From Hyphomicrobiales bacterium (lineage in GTDB: Bacteria; Pseudomonadota; Alphaproteobacteria; Rhizobiales; Aestuariivirgaceae): 64,000 nt of DNA. The stretch is taken from NCBI GenBank assembly GCA_025359265.1, contig JANYHB010000013.1, positions 16,963 to 80,962 on the forward strand, written 5' to 3'. Below are positions 1-64,000 of this stretch, one piece after another. The notes under the pieces are model-generated. The model ran no database searches. It saw nothing but the letters and a program-made list of their open reading frames with translations, and was not told the origin of the DNA. Positions within the stretch are counted from its first letter, which is position 1. The number at the start of each line of letters is the position of its first letter. A program made the position numbers and the translations under genes.

Positions 1-266
1 CAGATCATTTGAAGCGCCGGCCTGAGCTTATTCAATATATCAATGGCATGCCGGGCGGGCTGAAGAATCCAATGGGCGCACGCGCGATCTATCTTTATAA
101 AAACAATGCCGACACCACTTTCCGCATTCATGGCACAGATGTGCCAGAGCATATTGGGACCAAATCCACCGCCGGTTGCTTTGCAATGTTCAATGCAGAT
201 GTGATTTGGCTTTATGACCGCATGAGGTTGGGTGGACGGGTGATTGTAACCTCGAGTTGGGCATAG
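1..266 (+). CDS. L,D-transpeptidase (YkuD domain), 3' part only
   Basis: This is the C-terminal end of a YkuD-family L,D-transpeptidase, a periplasmic enzyme that makes 3-3 cross-links in peptidoglycan or attaches proteins to it. The reading frame is open to the left edge, so the TTG at base 9 in the ORF track is not a real start. The catalytic region is visible: FRIHGT supplies the conserved His, and STAGCF the nucleophilic Cys. The residue that is normally Arg two positions after the Cys (SxGCxR) reads Ala here (GCFAM), which is unusual. The stop codon overlaps the start of tam by one base (TAGTG). The family call is secure; the specific role is not known. Confidence 0.85.
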   Translation, partial: DHLKRRPELIQYINGMPGGLKNPMGARAIYLYKNNADTTFRIHGTDVPEHIGTKSTAGCFAMFNADVIWLYDRMRLGGRVIVTSSWA

Positions 267-1036
267 TGACCGATTGGTCGCCCGCACAATATCTCAAATT
301 TTCGGATGAGCGCACCCGCGCGGCGGGTGAGTTGTTGGCGCGCGTGCCGTTGCATGAACCCGCGCTGATTTATGATTTAGGGTGTGGTCCGGGCAATTCC
401 ACGGCACTGCTGGCAACCGCTTTCCCAAACGCGAAAATTGTTGGTGTTGACCTTTCACCCGCCATGCTGACGGCAGCGCGAGCGAATTTGCCCAAGCTTG
501 AATTTGTTGAAGCGGATTTAACTGCCTGGCAGGCACCAGAAGATGTGGATTTGCTTTATTCAAATGCCACTTTTCAGTGGGTGCCGGAGCATATGAAGGT
601 TTTGCAGCGGCTGCTGGGCGCATTGAAATCTGGTGCGGCCCTGGCCGTGCAGATGCCAGACAATCTGAATGAGCCTTCTCATATTGCAATGCGCGAAGCG
701 GCGCTAAATGCTCCGTATGCTGATAAATTACGCGAGGCGGCAAAGGCGCGCGATGTTTTGGCGTTGCCTAGCGAGTATTATGCGGCGCTGAAGCCGCAGT
801 GCCAGCGCATTGATATTTGGCACACAATTTATAACCACCCGCTGCCCGGTATCGCGGGGATTGTAGATTGGCTGAAGGGCACGGGGTTGCGACCGTTTCT
901 TGAACCACTGACCGATGATGAGAATAAAGATTACATAACGCAATATGCAAACGTGCTGGCGAAGCACTATCCTGTTCAAGCGGACGGAAAAGTGCTGTTG
1001 CGCTTTCCGCGGCTCTTCATCGTGGCGGTTAAATAA
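266..1036 (+). CDS. tam: trans-aconitate 2-methyltransferase
   Basis: A class I SAM-dependent methyltransferase that esterifies trans-aconitate, a spontaneous inhibitory isomer of the TCA intermediate cis-aconitate. The start matches the Tam family (TDWSPAQYLKFSDERTR), followed by the SAM motif DLGCGPGNST and the acidic end of strand 2 (GVDLSP). The later motif YSNATFQWVPEH is also typical of Tam. I prefer the GTG at 266, which overlaps the preceding stop and yields the usual short N terminus before DW; the ORF track uses a TTG three codons earlier. Length, about 256 residues, fits the family. It may be translationally coupled to the transpeptidase upstream, though the two have no obvious functional link. 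Confidence 0.9.
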   Translation: MTDWSPAQYLKFSDERTRAAGELLARVPLHEPALIYDLGCGPGNSTALLATAFPNAKIVGVDLSPAMLTAARANLPKLEFVEADLTAWQAPEDVDLLYSNATFQWVPEHMKVLQRLLGALKSGAALAVQMPDNLNEPSHIAMREAALNAPYADKLREAAKARDVLALPSEYYAALKPQCQRIDIWHTIYNHPLPGIAGIVDWLKGTGLRPFLEPLTDDENKDYITQYANVLAKHYPVQADGKVLLRFPRLFIVAVK

Positions 1037-1110
1037 TTGCCTTAGTAAGTTGGTTTTTTTGTCTGCCATCATCATTGCATTTCAAGCCTGATGTGTGAGA
1101 TGATATTTCG

Positions 1111-2124
1111 ATGAGACTTGTGTCGTTAGTTGTGTTGTTGAACATTGCCATTTGCGGCATATTCATTGGTGGCGCGGCGCAGGCCGCAACGCTGTTGCAA
1201 GACATTCAGAAGGGCATAAAACGCATCGACCGGCAGCTTTGCGCGCAAGCTCATTCCTCAAAATGCAAAACATCGACAGCAAAACCGAAATATATTCGCA
1301 AGCACAAACCTGTTCGTAACGAGCTTATTACCGCTCCGCCGAAACCAGAAGCGCCCGTGCCCAAAAAAATAATCGCCAAGCCAAATGTGCGCGTGCCGGT
1401 GCCTAAAGAAAAACCGTTGAACCTTCGTGCCGTCGCCTCTCTTCTCCCTATCGCTCCCCCCATTGTCGATAAACCCGTGGCAAACTCCCTGCCAGCCGCG
1501 CAAGTACAACCTTTGCCTCGCCATGAGACTGTGCCATTGATCCTGCCGCCCGAACGGCCGGTGCCGGATTTACCCAATGCTTGCTTTGCGGCTCTTGTGG
1601 GGGCGGGCACAAGTTTTTCGCCGGTGCCGCAGATCGATAATTCACCTGCCTGCCAAGTTGACACGCCGGTGCGGCTCAACAGCCTTGCCACAGCCCTGGG
1701 CGTGATCAAACTGCCAGACCAGCCCATTCTGAATTGCGCTTTTGCGCTGAAGTTTTCGCAATTCGTCGGCCGAAAGATGCAGCCGCTAGCCCAGCAAAGC
1801 CTGAGTTCGCCGATCGTGGCCATGGGAACCGGGCCCGGCTTTAATTGTCGCGGGCGCAACGGCGATTCCGGCGGCAAAATGAGTGAACATGCCATCGGCA
1901 ATGCAGTTGATATTGAATATATAAAGCTTGCCAACAAGTCACAGATTCAAGTGAAGGATGCGCTCAACGTGCAATCACCAAGCTTTGCTTTCTTGCGTGA
2001 TCTGCGCGCTTCGGCCTGCACTGAATTCACAACCGTGCTGGGGCCAGGGGCCAATGCCGCCCATGCAGAACATTTCCATATTGATCTGGAAGTGCGGCGC
2101 GGCGGTTACAAGCTGTGTGAATAG
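1111..2124 (+). CDS. extensin-like family protein
   Basis: An exported protein with an N-terminal signal peptide (hydrophobic stretch to about residue 25, ending AQAA), a long Pro/Lys-rich linker (about residues 50-150) and a C-terminal extensin-like domain. This domain has an M15-peptidase-like fold. Metal-ligand-like motifs are visible: SEHAIGNAVDIEY (His and Asp) and AEHFHIDL near the C terminus. Cysteines in the mature domain are probably disulfide-bonded. Such proteins are common in Hyphomicrobiales, and a role in cell-wall processing is inferred, not shown. It stands alone and converges on the ABC exporter, with two bases between the stop codons. Confidence 0.85.
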   Translation: MRLVSLVVLLNIAICGIFIGGAAQAATLLQDIQKGIKRIDRQLCAQAHSSKCKTSTAKPKYIRKHKPVRNELITAPPKPEAPVPKKIIAKPNVRVPVPKEKPLNLRAVASLLPIAPPIVDKPVANSLPAAQVQPLPRHETVPLILPPERPVPDLPNACFAALVGAGTSFSPVPQIDNSPACQVDTPVRLNSLATALGVIKLPDQPILNCAFALKFSQFVGRKMQPLAQQSLSSPIVAMGTGPGFNCRGRNGDSGGKMSEHAIGNAVDIEYIKLANKSQIQVKDALNVQSPSFAFLRDLRASACTEFTTVLGPGANAAHAEHFHIDLEVRRGGYKLCE

Positions 2125-2126
2125 AA

Positions 2127-4010
2127 CTATTCCGCCGCCTGAAGCTTTTTGATATCCTCAGGAATGAGGAAGCCACCGGATTGACGCGCCCAGAGCGATG
2201 CATAAATGCCGCCGCGCTTCTTTACCAGTTGCGCGTGGGTGCCTTCTTCCACCACGCGGCCCTTGTCCATCACCACGAGCCTGTCCATGGCGGCGATGGT
2301 AGACAGGCGGTGCGCCACTGCGATTACGGTTTTGCCTTGCATCAGCTGATTGAGATTTTCCTGAATGGCGGCCTCCACTTCCGAATCCAACGCAGAAGTT
2401 GCTTCATCCAAAATCAAAATGGGGGCATTTTTCAACAACACCCGGGCGATGGCCACGCGCTGGCGTTGGCCGCCAGAAAGTTTTACGCCGCGCTCGCCCA
2501 CATGGGCTTCCATGCCGCGCCTTTCATTGGGATCAACAAGCTTGGCAATGAATTCGGAGGCGTGGGCTTGGGCTGCGGCGTCGTCAATCTCCGCTTGCGA
2601 TGCATCGGGCTTGCCATAGCGAATGTTATCACGCACGGAACGATGGAGCAGGGAAGTGTCTTGCGTCACCACACCAATGGCCGCCCGCAGGGATTCTTGG
2701 GTTACCTCAGCAATATCTTGATGATCAATGGCAACCGAGCCAGCACCGATATCATAAAAGCGCAGCAGCAAATTTGCGATGGTGGATTTGCCGGCACCCG
2801 AACGACCGACAAGCCCCACTTTCTCGCCGGGCCTAATTGTGAGGTTCAAACCAGCGATAACTTCATAGCCGTTTTCAACCGGTTTGCCGTAATTGAAATG
2901 CAAATTACTGAAAACAATTTCTCCATGGGGCACTTGCAACGGCTTGGCGTTGGGCACATCCACCACGGCGTGCTGCCGGGCGATCACATCCACGCCGTCT
3001 TTCACCACGCCAAAATCTTCAAACAGACCGGCAATTTCCCACAGCATCCAATGGGCCATGCCCAACATGCGGTACACCAAGCCCACTGAGAAAGCGATAG
3101 CCCCCACGGTGATGGCACCGCGGCTCCATAGCCAAATGGCCGTTGCTGCTGTGGCGGAAAGCAAGCCGCCATTCAGCGTGTTTAAAGTGATGTTCATTTT
3201 GGTGGCCACACGCATGGATTCGTAAACTGACTGCAGCATCCAGCCCATACCTTCCTTGGCATAGTCATCCTCGCGGCTGGCATGGGCGAAAAGTTTTACC
3301 GTGGGCATGTTGGTATAGGTATCAACCACGCGGCCCGTTACCAGCGAGCGCATGTCGGCCTGCTTTTCCGACAGCCTACCCATCTGCGGCACAAAATGGC
3401 GCATGGTGAAACCGTAAAGCACCAGCCACACCACCATGGGAATGGCCAATCGCCAATCATTGGCAATGAACGAAGCGATGGCAGTCAAGAAAAACACAGC
3501 GACCCATGAAATCACCTGCGTCAGTTTCATCACGACATCGCGCACGCCCAAGGCCGCCTGCATCACCTTGGTGGAAATCCGGCCGGCGAATTCGTTGTGA
3601 AAGAACTCCATCGATTGACGCAAAATATAACGATGCGCCAGCCAGCGGGTGCGCATGGCGAAGTTGCCGCGCATGCCTTGATTTTCAACCGAGTCGCCCA
3701 AGGCAGACAGGGTGGGCTGAATGGCAATGCTCAGCGCCCCATAAAACAGGATCTCCCATTTATGTTCGCCCCAAAAATTTGCCGGATCAGTCTTGCTGAG
3801 AATATCAACCAACCGTCCCACGAAGGCAAAGACGCGCACTTCGATGATGGCAATCAGCACAGACAGAAACAGACCCGTTATGATCAGCGGCAAAAATGGC
3901 CGTGCATAAAAACGAATGAAGCCCCAGGTGGAAGCCTCTGGCATTTGCGGTGCGTGTAGTGGAAAACTATCCACCCGGCGTTCAAGCCAGCGAAAAAGTG
4001 CGTTGAGCAT
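2127..4010 (-). CDS. ABC exporter, fused permease and ATPase
   Basis: A half-transporter of the MsbA/multidrug-exporter type, acting as a dimer in the inner membrane. The first 340 residues form the six-helix transmembrane domain and the remainder the nucleotide-binding domain. The ATPase carries Walker A GRSGAGKST, signature LSGGQRQRVAIAR, Walker B ILILDEATSALDSE and the H-loop in AVAHRLST. Length (627) is normal. The substrate cannot be read from sequence: lipids or drugs are both possible for this subfamily. It is transcribed divergently from the MFS pump at 4240, with 229 bases between. Confidence 0.9.
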   Translation of the reverse strand: MLNALFRWLERRVDSFPLHAPQMPEASTWGFIRFYARPFLPLIITGLFLSVLIAIIEVRVFAFVGRLVDILSKTDPANFWGEHKWEILFYGALSIAIQPTLSALGDSVENQGMRGNFAMRTRWLAHRYILRQSMEFFHNEFAGRISTKVMQAALGVRDVVMKLTQVISWVAVFFLTAIASFIANDWRLAIPMVVWLVLYGFTMRHFVPQMGRLSEKQADMRSLVTGRVVDTYTNMPTVKLFAHASREDDYAKEGMGWMLQSVYESMRVATKMNITLNTLNGGLLSATAATAIWLWSRGAITVGAIAFSVGLVYRMLGMAHWMLWEIAGLFEDFGVVKDGVDVIARQHAVVDVPNAKPLQVPHGEIVFSNLHFNYGKPVENGYEVIAGLNLTIRPGEKVGLVGRSGAGKSTIANLLLRFYDIGAGSVAIDHQDIAEVTQESLRAAIGVVTQDTSLLHRSVRDNIRYGKPDASQAEIDDAAAQAHASEFIAKLVDPNERRGMEAHVGERGVKLSGGQRQRVAIARVLLKNAPILILDEATSALDSEVEAAIQENLNQLMQGKTVIAVAHRLSTIAAMDRLVVMDKGRVVEEGTHAQLVKKRGGIYASLWARQSGGFLIPEDIKKLQAAE

Positions 4011-4239
4011 GATGTCAATTTTTATGCGCCAAGCCGGCGCGGAAGTGCGGCTCTGAGCCGGAATAGACCCAGGCCTTCTTTATAATTCAGCATAATGGGT
4101 TCGTCAAAGGTGGCCATGCCATTGAAGTGGTTTTGCAGGCGTTTGTTCCACCTCTGCGACATTTGGCGCGGCGTTTTGGTCTAAGGGCATTGCAGAAAAT
4201 TCAGATGCGCGCGCATTTGAACATGCTACACCGCCGTTC

Positions 4240-5634
4240 ATGGTTTCTTCCAGCCGAATTCTGCCCCTCGTTGTGGCTTCTGCGTTGTTCATGGAAAATA
4301 TGGATTCCACGGTGATTGCAACATCGCTGCCCGCCATGGCGCAAGATTTGGGCACTGATCCGGTGGCGTTAAAGTTGGCTTTCACCACCTATCTTCTCAG
4401 CCTCACCGTGTTTTTGCCCATTTCGGCCTGGGTGGCTGATAAATTCGGGGCCAAGCATGTGTTTCGTTGGGCGATTGCGGTCTTCACCTTGTCATCCCTG
4501 GCCTGCGCCTTGGCCCCCAATCTGTTTTGGCTGGTGGCCGCGCGTGGCGTTCAAGGGTTGGGTGGGGCCATGATGGTTCCAGTTGGGCGCACGATTTTGC
4601 TGCGCGCCATCCCGCGGGCGGAGTTGGTGAATGCGTTGGCATGGCTCACCGTGCCAGCGCTGGTTGGCCCGCTGGTTGGGCCGCCGATTGGCGGTTTCAT
4701 CACCACCTATTTCACCTGGCATTGGATATTCTGGATGAACCTGCCGATTGGCCTGATTGGCCTATTCATGGCCACTGTTTACCTGCCGACAAATGAAGGC
4801 TCACAGGTTCCGCCGCTTGATGTAAAAGGCTTTATTCTTTCCGGCGTCGGCCTGTCTTGCACGGTGTTTGGTTTCACCGTTATGGGGCGCGATCTTCTCA
4901 ACATGCCGCAAACTCTCGCTTTGATCTTTTTGGGTTTGGTAATGGTGGCGGCTTATGTGCGCCATGCCCGCGTGGCGGCTAATCCCATACTGGATTTGCA
5001 GCTGCTATCCGTTCAAACCCTGTGCGTGTCGGTTAGTGCCGGTTTCTTTTACCGTGTGGCAGCGGGGGCCATACCATTTCTGTTACCGCTGCTTTTGCAA
5101 CTCTGCTTTCATGCAACGCCGTTGCAATCGGGCCTGATTACTTGCGTTTCGGCGTTGGGCGCGTTGCTGATGAAATTCGTGGCGGCTGGCTTGTTGAAAC
5201 GTTTTGGTTTCCGGCAACTGTTGCTGGTGAATGGCTTTCTCTCATGCGCCGTCATGGCATTTATGGCGGGTTTCACCACCCATACGCCTCTCATCGTCAT
5301 ATATGCCATCCTCTTGATCGGCGGTTTGGCGCGGTCTTTGCAATTCACCTCGCTCAACACCATAGCTTATGCCGATATACCGAATGTGGCGATTGGGCGA
5401 GCCAACGGACTATACAGTGTTGCGCAGCAGCTTTCGCTCGCCATGGGTGTGGCTTTGGCCGCCGTGGTGTTGGAAGCTTCGCAATGGCTGCGCGGTGCAG
5501 TTGCCCTTGGGCAGCAAGATTTTGCTGCGGCATTTATTGTGGTGGCCATTGGCGGGTTGTTGGCCCTGCCATCATTTTATAAGTTGAAGCCTGCGGCTGG
5601 AGACGCTGTTTCGGGCCATGTTGCGGGGGTTTAA
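4240..5634 (+). CDS. MFS transporter, DHA2-like drug:H+ antiporter
   Basis: An inner-membrane proton-coupled exporter with many hydrophobic helices through its 464 residues. The N terminus (ENMDSTVIATSLPAMAQDLG) is typical of the DHA2/EmrB-QacA group, where an acidic residue in helix 1 takes part in drug and proton coupling. The antiporter motif C region reads GPLVGPPIGGFI. The start at 4240 is preceded by about 230 bases shared with the divergent ABC exporter, so the two may be co-regulated. A perfect palindrome, GCAAATTAATTTGC, follows the stop codon (5637-5650) but lacks a T-run. The substrate is unknown. Confidence 0.87.
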   Translation: MVSSSRILPLVVASALFMENMDSTVIATSLPAMAQDLGTDPVALKLAFTTYLLSLTVFLPISAWVADKFGAKHVFRWAIAVFTLSSLACALAPNLFWLVAARGVQGLGGAMMVPVGRTILLRAIPRAELVNALAWLTVPALVGPLVGPPIGGFITTYFTWHWIFWMNLPIGLIGLFMATVYLPTNEGSQVPPLDVKGFILSGVGLSCTVFGFTVMGRDLLNMPQTLALIFLGLVMVAAYVRHARVAANPILDLQLLSVQTLCVSVSAGFFYRVAAGAIPFLLPLLLQLCFHATPLQSGLITCVSALGALLMKFVAAGLLKRFGFRQLLLVNGFLSCAVMAFMAGFTTHTPLIVIYAILLIGGLARSLQFTSLNTIAYADIPNVAIGRANGLYSVAQQLSLAMGVALAAVVLEASQWLRGAVALGQQDFAAAFIVVAIGGLLALPSFYKLKPAAGDAVSGHVAGV

Positions 5635-5729
5635 TCGCAAATTAATTTGCCTCACGATTGTTTGAATGGGTGTGAATGGCTTTGCCCCCAAGCCACTCCT
5701 ATATGATCTGCTGAAGAGGAGTTTGACCT

Positions 5730-6218
5730 ATGACGCGTAGAGAAGGATCAAAATTTTTGGGATTATCGCTGGCTGCACTTGGCCTGGGTGGCGGCATGGC
5801 CAAAGCGGCAGCACCAGCTGAGGTTTTTGAAGTGAATAAAACCGATGCTGAATGGAAGGCGATGTTATCACCTGAGGCTTATAACACGTTGCGCCACGAG
5901 GGCACTGAAAGGCCTAATTCGTCACCTTTGGCAGGCGAACATCGCAAGGGTGTGTTCAACTGTGCAGGCTGTAATCTGGCGGTTTTTGAATCAGGCACCA
6001 AATTTGAAAGCGGCACCGGCTGGCCCAGCTTTTATGACCATCTGCCCAATGCCGTGGCCATCAAATCTGACGACACGTTTTTCATGACGCGCACCGAGGT
6101 TCACTGCCATCGTTGTGGGGGGCATTTGGGCCATGTGTTTGATGACGGGCCAAAGCCCACAGGCTTGCGCTATTGCATGAATGGCGTTGCCATGAAATTT
6201 GTGGCAGCAACCGCATAA
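5730..6218 (+). CDS. msrB: peptide-methionine (R)-S-oxide reductase, exported form
   Basis: MsrB reduces methionine-R-sulfoxide in oxidised proteins. The N terminus (MTRREGSKFLGLS, then a hydrophobic stretch ending AKAAAP) looks like a twin-arginine signal, so the enzyme probably works in the periplasm. The zinc-binding pairs CAGC (78, 81) and CHRC (126, 129) are present, as are GTGWPSF and the catalytic Cys149 in RYCMNG. A typical RBS (AAGAGGAG) precedes the ATG. A strong rho-independent terminator follows immediately. The gene appears monocistronic. Confidence 0.93.
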   Translation: MTRREGSKFLGLSLAALGLGGGMAKAAAPAEVFEVNKTDAEWKAMLSPEAYNTLRHEGTERPNSSPLAGEHRKGVFNCAGCNLAVFESGTKFESGTGWPSFYDHLPNAVAIKSDDTFFMTRTEVHCHRCGGHLGHVFDDGPKPTGLRYCMNGVAMKFVAATA

Positions 6219-6224
6219 CCAGAA

Positions 6225-6257
6225 TTGCGGAGATCAGACGATCTCCGCATTTTTTTA
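6225..6257 (+). terminator. rho-independent terminator of msrB
   Basis: A perfect 10-bp stem, TGCGGAGATC / GATCTCCGCA, with an AGAC loop is followed directly by seven T. It sits seven bases after the msrB stop. As the T-run is on the + strand, it terminates msrB; the stem could also help end the convergent DUF2934 transcript. Confidence 0.9.
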
Positions 6258-6272
6258 ATTCGAACCCGATAA

Positions 6273-6560
6273 CTAAGCCGCTGAACGCCGGTGATTCTTC
6301 GGGTTCAACTCCTGAACAGTTTCAGGCTTGGCCATTTTGGTTTCAGTTGCTGCCGCATCAGGGTTGCGGTTAAGCCAAGTTGGCAAAGCCTGTGAGCCAG
6401 CACCGGCTGCCTCTCCATCAATGATGGTGCAAGCCAGTAACCAATGTTCTTCGGCTTTGCCTTCCGGCTTGCCTTCTTGTTCCCAGATTTGGAACGCCAA
6501 AAGCCCAACCTGTTCATCACGGGTTGGCGTAGTCACGGTTGGTGTTGGGATTTTTTCCAT
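6273..6560 (-). CDS. DUF2934 domain protein
   Basis: A 95-residue cytosolic protein. The motif FQIWEQEGKPEGKAEEHWL (residues about 23-41) is the DUF2934 signature, a short domain of unknown function common in rhizobia. The tail (after about residue 60) is low-complexity. I chose the ATG at 6560 because AAAGGAAC lies just upstream; the ORF track extends 25 codons further with no good RBS. It is downstream of uvrD on the same strand but 198 bases away, so is probably independent. Confidence 0.8.
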   Translation of the reverse strand: MEKIPTPTVTTPTRDEQVGLLAFQIWEQEGKPEGKAEEHWLLACTIIDGEAAGAGSQALPTWLNRNPDAAATETKMAKPETVQELNPKNHRRSAA

Positions 6561-6758
6561 CGTTAAGTTCCTTTCGTCGCCTGAGATTTGACGCAAAAAC
6601 CAGATCGCGGTGAGTCGTTCACGCTGTACAATCAAGAAAAAATTAACGCCTCAAACTTGCCCCAAACTTGTGGCGAATTCATGATTTGGCGCGTTAGAGA
6701 CGGTTTAATTTACAGGGACGACGTGTCAGCGGCCCCATGGCAGGGTGCCGTTCGTGTT

Positions 6759-9095
6759 TCACGCCCGCTCCACAAAGCTGTCGATCACGCGTTTTTCTCC
6801 CGCCTTCTCGAAATCCACTGTCAGTTTGTTGCCTTCAATCTCCATCACGTTGCCATAGCCGAATTTCTGGTGGAACACCCGCTCGCCAATAATATAAGCC
6901 GATAGGGCTGCACCATCCACGGCCAGTGTGCCTTCGATGAATTTAGGGGTATGGCGGGCGGTTGTGCCTGCCGCGCGGTTGGCTTCAGCGCGTTTCCAAC
7001 CCGGTGTCGAATAGGAACCCTGGCCAAAGGCTTTGCCATCATCGAAGCGGCTGGTACCGAAAGTGCCCAGGCCGTGCCCGCCATAGCTGGTGGACATTGC
7101 CGCCACTTCCACGTGTTTTTCCGGCAACTCATCAATGAAGCGCGATGGCAATGCTGAGCCCCATGAGCCATGCACTTGGCGGTTTTGCGCGAATGAGATC
7201 GTGAGATTTTTCTTGGCGCGGGTAATGCCCACATAAGCCAGGCGACGTTCTTCCTCTAATCCACTGCGGCCTTTTTCATCGAGGCTGCGTTGCGAAGGAA
7301 ACAGGCCTTCTTCCCAGCCGGGCAGAAACACCTGCACAAATTCCAGCCCCTTGGCGGAATGCATGGTCATGATGTTCACGCGGTCTTCGGCGTTGCCCTG
7401 GTCGCGGTCCATCACCAAGGCCACATGTTCAAGAAAGCCGCCCAGGTTTTCAAATTCACTCATTGAGCGGATAAGTTCTTTTAGATTGTCCAGACGGCCT
7501 TCAGCCTCAGGGCTTTTATCAGCTTGCCACATGGCAGTGTAGCCCGATTCATCCAACACAATTTCCGCCAACTCGGTGTGGGGGATGCTGTCGATCTTGT
7601 GGCGCCAACGCCCAAAGCTCTCAAACAGCTGGCGCAAAGATGTGCGGGCCTTGCCGGGAAGATCAGCTTCCACACTCATCGCCTCAGCGGCCATATAGAG
7701 GGGTATGCGTTTGGCACGGGCGATATCAAACATCTTTTTGACCGAGCTATCACCAATGCCGCGCTTGGGCGTGTTGATAATGCGTTCAAAAGCCAGGTCA
7801 TTATCCGGAGAGGCGACGATTTTGAGATAAGCCAAGGCATCGCGAATTTCGGCGCGTTCATAAAAGCGCGGCCCGCCAATCACGCGGTAAGGCACGCCTG
7901 CCCGAATAAATCGATCTTCAAAGGCGCGCATTTGGAAGGAGGCGCGCACCAAAATGGCCATGTCATTCAGCGCCGTCTTTTTGCGTTGCAGGTTTTCGAT
8001 GTCATCGCTGATGCAGCGGGCTTCTTCTTCGCCATCCCAATGGCCACGAACAACCACGGGGCTTTCCGCTTCCCTGTCGGTGTGCAAGGTTTTGCCAAGG
8101 CGTGATTCATTTTTGGCAATCAAGCCCGAAGCAGCGCCCAGGATTTGCGGTGTAGAGCGATAGTTGCGTTCTAATCGGATGATTTTTGCACCCGGAAAGT
8201 CTTTTTCGAAGCGCAGGATGTTTTCAACTTCAGCACCCCGCCAACCATAAATTGATTGGTCATCATCGCCCACGCAGCAGATATTTTTGTGGCCCTGCGC
8301 GAGAAGCTTCAGCCACAGATATTGCGCGGTGTTGGTGTCTTGATATTCGTCCACCAACATGTATTTGAAGCGCTGTTGATATTGCTGCAACACATCGGCG
8401 TTGTGTTGAAACAGGCGCAAGGGTTCCAGCAGCAAATCCCCAAAGTCACACGCGTTCACCACTTTCAAACGCGCTTGATATTCTGCATAAAGTTTTCCGG
8501 CCATGCCATTGGCAAAACCATGCGCCTCACCGGCAGGCACCAGCTGCGGCGTGAGGCCACGGTTTTTCCATCCGTCAATCAAATTGGCAAGCTGGCGGGC
8601 AGGCCAGCGCTTTTCATCAATGCTTTCGGCTTTTAAAAGCTGTTTGAGCAGGCGCAACTGGTCATCATCATCCAGAATGGAAAAGCCGGATTTCAACCCC
8701 ACCAGCTCAGCATGGTTGCGCAACAGCTTCACGCCGATGGCATGGAATGTGCCAAGCCAACCCATGCCTTCCACCGCACCGCCGATCAGGTGGCCGATCC
8801 GCTCTTTCATTTCGCGCGCCGCCTTGTTGGTAAAAGTGACACAGAGAATTTGTGAAGGCCAAGCCTTGCGCTGTGAAAGCACGTGAGCAAGACGCGTGGT
8901 CAAAACGCGGGTCTTGCCCGTGCCAGCGCCAGCCAGAACCAGCAACGGCCCTTCGGTGCTGAGAACCGCTTCTCTTTGCTCAGGGTTCAACCCATCCAAA
9001 TAAGGTGGAACCGCCTGCGCCATAGCCCGCGCCGCCAAACCGGTGGGATTGGGCGGGGCGGGGCTGTCGTCGAAGTCTGAAAGGTCTATGGGCAT
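6759..9095 (-). CDS. uvrD: UvrD/PcrA-type ATP-dependent DNA helicase
   Basis: A superfamily 1A 3'-5' helicase for repair and clearing proteins from DNA. The Q-motif region (LNPEQREAV) leads to Walker A GAGTGKT, then motif II DEYQDTN, motif III VGDDDQSIYGWRGA and motif V/VI MTMHSAKGLEF and YVGITRAKK. The C terminus (about residues 690-778) carries the PcrA/UvrD tail. The ATG at 9095 has GGAGAG upstream and starts MPIDLSDFDD; the ORF-track start 21 codons earlier is less likely. Length is about 778, normal for PcrA/UvrD. Both names are used in alphaproteobacteria. Confidence 0.92.
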   Translation of the reverse strand: MPIDLSDFDDSPAPPNPTGLAARAMAQAVPPYLDGLNPEQREAVLSTEGPLLVLAGAGTGKTRVLTTRLAHVLSQRKAWPSQILCVTFTNKAAREMKERIGHLIGGAVEGMGWLGTFHAIGVKLLRNHAELVGLKSGFSILDDDDQLRLLKQLLKAESIDEKRWPARQLANLIDGWKNRGLTPQLVPAGEAHGFANGMAGKLYAEYQARLKVVNACDFGDLLLEPLRLFQHNADVLQQYQQRFKYMLVDEYQDTNTAQYLWLKLLAQGHKNICCVGDDDQSIYGWRGAEVENILRFEKDFPGAKIIRLERNYRSTPQILGAASGLIAKNESRLGKTLHTDREAESPVVVRGHWDGEEEARCISDDIENLQRKKTALNDMAILVRASFQMRAFEDRFIRAGVPYRVIGGPRFYERAEIRDALAYLKIVASPDNDLAFERIINTPKRGIGDSSVKKMFDIARAKRIPLYMAAEAMSVEADLPGKARTSLRQLFESFGRWRHKIDSIPHTELAEIVLDESGYTAMWQADKSPEAEGRLDNLKELIRSMSEFENLGGFLEHVALVMDRDQGNAEDRVNIMTMHSAKGLEFVQVFLPGWEEGLFPSQRSLDEKGRSGLEEERRLAYVGITRAKKNLTISFAQNRQVHGSWGSALPSRFIDELPEKHVEVAAMSTSYGGHGLGTFGTSRFDDGKAFGQGSYSTPGWKRAEANRAAGTTARHTPKFIEGTLAVDGAALSAYIIGERVFHQKFGYGNVMEIEGNKLTVDFEKAGEKRVIDSFVERA

Positions 9096-9540
9096 GGCGA
9101 ATCTCTCCGCCCCAATATAGGCGAAGATGCCCCTGCTTTTGAGGGGCTTCGGCAGCAATCTCTTGAAGGCTCAAAACTAGCCATGTTGGCCATTATGTCC
9201 GCCGAATTCGGCAATGTTGTCTGCAGCAAAGTCATTTCATCAATACTTTCGACACGGATCTGAAATGCAGTTGTGGCTGCGATGACGCATTCAATGTAGG
9301 CTTTATGGGGCTGGTGCGGGCTTTGACATTGAAATCTGTGTGCGTTTCGCCAAGCTCCGTCCGGGCTGAGCTCTCAAGCCCGAGTTATAGAATCCAATAA
9401 CACGTTGAGGTCCATGCAAAGCCAGACGCATCAGAATGCTTAAGCGCTTGGGAGCACTTGCGGGACTTTGAATGTGACGATCGTGCATTGACATGTGCAA
9501 CTACATTTTGCAACGTCTTATGAGAATGTGGTAGTTTTAC
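9096..9540. other. 445-base gap between uvrD and the nuclease gene
   Basis: No intact gene is visible here. The minus strand holds a short stretch that may be the end of a decayed gene (see 9130-9301). The rest, about 9302-9540, shows only short ORFs without recognisable products. The promoter of the nuclease gene should lie just before 9541, but I see no convincing -35/-10 pair or strong RBS. Confidence 0.5.
9130..9301 (-). pseudogene. possible remnant of an FMN-binding PaiB-like gene
   Basis: One minus-strand frame reads AYIECVIAATTAFQIRVESI and continues DEMTLLQ, with no start and no clean end. The pattern YI..-.AF.I.VE.IDE...LQ recalls the C-terminal part of PaiB-type FMN-binding negative regulators (normally ...KLSQN...). 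The match is from memory and weak. If right, the gene lost its 5' part when the nuclease gene arrived. It could equally be noncoding. Confidence 0.25.
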
Positions 9541-10758
9541 ATGAAAAACGAACTTGCGGCGCTGCTGGGAGACGAGGACTTCAGAAATATCGACGAGAAA
9601 TTCGGACGATTCAATTTGTTTGAGGCCATCGGTGCAGTGAAAGGCGAATTGAAACATTCCAATTTTCTTGGCCACCTGATGTCCCCCCAGGCATCACATG
9701 GACTCGGCGCCTTGCCATTGCAGATGATTTTGCACTGTTTCCTGAGAGAATATCGAAATGAGGGCAGGCCCATTGGCGAGTTGGATTTGATACTCGCCGA
9801 TCTGGATGACAGCATTGTTTATCGTGAGTTGGACAATATTGACATTTTAGTAGAGCATCGGCCCCTGAAGCTCCTTGTCGCGGTTGAGAACAAGATTTGG
9901 GCCAAAGAAGGAAAAGATCAACTAAGAAATTATCGTGGCAAGATTGAAGCGAAATACCCCGGATGGGATCATCGTCTCATATTCCTGACTCCGGAAGGTG
10001 AGGAACCTTCCGACTCTTTTTGGAAAAAATGTGACTATTCTGTAATAGCCGACACAATCGGAAAACTTGCAAGTAGGATCGAGGCGACAGCTTCGGAATC
10101 CATAATCTTGATTTTACGTCAGTACGTGGAAATGTTGAGGAGGCATATTGTGGATGATATGGAACTGAATGAGTTGGCCGCGAAAGTATACGCAAGGCAC
10201 AAAGCCGCATTCGATTTTGTCTTCAAGTTAATGCCAAATTCACCATTTGGTCTTTTAGAAGTAATTGAGCCAAAGCTAAGAGAGAACCCAGAATGGGAAA
10301 TAGATAGGCAATACAGTACTAAACTACTCTTTGCTCCAAAATCTTGGCTTAAGTTTCCGGTCTTGAACAACTGCGACAAACAGATATGGACCAAGACAGG
10401 GCGTAGCCTTGTCTTTGAGGTCAAGTCTGAATTCACTGAGTCTCAAAATTATTCCTACAGGGTTCGACTTTCAATTTTGCTTGGTTCAGCGCCCGAAAGC
10501 ACACGTCAATATTTCTTCGACGCGGCAAGCAAGGATCCAAAATTATTCCAGGGGCGGAGTGGTTCTTTAAGCGATAAACAAACTGCCCTTTACGCAACAG
10601 AACTCATGAAAAATGAGGATGCGAAGAATCTAAGTGACGAGGAGCGAGTAGAGAAGATTTCCAATTCGTGGATGGATTTTGTCCAAACAAAATTGCCCGC
10701 GCTCGCTGCCAGAATCGAAGAACTTGCGCAGAAATTTCCAACTAGCTCATTGGCCTAG
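9541..10758 (+). CDS. PD-(D/E)XK nuclease family protein
   Basis: The first 190 residues match the PDDEXK_4 family: an N-terminal ELKHSNFLGHLMSP helix motif, then Asp101 in LDNIDILVE and the ExK pair in VAVENKI (Glu116, Lys118), then QLRNY. These are the expected catalytic residues of the restriction-endonuclease fold, so it is probably an active DNA nuclease. Residues 200-405 form a helical region of unknown function. Its base composition is more A/T-rich than that of the flanking genes, suggesting transfer. There is no methylase or partner beside it, so it may act as a solitary defence or mobile-element nuclease. The function is inferred from the fold. Confidence 0.75.
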   Translation: MKNELAALLGDEDFRNIDEKFGRFNLFEAIGAVKGELKHSNFLGHLMSPQASHGLGALPLQMILHCFLREYRNEGRPIGELDLILADLDDSIVYRELDNIDILVEHRPLKLLVAVENKIWAKEGKDQLRNYRGKIEAKYPGWDHRLIFLTPEGEEPSDSFWKKCDYSVIADTIGKLASRIEATASESIILILRQYVEMLRRHIVDDMELNELAAKVYARHKAAFDFVFKLMPNSPFGLLEVIEPKLRENPEWEIDRQYSTKLLFAPKSWLKFPVLNNCDKQIWTKTGRSLVFEVKSEFTESQNYSYRVRLSILLGSAPESTRQYFFDAASKDPKLFQGRSGSLSDKQTALYATELMKNEDAKNLSDEERVEKISNSWMDFVQTKLPALAARIEELAQKFPTSSLA

Positions 10759-10949
10759 GCACAGCGCGGCAAATCCTGCTTTTCTAACTTTACCGCCAGT
10801 TCCGTTTGCAGTTTGCGCCAATAGGCGGCTGTCTCCGTGTCTCCCGATTTCTCGCAGAGCAGGGCGTGGCGTGCGGCTTCCCCGGCGGCACTACGGCCGT
10901 GGACAAACACCAAGGCTTCGGCGAAGTGAGCAAATCCATTGTTGATCAT
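10755..10949 (-). CDS. small conserved hypothetical protein (64 aa)
   Basis: A short, probably helical cytosolic protein (MINNGFAHFAEALVFVHGRS, then AARHALLCEKSGDTETAAYW). Similar small proteins occur in rhizobia, with no known function. The ATG at 10949 has a GAGGGAG run upstream; the ORF-track start is six codons earlier. Its last four bases overlap the end of the nuclease gene tail to tail. Two Cys are present but no recognisable motif. Confidence 0.65.
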   Translation of the reverse strand: MINNGFAHFAEALVFVHGRSAAGEAARHALLCEKSGDTETAAYWRKLQTELAVKLEKQDLPRCA

Positions 10950-11041
10950 ATTGCATCTCCCTCTCACGAACTTTATTCTAAAACCGCGTTACATCGGAAA
11001 TAGTTCCATAATTTTGCAAGAATGTGACGATTGCGGGGCAA

Positions 11042-11530
11042 TCACGCTTTTGTGGCTGGCAGTCCAATTTTGTGACCGACCTGTGGGGGCAGGGGCAAGG
11101 TTTTGTGCAGTGCAGCCAAGGCTTCGACGCGGGCGCGCACCTCATCTGGAAAGGGCGAGGTGCGGTGAGTCGTCAAATCAACGTGGCTGACCATGACTTC
11201 CAGCACACAGGCGAGGTAAGAACTTTCACCGCGAAACATTTGCTGCACATAGTGCACCCGCTTGGCATCGCTGCCGATCAGCTGTTGTTCAATGCGCACC
11301 TGCTCTCCCGCCTGCAATTCATTGGCGTAGGATGTGTGGGTTTCCAATGTGAAGAAGCTGTTGTTGGTGGCTTTCACATAGTCTGGCCCCAGACCGAGGG
11401 AAGCAAACATTTCATCGGCGGCCCGATCAAACATGACGGCGTAGTAAGCCATGTTGAGATGGCCGTTGTAATCGGTCCATTGGCTTTCAACCGTCTGTAA
11501 CTTCCCGATGTAGGGTTTGGCATTTGTCAT
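11042..11530 (-). CDS. hotdog-fold thioesterase family protein
   Basis: A 162-residue acyl-CoA thioesterase of the 4-hydroxybenzoyl-CoA type. The Q.TDYNGHLNMAYY motif near residue 18 contains the catalytic-type Asp and the N-terminal helix of the hotdog fold. Related proteins are called betainyl-CoA or short-chain acyl-CoA thioesterases, but the substrate is not readable here. It is divergent from the FAD-linked oxidase with 36 bases between starts, so they share a promoter region. Confidence 0.8.
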   Translation of the reverse strand: MTNAKPYIGKLQTVESQWTDYNGHLNMAYYAVMFDRAADEMFASLGLGPDYVKATNNSFFTLETHTSYANELQAGEQVRIEQQLIGSDAKRVHYVQQMFRGESSYLACVLEVMVSHVDLTTHRTSPFPDEVRARVEALAALHKTLPLPPQVGHKIGLPATKA

Positions 11531-11566
11531 GGTAAAACTTTTCGCCTGTGATAGTTTCGCGAACCC

Positions 11567-12961
11567 ATGGATACACTATCATCCCAAGCCAATATAGAGC
11601 GCGCCATTGCCGCCGCGAAGGTGCTTTTGGGCGACAGGGTTTCCACAGCACCGACGGTGCGTGAACAACACGGCAAAGATCTGACATGGAATGAAGGCGC
11701 GCCGCCAGATGCGGTGGCCTTCGTGAAAGCCACTGATGAAGTTCAGGCTCTGGTAAAAATCTGCGCCCACGAGCAAGTGCCGATCATTCCTTTCGGCGCC
11801 GGTACTTCCCTGGAAGGGCATTTCACTGCGCCCAAGGGCGGCATTTGCCTTGATCTCAGTGGAATGAACCGCATAATCGAGGTGAACTCTGAGGATCAGG
11901 ATTGCCGCGTGGAGGCTGGTGTGACACGCAAGACGATCAACGCACATTTGCGCGACCAAGGCTTGATGTTCCCGATTGACCCCGGCGCTGATGCCACGAT
12001 TGGGGGCATGGCTTCCACCCGCGCTTCCGGCACCAATGCGGTGCGCTATGGCACCATGCGAGAGAATGTGATGGGCCTGACGGTGGTGTTGGCCGATGGC
12101 CGCGTGATCAAGACGGGCACGCGGGCGCGCAAATCTTCTTCGGGTTATGATCTCACGCGGTTGTTTGTGGGTGCTGAGGGCACATTGGGTGTGATCACCG
12201 AAGTTCAGCTTAAGCTGCATGGCATTCCGGAAGCCGCCTCGGCTGGCGTTTGCGTGTTTCCTTCGATCGAGGCCTGCTGCCGCACTGCCATTGAGACCAT
12301 TCAAATGGGCATTCCCATTGCCCGCATTGAATTGGTGGACTCTGAACACGTCAAAGCCATCAATGCCTATTCAAAACTATCGATGACGGTTGCGCCCACC
12401 CTGTTTGTCGAATTTCATGGCACGACGGCAGGAGTGGCTGAGCAGGCTGCACGCTTTGGCGAAATAGCGGCGGGCAATGGTGGCGGCACTTTCCAGTGGG
12501 CTACGCAAGAAGAAGAGCGGCTGAAACTCTGGCAAGCGCGCCATGATGCTTTCTGGGCCACCAAGGCGATGAAGCCCGGCAAGCAAGAAACGAGTGCCAC
12601 TGACGTGTGCGTGCCGATTTCAAAACTGGCCGAATGTGTTGTTGAAACGCAGAAAGATTTGGCAGCCAATGATATTTACGGCCCGATCATTGGCCATGTC
12701 GGCGATGGCAATTTCCATGTGGTGCTGTTCTGCGACCCCGCAAACGCGGACGAAGTAAAACGCGTGAAAGCGGTTTATGACCGAATGATCAACCGCGCAC
12801 TTGCGGCAGGTGGCACATGTACGGGCGAACATGGCATCGGTTCGGGTAAGCGCGATTATTTGCGCCGCGAGCATGGCGAAGGTGTTGCGGTAATGCGCCA
12901 GATAAAGCTGGCGCTCGATCCCTTTAATTTGATGAACCCCGGCAAAAATGCCGGGCCGTAA
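11567..12961 (+). CDS. FAD-linked oxidase, D-lactate/glycolate dehydrogenase type
   Basis: A 464-residue flavoprotein of the VAO family that oxidises 2-hydroxy acids, passing electrons to cytochrome or quinone. The FAD-binding domain has PFGAGTSLEGH, then DPGADATIGGMASTRASGT and FVGAEGTLGVITE. The C-terminal FAD-oxidase domain includes GHVGDGNFHV and the final GTCTGEHGIGSGKR, LDPFNLMNPGK. This arrangement fits mitochondrial-type D-lactate dehydrogenase (cytochrome) or glycolate oxidase GlcD. Without GlcE/GlcF neighbours, the D-lactate type is more likely. It ends directly against the convergent sulfotransferase. Confidence 0.87.
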   Translation: MDTLSSQANIERAIAAAKVLLGDRVSTAPTVREQHGKDLTWNEGAPPDAVAFVKATDEVQALVKICAHEQVPIIPFGAGTSLEGHFTAPKGGICLDLSGMNRIIEVNSEDQDCRVEAGVTRKTINAHLRDQGLMFPIDPGADATIGGMASTRASGTNAVRYGTMRENVMGLTVVLADGRVIKTGTRARKSSSGYDLTRLFVGAEGTLGVITEVQLKLHGIPEAASAGVCVFPSIEACCRTAIETIQMGIPIARIELVDSEHVKAINAYSKLSMTVAPTLFVEFHGTTAGVAEQAARFGEIAAGNGGGTFQWATQEEERLKLWQARHDAFWATKAMKPGKQETSATDVCVPISKLAECVVETQKDLAANDIYGPIIGHVGDGNFHVVLFCDPANADEVKRVKAVYDRMINRALAAGGTCTGEHGIGSGKRDYLRREHGEGVAVMRQIKLALDPFNLMNPGKNAGP

Positions 12962-13918
12962 CTAGTTCAAGGGTGCGCCGGCCAACCACGATGCACATTC
13001 AGGGCCGAGTTCTGCCATGGCCTTATCCTCATAGGCCTTGATCTCGTCAGCCGAAAGACTATCGCGCCAACGACCGTTGCTGCCTTTGTTGATGAAAGTT
13101 GTGGCGCCACCCTTCCACATCATTCCGCCGCGGGGAGTCATTTCGGCCGCATGGGATTTCATATAGTCAAAGGAACAATGATTGACGATCTCTGGCAAGA
13201 TTTTTGGATCAACTTTGATTTCGAGAAATTCAGCGATGCGTTTTATAGTTCCCTCAAGATCCTTCTTCATGTCATTGAAGTGAACAAGCACCACATTTGG
13301 CAAATCGCGCAGTTGCCACCATGAGCGGATGTGATGCCAATAAGGCCAAATGGGAAAGCCATCGCGATTGAACCATTGCCTATAGAACTCATGCGGATCG
13401 TCTGTGCCCCGCACCAAAGGATCGGCACCGTGTATCGCGCCGGTGTTGTACAACGTAAAAAATTCATCCGTCGTGTTGAAATGATGGTTGTGATAGCTCC
13501 ACGCTGCATCGCGTCCATCACGACCGATGTAAATATATTTTGCCTTGGGCGAGAACACCAATGCGTCAACTGGCAGATGGGTCTTGACGAAGCGCCGATG
13601 CGTCTGGGTGTCCAACGCCGCAAGGGCAGGCGGCGGCAAAATCCGTTGATCCACCCAGGGCGAAATCTGGTGGACATTTTTCCCTTCTGCTCCGTCGAAA
13701 ATCAGCTGCGATACAATCTGTTGGGTCCAGGTTGTGCCCGATTTTGCATAGGTTGCGATGACTATATCATCATCGCGGAACTTGAAATCGTTCCAGACTG
13801 TCGAGTTCATGTGAAAATTATGCAGCTCGCGTGTCTTTTGTGGCCAAACAATATCGGCGCTGGCAGTGCTTTGCTGGGGGTTCGCTTGCGCCCCCGAAAC
13901 GTGAGATGTCCTTGCCAT
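12962..13918 (-). CDS. cytosolic-type sulfotransferase (Sulfotransfer_1)
   Basis: Transfers sulfate from PAPS to an alcohol or phenol acceptor. The 5'-phosphosulfate loop TYAKSGTTW is at residues 56-64, the candidate catalytic His in KTHLP at 114, the 3'-phosphate motif IGRDGRDAAWS at 131-141, and the terminal loop INKGSNGRWRD near residue 287. The set is complete. No signal peptide is present. Its acceptor is unknown. The 318-residue length fits. It is unusual enough in bacteria to be of accessory origin. Confidence 0.88.
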   Translation of the reverse strand: MARTSHVSGAQANPQQSTASADIVWPQKTRELHNFHMNSTVWNDFKFRDDDIVIATYAKSGTTWTQQIVSQLIFDGAEGKNVHQISPWVDQRILPPPALAALDTQTHRRFVKTHLPVDALVFSPKAKYIYIGRDGRDAAWSYHNHHFNTTDEFFTLYNTGAIHGADPLVRGTDDPHEFYRQWFNRDGFPIWPYWHHIRSWWQLRDLPNVVLVHFNDMKKDLEGTIKRIAEFLEIKVDPKILPEIVNHCSFDYMKSHAAEMTPRGGMMWKGGATTFINKGSNGRWRDSLSADEIKAYEDKAMAELGPECASWLAGAPLN

Positions 13919-14062
13919 GGCCGGTCTCCCCTAGTGCGATTTCCCCGTCACATCAATTTAAAGCACAAGTTCGGTTTGTTCGCCAGCTATGGTTCAGTTT
14001 CAGATCCGATTTTTTTTGGCGATCCCTTGCACACATTTCCCCTTCGCCTATTCTCTGTCGCC

Positions 14063-17000
14063 ATGAGCGTTTGGAAATCACCTGTTCTCTATATAGGCCT
14101 GTTGATTGTCTTGCTGGTCGGCGGGGCTTTGGCTGCACCGTTTCTCATTGATTGGAACGGATACCGCGACAAGTTAGAGGCTTATGGCCGTAATTTGTCT
14201 GGCCGCGCCGTTGCCATTGATGGGCCGATTGCGGTGCGGCTGTTTCCCTGGCCAAGGCTTGAGGCTGGCGACGTCAGTGTAGCCAACCCGCAGGGATTTG
14301 AATCAGGGCCGATGTTGCAAGCCGCCAAGGTTACGGTGCATCTGGCTTTGGCCAGTCTCGTGTCGGGGCAAATCCGAGTGGAGCGGATAGATGTTGAAAA
14401 GCCGGTGTTGAACTTGGCGCTCAATATCAAGGGAGATGGTAACTGGCACCTCACACCCGAAACAGCCTTGATGGCAACGGGCCTGCTGAATGATGTGCAG
14501 CTTGACGAAATCCATGTGAGCAACGGTGTGTTAAAAATTCGTGATGAACGCCATGGCTTTGCACGTGATCTATCAAAAATCTACAGCGTGGTTTCCGCCC
14601 CATCGATTGATGGCCCATGGCGGATGAAAGGCACTGGCCTTGCCAATGATGTGGCTTTGGATATTTTATTTTCAACGTTAGCCGCCAAGAAGGCGCAACC
14701 TGTGCAATTTGCCTTTAGACTCTCGCCACAAGATGGTTCACTGCCTGCACTCAGCTTTGAGGGGAAGGGCGATGGCAGTTCTTATTCAGGCAGTATCGCG
14801 CTTCAACCCGTCGAAACCACCGATGGACGCAGGAGCTTGGATGGGTCGTTGAAGCCTTTGCTTTATCAGGCCAAGGTTCAGATTGATGGCGATCAAGCCA
14901 AACTATCCGCCATTCACATCGCGGCGGCGGATCCCAAAGACACGGGCACGTTGATCGAAGGCGACGCGGCGCTCGATTTATCGCGAGCCACCAAGCTGGA
15001 TATCCATTTAACCTCTCCCCATATTGACATGGACACGCTCGCCGGTGAACAGACAATGCGCCTTTGGCAAGCCGGTGGGTTGTTAGGATTGGCTAACAAG
15101 CTCATGGCCACATTTCCCGATAATCTCGATTTCAACACCACACTGGACGTAAGCGCTTTAACCGCCTCTGGGCAAAATTTGGAGAATGTAAATCTCAAGG
15201 CATCGGCCGCTTCAGGCGCCATTCGCATTCAAGATTTAACTGCAGATTTGCCCGGTCGTTCGCGGATGAAATTTGGCGGACTGGTTTTCCCCGGCCCCGG
15301 TGCAGCAGAGCTTGGGGGTTCTTTGAGTTTTGAAACCAGCGACGCGCGCAGTTTCACCAAGTGGCTTTGGCCCGAAGGCAGAGATGGCGTTGATCGGTTA
15401 TGGACGGGGGCCCGCGGTCGCCTTAAAGCCCAAAGCGATGTAACTTGGGGCGGGCAACGTTTTGGCTTTCAAAACTTGCAATATGAGTTGGATGGACTTC
15501 TAGGCAAAGGTGAGGTTGCGGTTACGCAAGGGCAGATTCCCGCGGTTCATTTGCAATTATCTGCAGATAAGTTTGATTTAGCGTCTTACGTTTCTGGCGG
15601 CCTTTCAAGTCTTACGACGCAGCAAGAACTGCTTTCGCTTTTGCCCAGCAGCAACGGCTTGGAAAAAAGTCTGGCCTTGGAGTTTGGTGCACTTACCATC
15701 AATGGCGTGGAAGCGCAGAGGGTGCGGGTGAATATAAATTCCAACGCTTCTGGGTTCGAACTGAAGAACTTTGATATCGGCGCCGTCGAGGGCGCCGAAG
15801 TGAAGGGCAATGGTTTGGTTTTGATGTCACCAGAAGGGCCATCGGGCAATATAAAATTTGTGTTAGGTGCTGCAAGGCCCCACGGTTTTATGCGTTTGCT
15901 TGGATTATTGCCACAGGGGCCGGAACCAAAATGGGCAGGCTCTTTGGCGCGCACCGACATACGCGCCGAATTAAACGTCAAGCCAGGCACAAAAGAACCG
16001 TTGGTAAATTATAGTATCAGCGGCAGCAGCGGGCCCTACAAAATAGTGAGTTCTGGCACGGTGCAGGATTTGAATGTTGCAGCAGGGGTTGTAGGCGGGC
16101 TTTCCGGAACCATTTCTTCGGCGGATGCAAACGATATTTTGCGATTGATCGGCATCGAATCCAAAGGCTCGGGCACCGGTGATGGGCAAATCGCGGTCAC
16201 GGTTTCGGGCAATGAAGCGCAGGGCTATAAAACCGCAATAGATGTGCAAGGCCAAGGCGCCACGGCTGGCTTTGCCGGAACTTACAGGCCGCAGTTTGGC
16301 AAGCTGGGATTTGACGGCACTTTTGCAGTGAATGCCGAGCATGGCGATGGCGTGCTTGCAGCATTGGGTTTTCCTTTGGCAACGTTGGGGAATGGCCCTC
16401 TTGCATTGAAGGTGGAAGCAGTGCCAACGCCTGCTGGATTGGCGTTAAAAAACTTTGCTCTTAAGTTTGGCGAGCAAAATATCGAAGGATCAGGTGAGGT
16501 CGGTGCTGGGCGCGCCCTGAAGCTTGATGTGTCGGGAGGCCAAGTGAAACTGATTGATGCTGTTGCGGCAGCCGCATCGCCATGGGCAGGTGTGGGTGCT
16601 TTTCCTAATGCAAGTTTTGAAAACGGTTGGCCGTTTGGCCTTTCAGGAGAAATTTGGCTGCGGCCCACCCGCATTGCGGATTTCTTTGGCCAGTCGGTAA
16701 GCGAGCCGATCATTGGCTATGCTTCGGATGCCAAGGGCCGCAGCTTCCGCGTGATGGGACGATATGCTGATGGAGGTCAACTCAAAATTGACGGCACTTT
16801 GAAACCCGAAGGCAATAGTTTTGCCTTGGCTGGTTCGCTGCACGCTCCACTGGCGTTGGCCCAAATTTTTTCGGGTGGTGACAAACCATTCGGGCCGCGC
16901 GGCGCGGCCACAATGGATGGAACCTTTGCCGGCAATGGACGCTCGCCCTTGGCGATGTTGAACACCATTTCAGGGGCGGGCACCTTAACCGTTGGTGCTG

Positions 17001-17656
17001 GGCAAATTGTGGGTTTGGCGCCTGAGCCATTTTATGCGACGATTAAAGCGGCCAAGAGCAATGATGAAATCCAGAAGGCCTTTGCTGATTTGACTTCCAG
17101 CCAAGGCATCGCAACGCCGCCGATGAAATTCTTGCTGGAGGCAAAAGAGGGGGCCATCGCCTTTGCGCCAGTCACCATTGAAACCGAGCAGTTGAAGCTT
17201 GCTGTGCAGCCTGCCGCGGATTTGCCGAGTGCGATGCTATCCACAATCATAACGCTATCGGCCAAGCAGCAAGCCGAGTTGCCAGAAATGCGGGTTATCT
17301 ATGAAGGAGCACCCGGTGCCATGCGGCAACGGGTTGACGCCGCCTCGCTGGCTTCGAAATTAGGCACGGCCATCATCAACAAAGACATGGCTGAGTTGGA
17401 CCGTATTGCCCAGGAGCAAAAGAAAGCTGAAGCTGATGCCGCCCTTCAGGCCCAAGCAGACAAGCAGAAGTTTGACGCCTTCCAGGCCCAACGCGCGGAA
17501 CTTCGCCTGCAGCAGCGAATGCTTAAAGTGTTTGCCCAGCAACGCGCCATTGATGCAGTCCGCGCCAAGGCAGCGCTGGACGCGGCGGTGAATTACGGGC
17601 TTTCCATTGTGAAAGATGAGAAGCGAAGGCTGTTGCAGCTAGTGCCCGCGAAGTGA
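14063..17656 (+). CDS. AsmA family protein
   Basis: A large inner-membrane anchored periplasmic protein (1197 aa) of the AsmA/TamB-like superfamily, thought to act in envelope lipid homeostasis. The ORF-track start at 13331 lies in antisense of the sulfotransferase; the real start is ATG 14063 (MSVWKSPVLY). A hydrophobic segment (residues 7-27) is followed by DWNGYRDKLEAYGRNLSGR, the typical AsmA N terminus. The middle has many beta-rich repeats. The last 90 residues are Lys/Glu/Gln/Ala-rich and probably coiled coil. It overlaps the convergent RHH gene by 18 bases. Confidence 0.88.
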   Translation: MSVWKSPVLYIGLLIVLLVGGALAAPFLIDWNGYRDKLEAYGRNLSGRAVAIDGPIAVRLFPWPRLEAGDVSVANPQGFESGPMLQAAKVTVHLALASLVSGQIRVERIDVEKPVLNLALNIKGDGNWHLTPETALMATGLLNDVQLDEIHVSNGVLKIRDERHGFARDLSKIYSVVSAPSIDGPWRMKGTGLANDVALDILFSTLAAKKAQPVQFAFRLSPQDGSLPALSFEGKGDGSSYSGSIALQPVETTDGRRSLDGSLKPLLYQAKVQIDGDQAKLSAIHIAAADPKDTGTLIEGDAALDLSRATKLDIHLTSPHIDMDTLAGEQTMRLWQAGGLLGLANKLMATFPDNLDFNTTLDVSALTASGQNLENVNLKASAASGAIRIQDLTADLPGRSRMKFGGLVFPGPGAAELGGSLSFETSDARSFTKWLWPEGRDGVDRLWTGARGRLKAQSDVTWGGQRFGFQNLQYELDGLLGKGEVAVTQGQIPAVHLQLSADKFDLASYVSGGLSSLTTQQELLSLLPSSNGLEKSLALEFGALTINGVEAQRVRVNINSNASGFELKNFDIGAVEGAEVKGNGLVLMSPEGPSGNIKFVLGAARPHGFMRLLGLLPQGPEPKWAGSLARTDIRAELNVKPGTKEPLVNYSISGSSGPYKIVSSGTVQDLNVAAGVVGGLSGTISSADANDILRLIGIESKGSGTGDGQIAVTVSGNEAQGYKTAIDVQGQGATAGFAGTYRPQFGKLGFDGTFAVNAEHGDGVLAALGFPLATLGNGPLALKVEAVPTPAGLALKNFALKFGEQNIEGSGEVGAGRALKLDVSGGQVKLIDAVAAAASPWAGVGAFPNASFENGWPFGLSGEIWLRPTRIADFFGQSVSEPIIGYASDAKGRSFRVMGRYADGGQLKIDGTLKPEGNSFALAGSLHAPLALAQIFSGGDKPFGPRGAATMDGTFAGNGRSPLAMLNTISGAGTLTVGAGQIVGLAPEPFYATIKAAKSNDEIQKAFADLTSSQGIATPPMKFLLEAKEGAIAFAPVTIETEQLKLAVQPAADLPSAMLSTIITLSAKQQAELPEMRVIYEGAPGAMRQRVDAASLASKLGTAIINKDMAELDRIAQEQKKAEADAALQAQADKQKFDAFQAQRAELRLQQRMLKVFAQQRAIDAVRAKAALDAAVNYGLSIVKDEKRRLLQLVPAK

Positions 17657-17851
17657 ACGCCAAAGCACCCAAACTCTGATCGCGCTCGATAAATTCCGCC
17701 CCTCGCGGCTTCGGTCGATTTCCCCAACCAACGCGGCCAAAGATTTTTTATCTTCGCCAGCAGCTTTCTTGAGCGCGTCCCAAAATTCAGGTTCCAGTGA
17801 CAAAGACGTGCGGTGGCCGGCAATGGTAAGAGAGCGTTTCAGCTCAGTCAT
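17639..17851 (-). CDS. ribbon-helix-helix domain protein (RHH_4)
   Basis: A 70-residue probable DNA-binding protein. The sequence LTIAGHRTSLSLEPEFWDAL and NLSSAIRVWVL fits the RHH_4 family (aryl-sulfate sulfotransferase-like RHH), widespread in alphaproteobacteria. The ATG at 17851 begins MTELKR and overlaps the end of the DUF4169 gene by eight bases (ATGACTGA), so the two are translationally coupled. A gene order fumC-DUF4169-RHH is common in this class. The regulatory target is unknown. Confidence 0.82.
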   Translation of the reverse strand: MTELKRSLTIAGHRTSLSLEPEFWDALKKAAGEDKKSLAALVGEIDRSREGRNLSSAIRVWVLWRSLRGH

Positions 17852-18020
17852 CGCGCTTGTGCCCATCCAGATTTTTTGTGTTTTGCTGATCAAGCAGGCG
17901 CAGCAATTCTTTGTCTTCCTTGCGGCGTCCAAATTTCAGGCGGTTGCCCGCAGACGTGGTTTCACTCTCGACGCGGGCTTTCGCCTTGCGGGCCTGGCGC
18001 AGATTGATCACTTCCCCCAT
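17844..18020 (-). CDS. DUF4169 family protein (58 aa, absent from ORF track)
   Basis: Found by translating the gap between fumC and the RHH gene: the protein begins [16 protein letters not shown], has a basic middle (LKFGRRKEDKELL) and ends NLDGHKRDD. This is the DUF4169 pattern: short, highly charged and ending in DGHxRD. Its start overlaps the fumC stop by one base (TGATG) and its stop overlaps the RHH start by eight, so all three form one operon. It is two residues below the 60-residue length of the shortest listed ORFs, which explains its absence from the track. The function is unknown. Confidence 0.85.
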   Translation of the reverse strand: MGEVINLRQARKAKARVESETTSAGNRLKFGRRKEDKELLRLLDQQNTKNLDGHKRDD

Positions 18021-19411
18021 CAGGATGGCCCCAACATGTTTTCAGGCCGCACGATGGCGTCGAAGTCTGCCGCAGAAATGCCTTCCTTCAACGCTTCCTC
18101 GCGCAAAGTTGTGCCATTCTTGTGGGCGGTCTTGGCGATCTTGGCGGCCTTGTCATAGCCGAACTTGGGGGCCAGCGCCGTCACCAACATCAGTGAACGA
18201 TCGACGTTCGCCTTGATATTATCTTCACGCGCCACAATGCCTGCAACGCAATGATCGGTGAAGCTGTTGGCCGCATCGCTCATCAACTGCACGGATTGCA
18301 AAAAATTATAAGCCATCACCGGGTTAAACACGTTCAACTCAAAATGCCCCTGCGATCCGGCAAAGGTTATCGCCGCATTGTTGCCGAAGATCTGAATGCA
18401 CACCTGCGTTAGCGCTTCGCACTGCGTGGGGTTCACCTTGCCTGGCATGATGGAAGAGCCTGGCTCATTTTCAGGCAATTGCAGTTCACCAAGACCAGAG
18501 CGCGGGCCAGAACCCAGGAAGCGAATGTCATTGGCGATCTTGAAGACGGAGGCCGCCACAGTGTTGATGGCGCCATGGGTCATCACCATCGCATCATGGG
18601 CGGCCAAAGCCTCAAACTTGTTGGGCGCGGAGGTGAAGGGCAGGCGGGTGATAGTGGCAATATGCTCCGCCACTTTTTCGGCAAAGCCCTTGGGCGCATT
18701 CAACCCCGTGCCCACCGCCGTGCCGCCTTGGGCGAGTTGCATCAGCATGGGCAAAGTCTGCTCAATGCGAGCTATTCCATTGTCCACCTGTTGGGTATAA
18801 CCCGAAAATTCCTGGCCCAAAGTTACCGGCGTTGCATCCTGCGTGTGGGTGCGGCCGATCTTGATGATCTTGGCGAACTGATGCGCCTTGTCATTCAGCG
18901 CGTTGCGCAAGTGTTGCAGCGCGGGCAGCAGGCGGTGATGAATTTCCTCAGCGCAGGCAATGTGCATGGCCGTGGGATAAGTGTCGTTCGATGATTGCGA
19001 CATGTTCACATGGTCATTGGGGTGCACCGGTTTTTTGGAACCCATCACCCCGCCCAGCATTTCAATGGCGCGGTTGGAAATCACCTCATTGGCATTCATG
19101 TTGGATTGCGTGCCAGAACCCGTCTGCCACACGGCCAGCGGGAAATGCGCATCGAGCTTGCCCTCAATCACTTCCTGCGCGGCATTGATGATGGCGGCGG
19201 CGAGGTTCTTGTCTAATTGTCCCAACCCCAAATTGGTTTCCGCCGCGGCGCGCTTGATAATGCCAAGAGCGCGCACCACCGAGGCCGGCTGCTTCTCCCA
19301 GCCACTCTTGAAATTCTGCAAAGACCGCTGCGCCTGCGCACCCCAGTAGCGCGAGGCATCAACCTCAATGGGGCCAAAGGTATCGGTTTCGGTGCGGGTG
19401 GTTTTGGTCAT
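18020..19411 (-). CDS. fumC: class II fumarate hydratase
   Basis: The iron-independent, oxygen-stable fumarase of the TCA cycle, a homotetramer converting fumarate to malate. The N terminus has the expected [13 protein letters not shown], and later [15 protein letters not shown] and the family signature [17 protein letters not shown]. Length 463 is standard. It leads the operon with DUF4169 and the RHH gene. Codon use and composition match core genes. Confidence 0.96.
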
Positions 19412-19481
19412 AAGTCACGTTCCTGGAATGCTGCGGGGAATAGCATGGGGAGAGGCGGGAGGCGAGGCGCAATTAGCGTGG

Positions 19482-21047
19482 TTATTTTTTCGTCCGCGCC
19501 ATAACCGATTCCGCACGCCGCTGTTTTCGATTTTGCGCTTGCGTCTGCGCGAGTTGAGCCGCTCTCAAAATGAATTGCCTTACTTCTGGGTATTCTTGAC
19601 TGCTCCAAGGAGTAACTTTGAAAGATCCCTGGAAAATTCTCAATAATTTGCAGTTGTCGTCGATTATCTTTCTGTTGTCAGCTGTCCAATCGTCCTGTTC
19701 AACATAAACCAAATCCTCTGACGAGCCGTGTTCTTGGCCTGGGGGCTCAAGGGAAACTCCCACCACCCTTTCAAGGTAAGGATATTTCATCAAAATTGCT
19801 TGCGCATAGATAATCGCAAGCTCCGTACGTTTGCGGCGATATTGTTCATATCCTCCCTTGCTTGCCATCCAGGCAACGAACTTAAAGGTGAGGATGAAAA
19901 ACGCAGTGTCGTTCTCCTTCGAATCCGCGTGTCCGAGGACCAAACGAAAAAAGCGATCTTTTGTGGCGCCAATTTCCATTGCGCCCCTGAAGGCCTCACC
20001 GTGATTTCTGCGAGCAAATCTTCTTTGGAGTGCCATATACCTCACACCAATTTCGTTTTTGCGAATGTCAAATTCCAATTCATCGATGGCGATGGATGTG
20101 CCACCGAGCATGTGGGCAGTGAATTGCTCAATCAATCGATCCCAAAGGTATGATATTTCGTCCGCATGTTTTTTTGCAAGATACTGCGGGTTTGCCTTCA
20201 ACTTCAAATATGACGAAGAATCTATGCTTATCGGCACCAGTTTGGGATCAACGACGAAATCGTGGTCGCCGGAATCATTTATATTGGTTAAATAATGGGC
20301 GAGTAAATTCTCCTCTCCTTGCACCTCTCGCAACAGTCCCGAACGAATGAAGTCGGAACGTTTTCCAAGATATTCGGTAAAGTCCCGTATAGTGTCGAGT
20401 TCATTCATCACGGCGGTTAAAGCTACCTCATCGAAAACGTGCACAAAAGGGCCAGCAGGATCTATGTCGCCAATTGCAAACGGTTCAGGTTTATCAGCAC
20501 CATTTGGCCAATGGTCACTTCCCTGAATTGAAGGCTTGATGATGAGGCTGCCAGAATTTCCTGGACGATGCTTCCTGCATCCTGTCGATGCACCCCGGGC
20601 CACAACGATTTTATGGATTATTCTTTCATCATGATTTGGAAAATCCAGAGGAAAAGCGTTCCAGCATTTGCGATCAAGAAATATTTGTTTTGGAAAGTCC
20701 GTTATCCACCGTTGCGCTCCGTTCGCCTGTTTCGCGGCCTTTCGGATTGCACTTCTAGTCCATCTCCTCCATGCAATATCCAATTCAACCGACGGCCAGG
20801 CGATGGATTTTTCACTAAAGATGATGACATGTTTTCCGCACACTACAAGGAGGTCACACAATTCCTTGCCATCTCCAGCATTTTTTTGTTTTTGATTGCG
20901 ATAGGGGCTAGGGTATGACCAAAGATTGAGGAATGACTTTTCCGCTAGCTGCGCGAGATATCTCTCGCTTTTGGTCGTGCCGCTACCCTTTGTAATGGGC
21001 GGTCGCAGTTGCTCTGGGCGTTCATTAATTTCGGGCGGATCGATCAT
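19482..21047 (-). CDS. hypothetical protein, possible nuclease-fold N terminus
   Basis: A 521-residue protein I cannot name. Residues 27-44 (SERYLAQLAEKSFLNLWSYP) and 60-80 (GKELCDLLVV, then HVIIFSEK) form an alpha-beta pattern like the core of Mrr/NERD-type endonucleases, with Asp65 and Glu79-Lys80 as possible active-site residues. The spacing does not strictly fit the ExK motif, so this is inference. The remainder has no recognisable domain. No signal peptide or membrane helices are seen. It lies in the same strand and close downstream of a cluster of toxin-antitoxin genes, which suggests an accessory or defence function. Confidence 0.6.
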   Translation of the reverse strand: MIDPPEINERPEQLRPPITKGSGTTKSERYLAQLAEKSFLNLWSYPSPYRNQKQKNAGDGKELCDLLVVCGKHVIIFSEKSIAWPSVELDIAWRRWTRSAIRKAAKQANGAQRWITDFPKQIFLDRKCWNAFPLDFPNHDERIIHKIVVARGASTGCRKHRPGNSGSLIIKPSIQGSDHWPNGADKPEPFAIGDIDPAGPFVHVFDEVALTAVMNELDTIRDFTEYLGKRSDFIRSGLLREVQGEENLLAHYLTNINDSGDHDFVVDPKLVPISIDSSSYLKLKANPQYLAKKHADEISYLWDRLIEQFTAHMLGGTSIAIDELEFDIRKNEIGVRYMALQRRFARRNHGEAFRGAMEIGATKDRFFRLVLGHADSKENDTAFFILTFKFVAWMASKGGYEQYRRKRTELAIIYAQAILMKYPYLERVVGVSLEPPGQEHGSSEDLVYVEQDDWTADNRKIIDDNCKLLRIFQGSFKVTPWSSQEYPEVRQFILRAAQLAQTQAQNRKQRRAESVMARTKK

Positions 21048-21099
21048 TGCTCAGTTCAATGGGAGACGTTGGAACATTGACTACAGTAGACTTTGCGGT

Positions 21100-21243
21100 T
21101 CAATAATGATACCTGCACGCCGATACTATCAATTCTTCCTTTTGAACTTTGTAAAACACCCGATGTTCCTGATTGATGCGGCGAGATCATGCGCCCGCAA
21201 GATCAAGGCGGAGAGGTTCAGGTTTGCCGATGTAGTTAATCTT
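21100..21243 (-). pseudogene. Txe/YoeB toxin remnant, 3' half with internal stop
   Basis: Reading from just after the higA stop gives IGKPEPLRLDLAGA, stop, SRRINQEHRVFYKV and ending VSACRYHY. This is clearly the C-terminal half of YoeB, where the family has a Trp before SRRI. TGG has become TGA at 21187-21189. The N-terminal half (about 40 residues) is missing and replaced by the end of higA. No YefM antitoxin is adjacent. The catalytic C terminus (HRxxY, ACRYHY) is present but cannot be made as a functional protein. Confidence 0.85.
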
Positions 21244-21544
21244 AAGCCGCCCGCCCAAAAGCCTTCACCACAATCTTCTTCTCGCCCTTTCGCGCGAAGG
21301 CCAGATCATGCGAGGTTTGCATGCGGCACAGGGTTTCCGCACTCAAGCCAAAGGCCTTTTCGAAGCGAATGGCCATATCCGCCGAAAGGCCCACGCGGCC
21401 ATTGAGAAGCTTGCTCATGGCCTGGCGTGAAACGCCGAAATGTTTGGCAAGTTCTGCGACCGTCAGGCCACGCGGCTCCACAATTTCCTCACGCAGCCAC
21501 AGGCCGGGATGAACCGCAAACAGCGGGGAAAGCTTGATTGCCAT
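21242..21544 (-). CDS. HigA family antitoxin (orphan)
   Basis: A 100-residue helix-turn-helix protein of the HigA/VapI type: HPGLWLREEIVEPRGLTVAE leads into the HTH (LAKHFGVSRQAMSKLLNGR) and ends in a basic tail. The ATG at 21544 has a perfect GGAGG upstream, so the longer ORF-track start is rejected. HigB normally precedes HigA, but the preceding gene is hicA, and no HigB is found. It sits between hicA and the YoeB remnant. It may now act as a solitary repressor, or neutralise a toxin elsewhere. Confidence 0.85.
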   Translation of the reverse strand: MAIKLSPLFAVHPGLWLREEIVEPRGLTVAELAKHFGVSRQAMSKLLNGRVGLSADMAIRFEKAFGLSAETLCRMQTSHDLAFARKGEKKIVVKAFGRAA

Positions 21545-21591
21545 CAGTGATAATCCTCCAAGCCAATCCCAACTCGCGTCGCTCAGTTCTA

Positions 21592-21798
21592 TCAAATATC
21601 CTCTTCCCGCAGTTCCGCAATTTTCATGAGGTGCCGCAGAAAGCCAGATTTTAGTGCTCTGTTTGCGTGAATGGGAAGGGAGATTCGGTTGATAGACCCG
21701 GACTTGCCATAGATGTGATGGCTGCCGGATATGCGGAGCAGTGTCCAGCCATGTTTCTCAATCGCCTTGGCAAAAGCTTTTGCCGAGACTTCCTTCAC
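21592..21798 (-). CDS. HicA family toxin (mRNA interferase)
   Basis: A 68-residue protein with the dsRBD-like HicA fold. The N terminus KEVSAKAFAKAIEKHGWTL and the GSHHIYGKSG motif with the catalytic His are characteristic. HicA cleaves mRNA when not bound by HicB. Its ATG overlaps the hicB stop by four bases, so the antitoxin is translated first and the two are coupled. The reading frame is intact. This pair (hicB, hicA) has the less common antitoxin-first order. Confidence 0.88.
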   Translation of the reverse strand: MKEVSAKAFAKAIEKHGWTLLRISGSHHIYGKSGSINRISLPIHANRALKSGFLRHLMKIAELREEDI

Positions 21799-21998
21799 AC
21801 CGCTATTTCAAGCACGCGCTGAGTTTTTGTGGTTTGGGGTGGCACCACCTCTACGGCCAAGCAGCCTTGGATGGCTTCGCGCAAATTGACGAGCAGTTCT
21901 TCCATGGTTTCGCCCTGTGTGGCGCAGCCGGGGATGGCCGGTACTTCCGCCCAGAAGCCGCCTTCTTCAGCATCGTGCACGATGGCTTTTATTTTCAT
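21795..21998 (-). CDS. HicB family antitoxin
   Basis: A 67-residue partial-RNase-H-fold protein: MKIKAIVHDAEEGGFWAEVP, then AIPGCATQGETMEELLVNLREAI, the classic HicB motif. It neutralises HicA. It has no C-terminal DNA-binding domain, so autoregulation may depend on another protein such as the adjacent HigA; this is inference. The ATG at 21998 has CAGGAG upstream, and the ORF-track extension by 55 codons lacks support. Confidence 0.88.
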   Translation of the reverse strand: MKIKAIVHDAEEGGFWAEVPAIPGCATQGETMEELLVNLREAIQGCLAVEVVPPQTTKTQRVLEIAV

Positions 21999-22279
21999 TG
22001 GAAGTCTCCTGTCGCCAATGTAGGAGCCTGCTGCCCATTTGCCAAGTCGTTTGCAATCACTTCCTCCACGTCGCTTTGCAGGCAGTGGGCAAGCTTTTGC
22101 TGGAGGGGTGGGTGCGCGTGGGCATGAGGGTGGCGCGGGGCCGATGAATATCAACAATGTCAAACAGCAGGACCTGCGGGCTATCGCCGATCAACGGATG
22201 ATATAGCTATGATAGGAATTAAAGTCAAGAGCTCTTTTGATCGGATGCAAATTTTTTTCTTATCCGTTAAACTCACCCC

Positions 22280-24382
22280 ATGAACATTCACACCCCGGCT
22301 GATCGCAACATCAAAATCGGCAAATCGGTTTGCCCGCATGATTGCCCTTCGGCCTGCGCGCTTGAGGTGGAACTGCTGGATGGGCGCACCATCGGCCGCG
22401 TGCGCGGTGACAAGGATAATACTTACACTAAAGGCGTGATCTGTGAAAAAGTTGCCCGCTATGCCGAGCGTGTGCACCACCCGGATCGCTTGCTCCACCC
22501 CATGAAGCGCGTGGGGCCAAAAGGGGCAGGGCAGTTTGCGCGTATCAGCTGGGATGAGGCGCTGGATTTAACCGCTTCCGCCTTCTTGAAAGCTGAGAAA
22601 GTTCACGGCGCGGAAAGTGTTTGGCCCTATTGGTATGCAGGCACCATGGGCTTGCTCATGCGCGATGGCATCGAGCGGTTGGTGAACACCAAGGGCTATT
22701 CCTCGATGTATGGCACGGTGTGCATCGCTCTTTCCTGGGTGGGATTTTATGCCGGCGCTGGCAAGATTGCAGGAGTTGATCCGCGCGAGATGCAAAAGTC
22801 TGATCTCATCGTGGTGTGGGGTGGCAACCCGGTTAACACACAAGTGAATGTGATGACGCATGTTGCCATCGCCAAAAAAGAGCGCGGCGCAAAACTGGCT
22901 TGCGTGGATATTTATGAAACCGGCACGATGAAACAGGCCGACGTCAAGCTATTGATCAAGCCGGGCACCGATGGGGCGCTGGCCTGTGCGGTGATGCATG
23001 TGCTGTTCCGCGACGGCCATGCCAACTGGGAATATTTAAATCAGTATACGGATGACCCTGAGGGATTGCGCGGCAATCTCGCCGACAAAACGCCACTATG
23101 GGCGGCGGAGATTTGTGGCTGTCCGGTTTCTGAAATCGAAGCCTTTGCGGAATTGGTTGGAAAAACACCGCGCACCTACTTCCGCATCGGCTATGGCTTT
23201 GCCCGTTCACGCAATGGCGCTGCCAATATGCACGCGGTTTCCTGCATACCCGCCATCACAGGTGCCTGGTTGCATGAAGGCGGCGGTGCACTGCATTCCA
23301 ACTCCGGCATTTATAAGTGGAACAAGACGCAGCTCGAAGCGAAGGATGCCAACAAAGGCCAGCGTGTGATGGACCAGGCTCGCGTGGGTGAAGTGTTGTG
23401 TGGCAATCCCCATGATTTGCAAGGCGGGCCACAAGTTAAAGCCATGCTGATCCAGAACACCAATCCGCTCTCGATAGCACCGGATCAAAATCGCGTGCGT
23501 GAAGGTTTTGTGCGGGAGGACTTGTTTGTTTGCGTGCATGAGCAATTCATCACCGAAACCGCCAAATATGCCGATGTGCTTTTGCCTGCGACGACATTCT
23601 TGGAGCATGACGATATTTATCAAGGCGGTGGCCACAGCCACATTCTTTGGGGGCGCAAACTGATTGAAGCGCCAGGCGAGTGCCGCAGCAACGATTTTGT
23701 GATCCGCGAATTGGCCAAGCGTGTGGGGGCCACCCATGTTAGCTTTGAGAAAAATGGCAACGCGCTTGTCGACGATTTGTTGGAAGCGTCGGGCCGCAAA
23801 GGGCTTGATGAACTGGATGCGCAGAACTGGTTTGATGTCATGCCGGATTTTGAGACGGCGCACAGCATCAACGGTTTTGGCCACGCTGATGGTAAATTCC
23901 ATTTCCGCGCAGATTGGCAGGCAGCAGCAAAATTCATGTCGAGAATGGGCACTTTAGGGCCGTTTGAAAATCTGCCCGAATGGCCGGGGCATTATACCGG
24001 GCATGAACAAGCGAATGCTGAATATCCCTTCCGCCTCGCCACATCTCCGGCCCGTACCTTCTTGAATTCCACTTTCAACGAAACGCCTTCCAGCCGCAAG
24101 CGCGAGGGCCGGCCCACGGTGTTGATCCATTCAGAAGATCTCGCGGCCCTGGGTTTGGCCGATGGCGCAAAAGTTCGCGTGGGTTCGAGGCGTGGCGAAG
24201 TGGTGCTGCACGCCAAGGCCCTCAACGGGTTACGGCGCGGCGTATTGATCGCCGAGGGCCTATGGCCCAACGCATTGCACGAGGGCGGACGCGGCATTAA
24301 CACGCTGACAGGTTCGGACCAGCCCGCTCCGGCTGGCGGTGGTGCCTATCATGATAACGCGGTATGGATTAAATTGGCATAG
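22280..24382 (+). CDS. molybdopterin-dependent oxidoreductase
   Basis: A 700-residue cytosolic enzyme of the DMSO reductase family. The N terminus binds a 4Fe-4S cluster (CPHDCPSACALEV, then GVICEK), followed by the molybdopterin domain with VVWGGNPVNTQ and QNTNPLS, and a C-terminal dinucleotide-binding domain (about residues 575-695) with TFLNSTFNETPS. No Tat signal is seen. It resembles the group often labelled formate dehydrogenase- or biotin-sulfoxide-reductase-like; substrate is not determinable. The 281 bases upstream hold only a 20-codon ORF (22144-22206). It precedes the DHA2 pump by 65 bases. Confidence 0.85.
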   Translation: MNIHTPADRNIKIGKSVCPHDCPSACALEVELLDGRTIGRVRGDKDNTYTKGVICEKVARYAERVHHPDRLLHPMKRVGPKGAGQFARISWDEALDLTASAFLKAEKVHGAESVWPYWYAGTMGLLMRDGIERLVNTKGYSSMYGTVCIALSWVGFYAGAGKIAGVDPREMQKSDLIVVWGGNPVNTQVNVMTHVAIAKKERGAKLACVDIYETGTMKQADVKLLIKPGTDGALACAVMHVLFRDGHANWEYLNQYTDDPEGLRGNLADKTPLWAAEICGCPVSEIEAFAELVGKTPRTYFRIGYGFARSRNGAANMHAVSCIPAITGAWLHEGGGALHSNSGIYKWNKTQLEAKDANKGQRVMDQARVGEVLCGNPHDLQGGPQVKAMLIQNTNPLSIAPDQNRVREGFVREDLFVCVHEQFITETAKYADVLLPATTFLEHDDIYQGGGHSHILWGRKLIEAPGECRSNDFVIRELAKRVGATHVSFEKNGNALVDDLLEASGRKGLDELDAQNWFDVMPDFETAHSINGFGHADGKFHFRADWQAAAKFMSRMGTLGPFENLPEWPGHYTGHEQANAEYPFRLATSPARTFLNSTFNETPSSRKREGRPTVLIHSEDLAALGLADGAKVRVGSRRGEVVLHAKALNGLRRGVLIAEGLWPNALHEGGRGINTLTGSDQPAPAGGGAYHDNAVWIKLA

Positions 24383-24447
24383 CGGTTCAGCGTTCCACGC
24401 AAATCAAATTTGTTGCAACGTCAATCCGCGCAGCCCATGAGGGCAGC

Positions 24448-25938
24448 ATGAATTCCTTGAAACAAAACGCCTCGCCAGCGCCGCTCTCCCATCCTGAAGT
24501 TGTCCGCATCATTTTTGGCGTCATTGTTGCTATGGTTTTGGCAGCGCTTGACCAAACCATTGTGGTGACCGCACTTCCCACCATTGGCCGCAGTCTTGGC
24601 AATCCTGAATATCTGCCGTGGGTGGTGACTTCCTATTTGCTGTTTTCCACCGCGGTGACGCCTCTCTACGGCAAAGTTTCTGACATTGTCGGGCGGCGCA
24701 AGACATTGATGTTCGCAATTTCAGTATTTGTAATAGGTTCGGTGGCTTGTGCAGCCGCACCCAACTTGCTGCTGCTGATCATCGCGCGCGCTTTGCAAGG
24801 CCTCGGCGGTGGCGGGTTGATCTCACTGGCGCAGACCATCATTGCCGATATCGTTTCACCGAAAGAGCGCTCGCGCTATCAGGTTTACATCGCAGGCGTT
24901 TATATGCTCGCCAGCATATCCGGGCCGCTGCTGGGCGGATATATGGCGCAGCATTTGCACTGGTCGCTGATTTTCTGGATCAATCTGCCCATCGGCCTTG
25001 TGGCGCTGGCGATGACCAACAACCTGCTGAAAAAATTGCCGCGCCATGAGCGGCCGCATAAATTGGATATCCTTGGCGCGGCGCTGATGGCCTTGGCCAG
25101 CATTGCGCTCATGTTGGCGCTGAGCTGGGGCGGCATCCATTATCCATGGCTTTCGATTGAGGTTCTGGGCCTGCTCGCCGTTTCTGTTTTGCTATGGATC
25201 GGATTTGTCTGGCGGCTGCAAGTGGCGCCTGAACCTTTCATCCCTTCCGACATTCTGAAAAATCCGGTGGTGGCGATGGGCACGGCCACGGCCATGCTGA
25301 TCATGGGCACCTATATTGGGATAACCGCCTATCTGCCAATCTATATGGAGTTGAACTTTGGCCTCAGCGCCAGCCAATCGGGCCTGAGCCTCATTCCCTT
25401 CATGTCGGGCACGGTGGTGGGTGCAATCATCGCCGGGCAATTCATGGCGCGCTCGGCGCATTACAAGCGGCCCGCCACTGTGGGGTTGATTTTTTCAGTG
25501 GCAGGCCTCGGCCTTCTCGCCGTCTTGTCGGCCACAAGCGTAAGCATCTGGCTGGTGGAAGTGTTGATGGCGGGCCTCAGTGTTGGGCTTGGCACGGTGT
25601 TCCCCATCACCACGGTTGCCATTCAAAATGCCGTGCAGCCACATCAGATGGGAACGGTGACTGGCGTGATGGGCTTTTTTCGCATGCTGGGTGGGGCTCT
25701 GATTGTTGCACTGTTTGGCGCGGTGCTGTTTTCACAACTGCCCAAATTGGGGGCGCTGGAAGGACTGTCGGGCGCAACGCTGAAAGACATTGTGGCCAGC
25801 GGCGTCATCCACAACGCCTTCCGCCCGTTGTTCGCACTGGCCGCCTTCGTGCTGGCGCTGGCACTGGCCGCGTTTTATCAGATGCCGCAGAAGGCGCTGC
25901 GCAGCACGGTGCGGGTGAGCGAGGTGATGGGGGAGTAG
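24448..25938 (+). CDS. MFS transporter, EmrB/QacA (DHA2) family
   Basis: A 496-residue multidrug:H+ antiporter with about 14 predicted helices. The family N terminus reads LDQTIVVTALPTIGRSLG, where the Asp in helix 1 is conserved, then KVSDIVGRRKTLM (motif A) and GPLLGGYMAQ (motif C). It is 65 bases behind the molybdopterin gene, on the same strand, so could be in the same transcript, although the functions look unrelated. It differs clearly from the other DHA2 pump at 4240. Specificity is unknown. Confidence 0.9.
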   Translation: MNSLKQNASPAPLSHPEVVRIIFGVIVAMVLAALDQTIVVTALPTIGRSLGNPEYLPWVVTSYLLFSTAVTPLYGKVSDIVGRRKTLMFAISVFVIGSVACAAAPNLLLLIIARALQGLGGGGLISLAQTIIADIVSPKERSRYQVYIAGVYMLASISGPLLGGYMAQHLHWSLIFWINLPIGLVALAMTNNLLKKLPRHERPHKLDILGAALMALASIALMLALSWGGIHYPWLSIEVLGLLAVSVLLWIGFVWRLQVAPEPFIPSDILKNPVVAMGTATAMLIMGTYIGITAYLPIYMELNFGLSASQSGLSLIPFMSGTVVGAIIAGQFMARSAHYKRPATVGLIFSVAGLGLLAVLSATSVSIWLVEVLMAGLSVGLGTVFPITTVAIQNAVQPHQMGTVTGVMGFFRMLGGALIVALFGAVLFSQLPKLGALEGLSGATLKDIVASGVIHNAFRPLFALAAFVLALALAAFYQMPQKALRSTVRVSEVMGE

Positions 25939-26030
25939 GTTAGCAGCGGTCAATTGGATGCTTTGCAGCGCAATCACCCAACCCGGGCGCTTGATGTGCT
26001 GTCATTGCGACGCCGCGCGGCGACGTTGCT

Positions 26031-26579
26031 CTATTCTTGCCAATCGGTCTTTGCGCGATAATGTATTCTTTCAATTTGCCCGAAACGATTCAAGCTTATT
26101 CCAATTTCGACCGGCCCCCGCCAAAAAATCAGGTCGTTCAAATTCTGCAGTAGTCCCTTATGGTCGCGCTCGATTGCGAGGTAGTTCAGAGTTGTATCCT
26201 CGCCTTTGATCCAGCTTCCCAGGCTACTGAGATATATGAAGTATCCATGACAGGCCAGCCATCGCGAGAGCTTTAGAATATCATTCGTCCTCAAATATTC
26301 CGACTTTATCTGCTGTGTGATATTGTCCGAACTGCTGGAGCTATTCCAATCTTGTTCAAAGCGGTGTGTTTCCTCCGCAGTACATATGACGAGATAAGGC
26401 TTATCAACTTTGCATTCCCAAGGACCTTCAGCCTCTTGATGTGGTATGCACGCTCCGTTCAAACCTGATCCAATAGCTTGCCCAGCCGCCTGGTTGCTGA
26501 AGGAGACGTAGAGCAACGAAGATAGCGCCAAAAATAGGTGAATCATAAAAAGGAAATAAGAACTACAACGCCTGCGCAT
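26031..26579 (-). CDS. hypothetical secreted protein (182 aa)
   Basis: An unrecognised protein with an N-terminal signal peptide (MRRRCSSYFLFMIHLFLALSS, cleavage after about 34 residues, near AAGQA). The mature part has four Cys (CIPH, WECK, VICTA, LACHG), probably in disulfides. Its composition is A/T-rich compared with neighbours, suggesting a transferred gene. No operon partner is evident. Confidence 0.6.
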   Translation of the reverse strand: MRRRCSSYFLFMIHLFLALSSLLYVSFSNQAAGQAIGSGLNGACIPHQEAEGPWECKVDKPYLVICTAEETHRFEQDWNSSSSSDNITQQIKSEYLRTNDILKLSRWLACHGYFIYLSSLGSWIKGEDTTLNYLAIERDHKGLLQNLNDLIFWRGPVEIGISLNRFGQIERIHYRAKTDWQE

Positions 26580-26636
26580 TAAATATTACTCCAAATCCTA
26601 TGGCATTCCGGTGACGAAAATTCAGTTCTGTATCTG

Positions 26637-26897
26637 TCACCCCTCCCTATAAAACACTTCCACTTTCCCGCTCACCTTTACCGTCATCGGGTTACCATAG
26701 CGGTCTTTGCTTTTGCCGCCGGTGGGGAGGCGGGCCCAGCCTTCTGAGATGCAGTATTCCTCCACATTGGTTTTTTCCACGCCGTTGAAGCGGATGCCGA
26801 TGCCATGTTGCAGAACTTCGGCGTTGAAATGCGGGCTGCGCGGATCGGTGCTGAGGTGATCGGGCAGGGCGGGTTTGGCGGCGGCTGGTTCAGACAT
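26637..26897 (-). CDS. DUF3297 family protein
   Basis: An 86-residue protein. The sequence LPDHLSTDPRSPHFN and GIGIRFNGVEKTNVEEYCIS is the DUF3297 signature, conserved across proteobacteria. The C terminus carries a short beta-rich tail with VKVSGKVEVFYREG. No biochemical function is known. The gene is monocistronic in appearance. Confidence 0.87.
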   Translation of the reverse strand: MSEPAAAKPALPDHLSTDPRSPHFNAEVLQHGIGIRFNGVEKTNVEEYCISEGWARLPTGGKSKDRYGNPMTVKVSGKVEVFYREG

Positions 26898-26964
26898 CTC
26901 TACGAATCCTTTTGGTTGGGGACTGCATAACGCTTTGGGCAGCTAAATTGAAACAAGCAAATTT

Positions 26965-27026
26965 CCGTCATCGCCCGCTTCATGCGGGCCGTCGATGGGT
27001 CGCCCGCTTGAAGCGGGCGATGACGG
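26965..27026. repeat. REP-like palindromic element
   Basis: Two outward halves, CCGTCATCGCCCGCTT and AAGCGGGCGATGACGG, form a perfect 16-bp inverted repeat flanking an internal imperfect copy (GCTTCATGCGGGC...). The sequence contains the GTCATCGCCCGCTT...AAGCGGGCGATGAC motif that is known as an interspersed palindrome in many rhizobial genomes. It lies between DUF3297 and ndk, where it could form a large hairpin. I see no second copy elsewhere in the window. Confidence 0.75.
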
Positions 27027-27114
27027 ATCACCCAAGATGAGAATAGCCCACTCTTGCACCTGTGCCATCTCCCCGCTATAGGCGCGCTTAATCCATTCCA
27101 ACACTGAGGACAAC

Positions 27115-27537
27115 ATGGCCACCGAACGCACTTTCTCCATCATCAAGCCAGACGCCACGAAGGGCAACCACACCGGCGCCATCAACGCCATCATCGAAGC
27201 TGCTGGTCTTCGCGTTGTGGCGCAGAAGCGGGTGAAGTGGAAGTTGGCTGATGCCAAGAAGTTTTACGGCATTCATGCCAAACGCCCCTTCTTTAAAGAC
27301 TTGGTGAAGTTCATGGTATCCGGCCCAATCGTGGTCCAAGTTCTCGAAGGCAACAATGCCGTTGCCAAATACCGTGAGATCATGGGTGCCACCAATCCGA
27401 AGGATGCTGCCGCTGGCACAATTCGCGCCTCGTTTGCCAAGTCCATCGACGAAAACTCCGTGCACGGATCAGATTCCCTCGATAACGCCAAGAAGGAAAT
27501 CAAGCAAAATTTCAAGGCCAAGGAAATTGTGGGTTGA
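27115..27537 (+). CDS. ndk: nucleoside diphosphate kinase
   Basis: Transfers the gamma-phosphate between nucleoside triphosphates and diphosphates to balance NTP pools. The 140-residue length and the active-site motif NSVHGSDS (His about 117), plus [11 protein letters not shown] at the start, are diagnostic. The stop codon overlaps the start of the next gene (TGATG). It is a core gene. Confidence 0.97.
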
Positions 27538-28073
27538 TGAATAAGCTCACGCGCACCATTGTTTCGGTCGGCGCTTATATCGCTTTCATCATTTTGGTGA
27601 ATGAGCTGTTCGTTCCTGAACATCTGATCGAAGGTATAACCCAGTGGATCACCAATAGCTGGATGGGCACGCTTTATCTCGCCAACATCATTGTGGGCTT
27701 TGTGTTTGTGTTGCGCGATTATGCGCAGCGCGAAATCGGCCACAAGGTTTTGTTGGCCACGGCACTTGCGGGCATTCCGGTTTGGTATTTCGCGGGGCCG
27801 GAATTGGCTGCCGCAAGTTTGATTGCCTTTATGCTTTCTGAAATGACAGACTGGGCGGTTTACACTTTTACAAAGCGCCCCTTGCAAAGCCGCATTCTGC
27901 TTTCTGCCTTATTTGCTGTGCCAGTTGATACTTTGGCCTTCCAGCATCTGGCTGGCTATTTGACTCCGGCTGCGTTTGTGACCGAAGTTTTATCCAAGGC
28001 TGTTGGGGTTGCCGCAGTTTGGTATTTGCTGAAGCTGCGCGTGGGCAATGCGGAATTGGCGCAAGCTGCGTGA
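27537..28073 (+). CDS. VUT family protein (Vut_1, queuosine precursor transporter-like)
   Basis: A 178-residue inner-membrane protein with about five hydrophobic helices. The motif FVFVLRDYAQREIGHK and the later MLSEMTDWAVYT are typical of the Vut_1/YhhQ group, which includes transporters of queuosine precursors. It is shorter than E. coli YhhQ, so the substrate is uncertain. ATG 27537 overlaps the ndk stop by one base; the ORF-track start is one codon earlier. Confidence 0.8.
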   Translation: MNKLTRTIVSVGAYIAFIILVNELFVPEHLIEGITQWITNSWMGTLYLANIIVGFVFVLRDYAQREIGHKVLLATALAGIPVWYFAGPELAAASLIAFMLSEMTDWAVYTFTKRPLQSRILLSALFAVPVDTLAFQHLAGYLTPAAFVTEVLSKAVGVAAVWYLLKLRVGNAELAQAA

Positions 28074-28099
28074 TTTTGACCATGGCAGTGGGACGTGTT

Positions 28100-28351
28100 A
28101 TGCTTGCCGCCATGAACTCTATAATTGTTAAAGCCGAGTGGGATGCAGATGCCGCAGTTTGGGTGGCGTCTAGTGATGACGTGCCCGGGTTGGTCGCCGA
28201 ATCACCGTCGCTTGAAAAACTTCGTCCCAAAGTGTTGGTGATGATTTCTGATCTCATCGAACTTAACAGGATGAGCATACAACTCACTGAAATTCCAGTA
28301 CATATTGTTGCTCATAGCTTGGATAGAATGATTGTTCCGGCGGCGGCTTGA
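28100..28351 (+). CDS. DUF1902 protein, HicB-like antitoxin candidate
   Basis: An 83-residue protein: IIVKAEWDADAAVWVASSDD, then VPGLVAESPSLEKLRPKV, which is the DUF1902 pattern, related to HicB antitoxins. It sits immediately before a HicA-like ORF, the usual partner. Two near starts are possible, ATG 28100 (MLAAMNS, with GGA spaced six bases upstream) and ATG 28112. The antitoxin reads through intact whereas the toxin partner is broken. Confidence 0.75.
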   Translation: MLAAMNSIIVKAEWDADAAVWVASSDDVPGLVAESPSLEKLRPKVLVMISDLIELNRMSIQLTEIPVHIVAHSLDRMIVPAAA

Positions 28352-28437
28352 TCCCTCTCCAACCAAATCTTCCGTGTACGGAGCTTATAACGGTTTCTCT
28401 TGTGGCACTGTGTAACTAGGAGCTGATCCAGTGCCAA

Positions 28438-28656
28438 TTGCATGATGGAGAATTGCTACTCTTGGCAGACTTGAAGCGCGATTTAGTGAAGATATTGAGC
28501 GCTTCTGGCTGCGTATTTGTTCGTAATGGAAGAGGTGATCACGAAATCTGGTTCAGTCCGATAACGCAAAGAAATTTTGTGGTAGATGTGGGAATCGCCT
28601 CGCGCCATACCGCCAACGGCGTGTAGAAGCAGGCAGGATTACCAAAACAATTTTAG
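28438..28656 (+). pseudogene. HicA-family toxin gene with premature stop
   Basis: The frame reads LKRDLVKILSASGCVFVRNG, then GDHEIWFSPITQ and SRHTANGV, stop at 28624-28626. Without the TAG it would continue KQAGLPKQF and end at TAG 28654-28656. HicA proteins of this group normally end SRHTANAVLKQAGLPKxF, so TAG stands where a Leu codon is expected. The start is also uncertain, since no in-frame ATG is present (only TTG codons), and the gap to the antitoxin is 86 bases, longer than usual. The catalytic His in GDHEIW is kept. Confidence 0.8.
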
Positions 28657-28664
28657 GGGGCGCC

Positions 28665-29240
28665 ATGGGCAAGGGCAGACTTGAGGCATTTTCAGATGGC
28701 GTCATTGCCATCATCATTACAATCATGGTGCTGGAATTGAAGGTTCCGCACGGCGCGGAGTTGGCTGATCTTACGGCGTTGGCCCCGGTGTTTCTCAGTT
28801 ATGTCTTGAGTTTCATGAACGTGGGCATTTATTGGAACAACCATCATCATCTTCTCCATACCGTCAAAAATGTAACGGGCGGCATGTTGTGGGCCAATCT
28901 GTTGCTTCTATTTTGGCTTTCGCTAATGCCTTTTTCGACGGCCTGGATGGGTGAAAACCACTTCAGCACTTGGCCTGTTGTTTTTTACTGTGTTGATCTT
29001 CTCATGTGTGCCCTGGCCTATACGCTTCTGCAGAAAACGATCATCCGGGCGCAGGGGGATAGTTCGATGATTGCGCACGTGGTGGGGGCAGGGCGCAAAG
29101 AAAAAATATCATTGGCAAGCTATTTGATTTCCATTCCAATGGCCTTTTATGCGCCGTGGATTGCCGGTGCCCTGCTTTTTGCAGTGGCTGGGCTTTGGTT
29201 TGTGCCTGACAAGCGCATCGAACAGCAGTTGCAGCATTAG
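28665..29240 (+). CDS. TMEM175-family potassium channel (DUF1211)
   Basis: A 191-residue membrane protein with six helices and the family motif RLEAFSDGVIAIIITIMV in helix 1, where FSD lines the pore. Bacterial members form K+-permeable tetramers. The NNHHHL and FSTAW segments are also typical. A good RBS (TAGGGGG) lies seven bases upstream. It starts just beyond the broken HicA gene and would be cotranscribed with it. Confidence 0.87.
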   Translation: MGKGRLEAFSDGVIAIIITIMVLELKVPHGAELADLTALAPVFLSYVLSFMNVGIYWNNHHHLLHTVKNVTGGMLWANLLLLFWLSLMPFSTAWMGENHFSTWPVVFYCVDLLMCALAYTLLQKTIIRAQGDSSMIAHVVGAGRKEKISLASYLISIPMAFYAPWIAGALLFAVAGLWFVPDKRIEQQLQH

Positions 29241-29396
29241 GCACTTTGTTAACTTTTGAAGCGCACAGTTTCAGTTGCCCCTCGTTATAATTTTTGGAGC
29301 AGTAATGAAGGAACTTGAATGTGATCGAGTTTCGGATTCGCCCGAGAAGACGTGACTGAACCCTCTGGCGTTCCGAATTTCGGAAATGGAGAGGTT

Positions 29397-29693
29397 ATGC
29401 GGTATTTCAAAGAGTTGATTTTTGGTTTGGCATTATGCGCTGGTTGTTCACCGGCGTTGGCAGAGACATTTTGTGCGAAACACGATGCCTTGGCCACAAT
29501 CCTGGATTCAAAATTCGGTGAGCAGCAAACGGGTGCTGGCCTTGCCGGAAATGCAGCCATGGTTGAGCTTTATGTCTCAAAGAAGGGAACATTCACGCTG
29601 GTATCAACCAACACCGAAGGTGTGAGTTGCATCGTTGGTGCCGGCGACAACTGGGAAAAGATTGAACCTAAAGAACAACTGTCAGCAATGTAA
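29397..29693 (+). CDS. small exported protein of unknown function
   Basis: A 98-residue protein with a signal peptide (MRYFKELIFGLALCAGCSPA, cleaved after ALA). The mature part has two Cys (FCAKHD, VSCIVG) that may be bridged, and an AMVELYVSKKGTFTLV strand pattern. The ATG at 29397 has GGAGAGG upstream, while the ORF-track start 15 codons earlier has none. No family was recognised. Confidence 0.7.
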   Translation: MRYFKELIFGLALCAGCSPALAETFCAKHDALATILDSKFGEQQTGAGLAGNAAMVELYVSKKGTFTLVSTNTEGVSCIVGAGDNWEKIEPKEQLSAM

Positions 29694-29702
29694 GGGGTTC
29701 TA

Positions 29703-30602
29703 TCAGAGTCGGCTGGGATCGGGTTCGGCGACGGTCGCGCGACCGTGTTCGTGGCCGGTAATATAAAGCGCACTGGCAACCAGAATGGCGACGCCAACGA
29801 AACTCCATGCGTCGGGGAAATCTCCAAAGAAATACCAGCCCGCCAGCGTGGCGTTGATCATCTCGGCATAGCCGAAGGGTGCCAACAGGGATGCTTCGCA
29901 GTATTCAAAAGCCTTGATAATGAGGAAGTTGCAACCGGTGCCAATGATGGCGATGGCAAACATCATGGCCCATTGCGCGGCGCTGGGCATTTGCCATTGC
30001 CAAAGCATGACAAGGCTGGCCAGAACCGCCCCATAGAGGCTGGTATAGAGCGTATTTGCCAGAGCCGAACCGTTGCCCGCCAATTTGCGCGACAAGATCA
30101 CAACAGCTGCAGCAGCCAGGCCCGATGCAAAAGCCAAAACTGTTCCGGGGTTGAAAGCGACAACCCCCGGACGGATGATTACCATCACCCCTAAAAATCC
30201 GCCAATGACCGCCGCCCAACGATGCCACCCCACTTTCTCGCGCAAGAAAAACGGAGCCAGTGCGGTGACTAAAATCGGTTGAATAAAATAGATCGAAAGT
30301 GTTTCGGCTACCCCTTGATATTTCATCGCTGAGAAAAAGAAAAAAGTGGTGAGCACGATGGCAAGGCCGCGTGCCGCATTCAACACATTATTGCGTGGGA
30401 TAAGGGCCGGCGATCCTTCCAGGCTGGCGAGCAAGGGTATGCAGAGAAGGCTTCCCAGAAACGTGCGCGACCAGACGGCTTCAAATACCGGCAGTCCCTG
30501 TTGACCAAGCTTCTTGGCCAGCACATCCAGAAACGGAAACAGCAACATGGCAAAAAGCATCAGAACGATGCCGCGCAGGGTTCGTTGACGGCTTTGACTC
30601 AT
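29703..30602 (-). CDS. EamA-family DMT transporter
   Basis: A 299-residue inner-membrane permease with ten hydrophobic helices in two EamA repeats (about 8-140 and 153-285). The ATG at 30602 overlaps the stop of the GcvT flavoprotein gene by four bases (ATGA), so the two are translationally coupled. A metabolite of the flavoprotein pathway is the probable substrate, but this is inference. The ORF-track start ten codons earlier lies within the preceding gene. Confidence 0.85.
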   Translation of the reverse strand: MSQSRQRTLRGIVLMLFAMLLFPFLDVLAKKLGQQGLPVFEAVWSRTFLGSLLCIPLLASLEGSPALIPRNNVLNAARGLAIVLTTFFFFSAMKYQGVAETLSIYFIQPILVTALAPFFLREKVGWHRWAAVIGGFLGVMVIIRPGVVAFNPGTVLAFASGLAAAAVVILSRKLAGNGSALANTLYTSLYGAVLASLVMLWQWQMPSAAQWAMMFAIAIIGTGCNFLIIKAFEYCEASLLAPFGYAEMINATLAGWYFFGDFPDAWSFVGVAILVASALYITGHEHGRATVAEPDPSRL

Positions 30603-33022
30603 GCCTTCAAGCGTTCGTTGGCGCAGTCCCACGCCGATTCAGGAATGATCCGTGCCTGGCGCATTTCGCCCAATACCATCACTTCAAATTGAGTGCCAAT
30701 GCCCGTGAGCTTTGGATCAACATAAGCAAAGGCCAAAGATGCATACACCGCGTGGCCGAAGCCGCCTGAAGTGGTGACGCCAACCATTTTGCCGTCATGA
30801 TAAACCGGTTCATTGCCCATGCAGTCTGAATCCGTATTGTCCACGCTTATATACACCAGTGTTTGCCGCGGCCCGCTTTGCTGGCGCACCAGACTGGCAG
30901 CCTTGCCAATAAATTCTCTTTTATCCGATCTTATAAAGCGGGTCATGGAAGCTTCAAACAAATCAATCTCGGTGGTGAGTTCTGATCCCCAGCCGCGATA
31001 CGATTTTTCCATGCGCAGCGAGTTCATCGCGTAGGAACCGAATAGTTGGATGCCGAATGGATTGCCAGCTTTCATCAACGCGTCATAGACGGTTTTGAGT
31101 TGCCGCATCGGCACATGCAATTCCCAGCCCAGTTCGCCCACATAATTCACGCGCAGCAAGCGCACATCCTTCACGCCAGCCACGGTTGCAAATTGCGCTG
31201 TGAGCCAGCGGAAGACAGCATTTGAAATATCACTTTGTGTGCACTGCGCCAGCACATCGCGCGCGCGAGGGCCCGCCAGAACCAGCACACCATATTCATC
31301 GGTGATGTCACTTATGGTGAGTTTCTCACTGGCATGTTTGCGCCAGTTCAGTTGATCTAAATCATGCAGCTGGGCCACGGCTGCGGAGAGGACGTAGAAA
31401 TGATCTGCACCCAGACGTGTGACGGTCATTTCAGATTCAATAAAGCCATCCTCAGTCAACAAATGCCCCAGCATGATGCCGCCATCCCTGTTGGGAACTT
31501 TATTGGCACAGATGCGCTCCAAGAACGCATAGGCATCAGGGCCCTTCACATCATACTTCGAGAAGGTGGAAAGATCCATCAGCCCCACGCGCTCGTGCAC
31601 CGCCAGAGCCTCGGCGCGAACTGCATCCCATTGGTTGGAGCGGCGATACGAGAAATTCTCGCCTTTGCCAGATTTATCATACCAACGTGCGCGCTCCCAA
31701 CCGAAGACTTGTTGGAACTGCGCACCCTCGGCCTTCAGTGTGTCGTATAAACCAGACTTGCGAAGCCCGCGGCCCACCAGATGTTGTTCACCGGGTTTGT
31801 AACAATAATACATGTGGTGATAGTCGGCGATGGAGACTTCCGTTGTGTAAGCCTTTGTGGCCCAAGTGCCGAAGCGGCGCGGATCAAATTCGCGCATGTT
31901 GATTTCGGCTTGGCCATGCACCATCCACTGCGCCAGATATTTGCCAGCGCCACCGCCTTGGCAGATGCCGATCGAGGCACCGCAATGCATCCAATAATTC
32001 TTTGGCCCATGCGCGGGGCCGGAAAGATAAACCCCATCGGGCGTGTGGGTGATGGCACCCGAGATGATGGATTTGACGCCGACTTTACCAAAAATCGGCA
32101 AGCGTTCTGTGGCCTTTTCCAGCCATGGCATGATGCGGTCGAGTTCGTTGACTTCCAACTCGCTCTCATAATCCCAGCGCGGTTGACCGCCATCCCAACA
32201 CACATGCGCCGTTGCCGTTTCATAGGGGCCAACGAGAATGCCATTGGTTTCTTCGCGCAGATAGGCGTGGGAATAGGGGTCTCGCACCACTGGCAGCTCT
32301 TGCTTCAGATCGATGAGTTCCTGCAAAGGTTCAGTGATCACATATTGATGCAGCATGTTGGCGATTGGGGCGATGTGGCCCGTCCAACCCGCCACCACAT
32401 CGCAATACGAACCTGCGGCATTGACCACATGCTCGCAATCGATTTGACCATTGTCGGTGAAGACGCGCCATTCACCGCCAGGCAGCAGCTTGATATCCAT
32501 CACCTGCGTGCGGCGATAGATTTCTGCGCCCAGCTGGCGCGCTCCCGCCGCCATGGCGTTGGTGATGTCAGCAGGGGCCACGTGTCCGTCTGTTACCGTG
32601 CGAAACGCGGCCTTTACGCCGAAGGTATCGAGATAAGGATGGTATTGCGCAATCTCAGACGGGCCGATGATTTCGGCTTCGTACCCCGCAAGCTTCGAGA
32701 TGCCATAGACGTATTTCAGCCAGTTTACTTCTTCATCGGAGCAAGCCAAGCGCAGCCCGCCACAGCCATGCCAAGAGACAGCTTGGCCCGTGAGCTTTTC
32801 CAGTTGGGGATAAAGCTGGGTGCCATACACATGCACCTTGGTCATATTCAGTGAGCCATTGAAATGCGGGCACTGGCCTGCGGCATGCCAGGTGGAGCCG
32901 GAGGTGAGTTCGCCCTTTTCAATAAGGGCAATATCCGTCCAGCCCTCAAGCGCCAGATGATAGAGCAACCCCACGCCCATCACGCCACCACCAACCACCA
33001 CAACCTTTGCATGGGATTTCAT
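30599..33022 (-). CDS. FAD-dependent oxidoreductase with GcvT domain (dimethylglycine/sarcosine dehydrogenase-like)
   Basis: An 807-residue two-domain enzyme. Residues 6-370 form a DAO-type FAD domain (VVVVGGGVMGVGLLYHLA, then GELTSGSTWHAAGQCPHF, the site where the flavin is covalently bound to His in relatives). Residues about 430-800 are the GcvT aminomethyltransferase domain, which binds tetrahydrofolate and takes up the one-carbon unit. Typical substrates are dimethylglycine, sarcosine or related N-methyl compounds. It is coupled to an EamA transporter. Identity of the substrate remains open. Confidence 0.9.
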   Translation of the reverse strand: MKSHAKVVVVGGGVMGVGLLYHLALEGWTDIALIEKGELTSGSTWHAAGQCPHFNGSLNMTKVHVYGTQLYPQLEKLTGQAVSWHGCGGLRLACSDEEVNWLKYVYGISKLAGYEAEIIGPSEIAQYHPYLDTFGVKAAFRTVTDGHVAPADITNAMAAGARQLGAEIYRRTQVMDIKLLPGGEWRVFTDNGQIDCEHVVNAAGSYCDVVAGWTGHIAPIANMLHQYVITEPLQELIDLKQELPVVRDPYSHAYLREETNGILVGPYETATAHVCWDGGQPRWDYESELEVNELDRIMPWLEKATERLPIFGKVGVKSIISGAITHTPDGVYLSGPAHGPKNYWMHCGASIGICQGGGAGKYLAQWMVHGQAEINMREFDPRRFGTWATKAYTTEVSIADYHHMYYCYKPGEQHLVGRGLRKSGLYDTLKAEGAQFQQVFGWERARWYDKSGKGENFSYRRSNQWDAVRAEALAVHERVGLMDLSTFSKYDVKGPDAYAFLERICANKVPNRDGGIMLGHLLTEDGFIESEMTVTRLGADHFYVLSAAVAQLHDLDQLNWRKHASEKLTISDITDEYGVLVLAGPRARDVLAQCTQSDISNAVFRWLTAQFATVAGVKDVRLLRVNYVGELGWELHVPMRQLKTVYDALMKAGNPFGIQLFGSYAMNSLRMEKSYRGWGSELTTEIDLFEASMTRFIRSDKREFIGKAASLVRQQSGPRQTLVYISVDNTDSDCMGNEPVYHDGKMVGVTTSGGFGHAVYASLAFAYVDPKLTGIGTQFEVMVLGEMRQARIIPESAWDCANERLKA

Positions 33023-33111
33023 TGATTCACTCCGTTGCCTTTAAGATCACCCAGCGCGTTGCGCTAATCAAGGCTCAAAGCACTCAGCTGTGGGGAGCCA
33101 GATTGTCGGGG

Positions 33112-33846
33112 TTATTTCAGGGTTTGATAGAGCATCAACGCGGTGGCGGTGGCCACGTTCAAACTTTCCACGCCGTGCCTCATCGGAATTCTCACTTTTT
33201 GATTGCAAGCACTTGAAATAGAATCAGAAAGCCCTCGCGCCTCTGATCCCATCACGAACAAAGTGGGCGCCATATAGTCGCGGCGGTAATCTTGCTTTGC
33301 GTCCATGCGGGTGGCGACTGAATCGCCGGGCCAAGCTTTGGCGAAATCCACAAACGATGCGGTGGGCATCTTGGTGAGGGTTATGCCAAAGATGGAACCT
33401 GTAGTGGCGCGCACGCATTCTGGAGCATAGGGATCGCAACAATCTCCCACCAGAATGAGGCCTGCAACAGCTATGGCATCAGCCGTGCGGATGATGGTGC
33501 CCAAATTGCCGGGGTCTCGAATTTCTTCAAGTGCAAGCCAATTGCCTGCTTTGGTGGGGTGGGGTTGCCAGCGCTGGCTGAAGGCCGCCAATACATCATG
33601 CGGATTGTTTTGCGCCGACAATTCAGACATCAGTTTTTCAGTGACGATAAATGGCTTCATGGCGTCAAACAAGTGCAGGGGCTTGGTGACAATCAAATAG
33701 TCAGGAATCCAGCCCAATTCTTCGGCACGCTCAAGCATGGCGATGCCTTCAACCACGAAGAGGCCCGCTTCACGGCGCGCCTTTTTATCATCAAGAGAGC
33801 GAATAAGTTTTATGGTGGGGTTTTGGGTGGATGAGATGGGCAACAT
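33112..33846 (-). CDS. TrmH/SpoU family RNA methyltransferase
   Basis: A 244-residue 2'-O-ribose methyltransferase. The substrate-binding N terminus (SSTQNPTIKLIRSLDDKKAR, then FVVEGIAML) precedes the SPOUT knot with LEEIRDPGNLGTIIRTADAI (motif 1), FVMGSEARGLS (motif 2) and IPMRHGVESLNVATATALML (motif 3). The set is complete. RNA target (rRNA or tRNA) is not assignable. It stands alone on the minus strand. Confidence 0.9.
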   Translation of the reverse strand: MLPISSTQNPTIKLIRSLDDKKARREAGLFVVEGIAMLERAEELGWIPDYLIVTKPLHLFDAMKPFIVTEKLMSELSAQNNPHDVLAAFSQRWQPHPTKAGNWLALEEIRDPGNLGTIIRTADAIAVAGLILVGDCCDPYAPECVRATTGSIFGITLTKMPTASFVDFAKAWPGDSVATRMDAKQDYRRDYMAPTLFVMGSEARGLSDSISSACNQKVRIPMRHGVESLNVATATALMLYQTLK

Positions 33847-33898
33847 TGCGCGGTGCTAACTTGAATTTACCGCGTTCACAAGAGCCGTTGCGGCGCTT

Positions 33899-36800
33899 TC
33901 AACCGTGATCAATTTCCGCTTGGGTGACGACATGAGACCAAGTGAAAGTGACAGAGGCGCCGGGGGCAAGCTTGGACCATATGCCATCCCCGCTTGTCGT
34001 GTCGGGCTGGGACGCGGCGGCACCCAGGGGCCCCGGTGTTGTCAATGTTTCGCTGGTAATTCCTCCCGCGCCGAGTGGAACGGTAACTGCAGGTGTGCCG
34101 TGCAAGTCTTTCACTTGCACATTGGTTACAGTTACATTGCCCGTATTGCTGATGACGTAAGTATAGGTGATGGTTTGACCCTTGACGACGGGCGTGGGAG
34201 CAGCGGCAGAAGACTTGGTGATTACGAGATTGGGTGTTGGCGTAGCGTTATTGGTGATGATGCAACTGACGGCATCCCCAGCCAGAATGGTGAAATTGAT
34301 TGGGATGCTGGTGAGGCCCGACAGATTGGATCCGGTTGGATTGGCATTGGTGCAGGCCACCGTTTGAGCGTAAGCCGTGAGGAGGGATGGCGAGCCCGCT
34401 GCCATCGCCTCAGTCAAGGAATAAGCCGTGCTTGCCGTTGCCGTGAAACTCATTGCGGCTGAAGTTATGGCAGCAGCCGCACCGGTTGTGGTAACGGCAG
34501 CGGGTGCGCCTGTGCCAGTTGCTGTAAGGCGAAATTGATCGGCAGCTGCCAGGCGGCCCGAAGCGGCCAAGGCTTTTTGAAAACTGATGGTTGGCGCATT
34601 GCCCGCATTGGTGAATTTGCAGGTGATCTGTGCTGCGGGCAAAATGTTTGCCGCTGGAATGGCAATCAATTGGCCCGTCAGTGTGCCAAAACTTGCGGGG
34701 TTACCCGTCACAGCTGAATTGGCATCGGAACACGTTGCGCCCGTTATGGTGAAATAAGCATTGGCGCCTTCGGAAATCTGCACTGTTGAATTCAGGGCGG
34801 TTACGGCAATGGCCGTGGGTGCGGCGGGGGCCGGGGTGCCAACTGCCGATGTTGTAATAGCAGTGGGTGCCGATGCAAGATTAGCCACCGAAAAGTTGAA
34901 GGCACCGCCGGGGGCACCGGTGGTAATTTTCTGAATGGCTACCGTGGCAGGCTTTGCCGTGTTGGTGATGATGCAGTTGATTTGTGCCGCTGGTCGCACG
35001 TTTGCTGCTGGCACTGTGAGAATGCCGCCGGCAAGGCTGCCGAAGCTTGCCGGGTTGGCGGTGAAGCCGGCATTGTTATCGGTGCAGGTTGCTGAGGTTG
35101 CGTTGAAGCTGGCATTGGCGGCTTCGGTGATCTGCACCTGGGTGCCCGCTGTTGTAACCTGAATGGGCGCGGGTGCCGCCGGTGTGGCCGTGCCTGCCGC
35201 CAGCGTAGAGATATTGGGTGGGTTAGAAGCCAAGTTGCTCGCGGTGAAAGTAAAGGGACCGCCAAAAGATCCAGAAGTGATTTTTTGCAGGCTGAATATC
35301 GCGGGTTTAGGTGCATTGGTGAAAGTGCAAACAATCTTGGCAAAGGGTTTGAGGTTGGCAACGGGAACGGTGATCGTGCTGCCCGCCAAGGTGCCGAAAC
35401 TCGCTGGATTGCCAGTTGTGCCCGAATTGGTGTCGGTGCACGCGGCCGTCGTCAAGGTAAAGTTGCTATTGGCGGCTTCCGTCAAAGTTACCGGATTGGT
35501 GATGACTGTGACCGAGTTATTGTTCACTGCGGGTGGTGCTGCTGTGCCAGCTGCCGTGGTGGTTATGGCGGGCGGCGCTCCGGCAAGATTGGTTGCAGTA
35601 AACGTAAATGGGCCACCCGCCAGGCCCGTCGTGATTTTCTGGATGGCAACGAGGGGTATGGCAGGGTTGACGATATTGGTGAAAGTGCAATTGATTTGGG
35701 CTTTGACGCGGATGAAGCTGGCAGGGATATTCAGCGTATTGCCCGCCAGTGTGCCAAAACTGCCACCGGGGTTTCCCGATAGCGCTGCATTTGCGTCTGA
35801 GCAACTGGCTGAGACAATAGAGAAGTTGGTGGCTAAAGTTTCGGTGAGGTTGACCGCCGTACCGGTGGCATTGGCCGGCACGGGCGTTGTCACCGCCGGA
35901 TAGGCCGTGCCAACCGTGGCTGTGGTGATGGCCTGGGGTACGGACGCAAGATTGGTGGCTGCAAAGGTGAATGGGCCACCGGATGAGCCCAAGGTAATTT
36001 TTTGAACGGCAACCGTTGCGGTGTTCACGGTGTTTGTAAACGTGCAGGAAATCTGCGCCCCCGCTACGACATTTGCCGCAGGAATGGTGAGGGCATTGCC
36101 CACCAAAGTGCCAAAGCTGGCGGGATTGCTGGTGATGGCGGCATTGGCATCGGTGCAGCTTGCTGTTGTTGCGGTGAAACCCGCCGCCAGGGTTTCGGTG
36201 ATCGTGACTGCCGTGTTCAAGGCCGTGGCGTTGCTGGCGGTTGGCGAGGATGGCGTTGGCGTGGCTGCGGCTGTTGTGGTAATTGCAGCCGGGTTGGTCA
36301 CAAGATTTGTTGAGGTGAAGCTAAACGGGCCGCCCACGGCACCCACAGTGATCTTCTGCAACACGACTGTTGCTGGCTTTGGCGTGTTGGTGAATATGCA
36401 CGCGACGGCGTCTCCATATGCCGAAGAGCCGAAGTTTACGGTGGTGACGGGTTGATTGGAAGGCAACGACGTGGGTGAGCCGGCAAAGCCATTGGTGCAA
36501 TTTAAATTGGTTGTGTATTGCGCCAACTTGCTGACGCTACCCGCTGCCATTTGCTCACTGACGGTAATGCCCACTCCTGAAGACAGTGTGGCGACCGCCG
36601 CGCCAAACGGCCCGTTGGCGGCGCCGGTTGAAGTGGCCGATGACAAGACAGTGCCGTTGCTGGTGGCTTGTGCACCATAGGTGAATTGGTCAGCGGCGTT
36701 GGCGCGGCCACTGGGCAACACCTTGTTCACTGAGACAGTTGAATATTGCACGGCCAACATAACGCCCTGCAAACCGCCGGCGACAAGTTGAACATTGACT

Positions 36801-37468
36801 GTGGTCGGGCTGAGACTGCCCACGATGTAAGCACCCACAGTGCCAGCTACGCCGGTTTCGCCAAAAGTTGCTGTGCCAATGCCAGCGGCAGTGGGGTAGG
36901 TAGACCCTGTTGTTGGAGGCACTTGGTCAACCAAAGTCCAACTTCCACCATTGGTGGTGAAGGTAACTGATTCACCGTTATTTGTGGATTCCGCATCAGC
37001 CACGACCAGTTTGAATTGGCCAGTTGAAACCACCCCGTTGGGAGGTGTGACTTTGACATTCGAAAGCGTCAGATTAACTGTGCCTGCCGCTGCGGTATAG
37101 AGGATTGGCAGATTTGGAATGCCCAAAAAAGCTGAATTTCCGGTGGCCGCACCGCTCCACGCAGGAGAAGGTTTAGCGACGATAGAGCTGCCATTGGGAG
37201 AGTTGCCAGAAAGTGTAAATGAAAAGATTGAGCCGTCTGAAAGCGTTATCGAAAAGTTCTGGCCACCGCCAAACACTGTGGCGTTGTTGTAAGTGCTCAT
37301 ATCCATCCAGCAGAACGTTTGCCAGTCGGGATTGGCATTGCCGGGCGACGTGGCGGGGCCGCAGGTTGCCGCATAGGCTGCGGAGAAAAGGCCAAAGACT
37401 GCCATTGCCAAAGCAATAAGCGCCAGCCGCAACCCATTCCGAAGCCGATTTTTAAAAACCCAACCCAT
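33899..37468 (-). CDS. large exported repeat protein with DUF11-type end
   Basis: A 1189-residue protein with an N-terminal signal peptide (cleaved after AAYA, about residue 33). Residues 34-240 form a domain without a name; 241-367 a prealbumin-like module (VNKVLPSGRANAADQF); 368-960 five copies of a 117-120 residue repeat; 961-1076 a second prealbumin-like module (QKALAASGRLAAADQF); and 1080-1189 a DUF11-type domain (VITKSSAAAPTPVVKGQTI). It is rich in Thr, Ala and Asn and lacks a sorting signal or Type V domain. It is probably a surface adhesin or matrix protein; the role is not shown. The end (TQAEIDHG, stop) is abrupt. Confidence 0.8.
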   Translation of the reverse strand: MGWVFKNRLRNGLRLALIALAMAVFGLFSAAYAATCGPATSPGNANPDWQTFCWMDMSTYNNATVFGGGQNFSITLSDGSIFSFTLSGNSPNGSSIVAKPSPAWSGAATGNSAFLGIPNLPILYTAAAGTVNLTLSNVKVTPPNGVVSTGQFKLVVADAESTNNGESVTFTTNGGSWTLVDQVPPTTGSTYPTAAGIGTATFGETGVAGTVGAYIVGSLSPTTVNVQLVAGGLQGVMLAVQYSTVSVNKVLPSGRANAADQFTYGAQATSNGTVLSSATSTGAANGPFGAAVATLSSGVGITVSEQMAAGSVSKLAQYTTNLNCTNGFAGSPTSLPSNQPVTTVNFGSSAYGDAVACIFTNTPKPATVVLQKITVGAVGGPFSFTSTNLVTNPAAITTTAAATPTPSSPTASNATALNTAVTITETLAAGFTATTASCTDANAAITSNPASFGTLVGNALTIPAANVVAGAQISCTFTNTVNTATVAVQKITLGSSGGPFTFAATNLASVPQAITTATVGTAYPAVTTPVPANATGTAVNLTETLATNFSIVSASCSDANAALSGNPGGSFGTLAGNTLNIPASFIRVKAQINCTFTNIVNPAIPLVAIQKITTGLAGGPFTFTATNLAGAPPAITTTAAGTAAPPAVNNNSVTVITNPVTLTEAANSNFTLTTAACTDTNSGTTGNPASFGTLAGSTITVPVANLKPFAKIVCTFTNAPKPAIFSLQKITSGSFGGPFTFTASNLASNPPNISTLAAGTATPAAPAPIQVTTAGTQVQITEAANASFNATSATCTDNNAGFTANPASFGSLAGGILTVPAANVRPAAQINCIITNTAKPATVAIQKITTGAPGGAFNFSVANLASAPTAITTSAVGTPAPAAPTAIAVTALNSTVQISEGANAYFTITGATCSDANSAVTGNPASFGTLTGQLIAIPAANILPAAQITCKFTNAGNAPTISFQKALAASGRLAAADQFRLTATGTGAPAAVTTTGAAAAITSAAMSFTATASTAYSLTEAMAAGSPSLLTAYAQTVACTNANPTGSNLSGLTSIPINFTILAGDAVSCIITNNATPTPNLVITKSSAAAPTPVVKGQTITYTYVISNTGNVTVTNVQVKDLHGTPAVTVPLGAGGITSETLTTPGPLGAAASQPDTTSGDGIWSKLAPGASVTFTWSHVVTQAEIDHG
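34589..36367 (-). repeat. five tandem 117-120 residue protein repeats in the exported protein
   Basis: Each copy begins QKIT.G..GGPF.F, has (A/S/T)CTDANxAxTGNPASFGTL in the middle and ends with an (A/N)xITCTFTN type sequence. Starts fall near residues 368, 487, 607, 726 and 843. Each copy has two conserved Cys, probably one disulfide per repeat. Nucleotide identity is moderate, so expansion is not recent. Confidence 0.85.
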
Positions 37469-37558
37469 TGCAACCCAAACGATGTTGCAAGACGAATTAG
37501 GGGCTTATGGTTAGAGCCGGGTTAACGTATTAAACCAAGTTTCGATGGCGCACACGGT

Positions 37559-38497
37559 TCAAGAATCGACATCAGACCACCAAAAGGCGTTGCTCCAGGC
37601 TTTCTTGCCTGCTTGGTCAATCACGGTGACGCGAAACCACGGACTGGGATTTTTCAAAAGCCAGCCGGTTTCCAGTCGAACCAATCCAAGTTTGGCAGAT
37701 GTAATGGATTTCCCAGTCTTCACACAGGTGCGTGAATTTCCGCACACCACCGTAATTGTATCGACAGGCGAACAGGTGATCGTGATGTCTTTGCCTGACA
37801 AGGCTATGCCGTAAATTTCAGGGCCTTGGCTGGAATAGAAATCACCGGCTTTCAAGGCTTGTAAAATTTCATCAGGATCAAGGCTTCGCGCCTTAACGTT
37901 CACCCAGCCACCGAAGTGATCGGGGGTCTTGAAATGAGCGTCATCGGTAGCGATTGCAGTGAGTTTTGCACCTTCGTTCAGAAGTTGGTCATGCAGATAC
38001 CAACCGTCACCCAAATCATTTTCTATGGCACAGCCGTGATTGTAGGTTTCAACCGCATGGGCTGAGGCAAGAAGGGCGCGGCCATCTTCGATGGTATAGC
38101 GCGACCAGGCGGGGTGGGCGATGGCAATGAAAGCCCCGGCGGCGCGGGCCCGCATCGCAAGCTGTGGCCCGGTTTCCGTTTCATGAGGGGGCTGAAAATC
38201 CAGCGGTAGCCCGGCAGCTACAATGTGCCACAACTCGCCCGCACTGGTTTCAGGCGCATGAAGTTCGACGCCGATCAATGTGGTGAAGCTGTTGCCACGA
38301 AATGCCCGCGTGTCATTGATAGGGAAGTTGAAGTGGCCGATAAAATGTTCCGACAACATCAAGAAATCGTAGCCGGCGTTTTTATAGGCTCGAACCACTT
38401 CGTTGGTGGGCAGCGCGCCGTCCGATTGATTGGAATGGGTATGAAGATTGCCTCGCCAAAATCGACCGGGCTTTGAGAATGGCTGGAGCAATGCCAA
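37559..38497 (-). CDS. PHP/CehA-McbA family metallohydrolase
   Basis: A 312-residue PHP-domain enzyme. The metal-ligand motifs are NLHTHSNQSDG (residues about 17-27), SEH, AHPAW and TDDAH. CehA/McbA relatives hydrolyse carbaryl-type esters or phosphoesters. The substrate is unknown. A TTG start follows directly after the kup stop (TAATTG), so it is probably cotranscribed with kup. No signal peptide is evident. Confidence 0.85.
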   Translation of the reverse strand: MALLQPFSKPGRFWRGNLHTHSNQSDGALPTNEVVRAYKNAGYDFLMLSEHFIGHFNFPINDTRAFRGNSFTTLIGVELHAPETSAGELWHIVAAGLPLDFQPPHETETGPQLAMRARAAGAFIAIAHPAWSRYTIEDGRALLASAHAVETYNHGCAIENDLGDGWYLHDQLLNEGAKLTAIATDDAHFKTPDHFGGWVNVKARSLDPDEILQALKAGDFYSSQGPEIYGIALSGKDITITCSPVDTITVVCGNSRTCVKTGKSITSAKLGLVRLETGWLLKNPSPWFRVTVIDQAGKKAWSNAFWWSDVDS

Positions 38498-40384
38498 TTA
38501 TACACTCATCTGCATGCCGAGTTCCACCACACGGTCTGGCGGAATACGAAAAAAATCTATGGCGCGTGCCGATTGGTTGGCCAGCATGATGAATATGCGT
38601 TGTTGCCAAACGGGCATTTTTGATCGGGGCGAAATTCGGATGAGGCGGCGGCCTAGGAAGTATGACGCTTGCAGCGGATCAATCTCCAATCCATGTTCGG
38701 CGCAGGCTCTCAGGGCGGCTTGCACATCTGGCTGCTCCATATAGCCGAATTTGGCTTCCACGATCCAAGCCCCCATGGGCCCCTGGTGGAGCGAAACCCG
38801 ATCTTCAAGCCAGCGCGGTTGTTCAACGGTTTTGATGGCAAGGAATACCAGCCTGTCATGCAGCACGCGGTTGTGTTTCAAATTATGCATTAAAGCTGAA
38901 GGGGCAAACTTATTATCAGTCTGCAAGAACACCGCGGCGCCCGCCACACGTGATGGCTGGCGGCGCTCTAAACTTTCAAGCAAGCCTGAAAGTTCGGTGG
39001 ATTCCTTTTGCAACTTGGCGCTCAGGAGGCCCAGCCCGCGGCGCCATATCAGCATGAGGCTCACCACCGTCAATCCGATCAACAAGGGCAAATACCCGCC
39101 ATTGGCGATTTTCAATGCATTGGCAGACAAGAACATGATTTCAACAACGCCGATTGCCACAAGTGGCACCACGAAGAGCCAACGCCGTGCATTCTCAGCC
39201 TTCCAAAAATAGATAACGCCAAGAAGCGTATTGACTAACATGGCGGCATTTACCGCGATGCCGTAAGCTGAAGCCAAACTATCGGAACTTTTGAAGATGA
39301 TGACCAAGAGCACGACACCAAACAACACCATCCAGTTAATTTGGCTCACGTAGATTTGCCCACTTTCCGTCTCAGATGTGTGAACAACATTCATGCGTGG
39401 AACAAGGCCCAACGCAATCGCTTGTTGAGCAATGGAATATGCACCAGTGATAACCGCCTGGCTGGCAATGACGGTGACCATCGTCGAAAGGAGAACCACG
39501 GGCACGAGACTCCATGCCGGAGCCATGAGGAAGAATGGATTGGTTATGGCACTGGGATGACCGATTATGAAAGCGCCTTGGCCCAAGTAATTCAAGACCA
39601 GCCCCGGAAAAACCACGAACGTCCAAGCAAGGCGGATGGGTGTCTTACCAAAATGACCCATGTCTGCATAAAGCGCCTCGCCCCCGGTGACGGCCAGAAA
39701 AACGCCACCCACAACCAGAAGCGCCAGCCCGGGCTGATCCCACAGCATAAGAGCGCCATAAAGCGGGTTTAGTGCATTGAAGATGGTGAGATTATCGCCG
39801 ATGTGAATGAGGCCGATAAGGCCCAGCACGATAAACCAGATGAAAGTGATCGGTGCGAAAAAGCGCGCAATGCCGCCCGTGCCCTTGTATTGGAAAAAGA
39901 ATAATATGATGAGGATTGCAAGCGTAAGCGGCACCACATAGGGCGTAAATAGATCTGCGTTGATCACCTCCAGGCCCTCAACCGCTGACAGCACCGAAAT
40001 GGCCGGGGTAATCATTGCGTCACCGAAGAAGAATGCGGCGCCAATAATGCCGAGACCAAGGATTATGCCGCCTTTTTTGCCCAACAAAATTTCGACTAAA
40101 ACAACCTCGGATAAAATGCCGCCTTCGCCGTGGTTGTCGGCGCGCATGATGATCAAAACATATTTGATCGTAACAATCAGGATCAGCGCCCAGATGAGCA
40201 ACGACACCACGCCATAGATTGCACCCGTCATATTGCCACCATTGGCGACAACCGGCTTGAGCGCCTCGCGCATTGTATAAATGGGGCTGGTGCCGATATC
40301 GCCAAAAACCACGCCGATGGAGGCAAAGGCCAACTTCAAATTGGTTTTAGACAAAGGCGCAGATGGGGATTGCGTGTGACTCAT
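38498..40384 (-). CDS. kup: Kup potassium uptake transporter
   Basis: A 628-residue low-affinity K+/H+ symporter. The N terminus has LAFASIGVVFGDIGTSPIYT, the family signature. There are about 12 membrane helices up to residue 450 and a cytosolic tail. The length is standard. It is immediately followed by the PHP gene, with no spacing. Start ATG 40384 follows MSHTQSP. Alphaproteobacteria often carry more than one kup copy. Confidence 0.95.
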   Translation of the reverse strand: MSHTQSPSAPLSKTNLKLAFASIGVVFGDIGTSPIYTMREALKPVVANGGNMTGAIYGVVSLLIWALILIVTIKYVLIIMRADNHGEGGILSEVVLVEILLGKKGGIILGLGIIGAAFFFGDAMITPAISVLSAVEGLEVINADLFTPYVVPLTLAILIILFFFQYKGTGGIARFFAPITFIWFIVLGLIGLIHIGDNLTIFNALNPLYGALMLWDQPGLALLVVGGVFLAVTGGEALYADMGHFGKTPIRLAWTFVVFPGLVLNYLGQGAFIIGHPSAITNPFFLMAPAWSLVPVVLLSTMVTVIASQAVITGAYSIAQQAIALGLVPRMNVVHTSETESGQIYVSQINWMVLFGVVLLVIIFKSSDSLASAYGIAVNAAMLVNTLLGVIYFWKAENARRWLFVVPLVAIGVVEIMFLSANALKIANGGYLPLLIGLTVVSLMLIWRRGLGLLSAKLQKESTELSGLLESLERRQPSRVAGAAVFLQTDNKFAPSALMHNLKHNRVLHDRLVFLAIKTVEQPRWLEDRVSLHQGPMGAWIVEAKFGYMEQPDVQAALRACAEHGLEIDPLQASYFLGRRLIRISPRSKMPVWQQRIFIMLANQSARAIDFFRIPPDRVVELGMQMSV

Positions 40385-40426
40385 GTGGGCAACCGGCCCG
40401 CGGGGCCTTGCAAGCGGTTCATCCCG

Positions 40427-41386
40427 TCAGGGCGCTGCAACTACGGCGCGGCATAGAGCAGGCAGGCCCGCAAGAGTCAAGGGCGGGCGCGGTTTGGGTT
40501 TAGGGGCATTGGGATCGCGCTTGATAACCTTCCATGGCGCATCAGAATACCAGTAGGCCAGTTCCTTTCCGCAGCCGGTGCCGTCATCGGGGTGTGGCTC
40601 CCACTGATCTTTGCAGGCCCCCATACCTTCAGGGCATTTGAGGCGCACGTGAAAATGGAAGGTATGTCCAAAAAGCGGGCGCACCTTGGCAAGCCAAGCG
40701 CCTTTACCGCCAGACCAGCGGCAGAGTTCCTTTTTTATCGGTGGATGCACAAAAATACGCGCCACCTGCGGGTCCTGCGCTACAGTTTGAATAAGCTTAT
40801 CGCGGCTTTCGCTCCACGTTTCAGCGTTCAATGTAGCGTGATCTTTCACCATTTCGAGGGGCGCGAAATTTTCACGTTCGGCAGATGACAAAACATGATC
40901 GGGCATGGGGGTGAACCAAATATCTGCGTCAAGGCCGATCTGGTGACTGGCGTGGCCGCTGAGCATGGGGCCGCCGCGCGGTTGGGCCATATCGCCAACA
41001 AGAAAACCGTTCCAGCCGGCCTTGGCCTTGGCTTCGGCCGCGATGCGCTCGATGAAATTTACGATCTGCGGCGTTCCCCAATTGCGATTACGCGACAGGC
41101 GCATCACCTGCCAGTTATCACCGGTTATTGGCAGTTGCTGCGCACCTGCAAGGCACCCCAAGGCATAGGTGCCAATTGCCTGCGCTTGCAAATGCGCGGG
41201 GGTTTTTTGCGTCCCAAACAAGCGCTTTGCAGAGACATGGAAAATGTTTTCGTCAGGGGTGAGCTTGGTTGCGATGAAAGAGCCAAGGGGTGAGTCTTCG
41301 TGAGCCGGATCTGGATCAGCGATTGCTGGCATCGACATTGAAATCAATAATATGGCCGCGAGCAGGCTATTTCTTACGGAAGGCAT
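40427..41386 (-). CDS. mepA: penicillin-insensitive murein endopeptidase
   Basis: Peptidase family M74 that cleaves D-alanyl-meso-DAP cross-bridges in the periplasm. The zinc ligands are in LSGHASHQIGLDADIWF and GHTFHFHVRL, with a disulfide-rich C terminus. The signal peptide begins MPSVRNSLLAAILLISMSMP and is cleaved after AIA. I use ATG 41386, which overlaps the sspB end by 20 bases; the ORF-track start is 20 codons earlier inside sspB and less likely. The C-terminal KPKPRP tail is Pro-rich. Confidence 0.9.
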   Translation of the reverse strand: MPSVRNSLLAAILLISMSMPAIADPDPAHEDSPLGSFIATKLTPDENIFHVSAKRLFGTQKTPAHLQAQAIGTYALGCLAGAQQLPITGDNWQVMRLSRNRNWGTPQIVNFIERIAAEAKAKAGWNGFLVGDMAQPRGGPMLSGHASHQIGLDADIWFTPMPDHVLSSAERENFAPLEMVKDHATLNAETWSESRDKLIQTVAQDPQVARIFVHPPIKKELCRWSGGKGAWLAKVRPLFGHTFHFHVRLKCPEGMGACKDQWEPHPDDGTGCGKELAYWYSDAPWKVIKRDPNAPKPKPRPPLTLAGLPALCRAVVAAP

Positions 41387-41882
41387 CGAGCGATACAACA
41401 TTGGGTTTTTCGTCAGCTGCTTCATCCTCATTGCGCGCGTCTTCAAGCTTGGGATTCAGATCGGATTGGCCTTTTATTTCTGGCTTTTCTTCGTCTTTGG
41501 TCTCAGAAACGGTAACGTCCGGGGTGGGGGCAACTTCAAACTGCAATCCGAATTGAACGGCGGGATCAAGAAAACCTTTGACCGATGCGAAGGGGATGAC
41601 CAGCTTTTCGGAAATGTTGTCAAACGACAATTCGACTTGAAACCGTTCTTCTGTAACCTGAAGATTAAAAAACTGATGTTGCAGAACCACGGTCATCTCA
41701 CGCGGATATTTTTGCGCCAAACGCTCGCCGATCGACACGCCGGGATAACGCGTATTAAACTGAATGAAAAAGTGGTGCTCACCTGGCAAGCCGGTTTTTT
41801 CGACTTTGCGCAAGGCTTCTCGCACCACACCTTTTAACGCGGCTTGGGCTAGCTGATCATAGCGCATCAAGTCTTCAGGCAT
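41367..41882 (-). CDS. SspB family ClpXP adaptor
   Basis: The alphaproteobacterial SspB (171 aa) tethers ssrA-tagged proteins and others to ClpXP. The folded part (residues 1-115) includes LPGEHHFFIQFNTRYPGVSI, the tag-binding groove region, and the tail (116-171) is acidic and disordered, ending DEKPNVVSLDAFRKK, the ClpX-binding peptide. It is next to the tmRNA gene, whose tag it recognises, and transcribed in the same direction, a notable functional pairing. Confidence 0.92.
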   Translation of the reverse strand: MPEDLMRYDQLAQAALKGVVREALRKVEKTGLPGEHHFFIQFNTRYPGVSIGERLAQKYPREMTVVLQHQFFNLQVTEERFQVELSFDNISEKLVIPFASVKGFLDPAVQFGLQFEVAPTPDVTVSETKDEEKPEIKGQSDLNPKLEDARNEDEAADEKPNVVSLDAFRKK

Positions 41883-41934
41883 CAGAATCTCTCAGCAATT
41901 ATTCACGATTCGGTTGCCTTACTACAAGTGAGCC

Positions 41935-42300
41935 GATTTAGCAGCAGCAAAGCTCTGCCGCCTTTGACAAACATAAAGTGCTGGCTTCTGTTGCCAGGTG
42001 CCAGCGAACCCCGCCTTACATCGCTAAACGCAAGGACTTAGTTTTCGGCTTTTCGCACTGCTTACGCAGCGAGAGCAACCGGAGCATAGTTGTCATTTGC
42101 AACTATAAAATAACCCGATAACGTCGGAATCATCACGGGCAAAAAACCAGCCTTTACACCCTTGTCGATCCTGTTTCGCCCCCATCAAAGCCGATTTCAG
42201 AAAATCAGCTTTGGTGGAGGCGCCGGGTACTGCCCCCGGGTCCAATAGGCTTATTACGCGAGCCGTTTATCACCATAGTCTGCCCCCTTGCGGAGACGAG
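41935..42300 (-). ncRNA. ssrA: circularly permuted two-piece tmRNA
   Basis: On the minus strand the acceptor piece comes first, ending GCGCCTCCACCA (CCA at 42212-42214), then a hairpin spacer (AAAGCTGATTT / AAATCGGCTTT), then the coding piece starting GGGGGCGAAACAGGATCGAC near 42183. The tag frame is at 42062-42100 and encodes ANDNYAPVALAA, then TAA. This order, 3' half before 5' half, is the permuted form of alphaproteobacteria. Outer ends are approximate. It rescues stalled ribosomes and tags their products for SspB/ClpXP. Confidence 0.93.
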
Positions 42301-42452
42301 CAATCACAATATAAGCGTTTAAAGTGGCAAAAGGAAGGGCAACGCGCGCTAAAGGTTGCGGGGCTTAAATAATGCCTTTTCTTGCCCACGTTGCAATGCT
42401 ACGGTTTCGGCGCAGCCAAAACGGTTGCTAAGATACTGCATGGGGGAAATAC

Positions 42453-42767
42453 ATGTCAGACTATTCTGCCGACGTTAAAAAATACACGTCTCACGTTGAT
42501 GAGAGCGCTGTTGAGGCCATTGTGAAATATTGTGGGATAGCGCTGAAAGGCAATGACTCGCGTTTTGTTTCAATGACCGATTCAGCTGAAGTAAAGCGCG
42601 TTGTAGATGGTTTTGCAGCCAAGAAATTGGGCTTGGATGCCAAGACCGCTGACGCTGCTGTGCGCGCTGTTGGCGAGAAAATGAAAGCCGATAGAACCAA
42701 ACACCGTGTTACGGTATATTATCTTTTGGCTGAAGCCACCAAAACAATGGGCAAATTAAAGGGATAA
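42453..42767 (+). CDS. DUF2853 family protein
   Basis: A 104-residue helical protein: MSDYSADVKKYTSHVDESAV and later MGKLKG at the end. The DUF2853 family is small, cytosolic and of unknown function. The RBS GGGGGAA lies upstream of the ATG. It is divergent from tmRNA with about 150 bases between. It shows normal codon use. Confidence 0.85.
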   Translation: MSDYSADVKKYTSHVDESAVEAIVKYCGIALKGNDSRFVSMTDSAEVKRVVDGFAAKKLGLDAKTADAAVRAVGEKMKADRTKHRVTVYYLLAEATKTMGKLKG

Positions 42768-42857
42768 TTCTCCAGCGTTTGAATTTGAGAGCGGCGGTGT
42801 GAACAACATCGTCGCTTTTGTTTTTGCGGAATCGAAGTGCGCCTCTATGATTGCATT

Positions 42858-43652
42858 ATGAAGCAATACCTTGATCTCATGGCGCTTGTGCTTCGCGAAG
42901 GCGTTGAAAAAGCCGATCGCACGGGCACCGGCACTCTTTCGGTTTTTGGCCACCAGATGCGGTTTAACTTGGCGCAGGGGTTTCCACTCGTTACAACCAA
43001 GAAGCTGCATTTGCGCTCCATCATCTATGAGTTGCTTTGGTTCATTCGTGGTGAGACGAATGTGAAATATCTGCGCGACAATAAAGTGACGATCTGGGAT
43101 GAGTGGGCTGATGCTAATGGTGACCTTGGCCCCGTTTATGGCGCTCAATGGCGCAGCTGGCCGGCGCGCGATGGCAGCACTATTGATCAGCTGGCGCAGG
43201 TTGTTGAAATGATCAAAACCAAACCGGATTCTCGCCGCTTGATGGTGACGGCATGGAACCCATCAGATGTTGACAGGATGGCACTGCCGCCGTGCCATTG
43301 TCTGTTTCAATTTTATGTGGCGGAGGGAAAACTCTCGTGCCAACTCTATCAACGCTCTGCCGATATTTTTCTGGGCGTGCCATTCAACATCGCGTCCTAT
43401 GCCCTGCTGACACATATGGTCGCGCATGTTACGGGCCTGGGTGTGGGTGATTTTGTGCATTCACTGGGCGATGCCCATCTCTATCGTAATCATTTGGAAC
43501 AGGCCAGGCTGCAACTGATGAGAACACCTCACGCCCTGCCCAAGCTGGTGATTAAACGCAAAGCTGAGCGTTTGGAGGATTTTGTTTTTGAAGACTTCGC
43601 CATTGAAGGCTATGCGCCCGATGCTGCCATTTCCGCTCCGGTGGCGGTGTGA
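42858..43652 (+). CDS. thyA: thymidylate synthase
   Basis: Methylates dUMP to dTMP with methylene-tetrahydrofolate. The length is 264 residues, as in E. coli, with catalytic Cys146 in [11 protein letters not shown] and [19 protein letters not shown] take the ATG at 42858 (MKQYLDL), seven codons after the ORF-track start. It heads a run of five closely spaced genes, with the stop overlapping the CPBP start. Confidence 0.97.
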
Positions 43653-44500
43653 CAATGTTGGGTGAAGATTTCAAGAAAGCGCGCAGTGCCTGGCTTTATT
43701 CGCAAGCGCCGATGCAATCGTTCTGGCGCGGCGTAACCATTTCTATTCTGGTGTTGGTGTTGTGGTTTATTTTGTTACAGGTTTTCCAAGGCCTGGTTTT
43801 TGGTTTCGGGTTTATTGAAAGTGCCAAGCTGGCCTATGAACAAATGTTGGAGAGTGGCAAATGGACCCTGAACTTGGAGGCCTTGCCAAAAACCGTGCAG
43901 ACTGATTTGGTTCGCGCCGTTATCATGGCAGTGTTTCCGGCCAATTTGTGTGCCGCTTTTTTGGTGCTGGCGCTGGTTAAATTTGGATTGCCGGCCCGCG
44001 CGGGAAAAATTCCTTTCGATTGGCCCAGGATCAGCAGTGTGGGTTGGGCCGTTCTGATATTCAGTTTTGTGGTGGTGGGTTATATCTTGTTTGCCGTTTT
44101 GGGCTCCGCCATTGGCATTGATGCGCAAAAAAACCTAGGTGTTGTTGAGCAAGCCACCATGGAGATGATTACCAGTCCTCGGATGTTTGTATTGGCTGTG
44201 CCCGGCATTGTCATTGGCGCACCGATATTTGAAGAATTGTTATTTCGTGGTGTGTTGTTTGCCGCCATCGTGCAGACGCCATTGGGGCGGGTTGGGGCCG
44301 TTTTCATCACGGCGCTTTTATGGGCTGGGTTGCACGGGGGATCTGAATCGCTTTTCAGTGTTGCGATGCTGTTTCTTTTAGGCATCGGCCTTGGGCTTTT
44401 GCTTTTGCGGTTTGGCACAATCTGGGTGACGATTGCGTGCCACACGGCCTGGAACGCAACGTTTGTGTTTCTCGCCTACGTGACATCCACTCACACATGA
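43649..44500 (+). CDS. CPBP family intramembrane metalloprotease
   Basis: A 283-residue protein of the CAAX prenyl protease-like/bacteriocin-processing family. The EExxxR motif ([12 protein letters not shown]), then GLHGG and HTAWN supply the putative zinc or catalytic residues. At least seven membrane helices are seen. The substrate is unknown. The GTG at 43649 overlaps the thyA stop; ATG 43655 is an alternative. It is followed by folA with a four-base overlap. Confidence 0.85.
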
Positions 44501-44982
44501 TCTCGCTGGTTTATGCAGTTTCCAATAATGGCGTGATTGGCAAAAGTGGCGGATTGCCGTGGCAGGTGCCTTCTGATTTGAAGCAGTTTAAAGCCGTGAC
44601 TTTGGGCAAGCCTGTCATCATGGGCCGCAAAACCTGGGAGAGCCTGCCGAGAAAGGCTTTGCCGGGGAGGCACAACATTGTGATTAGCCGCCAAGCCGGG
44701 TTTGTGGCGCAAGAGGCGGATGTGGTTTTCAGTCTTGCAGACGCTTTGGTAAAGGCCGGTGCAGCCGCTGAAATTTGTGTGATTGGCGGCGCAGAACTGT
44801 TGACGGCTTTTCTACCCTCTGCGGGCAAAATATACCTTACACGCATATTGGCTGATGTGGAGGGAGATACGTTCATGCCGGAGCTCACCACCCAAGAGTG
44901 GAGGGAAATCAGTCGCCAAAGACACTTGCAGGGCGAGAGAGATTCAGCCGCTTTTGAAACAATAATTTATGAGCGGCGTTGA
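44497..44982 (+). CDS. folA: dihydrofolate reductase
   Basis: Reduces dihydrofolate to tetrahydrofolate, recycling the product of ThyA. The N terminus [20 protein letters not shown] leads to the catalytic Asp27 and the NADPH-binding MGRKTWESLP, then VIGGAEL. The ATG at 44497 overlaps the CPBP stop (ATGA); the ORF-track start is 20 codons earlier. It is 161 residues long, a standard size. Confidence 0.95.
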   Translation: MISLVYAVSNNGVIGKSGGLPWQVPSDLKQFKAVTLGKPVIMGRKTWESLPRKALPGRHNIVISRQAGFVAQEADVVFSLADALVKAGAAAEICVIGGAELLTAFLPSAGKIYLTRILADVEGDTFMPELTTQEWREISRQRHLQGERDSAAFETIIYERR

Positions 44983-45176
44983 TGGCTCACGCAATTGTGC
45001 AAGCTGTCGGCCTGGTTTTTGTGCTTGAAGGGTTGATCTATGCAGTTGCACCTTTTGCCATGAAGCGCATGATGGCTGATCTGCCGAAACTATCGGATGA
45101 GCAGTTGCGTATTGTTGGTGTGGCTGCCTTGGCGCTTGGTGTTGCAATAGTGTGGCTGGCAAGAATGTTGGCTTAG
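44982..45176 (+). CDS. DUF2065 domain membrane protein
   Basis: A 64-residue protein with two hydrophobic segments (GLVFVLEGLIYAVAPFAMKR and VAALALGVAIVWLA), the DUF2065 pattern. In many alphaproteobacteria it sits after hflC and before degP; here it directly follows folA, overlapping its stop by one base. The function is unknown. Confidence 0.87.
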   Translation: MAHAIVQAVGLVFVLEGLIYAVAPFAMKRMMADLPKLSDEQLRIVGVAALALGVAIVWLARMLA

Positions 45177-45185
45177 GAGGAAACG

Positions 45186-46748
45186 ATGCGGTTGAAAGCA
45201 AGAGTGTTAATATCAGTCGCGGCTTTGGCCGTGGCTGCATGGCAACCCGTGCAGGTTTCGGCGCAAGCTGCCAACTTGGCGCAGGCTTTGCCTGATGTTG
45301 CCGATCTTGCCGAAAAGCTTTTGCCTTCTGTCGTGGAAATTTCAGTGCAATCAAAAAGTGCTGATGCACCACAACAGACGGCCCCTTCCGATCAAAACCC
45401 ATTCAAAGATTTTTTTGATGAGTTTTTGAAACGCAAGCAACAACAAGGCAACAAAGATGAGCCACCCAAAGACCCGGGCAAAGACCCCGGTAAAGATACG
45501 GGCAAAGACGCGGGTAAAAATCCCGACAAAAACAAAGACGCGCCATTGCCTGACAGTTTGGTGAATGCCATGGGTTCAGGCTTCATCATCGACAGCAAAG
45601 GCATTATCGTTACCAATAATCATGTCATTGCCGATGCTGTGAACATTCGCGTGCACTTGCAAGATGGCACATTGTTGAAGGCCGAATTGGTGGGCCATGA
45701 CGCGAAAACCGACATTGCCGTGATCCGCGTGAAGCCAGACCATGATTTGCCGGCCGTGATTTTTGGCGATAGTGACAAGGCGCGCATTGGGCAGTGGGCT
45801 TTGGCCATCGGCAATCCGTTTGGATTAGGCGGTTCGGTTTCCTTGGGCATTGTTTCAGCCCGTGGGCGCGACATTAATTCCGGCCCCTATGATGATTATT
45901 TCCAAACTGACGCTGCCATCAACAAGGGCAATTCTGGTGGCCCACTGTTCAATTTGAACGGTGAAGTGATCGGCGTGAACACCGCCATCTTCTCGCCCTC
46001 TGGCGGGTCAGTTGGCATTGGTTTTTCAGTGCCATCCAACGAAGTTAAAAGTGTTGCAGACCAGCTGATCAAGTTTGGCGAAACGCGGCGCGGCTGGCTG
46101 GGCGTTAAGTTGCAAACCCTGACGCCTGATGTCGCCGAAGGGCTTGGTATGCAGAAGGCCCATGGTGCATTGATTGCCGATGTGACGGCGGGCGGACCTT
46201 CCGAAAAAGCTGGCGTGAAGGCCGGAGATGTCATCATTGGTTTTGATGGCAGGGCGGTTGATGACAGTCGCACCTTGCGGCGCATTGTGGCACAAGCGGA
46301 AGTGGGCAAAGAAATTGAAGTTAAAGTGTTGCGCGATGGCAAGGAACAAACATTAAAAGTGGTTCTTGGGCGGTTGGAAGAGGGTGAAAAACTGGCCGCC
46401 GCCGCCGATACAAAGAAGCCGGACGCACCTGCGCCCGCCAATCTGCAAGTGCTTGGCATGACGATAAATGATTTGACTGATGAAACGCGCAAGACTTTTA
46501 AACTGGATGATAAAATACAAGGGGCAATAATTTCAGACGTGGCCAAAGACGGTTATGCCGCCGAAAAAGGTTTGGCCGTCGGCGACGTCATTTCCGAAGC
46601 TGGCGGAAAGCCCGTGACCAATGCACAGGATGTTGCAACAGCCGTTGAGCAAGCCAACAAGGATGGCAAGAATTCAGTATTGATGTTAGTGGCGCATGCT
46701 GGGAATGCGCAAGATACACGATTTGTGGCGCTTAAACTGAAGAAATAA
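45186..46748 (+). CDS. degP: DegP/HtrA periplasmic serine protease (Do family)
   Basis: A 520-residue envelope-stress protease/chaperone. A signal peptide (cleaved near residue 26, SAQA) precedes the trypsin domain with catalytic His146 (TNNHVIAD), Asp176 and Ser250 (GNSGGP), then two PDZ domains (about 290-380 and 420-510). The segment near residues 95-118 contains a PGKD/TGKD/AGKN low-complexity insert in the LA-loop. An RBS (TTAGGAGG) is present. It closes the thyA operon, ten bases after DUF2065. Confidence 0.95.
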   Translation: MRLKARVLISVAALAVAAWQPVQVSAQAANLAQALPDVADLAEKLLPSVVEISVQSKSADAPQQTAPSDQNPFKDFFDEFLKRKQQQGNKDEPPKDPGKDPGKDTGKDAGKNPDKNKDAPLPDSLVNAMGSGFIIDSKGIIVTNNHVIADAVNIRVHLQDGTLLKAELVGHDAKTDIAVIRVKPDHDLPAVIFGDSDKARIGQWALAIGNPFGLGGSVSLGIVSARGRDINSGPYDDYFQTDAAINKGNSGGPLFNLNGEVIGVNTAIFSPSGGSVGIGFSVPSNEVKSVADQLIKFGETRRGWLGVKLQTLTPDVAEGLGMQKAHGALIADVTAGGPSEKAGVKAGDVIIGFDGRAVDDSRTLRRIVAQAEVGKEIEVKVLRDGKEQTLKVVLGRLEEGEKLAAAADTKKPDAPAPANLQVLGMTINDLTDETRKTFKLDDKIQGAIISDVAKDGYAAEKGLAVGDVISEAGGKPVTNAQDVATAVEQANKDGKNSVLMLVAHAGNAQDTRFVALKLKK

Positions 46749-46750
46749 TC

Positions 46751-47179
46751 CTATGCCGTGTTTGGATCATCATCATGGGGCGTGTTGCTGACCGGGCGCA
46801 GAGCTGGGCGGCGGGCGGCCCCGAAAACGGGTGCGCGAGGGGGGCGAATGGGCACAATATCATCGGCCAGACCGGCATCAAGGTTTGGTTGATTGGGTGA
46901 TTGCGCATTCAAATCACGCGGGTTTATCCCGATGTTGTTCTCCACCACGATATCCTGATTGCCGCCGATCAAAACCAGATGCTCCACATCATCACGCCTG
47001 AGCAAAACCAGGCGGCGTGTTTGGTCAACTTCGCAGTATTCAACAATGCCCAAACGCATGCCTTTGCGCCCGCGAGAGCGGCCGCTGAACGCGCGCAGAA
47101 CGAAAATTAAAATAATCAAAGCAACCAATGCCACGCCCGCATAAGCGAGATAGGGAATATAGGGCTGAAAATCTTGCAT
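46751..47179 (-). CDS. FliO-like membrane protein
   Basis: A 142-residue protein with one membrane helix (residues about 8-30) followed by a basic, cytosolic part: MRLGIVEYCEVDQTRRLVLL resembles FliO of the flagellar export system. Such FliO-like proteins occur next to cckA in rhizobia without flagellar genes nearby, so a role in flagella is not assured. ATG 47179 has CAGGAGG upstream; the ORF-track start is 51 codons earlier and unlikely. Confidence 0.75.
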   Translation of the reverse strand: MQDFQPYIPYLAYAGVALVALIILIFVLRAFSGRSRGRKGMRLGIVEYCEVDQTRRLVLLRRDDVEHLVLIGGNQDIVVENNIGINPRDLNAQSPNQPNLDAGLADDIVPIRPPRAPVFGAARRPALRPVSNTPHDDDPNTA

Positions 47180-47320
47180 CTTGGCCTCCTGATTATTCAT
47201 CTTAAATAGCATGAAACGCGGCCAACACCAACCACTGGTGGAGGAATATTCAACGACGGCTGAAGAAGCAAGTAGGCAGCCGCAGTTTCGCCTATATTCA
47301 CCTGCGATTCGGGGTGGGAC

Positions 47321-49810
47321 ATGTTTGGACAAGCAATAGGTGAAAAATCAACAAGCGCTTTGTGGCGCGTTGCTTTATCATTTCTATGTGCGGCTATCCT
47401 GTTGGTTGGCTACTTTGCTTTCGTTGAAGACCGCATGCTCATTTCAGCGCAGATATTAAATGGCCTTGTTGCGGGGTTGAGCTTTTTTGGTTTGGCGTGG
47501 ATTTTCAACTGCATTCTGCATTTGTGGTTCAAACCAACCCCGGAAGCCGAGCAGCAGTTTTGCAACGCGCTGATCGATGCTTTGGGAGACCCAGCTGTGG
47601 TGCTGGATGGCAAGGGCCGCGCCGTTTATGCCAATGCGCCATTTATGCAGTTGGCTTCCAAGGCAGGCGTTTCAAGGCTGGTAGGTTTTGATGTTCTCTA
47701 TGCTGGCTATCCGGATTTTGTCGAACCCATTTATCAGCTGGGGCAGGCCGCTAAAGCCGGTGTTGTCAGCGCTCGCGATTTGCGGGTGCAGGCGGGCAGT
47801 TCCGCCCCGCATGCAGGGCGCGACGAAGCCAAGTGGCTGCGCCTTTGCGTGGCACCCCTCGCATCCAATTCCCGGGGCGGCAAAACCTTGTGGCGTTTGA
47901 TCGACATTACCGGTGATCGCGCCCATCAAGAGGAAGCATTCAGCCGCCTGCAATTTATTATTTCATATCTCGATCAAGCCCCGGTGGGTTTCTTCTCGGC
48001 TCTGCCTTCCGGCAAGGTTGACTATGTGAATGCCACTTTGGCCACATGGCTGGGCTTTGATTTGGGCGAGGTGCAATCAGGCAAACTGACGTTGAAGCAG
48101 TTACTGGGCGAAGAGGCTTCAAAAGTTTTATCAGCCTTGGCCCCGGTCACAGCCGGACAGAGAGTAGACCGATTCAAACTGCCTCTGAAAGCCAAAAACG
48201 GGCAAGTTGAGGTTTTCAGTTTGATGAACCGGGCGGATTTTGATGGCGCCGGCCACCCGTTGCCATCGCGCTGCATGGTGATGCGCGGCAGTGACGAAAC
48301 GGTTGAGCGCCAGGAGCAATCTGCGGGCCTTGCGCATCTTATATCTTCCATTCCCATTGGCTATGCCGAACTTGATGTGGAAGGCAATTTGGAAAATGCC
48401 AATAGGCAGTTTTTGGAGCTTTCAACACTCCTCAAGCGGGGCGCTTCGTTTGCCGAAGCCCTGGATGCAGATGGCGCAACGCGCTTCCGCAAATTTTGGC
48501 AGAATGCTGCGACGGAATCTGCTCCCTCATTCCAATTTGATTGCGGTTTTCAAGGTGCGGAGCCACGCAATGCCAATTTGTCTTTCAGCAAAGTTGCAGG
48601 CCAAGATCGCTTTGTGATTTTTGCAATTGATAAAACCGAAAGCCGCTTGATGGAAGCGCAACTGGCGCAGAGCCAGAAGATGCAAGCCATTGGCCAACTC
48701 TCATCTGGCTTGGCGCATGATTTCAACAATATGCTCACGCCCATCATTGGCTTTGCGGATTTGTTGCTTACCAAAATGCGGCCAACGGATCCATCGTTCC
48801 AAGATGTGATGAGCATCAAACAAAATGCCAATCGCGCGGCTGGCTTGGTGCGGCATCTGCTGGCTTTCTCGCGCAAGCAGACGATGCAGCCGAAAATGTA
48901 TGACCTTTCAGAATCGATGGCTGATCTTGGCGTGTTGCTGAAACGCGTGGTGGGAGACAAAGTGGATCTATCGATCAACTATGGCCGCGATTTATGGCCG
49001 GTGATGGTGGATATTCACCAGCTGGAGCAGGCCATTGTAAATCTCGCCTCCAACGCGCGCGATGCCATGCCGCAGGGCGGCAAGCTGGTGCTTTCCACAG
49101 CGAATGTTTCGGTTGAGCAATCACATGATTTTGGCCACGGTCTGCCCGCTGGCGAGTATGTTGTGGTGCAATCCACCGACACGGGGCAGGGCATTCCCAA
49201 GGCGATTGTGGATAAAATATGGGATCCGTTCTTCACCACCAAAGAGGTGGGCAAAGGCACCGGCCTTGGCCTTTCGATGGTTTATGGATTTGTGAAACAA
49301 TCGGGTGGCTTTATTTATTGTGATAGCGAAGTGGGCCATGGCACCACATTTCGCATTGTCTTGCCACGTCACATCGCCGAAACCGCACCTGTTGAAATTG
49401 CCAAACCGGCTGAATCAGAAGCCAAGCGTGAAGACTTCTCTGGCCGTGGGCGCGTGTTGATTGTTGAAGATGAAGACTCGGTGCGCGCCTTCGCATCGCG
49501 GGCCCTCACTTCGCGCGGCTATACGGTGGTTGAAGCCAACACCGGTGAAGTTGGGCTTGAAGTTGTTGAAGGCGATGCGCAGGGTTTTGAGTTGATCCTC
49601 TCAGACGTGGTGATGCCGGAAATGGACGGGCCTACCATGCTGAAAGAATTGCGCCAGCGTGGGCACAAGATGAAGTTCATTTTCATGTCTGGCTATGCCG
49701 AAGATGCATTTGAGAAGACACCGGATTTCCCCACGGATTTTGGCTTCTTGCAGAAACCGTTTTCACTGAAACAGCTGGTGGAAAAGGTGAAGGCAGAGCT
49801 GGGGCGATAG
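47321..49810 (+). CDS. cckA: hybrid histidine kinase CckA
   Basis: The cell-cycle phosphorelay kinase that drives CtrA in alphaproteobacteria. Two membrane helices (residues about 15-35 and 43-65) are followed by PAS-like regions (about 75-200, 205-320, 335-440), the dimerisation/HisKA domain with His466 ([10 protein letters not shown]), the ATPase domain with DTGQGIP and [10 protein letters not shown], and a C-terminal receiver with Asp762 ([11 protein letters not shown]). Length 829 is in the CckA range. It is a core gene. Divergent from the FliO-like gene. Confidence 0.94.
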
Positions 49811-49920
49811 CAACGTGCATGGCGGCTTTTTTATTATTTAATTGGATGCGGGAACATTGCGTCGCAGTTTGAATGCCAACAAACACGAAATTGGAGACTC
49901 GGACTTAGCGCTCAAGAGAA

Positions 49921-50390
49921 TGGATAATGTGGGAATTGTCGTCGAAGACCTCGAAGCGACGATTGATTTTTTCGAGAACTCGGTCTTGAGCTTGAGGGGC
50001 GGGCCGCGATCGAAGGAGAATGGGCCGGGCGCGTGACGGGCCTGGGCGATCAGCATGTCGAAAATGCGATGATGCGAACATCAGACGGGCATAGTCGCCT
50101 TGAGCTGTCTCGTTTTCTCAGGCCACTTGTCATCGCTGATCATCGGAACTCGCCGGTTAACGCTTTGGGCTATGTTCGCGGTTGATGACATTGACCAAAT
50201 ACTTGAAAAACTCTACGCGCGCGGCACGCAGCTCGTCGGCGAAATAATCCAGTATAAAAATGCATATCGCCTCTGTTACATCCGTGGGCCCGAAGGAATT
50301 CTCATCAGGCTTGCGGAGGAAATCCGCGGAACGCATTTGTTTTGCTTTATTGAGTGGGAACTTGTATTTTTTCACTTTATAGTTGTATAG
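49921..50390 (+). pseudogene. VOC (glyoxalase/bleomycin-resistance) gene with two frameshifts
   Basis: Frame 1 gives MDNVGIVVEDLEATIDFF; a shift into a second frame after DFF gives ELGLELEGRAAIEGEWAGRV and on to NALGYVRG; another shift gives MFAVDDIDQILEKLYARGTQ and then YRLCYIRGPEGILIRLAEE. Together these make one complete VOC-family protein. The first break is a one-base loss near 49972, the second an approximately 11-base loss near 50170. The intact VOC fold is otherwise well preserved. Not translatable as one protein. Confidence 0.88.
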
Positions 50391-50533
50391 TAGAACAATA
50401 GCAATTTTTGCTTGTTTCGCGCAGTTTTTCGTTCTATCCGATGAAGTGTAATTTGAGTTGCATAATTCAGAGTTTGTTGCGCGTTGTGTTCATTTCCCCG
50501 GTTTGCAAACATGTGGCCGATTGGGTGCATGTT

Positions 50534-50609
50534 GGTCGGGTTGCGTATTATCTTTCCCCAAGATTGGTGGCCACTTCACAGATGAGCCCCACCAATACGC
50601 AACCCGGCC
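50534..50609. repeat. long inverted repeat upstream of recA
   Basis: GGTCGGGTTGCGTATT (50534-50549) and AATACGCAACCCGGCC (50594-50609) pair over 15 of 16 bases with a 44-base loop. It lies about 160 bases before the SOS box. It could be a structured RNA, a transposon-like MITE end or a terminator with no T-run. No second copy is seen in the window. Confidence 0.6.
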
Positions 50610-50766
50610 GCAAATTTCCGAATCATAGTGAGGCGGAAGTGAAAAAAGTTGCCAGGCGGTTGTCTGCAACCTTCTGCGCGCTGGGGCTGCATTGTCTCAC
50701 AGGCATTGGTATCAAGTAACTGATTTTCAATTATAAAATAATATTTTGATCTGCCTCTTGCAATGA

Positions 50767-50781
50767 GAACCAAAATAGAAC
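50767..50781 (+). promoter_or_regulatory. LexA/SOS box of recA
   Basis: GAACCAAAATAGAAC matches GAAC-N7-GAAC, the reverse complement of the alphaproteobacterial LexA site GTTC-N7-GTTC. It is 84 bases before the recA start, a suitable place for repression and induction on DNA damage. A weaker overlapping half (GAAC-N7-GCAC) follows. Confidence 0.85.
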
Positions 50782-50865
50782 ATAAACAGCACATGGGCGG
50801 AACATAATGTTTGGCTCAGGTTAGTTCACAGAGCAGTTTAGATCAGGTAATAAGGAGAAGCACAA

Positions 50866-51936
50866 ATGGGGCAAGCTAATCTGAAAGTTGTTGAGAATAT
50901 GGGAAGCGACAAGAGCAAAGCGTTGGAGGCAGCGCTCAGCCAAATTGAACGGGCCTTTGGCAAAGGCTCCATCATGAAGCTGGGGGCCAACCAAGCTTTG
51001 GAGATTGAGTCTATTTCAACGGGCTCTCTTGGCCTTGATATTGCCCTTGGCATTGGCGGTTTGCCACGTGGCCGGGTGATTGAAATTTATGGGCCTGAAT
51101 CATCGGGCAAAACCACGCTGGCTTTGCAAACCATTGCTGAAAGCCAAAAGCGCGGTGGCATTTGCGCTTTCGTCGACGCTGAACATGCGATGGATCCGAT
51201 TTATGCCAGGAAGCTGGGTGTGAATATTTCTGATTTGCTGATTTCGCAGCCAGACACGGGCGAGCAGGCCCTCGAAATTGCTGATACTTTAGTGCGTTCG
51301 GGTGCGATTGAAATTCTGGTGATTGATTCTGTTGCGGCTTTAACACCCAAGGCAGAGCTTGAGGGTGAAATGGGCGACAGCCTTCCCGGCTTGCAGGCGC
51401 GGTTGATGAGCCAAGCGTTGCGCAAACTCACGGGCTCTATTTCCAAATCCAATTGCATGGTGATTTTTATCAACCAAATCCGCATGAAGATTGGTGTGAT
51501 GTTTGGTTCTCCTGAAACCACCACGGGCGGCAATGCCTTGAAGTTTTATGCATCGGTGCGATTGGATATTCGCCGCATTGGTGCCATCAAAGACCGTGAG
51601 GAAGTTGTTGGCAACCAGACGCGTGTGAAGGTGGTTAAAAACAAAGTGGCCCCACCTTTCAAAATGGTGGAATTCGATATTATGTATGGCGAGGGCATTT
51701 CCAAAGTTGGCGAACTTGTTGACCTTGGCGTGACGGCTGGCGTGGTTGAAAAATCCGGCTCTTGGTATTCCTATGAGGGAGAGCGCATCGGGCAGGGCCG
51801 CGACAATGCTAAAATTTTCCTCAAGCAGCATCCAGATATGGCCAATAAGATTGAAGCGGCCATTCGTGCCAACGCCGGGCTTATTGCGGCTCGCATCACC
51901 GATGGATCAATCAAAGAGGATGACGGTGAAGCCTGA
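50866..51936 (+). CDS. recA: RecA recombinase
   Basis: The 356-residue recombinase for homologous recombination and SOS induction. Walker [10 protein letters not shown], Walker [10 protein letters not shown], and loop L1/L2 sequences ([29 protein letters not shown]) are intact. An RBS (AAGGAG) is eight bases before the ATG. SOS control is shown by the box upstream. A terminator follows. Confidence 0.98.
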
Positions 51937-52025
51937 TTTGGCATTTTGGGTTTGATAAGTTTCAACCCTGGCTGGGTTGATCAAAACAGCAGGTTCGCCC
52001 CACAACCATCCCTGCTAGACTGGAA

Positions 52026-52057
52026 GCCGCTGGCCCTGTTGGCCGGCGGTTTTTTTA
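52026..52057 (+). terminator. rho-independent terminator of recA
   Basis: CCGCTGGCC, loop CTGTT, GGCCGGCGG and then seven T make a GC-rich hairpin with a T-run, 90 bases after the recA stop. A smaller hairpin, CAACCCTGGCTGGGTTG, precedes it. The convergent frameshifted gene ends beyond it. Confidence 0.85.
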
Positions 52058-52070
52058 GCTGCGGGGGGTG

Positions 52071-52585
52071 TTACTTCGTCAGCTGCACGCTTTGCATAAT
52101 CTCGGCCATTGCCGCGTCATTGGCTTTCTGAGCGTCCTTTGAAGCTTTTGTCGTAAACATAACGAATTTGTCTGGCACGCGGGTTTCAATCAGAGCAATC
52201 GAAAACTCGGTAGGGCCATGATCGTCTTTTGCATCGTAATCAAAAACGTGTATTTTCATGCCATGGGCCTCTACGTCATGCGTCTTTGACTGGCTTGATC
52301 CAACACCAAGCCTTGTTCAGACAAAACCTTCACGCTCTCAGCAACAGCGTCGCTGATTTTGTCTGCCTTTACCGCTTCAACCGACGCATAAACAGCGCTA
52401 TCGGGTGAATTCATCTCAATGCCGTGGGTGATTTCAGAAGGTTTCCAATCATCGGGAACATTAACCGTTGCGACAGCGTCTGTGCCGGGAATGGAATACA
52501 CTTTTGCGACTGCGGATTCTGCGCCGAAAAATGTTGCCGCCAATAGAACCGCAACCGCAAATGTTGGCTTATCAAAATTGTTCAC
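52071..52585 (-). pseudogene. secreted protein gene broken by one frameshift
   Basis: The ORF track shows two minus-strand ORFs (104 and 62 codons), but they join: the first has a signal peptide and ends VLDQASQ then a shifted end, and the second frame continues THDVEAHGMKIHVFDYDAKD and ends IMQSVQLTK. The pair forms one periplasmic protein of about 170 residues, like small alphaproteobacterial exported proteins of unknown function. One base is missing near 52290. Both halves are well preserved, so the change is recent or an assembly error. Confidence 0.82.
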
Positions 52586-52761
52586 CTAAATCTCCATGCT
52601 GAAGTGTTCCCAGCGCAAAATGCCTTACGGTGATTTCCAAATTTCGGTTAAATGGATTATGCGATGAGTTTTCGATTTCGCGGATTGACCAAATCAAAAC
52701 TTCTTTTCATTTTCAGCCTAAGTTGCTCTAAGAGGGCATAAATTTAACATCAGGCTTATTC

Positions 52762-55419
52762 ATGACTGGCTTAGCGCAAATCCGTTCCACGTTTTTAGAT
52801 TTCTATAAAAAGCACGGCCATGAGATTGTGCCATCCTCGCCACTGGTTCCGCGCAATGACCCCACTCTGATGTTTGCCAATTCCGGCATGGTACAGTTCA
52901 AGAACGTGTTCACCGGGGCCGAGAAACGCCCCTACACCCGCGCCACATCAGCGCAAAAATGCGTGCGGGCCGGCGGCAAACACAATGATTTGGACAATGT
53001 GGGTTACACCGCGCGACACCACACGTTTTTTGAAATGCTGGGCAATTTTTCGTTTGGCGATTATTTCAAACCTGATGCCATTGAATGGGCTTGGTCGTTG
53101 ATCACCAAGGAATATGGCCTGGCCAAGGACAAGCTTTCCGTCACGGTTTATCACAGTGATGATGATGCCTTTAACCTCTGGAAGAAAATTGCCGGCTTGC
53201 CGGATAGCCGCATCATCCGCATTGCCACTGCCGATAACTTCTGGGCCATGGGCGACACCGGGCCGTGCGGGCCGTGTTCGGAAATTTTCTTTGACCACGG
53301 CGACAAAATTTGGGGCGGCCCGCCAGGTTCAGCCGAACAGGACGGTGACCGCTTCATCGAGATTTGGAACCTGGTGTTCATGCAATATGAACAACTCAGC
53401 AAAGAGCAGCGGGTTAGCCTGCCCAAGCCATCCATTGATACGGGCATGGGGCTGGAACGCATGGCGGCCGTGCTGCAGGGCACGCATGACAACTATGAAA
53501 CCGATTTATTTCGCTCACTCATCGCTGCCATTGTCGAACAAACCAACGTGCCCGCTGAAGGTGAGGCCAAAGCCTCCAACCGGGTGATTGCCGATCACTT
53601 GCGGGCCACCTCCTTTTTGATTGCTGATGGCGTGATGCCTTCAAACGAAGGCCGCGGTTATGTGTTGCGCCGCATTATGCGCCGGGCCATGCGCCACGCG
53701 GAATTGCTGGGAGCCAGAGAGCCGCTGATGTTCAAGCTGGTGCCAGCATTGGTGCGCGAAATGGGCGCGGCTTACCCTGAGCTTTCGCGGGCGCAAGCCA
53801 TGATTACAGAAACGCTGAAGTTGGAAGAGACCCGCTTTCGCACAACCTTGGTGCGCGGCATGAAGCTGCTTTCCGACGAGTCGTCTGCCCTTAAAAAAGG
53901 CGACACGTTCTCGGGTGAGACGGCATTCAAACTCTACGACACTTATGGCTTCCCGCTTGATCTCACCCAAGATGCATTGAAAGCGCGCGACATTGCCGTT
54001 GATGGCGAGGCATTTGCCAAATCCATGGCCAAACAGAAAGCTGATGCGCGAGCCAAATGGAAAGGCACCGGCGAAGAAAAAACCGACACGATTTGGTTTG
54101 AAATTCGCGAGCGTGTGGGGCCAACCGAATTTTTGGGCTATGATACGGAACGGGCTGAGGGCGAGGTGATGGCCCTCACGCATGACGGCAAAGATGCCGC
54201 GACATTATCTGAGGGACAATCCGGTGCCATCCTTGTCAACCAAACACCATTTTATGGAGAAAGCGGCGGGCAGACGGGCGATCACGGCATCATTCGCCGA
54301 GCTGATGGCGCAATGTTCCGCGTGAAAGACACCCAGAAGCGCTTGGGTGACGTGTTTGTGCATAATGGCACGGTGGAGAAAGGATCTTTCCGCGTGGGCC
54401 AAGCGGTTGAACTTGAAGTGGATCATCAGCGGCGTTTTGGCAATCGCGCGCATCATTCGGCCACGCATTTGTTGCACGAAGGTTTGCGGCGCGTGTTGGG
54501 CCCACATGTGGCGCAAAAAGGTTCATTGGTTGAGCCAAATCGTTTGCGTTTTGATTTTTCCCATTCAAGAGCCTTAAGCGCCGATGAATTGGCAAATGTG
54601 GAAGCCATCGCCAATAGCGTCGTTTTGCAGAACGATGCGGTAAGCACGCGGTTGATGTCGGTTGACGCGGCCATAGCTGAAGGGGCCATGGCGCTGTTTG
54701 GTGAAAAATATGGCGATGAAGTGCGCGTGGTTTCCATGGGGCGCGATGAAGCGCACCCGCAACGCCAAATTTTCTCTCTTGAACTGTGCGGCGGCACCCA
54801 TGTGGGCCGCACTGGCGACATTGGCCTTATTCGCATCGTGGCTGAAACTGCATCCTCTGCCGGTGTGCGCCGCATGGAAGCTTTGGTTGGGGAAGCGGCG
54901 CGGAACTATCTGGGCGAGCAAGATCGCCGGGTATTGGCCGCAGCCTCAGCTTTAAAGGTGGCACCACAAGATGTTTTGTCGCGCATTGATGTTTTGCTGG
55001 ATGAGCGCCGCAAGATGGAGCGCGAGCTGGGCGATGCCAAGCGCCAGTTGGCGATGGGTGGCGCAAGTGCTTCTGGCGCAACGCTTGATATTGAAGAAAT
55101 CAACGGCGTTAAAGTGATAGTGCGATTGTTGAAAGGTGTTGCTGCTAATGATCTTAAACCCATGGCTGATGACGCTAAAAAAGCTGTCGGGTCGGGCATC
55201 GTGGTGCTGGTGTCGGTGAGTGATGATGGCAAGGGGGCCGTGGTTGCAGCTGTAACGCCAGACCTTATCAGCAAATACAACGCCATTGACTTGGTAAAAG
55301 CTGGGGCGGCGGCAATGGGCGGCAAGGGGGGTGGCGGCAGGCCCGATATGGCGCAGGCCGGTGGGCCCGAAGGCGCCAAAGCTGAACACGCTCTGGTTGC
55401 CGTAAAGGCATTGATTTAA
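52762..55419 (+). CDS. alaS: alanyl-tRNA synthetase
   Basis: An 885-residue class II synthetase. It has the aminoacylation core ([20 protein letters not shown], motif 2 [11 protein letters not shown], motif 3 [12 protein letters not shown]), the editing domain with [13 protein letters not shown] and [11 protein letters not shown] zinc motifs, and the C-Ala domain at the end with its Gly-rich stretch [16 protein letters not shown]. All parts are intact. Start ATG 52762 follows a weak AGG. It is a core gene in the recA-alaS neighbourhood. Confidence 0.97.
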
Positions 55420-55609
55420 GTCATTCTGACCGAACCAGCGCGAAATTTCACTTTGATGCTGCAAGATGATGAAACGTCGCCGCGTTTTGCATTAGCCCGA
55501 TATTTACCATTGTCACTGATATTGGCGGTGATGGCTTGACTGAGCAGTTGCAGCACATTGCAGAATTTTCATCGCGGCCTCCTGGCGGCCGCGGTTCGCT
55601 GGAGAAAAT

Positions 55610-57424
55610 ATGGTTCAGATGTTGGCATCGCAAGCCGCCGGTTTTCGTCTTGGGCGGATTGTAGCGTTGCTGTTGCTGCCGCTGCTGTGGATCTCTTTCG
55701 TGGTTGTGAATGATGGTTTCCAGCAACTGCGTGGAACGGAAATTACCAGCAATGGCATTGCCTTGATGGACAAGGTTTTCCATTTGATGCTCAACCGATT
55801 AAATAAGGGCGACGACCACCGCGAGGAATTTTCTTTTACGCCAGCAGATGAGCAGCTGGCTGATTCTGCCGGAGTGAGCAAAGAATTCAAGCTGGCGCAA
55901 GTTGCCGTTTCAAAGGCGCAACCCGACCCGCAAGAAATTTTACAGAAATCATTGGCACTGATGAAGTCGATTGGCACCGGGCCAATGGCAAACAGCTTGG
56001 CGGACATGGAAAGCCGGGCCTTGGTCACCGCGGCCAGCACGGTGATGCCCAGCGCTTTGGCCTCATTCGGGGAGATCAGTGAACTGACGGCGGCTTCGCT
56101 GCAAACGCCCGATCGCGCCAACGAAAAATTTCCGGAAATAGTCTCAAATGCGGCCGTTTTGCAGTTCAGCGCCAGACAACTCGACGATCTTGTGGTGCGC
56201 GCGCGCAGCCAAAGTTCAGATACGCAAGCCTATTCGGACTTACTGCGTTTGACATCGACGTTAACTTTCGACTCTGGCTATTTCAAAGTTCTGCTGTTCG
56301 GCCAAGCGGCTGATAGCCACCTGATGATGGGCAATGTGAACAACGCAATTGCGGAAGCCGGCTTCAAGTGGAGCGGTACGCTGAGCAAAGGTTGGGATAA
56401 CGTGAGGTTCAGGCTGAAAAGCTTGAACCAGGCGCACCGTGAAAATGCCAGCGCGCTGGCTTACCGCACACTTGGCTTGGCCGTGCTGGCCGTGCTGTTT
56501 AGTGTCGGCACTTCCATTTCGCTGTTCCGCTCCACCTTGCGCCAACTGGATGAGGTTGAAGCGTCGCGCAAAGCGGCAATTGCCGCGCGGCTTGATGCTG
56601 AGCAAGGGGCCAAGGAATTAAGCCAGGTGAACGACAATTTGGCGCAGATGAACAATGAAATGAATCAAAATCTGAAGTCTTTGCAAGCCGCACAAGATCA
56701 ACTTTTGAAAAAGGGCAGGCTTGAGCAGTTGGGGCAACTCACTGCTACAATTGCCCATGAATTACGCAATCCCTTGGGCGCGGTTCGCACTTCGGCTTTT
56801 TTGTTGGAACGCAAAACGCGCGGCAAGGATTTAGGAATTGAAAGCCAGTTACAACGCATCAACAGCGGCATTACGCGCTGCGACAATACCATAACGCAGC
56901 TGTTGGATTTCTCACGTTCACGCCAGGTTATTGCAAATCAGGATGATTTTGACGCTTGGCTGGAAAAGATAGTTTCCGAAGAAGCGCAAAGACTGCCGGT
57001 TTCAGTTCTGCTGAATTGCAAACTGGGCCTGGCTGGTTTGGCGGTGGCCTTTGACGCAGCGCGCATGCAGCGTGCCGTGGCGAATTTAATTTCCAATGCT
57101 TCCGAGGCGTTGGTTGGCAATGGGGAAGAGGCTGCAAAATATACAACTCTTGATCCCACCATTACCATCACGTCGATGCGTGATGGCGACAGCATTGTGG
57201 TTTTGGTATCCGACAACGGGCCGGGCATTACACCCGAAGATTTACTGCGCATCCGCGAGCCCCTGTTCACCACCAAGAATTTTGGTACTGGTCTGGGCCT
57301 GCCCGCTGTTGAGCAGATTTTAGCGCAGCATGGCGGCAGCTTGGCCGTGACTTCGGCATTGGGTGCTGGTGCGTGCTTCACCATGCGCATCCCTATCGCC
57401 GGGGTTGAGGAACTGGTCGCATGA
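55610..57424 (+). CDS. membrane histidine kinase (HK1 of a two-kinase operon)
   Basis: A 604-residue kinase. A membrane helix (13-33), a long periplasmic part (34-284) without a recognisable named sensor domain, a second helix (285-305), a coiled coil (310-365) and then the kinase core. The H-box is TATIAHELRNPLGAVRTSA with His383; N-box NLISNASEAL; G1 DNGPGI; G2 GTGLGL. The catalytic set is complete. Its stop overlaps the next kinase start (ATGA), so the pair is coupled. The core is closely similar to that of HK2, pointing to duplication. A GC hairpin (55573-55593) lies before its RBS. Confidence 0.9.
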   Translation: MVQMLASQAAGFRLGRIVALLLLPLLWISFVVVNDGFQQLRGTEITSNGIALMDKVFHLMLNRLNKGDDHREEFSFTPADEQLADSAGVSKEFKLAQVAVSKAQPDPQEILQKSLALMKSIGTGPMANSLADMESRALVTAASTVMPSALASFGEISELTAASLQTPDRANEKFPEIVSNAAVLQFSARQLDDLVVRARSQSSDTQAYSDLLRLTSTLTFDSGYFKVLLFGQAADSHLMMGNVNNAIAEAGFKWSGTLSKGWDNVRFRLKSLNQAHRENASALAYRTLGLAVLAVLFSVGTSISLFRSTLRQLDEVEASRKAAIAARLDAEQGAKELSQVNDNLAQMNNEMNQNLKSLQAAQDQLLKKGRLEQLGQLTATIAHELRNPLGAVRTSAFLLERKTRGKDLGIESQLQRINSGITRCDNTITQLLDFSRSRQVIANQDDFDAWLEKIVSEEAQRLPVSVLLNCKLGLAGLAVAFDAARMQRAVANLISNASEALVGNGEEAAKYTTLDPTITITSMRDGDSIVVLVSDNGPGITPEDLLRIREPLFTTKNFGTGLGLPAVEQILAQHGGSLAVTSALGAGACFTMRIPIAGVEELVA

Positions 57425-58941
57425 GCATGGAACAGAACAGCCAGGAGATCTCAGCTGAATTTCTTCTGCGCATGCTGGATGCACTGCCGACACCGATCTT
57501 CGTGAAGGATAAGGCTGCCCGGTTTGTATATTCGAATCGTAAACATAATGAACTCGTTCAGCTGCGCGGGGATGATATTGTCGGCAAAACGGATGCGCAA
57601 ATCTATCCATCCCACATTGCACAGGATTATGTGCGCACTGACAAGCTGGTGCTTGAAACAGGCACAATCTCATCAATTGAGGAAATGGCGCTCGCACGCG
57701 ATGGCACGCAGCAGCCCGTTCTCAATCGTAAAGTGCGTATGCTCGCGCGTGATGGTGAGCCCTATGTGGTGGGAATCAACTTCAGTTTGTCTGAGGTCAA
57801 AAAGCGCGAAGATCAATATCTTGCCTTGGCTGAAACCGTTCCCGTTGGGGTTTTGCAGATTGAAGAAAATGGCTCCGTCAGTTTCAGCAATCCAATCACC
57901 AGTACATATTTCGTCAAAGCCGAGCAGGGCCTAACCATCTCACAAGTTTCTGCGGCCTTGGGCAACCCCAAGGGCTTTCCAGGGGATGCAACCCGCTTCG
58001 AATGCAGCCTTCGTGATTTGGCGGGCGAACAACACTATGTTTTGGTGATCAGTTCCGGGTGGTTGAAGCTAGGCAAGAATTCCAGCCGTTCCTCCATTGT
58101 AAGCATCGTTGATATTTCAGAAAACGCCGAACTGAAGCGCATCAATGAAGAAATTTTGCGCCTCAACCGCGAACTTGCCACCAGCATGCAAAAACTGAAA
58201 GACGCACAAGATGCCCTGGTTAAAAAAGGGCGGCTTGAGCAAATGGGGCAACTGACAGCCACGATAGCCCACGAGTTGCGCAACCCTCTTGGTGCAGTTC
58301 GAACCTCGGTGTTTTTGGTAGAGCGTAAAATAAAGGGCAAAAATCTGGGCTTGGAGCCGCAGTTGCAACGCATCAACAACGGTGTTTCACGTTGCGATGC
58401 CATCATCACGCAGCTTTTGGATTTTTCGCGCACCAAACAGCTTGAATGCAAATCCGAAGATCTTGATCAATGGCTGGCTAAATTGTGTGAGGAAGAGGCT
58501 AAGCGATTGGCGGGATGTATTAACCTGTCGTGTTACCTCGGGCTTGATGGTGCCCACATTCCGTTTGATCCCAGCCGGTTGCAGCGCGCCATTGCCAATC
58601 TTATTTCCAATGCGTCGGAAGCCATGGTGGGAAATGGTGATCTGCCGCTTCCCAGCCAGCGCGAAGAACCCTGTATTCGTTTGACCACGCGCCTGATGGG
58701 GCGCCATGCTGAAATTGAAGTTGCCGACAATGGCCCAGGAATAGAAGAAGGTGTAATTGAGAAAATTCGCGAACCACTGTTCACCACCAAAAGCTTTGGC
58801 ACGGGCCTCGGCGTGCCGGCTGTAGAGCAAATCGCCGCGCAACACGGTGGAACCCTGGTCATCAAATCACAGCCCGGCAGAGGTGCAAGTTTTGTTATTC
58901 GCCTGCCGCTTGATCAGCAAGTTAACGTGGACGCCGCCTGA
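57421..58941 (+). CDS. cytosolic PAS histidine kinase (HK2 of a two-kinase operon)
   Basis: A 506-residue kinase without membrane helices. Two PAS domains (about 17-125 with ALPTPIFVKD, and 132-235 with TVPVGVLQIE) precede a coiled coil (236-270) and the kinase core with His284 in IAHELRNPLGAVRTSVFL, N-box NLISNASEAM, DNGPGI and GTGLGV. The same H-box, spacing and QLLDFSR are seen as in HK1. PAS ligands are not readable. It overlaps HK1 by four bases and is 45 bases before the receiver gene. Confidence 0.9.
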   Translation: MSMEQNSQEISAEFLLRMLDALPTPIFVKDKAARFVYSNRKHNELVQLRGDDIVGKTDAQIYPSHIAQDYVRTDKLVLETGTISSIEEMALARDGTQQPVLNRKVRMLARDGEPYVVGINFSLSEVKKREDQYLALAETVPVGVLQIEENGSVSFSNPITSTYFVKAEQGLTISQVSAALGNPKGFPGDATRFECSLRDLAGEQHYVLVISSGWLKLGKNSSRSSIVSIVDISENAELKRINEEILRLNRELATSMQKLKDAQDALVKKGRLEQMGQLTATIAHELRNPLGAVRTSVFLVERKIKGKNLGLEPQLQRINNGVSRCDAIITQLLDFSRTKQLECKSEDLDQWLAKLCEEEAKRLAGCINLSCYLGLDGAHIPFDPSRLQRAIANLISNASEAMVGNGDLPLPSQREEPCIRLTTRLMGRHAEIEVADNGPGIEEGVIEKIREPLFTTKSFGTGLGVPAVEQIAAQHGGTLVIKSQPGRGASFVIRLPLDQQVNVDAA

Positions 58942-58986
58942 CATAGGCAAACGCAAAGTATTTAGAAACACATTGAGGAATAAAAA

Positions 58987-59349
58987 ATGAAGCAGTTGAA
59001 CATACTTGTTGTTGATGATGATGCTGAAAACGCCGAGTCTATCGCCGAACTATTTTCGGCTGATAATCACCGCGTTATCATTGCCTATAACGGCCAAGAA
59101 GCGATTGACGCTTATGCGGCATTTGAGTTTGACGTTGGCTTTTTTGATGTGATGATGCCGGTCAAGAATGGTGTTGAAAGCTTTTTGGAAATCAGAAAGT
59201 TCAATCCCACGGCAAAAGTTTATTTCATGACGGGATATTCCGACGGTCAACTGCTGGATGAAGCGCGCGCGGGTGGCGCGCTGGGGGTGTTTTCCAAACC
59301 CACCGATCCTGAGCGATTGCTCGACATAGTGGATCACGAAGCGGCATAG
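58987..59349 (+). CDS. single-domain response regulator
   Basis: A 120-residue receiver without an output domain. Acidic pair DDD (10-12), phosphoacceptor Asp54 (GFFDVMMP), Thr82 (MTGYSD) and Lys104 (FSKPTD) are all present. It follows the two kinases and is their probable partner; with no DNA-binding or enzymatic part it may act by protein contact (like DivK) or as a phosphate sink. The RBS (GAGGAATAAAAA) is close. Confidence 0.93.
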   Translation: MKQLNILVVDDDAENAESIAELFSADNHRVIIAYNGQEAIDAYAAFEFDVGFFDVMMPVKNGVESFLEIRKFNPTAKVYFMTGYSDGQLLDEARAGGALGVFSKPTDPERLLDIVDHEAA

Positions 59350-59373
59350 CAGCGCTTCCGGGCACCCGCTTTG

Positions 59374-60585
59374 TCAAGCCATCGCCAAGTGCAGGTTTTT
59401 ATCCACCGCTTCGATAAAGCCCTCAGTTGTCAGCCACTTTTGATCAGGACCCACCAGAACAGCCAAGTCTTTCGTCATCTTGCCCTGTTCAATCGTCTGT
59501 ACACAGACATTTTCAAGCGTTTGCGCAAATGTGGCCAATTTGGCATTGTCGTCCAGCTTGGCGCGGTGCTTTAATCCACCTGTCCAAGCAAAAATTGATG
59601 CGGTGGAGTTGGTGGAAGTGGGTTTGCCCTGCTGGTGCAAACGGTAATGGCGTGTCACCGTGCCGTGCGCCGCTTCGGCCTCAACAGTTTTGCCATCGGG
59701 TGTGAGCAACACAGAAGTCATCAAGCCCAATGAACCATAACCCTGGGCAACCAAGTCTGACTGCACGTCACCATCATAATTTTTGCAAGCCCAGATATAA
59801 CCGCCCGTCCATTTCATCGCTGAGGCCACCATGTCATCAATCAGGCGATGCTCATAGGTTATGCCTGCGTTTGCGTAATCGGCTTTGAACTCGGTATCAA
59901 AGACAGCTTGGAAAATATCTTTGAAGCGGCCGTCATAGATTTTCAAAATGGTATTTTTTGAAGAGAAGTAAACCGGCAGTTTGCGTTGCAACCCATAATT
60001 CAGCGAAGCTCTGGCAAACTCGGTGATTGAATCCTCCAAATTATACATCGCCAAAGCGATGCCCGCACTGGGGGCTTTGAACACTTCCTTTTCAATCACC
60101 TGGCCATCGTCGCCCACAAATTTCATCGTCAGCGTGCCCTTTCCGGGGAAAGTGAAATCAGTGGCGCGGTATTGATCGCCATAAGCGTGTCGGCCAATGA
60201 TGATGGGCTTGGTCCACCCCGGCACGAGGCGCGGCACGTTTTCACAAATGATTGGCTCACGAAAAATTACACCACCTAAAATGTTGCGGATGGTGCCGTT
60301 GGGTGATTTCCACATCTGCTTCAGGCCAAACTCTTTTACGCGGGCCGCATCGGGCGTGATGGTGGCGCATTTCACGCCCACGCCATATTGTTTGATGGCA
60401 TGAGCGGCATCAACAGTGACTTTGTCGTCCGTGGCATCGCGGTGTTCCATGCCAAGATCATAATATTTCAAATCGATATCCAGATAAGGCAGAATCAGTT
60501 TCTGCTTGATCAAATCCCAGATAATGCGCGTCATCTCATCGCCATCGAGTTCAACAACCGGATTTACGACTTTGATCTTATCCAT
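59374..60585 (-). CDS. icd: NADP-dependent isocitrate dehydrogenase
   Basis: A 403-residue homodimeric, eukaryote-like enzyme that oxidises isocitrate to 2-oxoglutarate, making NADPH. It starts [20 protein letters not shown]; the isocitrate-binding region is [13 protein letters not shown], and [19 protein letters not shown] is in the NADP site. Length and motifs fit TIGR00127-type. It converges on the receiver gene with 24 bases between. A core TCA gene. Confidence 0.96.
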
Positions 60586-60813
60586 ATAATTTGCCTCTCA
60601 TCACTTTTGCGAGCGCTATAGCAGGGCGGATGGGTGGCTGCAAATATCCAGTTTTAATGCAAATTTTTTTTGGTGTCTGAGAAAAGTGAGCAGCCTCATT
60701 TGGCAAGTTGAGCGGGGGTTCCGGGCCTATGAAAACACGCTGGCACGCTTGGCCCTCCGCCCTAAATTTTTGTTGGCTTTGACACCGCGCCACACCCGTG
60801 GCAGGGCAGCGCG

Positions 60814-62043
60814 ATGACGGCAGACTCATCCATCACCAATGCGCTCACATCCAGCGCCTTTCAACGGTTTTTTGCCAGCCGCATTGCCTATCATTTCGCC
60901 ATGCAGATTATGACAACGGCGGTGGGCTGGCAGGTTTGGGCGGTAACGCACAAGGCCAGTTACCTGGCTTGGATTGGGCTTGCGGTATTTTTGCCCGTCT
61001 TGCTTTTGGTGGTGCCAGCCGGCCTGGCGGCGGATCGCTATGACCGCAAACTCATTTTGGGCGCCTGTATGGCGCTGGAGGCGGTGGCGGCCATTGGTTT
61101 GCTGACATTTTCCATCTTGGGCGCTGAAGCCATATGGATGGTTTACTTTTGCTTGGTGTTGATTGGCGTGGCCTCGGCATTTGGTAATCCTGCCTCTCAA
61201 TCCTTGTTGCCCAATATGCTTACGCCGCAACAGTTGGCGCATGGCGTTTCACTTAACACAATGACTTGGCAATCAGCTTCAGTGGTGGGGCCAGCCTTGG
61301 GCGGCGTGCTTTTGCTTTTCGGCTCGGTCACCACTTATGGCATCGCTTTGGCCCTGATGGCGGCGGCAACCACTTTGGTCTTTGCCATGGGCCAGGTAAA
61401 ACAAACCCATCATGAAAACCCTGATACAGGTTTGGGCGCGGTAATGGCGGGGTTCAAGTTTGTGCTGAGCGAACCCATCGTTTTAGGTGCCATCTCGTTG
61501 GATATGTTTGCCGTTTTACTGGGCGGAGCGGTGGCCCTGATGCCGATTTATGCTTCCGACATTCTGCACCTTGGTTCGGTGGGCAATGGCCTGTTGCGCG
61601 CCGCGCCCGGAATTGGGGCCATTGGCGTGGGGCTGTGGTTGGCCAAATTTGGCATTAAAGAGCGCGCTGGATGGTGGATGTTCATCGCTATTGCGTTGAC
61701 GGGTGCCGCAATCACGGTGTTTGGTTTTTCAACCACGGCATGGCTGTCGATCTTGATGTTGGTGCTTTACGGTGCCTTTGACATGATCAGCGTCTATGTG
61801 CGTGAAATTCTCATGCAGCTATGGATTCCTGATCACGTGCGCGGCCGCGTGAATGCCGTCAACAACGTGTTCATCGGGGCATCAAACCAACTGGGTGAAG
61901 CGCGGGCCGGGTTTGTGGCGGCACTGATTGGTGCCGTTCCAGCGGTGGTGATTGGGGGAGTGGGAACCGTGGCAGTTGCGGCGCTTTGGTCTTTGATGTT
62001 TCCCAAACTGCGCAATGCGCGGAGCTTGTCGAGTAAAGAATGA
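60814..62043 (+). CDS. MFS transporter (EntS/MFS_3-like)
   Basis: A 409-residue, about 12-helix permease. FQRFFASRIAYHFAMQIMTT and ADRYDRKLILGA (motif A) are of the type found in the enterobactin exporter-like MFS_3 family, and LGEARAGFVAALIGAVPAVV near the end supports it. Substrate unknown. It lies beside the FTR1 iron genes, tail to tail with no gap, so siderophore-related export is conceivable but unproved. Confidence 0.85.
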   Translation: MTADSSITNALTSSAFQRFFASRIAYHFAMQIMTTAVGWQVWAVTHKASYLAWIGLAVFLPVLLLVVPAGLAADRYDRKLILGACMALEAVAAIGLLTFSILGAEAIWMVYFCLVLIGVASAFGNPASQSLLPNMLTPQQLAHGVSLNTMTWQSASVVGPALGGVLLLFGSVTTYGIALALMAAATTLVFAMGQVKQTHHENPDTGLGAVMAGFKFVLSEPIVLGAISLDMFAVLLGGAVALMPIYASDILHLGSVGNGLLRAAPGIGAIGVGLWLAKFGIKERAGWWMFIAIALTGAAITVFGFSTTAWLSILMLVLYGAFDMISVYVREILMQLWIPDHVRGRVNAVNNVFIGASNQLGEARAGFVAALIGAVPAVVIGGVGTVAVAALWSLMFPKLRNARSLSSKE

Positions 62044-62871
62044 TCAGGCTGTGACAGTTTTGGGTTTAAATTTGGGCTTGGCCAAATAGTTTGCGAGAAT
62101 GAATGCCACCAGCGTGGCGACAAAGGCGGCCAGCATCAATTGTGTAGGCCTGTCGCTATATCCCATCAGCGCCTTGAGCAAGGTTCCCGCCAAGCCCTTA
62201 TCTGGCAAAGCCGAAGACCAATCCCAAACTTCAGCACTCAATATCTCAACAGCGTCGGCGGCTTGCAGGAAATGCGCAGCCTGAGCCGCCATGCCGGCAG
62301 CCAGTACCGCGATCAGCGCGGTGGTAACCGAAAACACCCAACGCATGGGGATGCGCACGATACCTTTGTAGGTGACGTAAGATACAGCGCCTCCCAGCAC
62401 GATGCCCATCAGACCGCCTGAAAGTGATTGCAGGGCAGTGGCGCCGCTGCTGGCTGCTGCCCCATAGAGGAACAAAACAACCTCTGCACCCTCGCGCAGA
62501 ACTGAAGTTGCGATGACAACTGCAACAGCAATCATGGGCTTTGAGCCACTGGCGGCTTGCTGGCCAAGGGCCTTAAAATCATGTGCCATCTGGCGGCCTT
62601 TGCGCGCCATCCACAAAGTATGCCAAGCCAGCATAAAAACGGCGAGAATGAGGATCGCGGCATTCAACATTTCTTGGCCGTAACCGCCAAAAAGGTTGGC
62701 CAGCCCGCCAGCGAAGGTGGCCACGATGATTGAGCCCAGAACACCGGCAAGAACGCCGCCCCAGATGTAGGTCAAGGCCCTTGGTGCATGGCCCAACGCA
62801 GCGGCCACAATGCCGATGGCAAGGCCCGCCTCAAAAACTTCGCGAAAAACGATGATAAGCGTTGCGAGCAT
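62044..62871 (-). CDS. FTR1 family high-affinity iron permease
   Basis: A 275-residue seven-helix permease. Both iron-coordinating RExxE motifs are present: REVFE (10-14) and REGAE (126-130). It starts ATG 62871 immediately after the stop of the cupredoxin gene (TAGATG), so the two are one operon. FTR1 proteins usually work with a multicopper oxidase or a cupredoxin (as in EfeUOB, FetMP); here only the cupredoxin is adjacent. Confidence 0.93.
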   Translation of the reverse strand: MLATLIIVFREVFEAGLAIGIVAAALGHAPRALTYIWGGVLAGVLGSIIVATFAGGLANLFGGYGQEMLNAAILILAVFMLAWHTLWMARKGRQMAHDFKALGQQAASGSKPMIAVAVVIATSVLREGAEVVLFLYGAAASSGATALQSLSGGLMGIVLGGAVSYVTYKGIVRIPMRWVFSVTTALIAVLAAGMAAQAAHFLQAADAVEILSAEVWDWSSALPDKGLAGTLLKALMGYSDRPTQLMLAAFVATLVAFILANYLAKPKFKPKTVTA

Positions 62872-63195
62872 CTATTTTATTACGATCTGTCCTTTGGCCA
62901 CATCTTCTTGTGGCTCATTCACACAATCATATGTGCCGGGCTTCGGGTTTAACACACGAACCAGAATCGTGCCACCGGCCACCACGGATTTTTCAATCTT
63001 GAGACCCTTGCATTCCAATTCAGCCTGGGCGGCGTTCGTGTTAATAAACTTCAAAGTGAAGGTGCTTTTGGCTTCGACAGTGAGGACCGGGGGTTCAAAG
63101 TTGGTGCCCTTTAACGTCCATTCCACTGGCATATCATCAGCCAGGGCCAGATTTGAAAAAGTAAGAGATAAAATGACCTGAATTAGCAACTTCAT
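62872..63195 (-). CDS. exported cupredoxin-like protein of an iron-uptake operon
   Basis: A 107-residue periplasmic protein with a signal peptide (cleaved after LALA, about residue 19). The core pattern (PPVLTVEAKSTFTLKFINTN, VAGGTILVRV) is that of the Cupredoxin_1 proteins found with FTR1. Those usually have a His-containing metal site near the C terminus (FxxxHxxTAxG); here the segment reads CVNEPQEDVAKG, without His. Two Cys, 62 and 91, remain. ATG 63195 is used; a GTG precedes it by one codon. Confidence 0.8.
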   Translation of the reverse strand: MKLLIQVILSLTFSNLALADDMPVEWTLKGTNFEPPVLTVEAKSTFTLKFINTNAAQAELECKGLKIEKSVVAGGTILVRVLNPKPGTYDCVNEPQEDVAKGQIVIK

Positions 63196-63211
63196 CACAG
63201 AGATCCTAATT

Positions 63212-63228
63212 CCGACTAAATTAGTCGG
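63212..63228. promoter_or_regulatory. 17-bp palindrome, candidate operator of the iron operon
   Basis: CCGACTAAATTAGTCGG is a perfect palindrome around a central A, 17 bases upstream of the cupredoxin start. Its position and symmetry fit a repressor site, perhaps for an Rrf2-type (IscR/RirA) or Fur-family regulator. The regulator is inferred. Confidence 0.55.
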
Positions 63229-63337
63229 GTTATTGAGGGTGAATAAATTGGAAATGCGACGCCGTCAAGCGCGAAACTGAAATTGCGGCTTTGCGGCGCA
63301 GGGGCTTCTTGTTATGCGAGGCAAACAGGTTGGAAAA

Positions 63338-64000
63338 ATGGCCGGCACAGACAAAAGGCAAGCGCGTTATGAGGGCCCCGCACCCACGGTGGTGTTGGTG
63401 AACCCGCAGCTGGGCGAAAACATTGGCATGGCGGCGCGGGCCATGGCCAATTTCGGGTTGATGGATTTGATTCTGGTCGATCCACGCGAAGGCTGGGACA
63501 GGCCCAAGGCTGAAGCTGCGGCTTCGGGGGCCATTGAAACGGTGAAGTCCGCAAAGATAGTGCCAGTTTTGGTCGCGGCGTTGCAGCCCTTCAACTATGT
63601 TTATGCCACAACGGCGCGGCCACGCGGCATGACGAAAGACGTGATGACGCCAGAACAAGCGGGTGCTGATATGCAGACGCGCATCAATCGCGGCGAGAAA
63701 ATCGCCATCCTGTTTGGCCGCGAGAGGATTGGTTTAACCAATGACGAAGTATCCTTGGCCGACATGATCATCACTGCGCCCGTTAATCCGGCATATGCCT
63801 CGCTCAACATTGCGCAAGCGGTTTTGTTGGTGGGCTATGAATGGTTCAAACCCATGGCGACCAGTTTGGGCATGGCGACAAGTGAGTTGCCCGCGATCGT
63901 CAATTCTGGCTTGCAAATGCCAGGCACACAGCCCGCAACGAAAGAGCAGCTATTCGGCTTTTTTGACCACCTTGAAAATGCCTTGGAAGCGGCGGGTTTT
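63338..64000 (+). CDS. TrmJ-like tRNA methyltransferase, 5' part only
   Basis: Open to the right edge and so absent from the ORF track. The protein begins MAGTDKRQARYEGPAPTVVL and continues with VNPQLGENIGMAARAMANFG (SPOUT motif 1), ILFGRERIGLTNDEV (motif 2) and NPAYASLNIAQAVLLVGYEW (motif 3). These fit TrmJ, which 2'-O-methylates position 32 of tRNAs. The first 221 codons are seen; an alternative start is ATG 63314. Divergent from the cupredoxin. Confidence 0.88.
   Translation, partial: MAGTDKRQARYEGPAPTVVLVNPQLGENIGMAARAMANFGLMDLILVDPREGWDRPKAEAAASGAIETVKSAKIVPVLVAALQPFNYVYATTARPRGMTKDVMTPEQAGADMQTRINRGEKIAILFGRERIGLTNDEVSLADMIITAPVNPAYASLNIAQAVLLVGYEWFKPMATSLGMATSELPAIVNSGLQMPGTQPATKEQLFGFFDHLENALEAAGF

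Follow-up and report, generated by a model that had tools for sequence, protein, structure and literature searches.

How a locus that encodes two histidine kinases and a lone receiver could act on the cell when an output domain is absent from every protein of the cluster is the question raised by the 64,000-nucleotide stretch of Hyphomicrobiales DNA analyzed here (the window). Output-less receivers of obscure role are common in bacterial genomes. The explanation that we favor, and that the sequences make reasonably probable, is a fan-in two-component system in which two kinases would feed one diffusible single-domain receiver acting in trans. The preliminary description of the locus had the coordinates, the frames and the four-base overlap of the kinase genes right (Table 1), and this ATGA overlap is consistent with translational coupling of HK1 and HK2. 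Its coupled three-gene operon needs one qualification, in that the receiver gene follows HK2 after a gap and without overlap. Promoter and terminator scans at the locus gave matches no commoner than chance, and NCBIfam held no equivalog above cut-off for HK1, HK2, or the receiver.

Table 1. Features of the locus between alaS and icd (window positions; residue numbers for protein domains).
Feature	Position	Strand	Remark
alaS	52762..55419	+	left boundary of conserved slot, outside the system
HK1, membrane histidine kinase, 604 aa	55610..57424	+	
HK1 HisKA	residues 374-438		His383
HK1 HATPase_c	residues 482-596		
ATGA, HK1 stop TGA / HK2 start ATG overlap	57421..57424	+	4 bases
HK2, soluble histidine kinase, 506 aa	57421..58941	+	
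HK2 HisKA	residues 275-338		His284
HK2 HATPase_c	residues 383-498		
Gap of 45 nt, HK2 to receiver	58942..58986	+	REC-REC site in closest system-bearing congeners
Single-domain receiver (P0003), 120 aa	58987..59349	+	
icd, convergent	59374..60585	-	right boundary of conserved slot, outside the system

Both kinases possess a HisKA domain with its conserved His and a HATPase_c domain with N and G boxes, and they differ in what precedes them. In HK1, Pfam recognizes HisKA and HATPase_c over residues 374-596 and no sensor domain; the N-terminal sensor, at approximately residues 35-284, is flanked by two predicted membrane segments, in agreement with the earlier view of a membrane kinase whose sensor belongs to no recognized class. 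AlphaFold predicts this region to be all-helical with mostly good confidence (pLDDT mostly 80-95, with a weak stretch at ~61-80). For HK2, Pfam reports PAS_4/PAS, HisKA, and HATPase_c and misses the second PAS; the AlphaFold model has the PAS-like order of strands and helices at residues 12-122 and again at 124-231, as expected of a cytosolic kinase with a double PAS. These models were built from congener alignments and are of moderate overall confidence (pLDDT 78.6 for HK1 and 75.7 for HK2, with low values in the linkers), and their pTM values of 0.49 and 0.37 make the relative placement of domains unreliable. A fold search with HK1 returned the kinase core for all of the top matches listed and none for the sensor.

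The transmitters of HK1 and HK2 share 57% identity across 261 ungapped aa, and their DHp helices are 78% identical to each other and 22-31% identical to those of eight further kinases encoded in the genome. A maximum-likelihood tree of 67 transmitter cores places all kinases of the genus in one clade of 59 rows (support 100/99) that is distinct from the majority of the kinases of other families and has a poorly resolved deep branching order; within it, the HK1-type and HK2-type proteins of neighboring species separate into different clades, which dates the duplication to before these species. This identity, the shared clade, and the different sensor domains support the proposal that the two kinases arose by duplication and then took on different sensor parts. 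They clearly illustrate duplicated kinases whose sensors changed while one phosphotransfer code was kept. Such close DHp helices, together with a gene overlap that suggests co-translation, could also mean that HK1 and HK2 form mixed dimers and combine their signals at the kinase instead of the receiver. We regard this as quite improbable, since receiver genes separate the two kinases in the congeners L071, L074, and L079 and further paralogs sit at unlinked loci.

The receiver itself matches Response_reg over residues 6-115 of its 120 and nothing else; a hidden output, whether DNA-binding or enzymatic, was looked for and not found. Its pocket (D10/D11, the phospho-acceptor D54, T82, and K104) is invariant in 17 orthologs, and its beta4-alpha4 motif reads VYFMTGYS. 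CheY-like proteins have an aromatic switch residue, and hub or relay receivers tend to have a non-aromatic one; the window receiver has V101 (K-3) at this Y-T switch position, where 3 of the 17 orthologs have F. An intact pocket also bears on a quite different role for the protein, as a kinase inhibitor that, like Osp and FixT, would not itself be phosphorylated and would target HK1 and HK2 or an upstream CckA. There is a CckA-like gene in the window (47321-49810), and the CckA of Rhodobacter sphaeroides is inhibited by Osp (PMC9430884), but conserved acidic residues are missing from Osp and FixT, which do not become phosphorylated (PMC9430884). Membership in that group was rejected on this ground, the acidic pocket that is lost there being wholly invariant here, and inhibition of this kind seems highly improbable. 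The CckA-like hybrid kinase scores 830 bits against a Brucella-type CckA model with a cut-off of 1000 bits; recA (50866-51936) and alaS lie downstream of it, and in the congener loci that extend this far, a hybrid kinase is again found upstream of alaS.

If both kinases serve this receiver, their partner-recognition surfaces should agree. We read specificity positions according to the published HK853/RR468 rewiring, taken from PDB titles (A268, A271, T275, V294, and D297 in the kinase; V13, L14, I17, and N21 in the receiver). HK1 reads ATLRS and HK2 ATLRN, agreeing at 4 of 5 positions, and most of this code is conserved in 18 HK1-type and 19 HK2-type proteins of the genus. The other readable kinases of the genome have AGIDS (two), AGMYQ, AGVTE, SGTSG, and SSTIH. 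The receiver has the alpha-1 code ENSL, which was not found in full in other receivers sampled from the genome, the nearest being DLSL; in the tandem-receiver protein (REC-REC) that accompanies the system in congeners, the first receiver reads DNSL in 19 of 20 aligned sequences, the 19 including every aligned sequence of the genus. A shared DHp code and an alpha-1 code that stands alone among the receivers sampled support, without proving it, that both kinases serve the receiver and formerly also served the REC-REC protein. Together with co-occurrence and linkage, they indicate that HK1 and HK2 probably converge on this receiver, as had been suggested.

A third sister kinase of 585 aa is encoded elsewhere in the genome between rplI and dnaB, with no adjacent receiver (L055:7435-9192, G000:C37). 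Its DHp is 65-69% identical to those of HK1 and HK2, and its code, TTSRK, has two of five positions in common with theirs. We do not count it as a proven third input because only these two code positions match and because, among the relatives checked, the rplI-dnaB slot shows no conservation.

From the catalytic residues, the code, the linkage, the co-occurrence, and the absent output, all of them read from sequence, we infer phosphotransfer, the signals, and every step past the receiver. HK1 would read a periplasmic or membrane signal through its helical sensor, and HK2 a cytosolic cue through its two PAS domains; each would autophosphorylate on its His and pass phosphate to D54 of the receiver, which in its phosphorylated form would act in trans, either through binding to a target or through onward transfer of the phosphate, as CheY, Spo0F, and MrrA do.

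The slot between alaS and icd holds it across the genus. Of 37 genus genomes, 24 encode both kinase and receiver, 3 a kinase only, none a receiver only, and 10 neither (Fisher p ~8e-7, with relatedness ignored); rare co-occurrence, which would have spoken against the pairing, is not what these genomes display. In the wider family, all 8 receiver-bearing genomes, from four other genera, carry sister kinases at E <1e-100, and five tested genomes without the receiver have no sister kinase as strong as this. Most system-bearing members have two kinases in the slot, with three in L077 and L078 and a single one in L047, L048, L049, L052, and L053. The layout is conserved, usually with an additional REC-REC gene, and the gene order varies: we find HK-HK-RECREC-REC (for example, L067, L068, L069, L070, L075, L076, and L080), HK-RECREC-REC-HK (L071 and L079), and HK-RECREC-HK-REC (L084, L085, and L086). 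In the genomes G013, G014, and G027 (98-100% complete), the kinases have their H, N, and G boxes intact, but such a receiver is absent. Because kinases are kept without it in three near-complete genomes, the receiver may not be their sole target; these receiver-less kinases may have another target or may be drifting. Single intact kinases occupy the slot at L049:9650-11434, L048:8447-10039, and L052:8097-9686 in near-complete congeners with no related receiver anywhere.

The REC-REC protein, of ~240 aa, occurs in 22 of the 24 genus genomes with kinase and receiver, usually in the same cluster, and is missing from the window genome (99.9% complete) and from G016 (L053). Searched with the REC-REC family profile, the window genome yielded the single receiver only, followed by unrelated receivers at no more than 49 bits. 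The closest relatives carry the protein, among them G019, whose kinase is nearest to HK2 in the tree, and its absence here is therefore a loss; the fragmented genomes G009 and G026 show REC-REC only, because their contigs end. The longer receivers of congeners were also considered as forms bearing a lost output, and this was rejected, their extra 120 aa being a second receiver instead. REC-REC has an intact first receiver, and its second remains intact in L086, L050, L084, and L085 and is degenerate in many others, with G221, K225, P226, and F227 of its TGxLNKPFDP segment invariant. The second receivers of L071, L073, L074, L077, and L079 have lost the acidic and phosphorylation-site residues and kept TGxLNKPFDP. 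The REC-REC of other species was probably a second acceptor or competitor that is lost here, and the window locus is a reduced form of the conserved layout. A single receiver without an output domain is thus true of this locus, but most congeners add REC-REC, and this genome has the third sister kinase elsewhere; the first reading was right on the anatomy, and probably on convergence, of what it saw, a reduced form.

Two further readings give the receivers other roles. The single receiver could act as a sink for phosphate or as a feedback damper, in the way of LovR next to LovK, with the real output of the kinases coming from another response regulator elsewhere in the genome. The persistence of intact kinases without a receiver in G013, G014, and G027 and the absence of REC-REC from two lineages that keep the system both speak for this, but none of the remaining receivers sampled in the genome has a matching alpha-1 code, and it is the single receiver that is retained where REC-REC is missing (the window and G016), so we think a sink unlikely. 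The other reading, speculative and also unlikely, is that in this kinase-expanded system, whose receivers are all output-less, the active receiver and REC-REC, in many species with an active first and a worn second receiver, form a phosphate-partitioning switch between a shuttle and a decoy or adaptor. If so, the window and G016 would be natural decoy deletions, and G013, G014, and G027 deletions of both. One genus provides a natural series (kinases with REC-REC and REC, kinases with REC, kinases only, and nothing), so each receiver's contribution could be compared across species.

As the preliminary description had supposed, no named system or paper with this three-gene layout was found in the open-access literature; the locus is a real, conserved, uncharacterized signaling module and an unnamed variant of a familiar arrangement. 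The FATGUY motif, PFxFATGY, lies at beta4-alpha4, and the kinases of that family are mainly HWE or HisKA2. Like MrrA/SdrG, the window receiver is an alphaproteobacterial single-domain receiver that has several kinases and whose Y-T switch residue is not aromatic; unlike them, it has YFMTGY in place of PFxFATGY, its kinases are HisKA, and they are encoded in the receiver's own cluster. FATGUY membership was accordingly rejected on the motif (VYFMTGYS) and the kinases (PF00512 HisKA), with only the lack of the Y-T coupling residue fitting. MrrA is a many-to-one single-domain receiver that accepts one HisKA kinase and is also without an aromatic switch residue (PMC5964349). With KinA-E/Spo0F of Bacillus, the locus shares several homologous transmitters, which here have a common code and would converge on one single-domain receiver, but no Spo0B or Spo0A equivalents were identified here, the kinase genes overlap, and relatives have REC-REC. 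The switch residue of Spo0F is non-aromatic, as in the window receiver. Spo0F, too, is a many-to-one single-domain receiver (PMC12471899). LovK-LovR likewise pairs a kinase and a single-domain receiver in one operon, but LovK is a HisKA2 kinase with a LOV domain, and here there are two HisKA kinases. AtoS and ZraS are the closest curated transmitter models, matching the transmitter only and far below cut-off; their partners AtoC and ZraR belong to the sigma-54 regulators and carry outputs, and no such regulator is present here. PleD-type tandem receivers resemble REC-REC in having an adaptor-like second receiver, but the congener proteins have neither GGDEF nor another output. On these comparisons, the best reading is that the receiver would work like Spo0F or MrrA, outside the MrrA/SdrG FATGUY family.

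Outside the genus, homologs of the REC-REC gene adjoin or lie near genes for Hpt-REC proteins (L054 and L110), and homologs of the receiver lie beside REC-EAL proteins (L192 and L194), REC-kinases (L111, L190, and L193), and a REC-PAS-GGDEF-EAL protein (L112). Such output-linked neighbors suggest that these receivers feed larger networks, including c-di-GMP or phosphorelay ones. A more specific form of the fan-in explanation, whose confidence overlaps with that of the general one, would make the receiver the first step of a phosphorelay with the layout of Spo0F, from kinase to receiver to Hpt to an output regulator. The Hpt-REC and REC-EAL neighbors point this way, as do Spo0F among the profile matches of the receiver and a small Hpt-like protein encoded in the genome (L225:4586-5017, G000:C21; HTLRGAAAAVGA). 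This protein, however, is genus-wide, including genomes without the system, and falls below the Pfam cut-off, and no Spo0A-like target was identified in the genome; the relay is a possibility that we entertain only tentatively. The Hpt-like protein is the sole PF01627 match in the genome, and as a dedicated partner it is unsupported, occurring with or without the kinase-receiver system.

In L192:7338-12444 (G073, of another family), two sister kinases, a single receiver, and a REC-EAL phosphodiesterase lie in one gene run, and L194 has the same kinds of genes in another order with one kinase. At L054:7223-12268, a kinase, REC-REC, a CpaB/RcpC protein of Flp pili, and Hpt-REC are side by side, the pilus neighbor being a possible functional hint. 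The Hyphomicrobiales MAG L113, a long-branch outsider that falls within the 59-row kinase clade, keeps the genus order of alaS, kinase, REC-REC, and icd. Its REC-REC (L113:6887-7630) is diverged, and in its kinase (L113:5388-6926) the catalytic His is replaced (TRQLRNP) and the ATP-lid motifs are eroded, so that by its sequence L113 is a pseudokinase form of the system.
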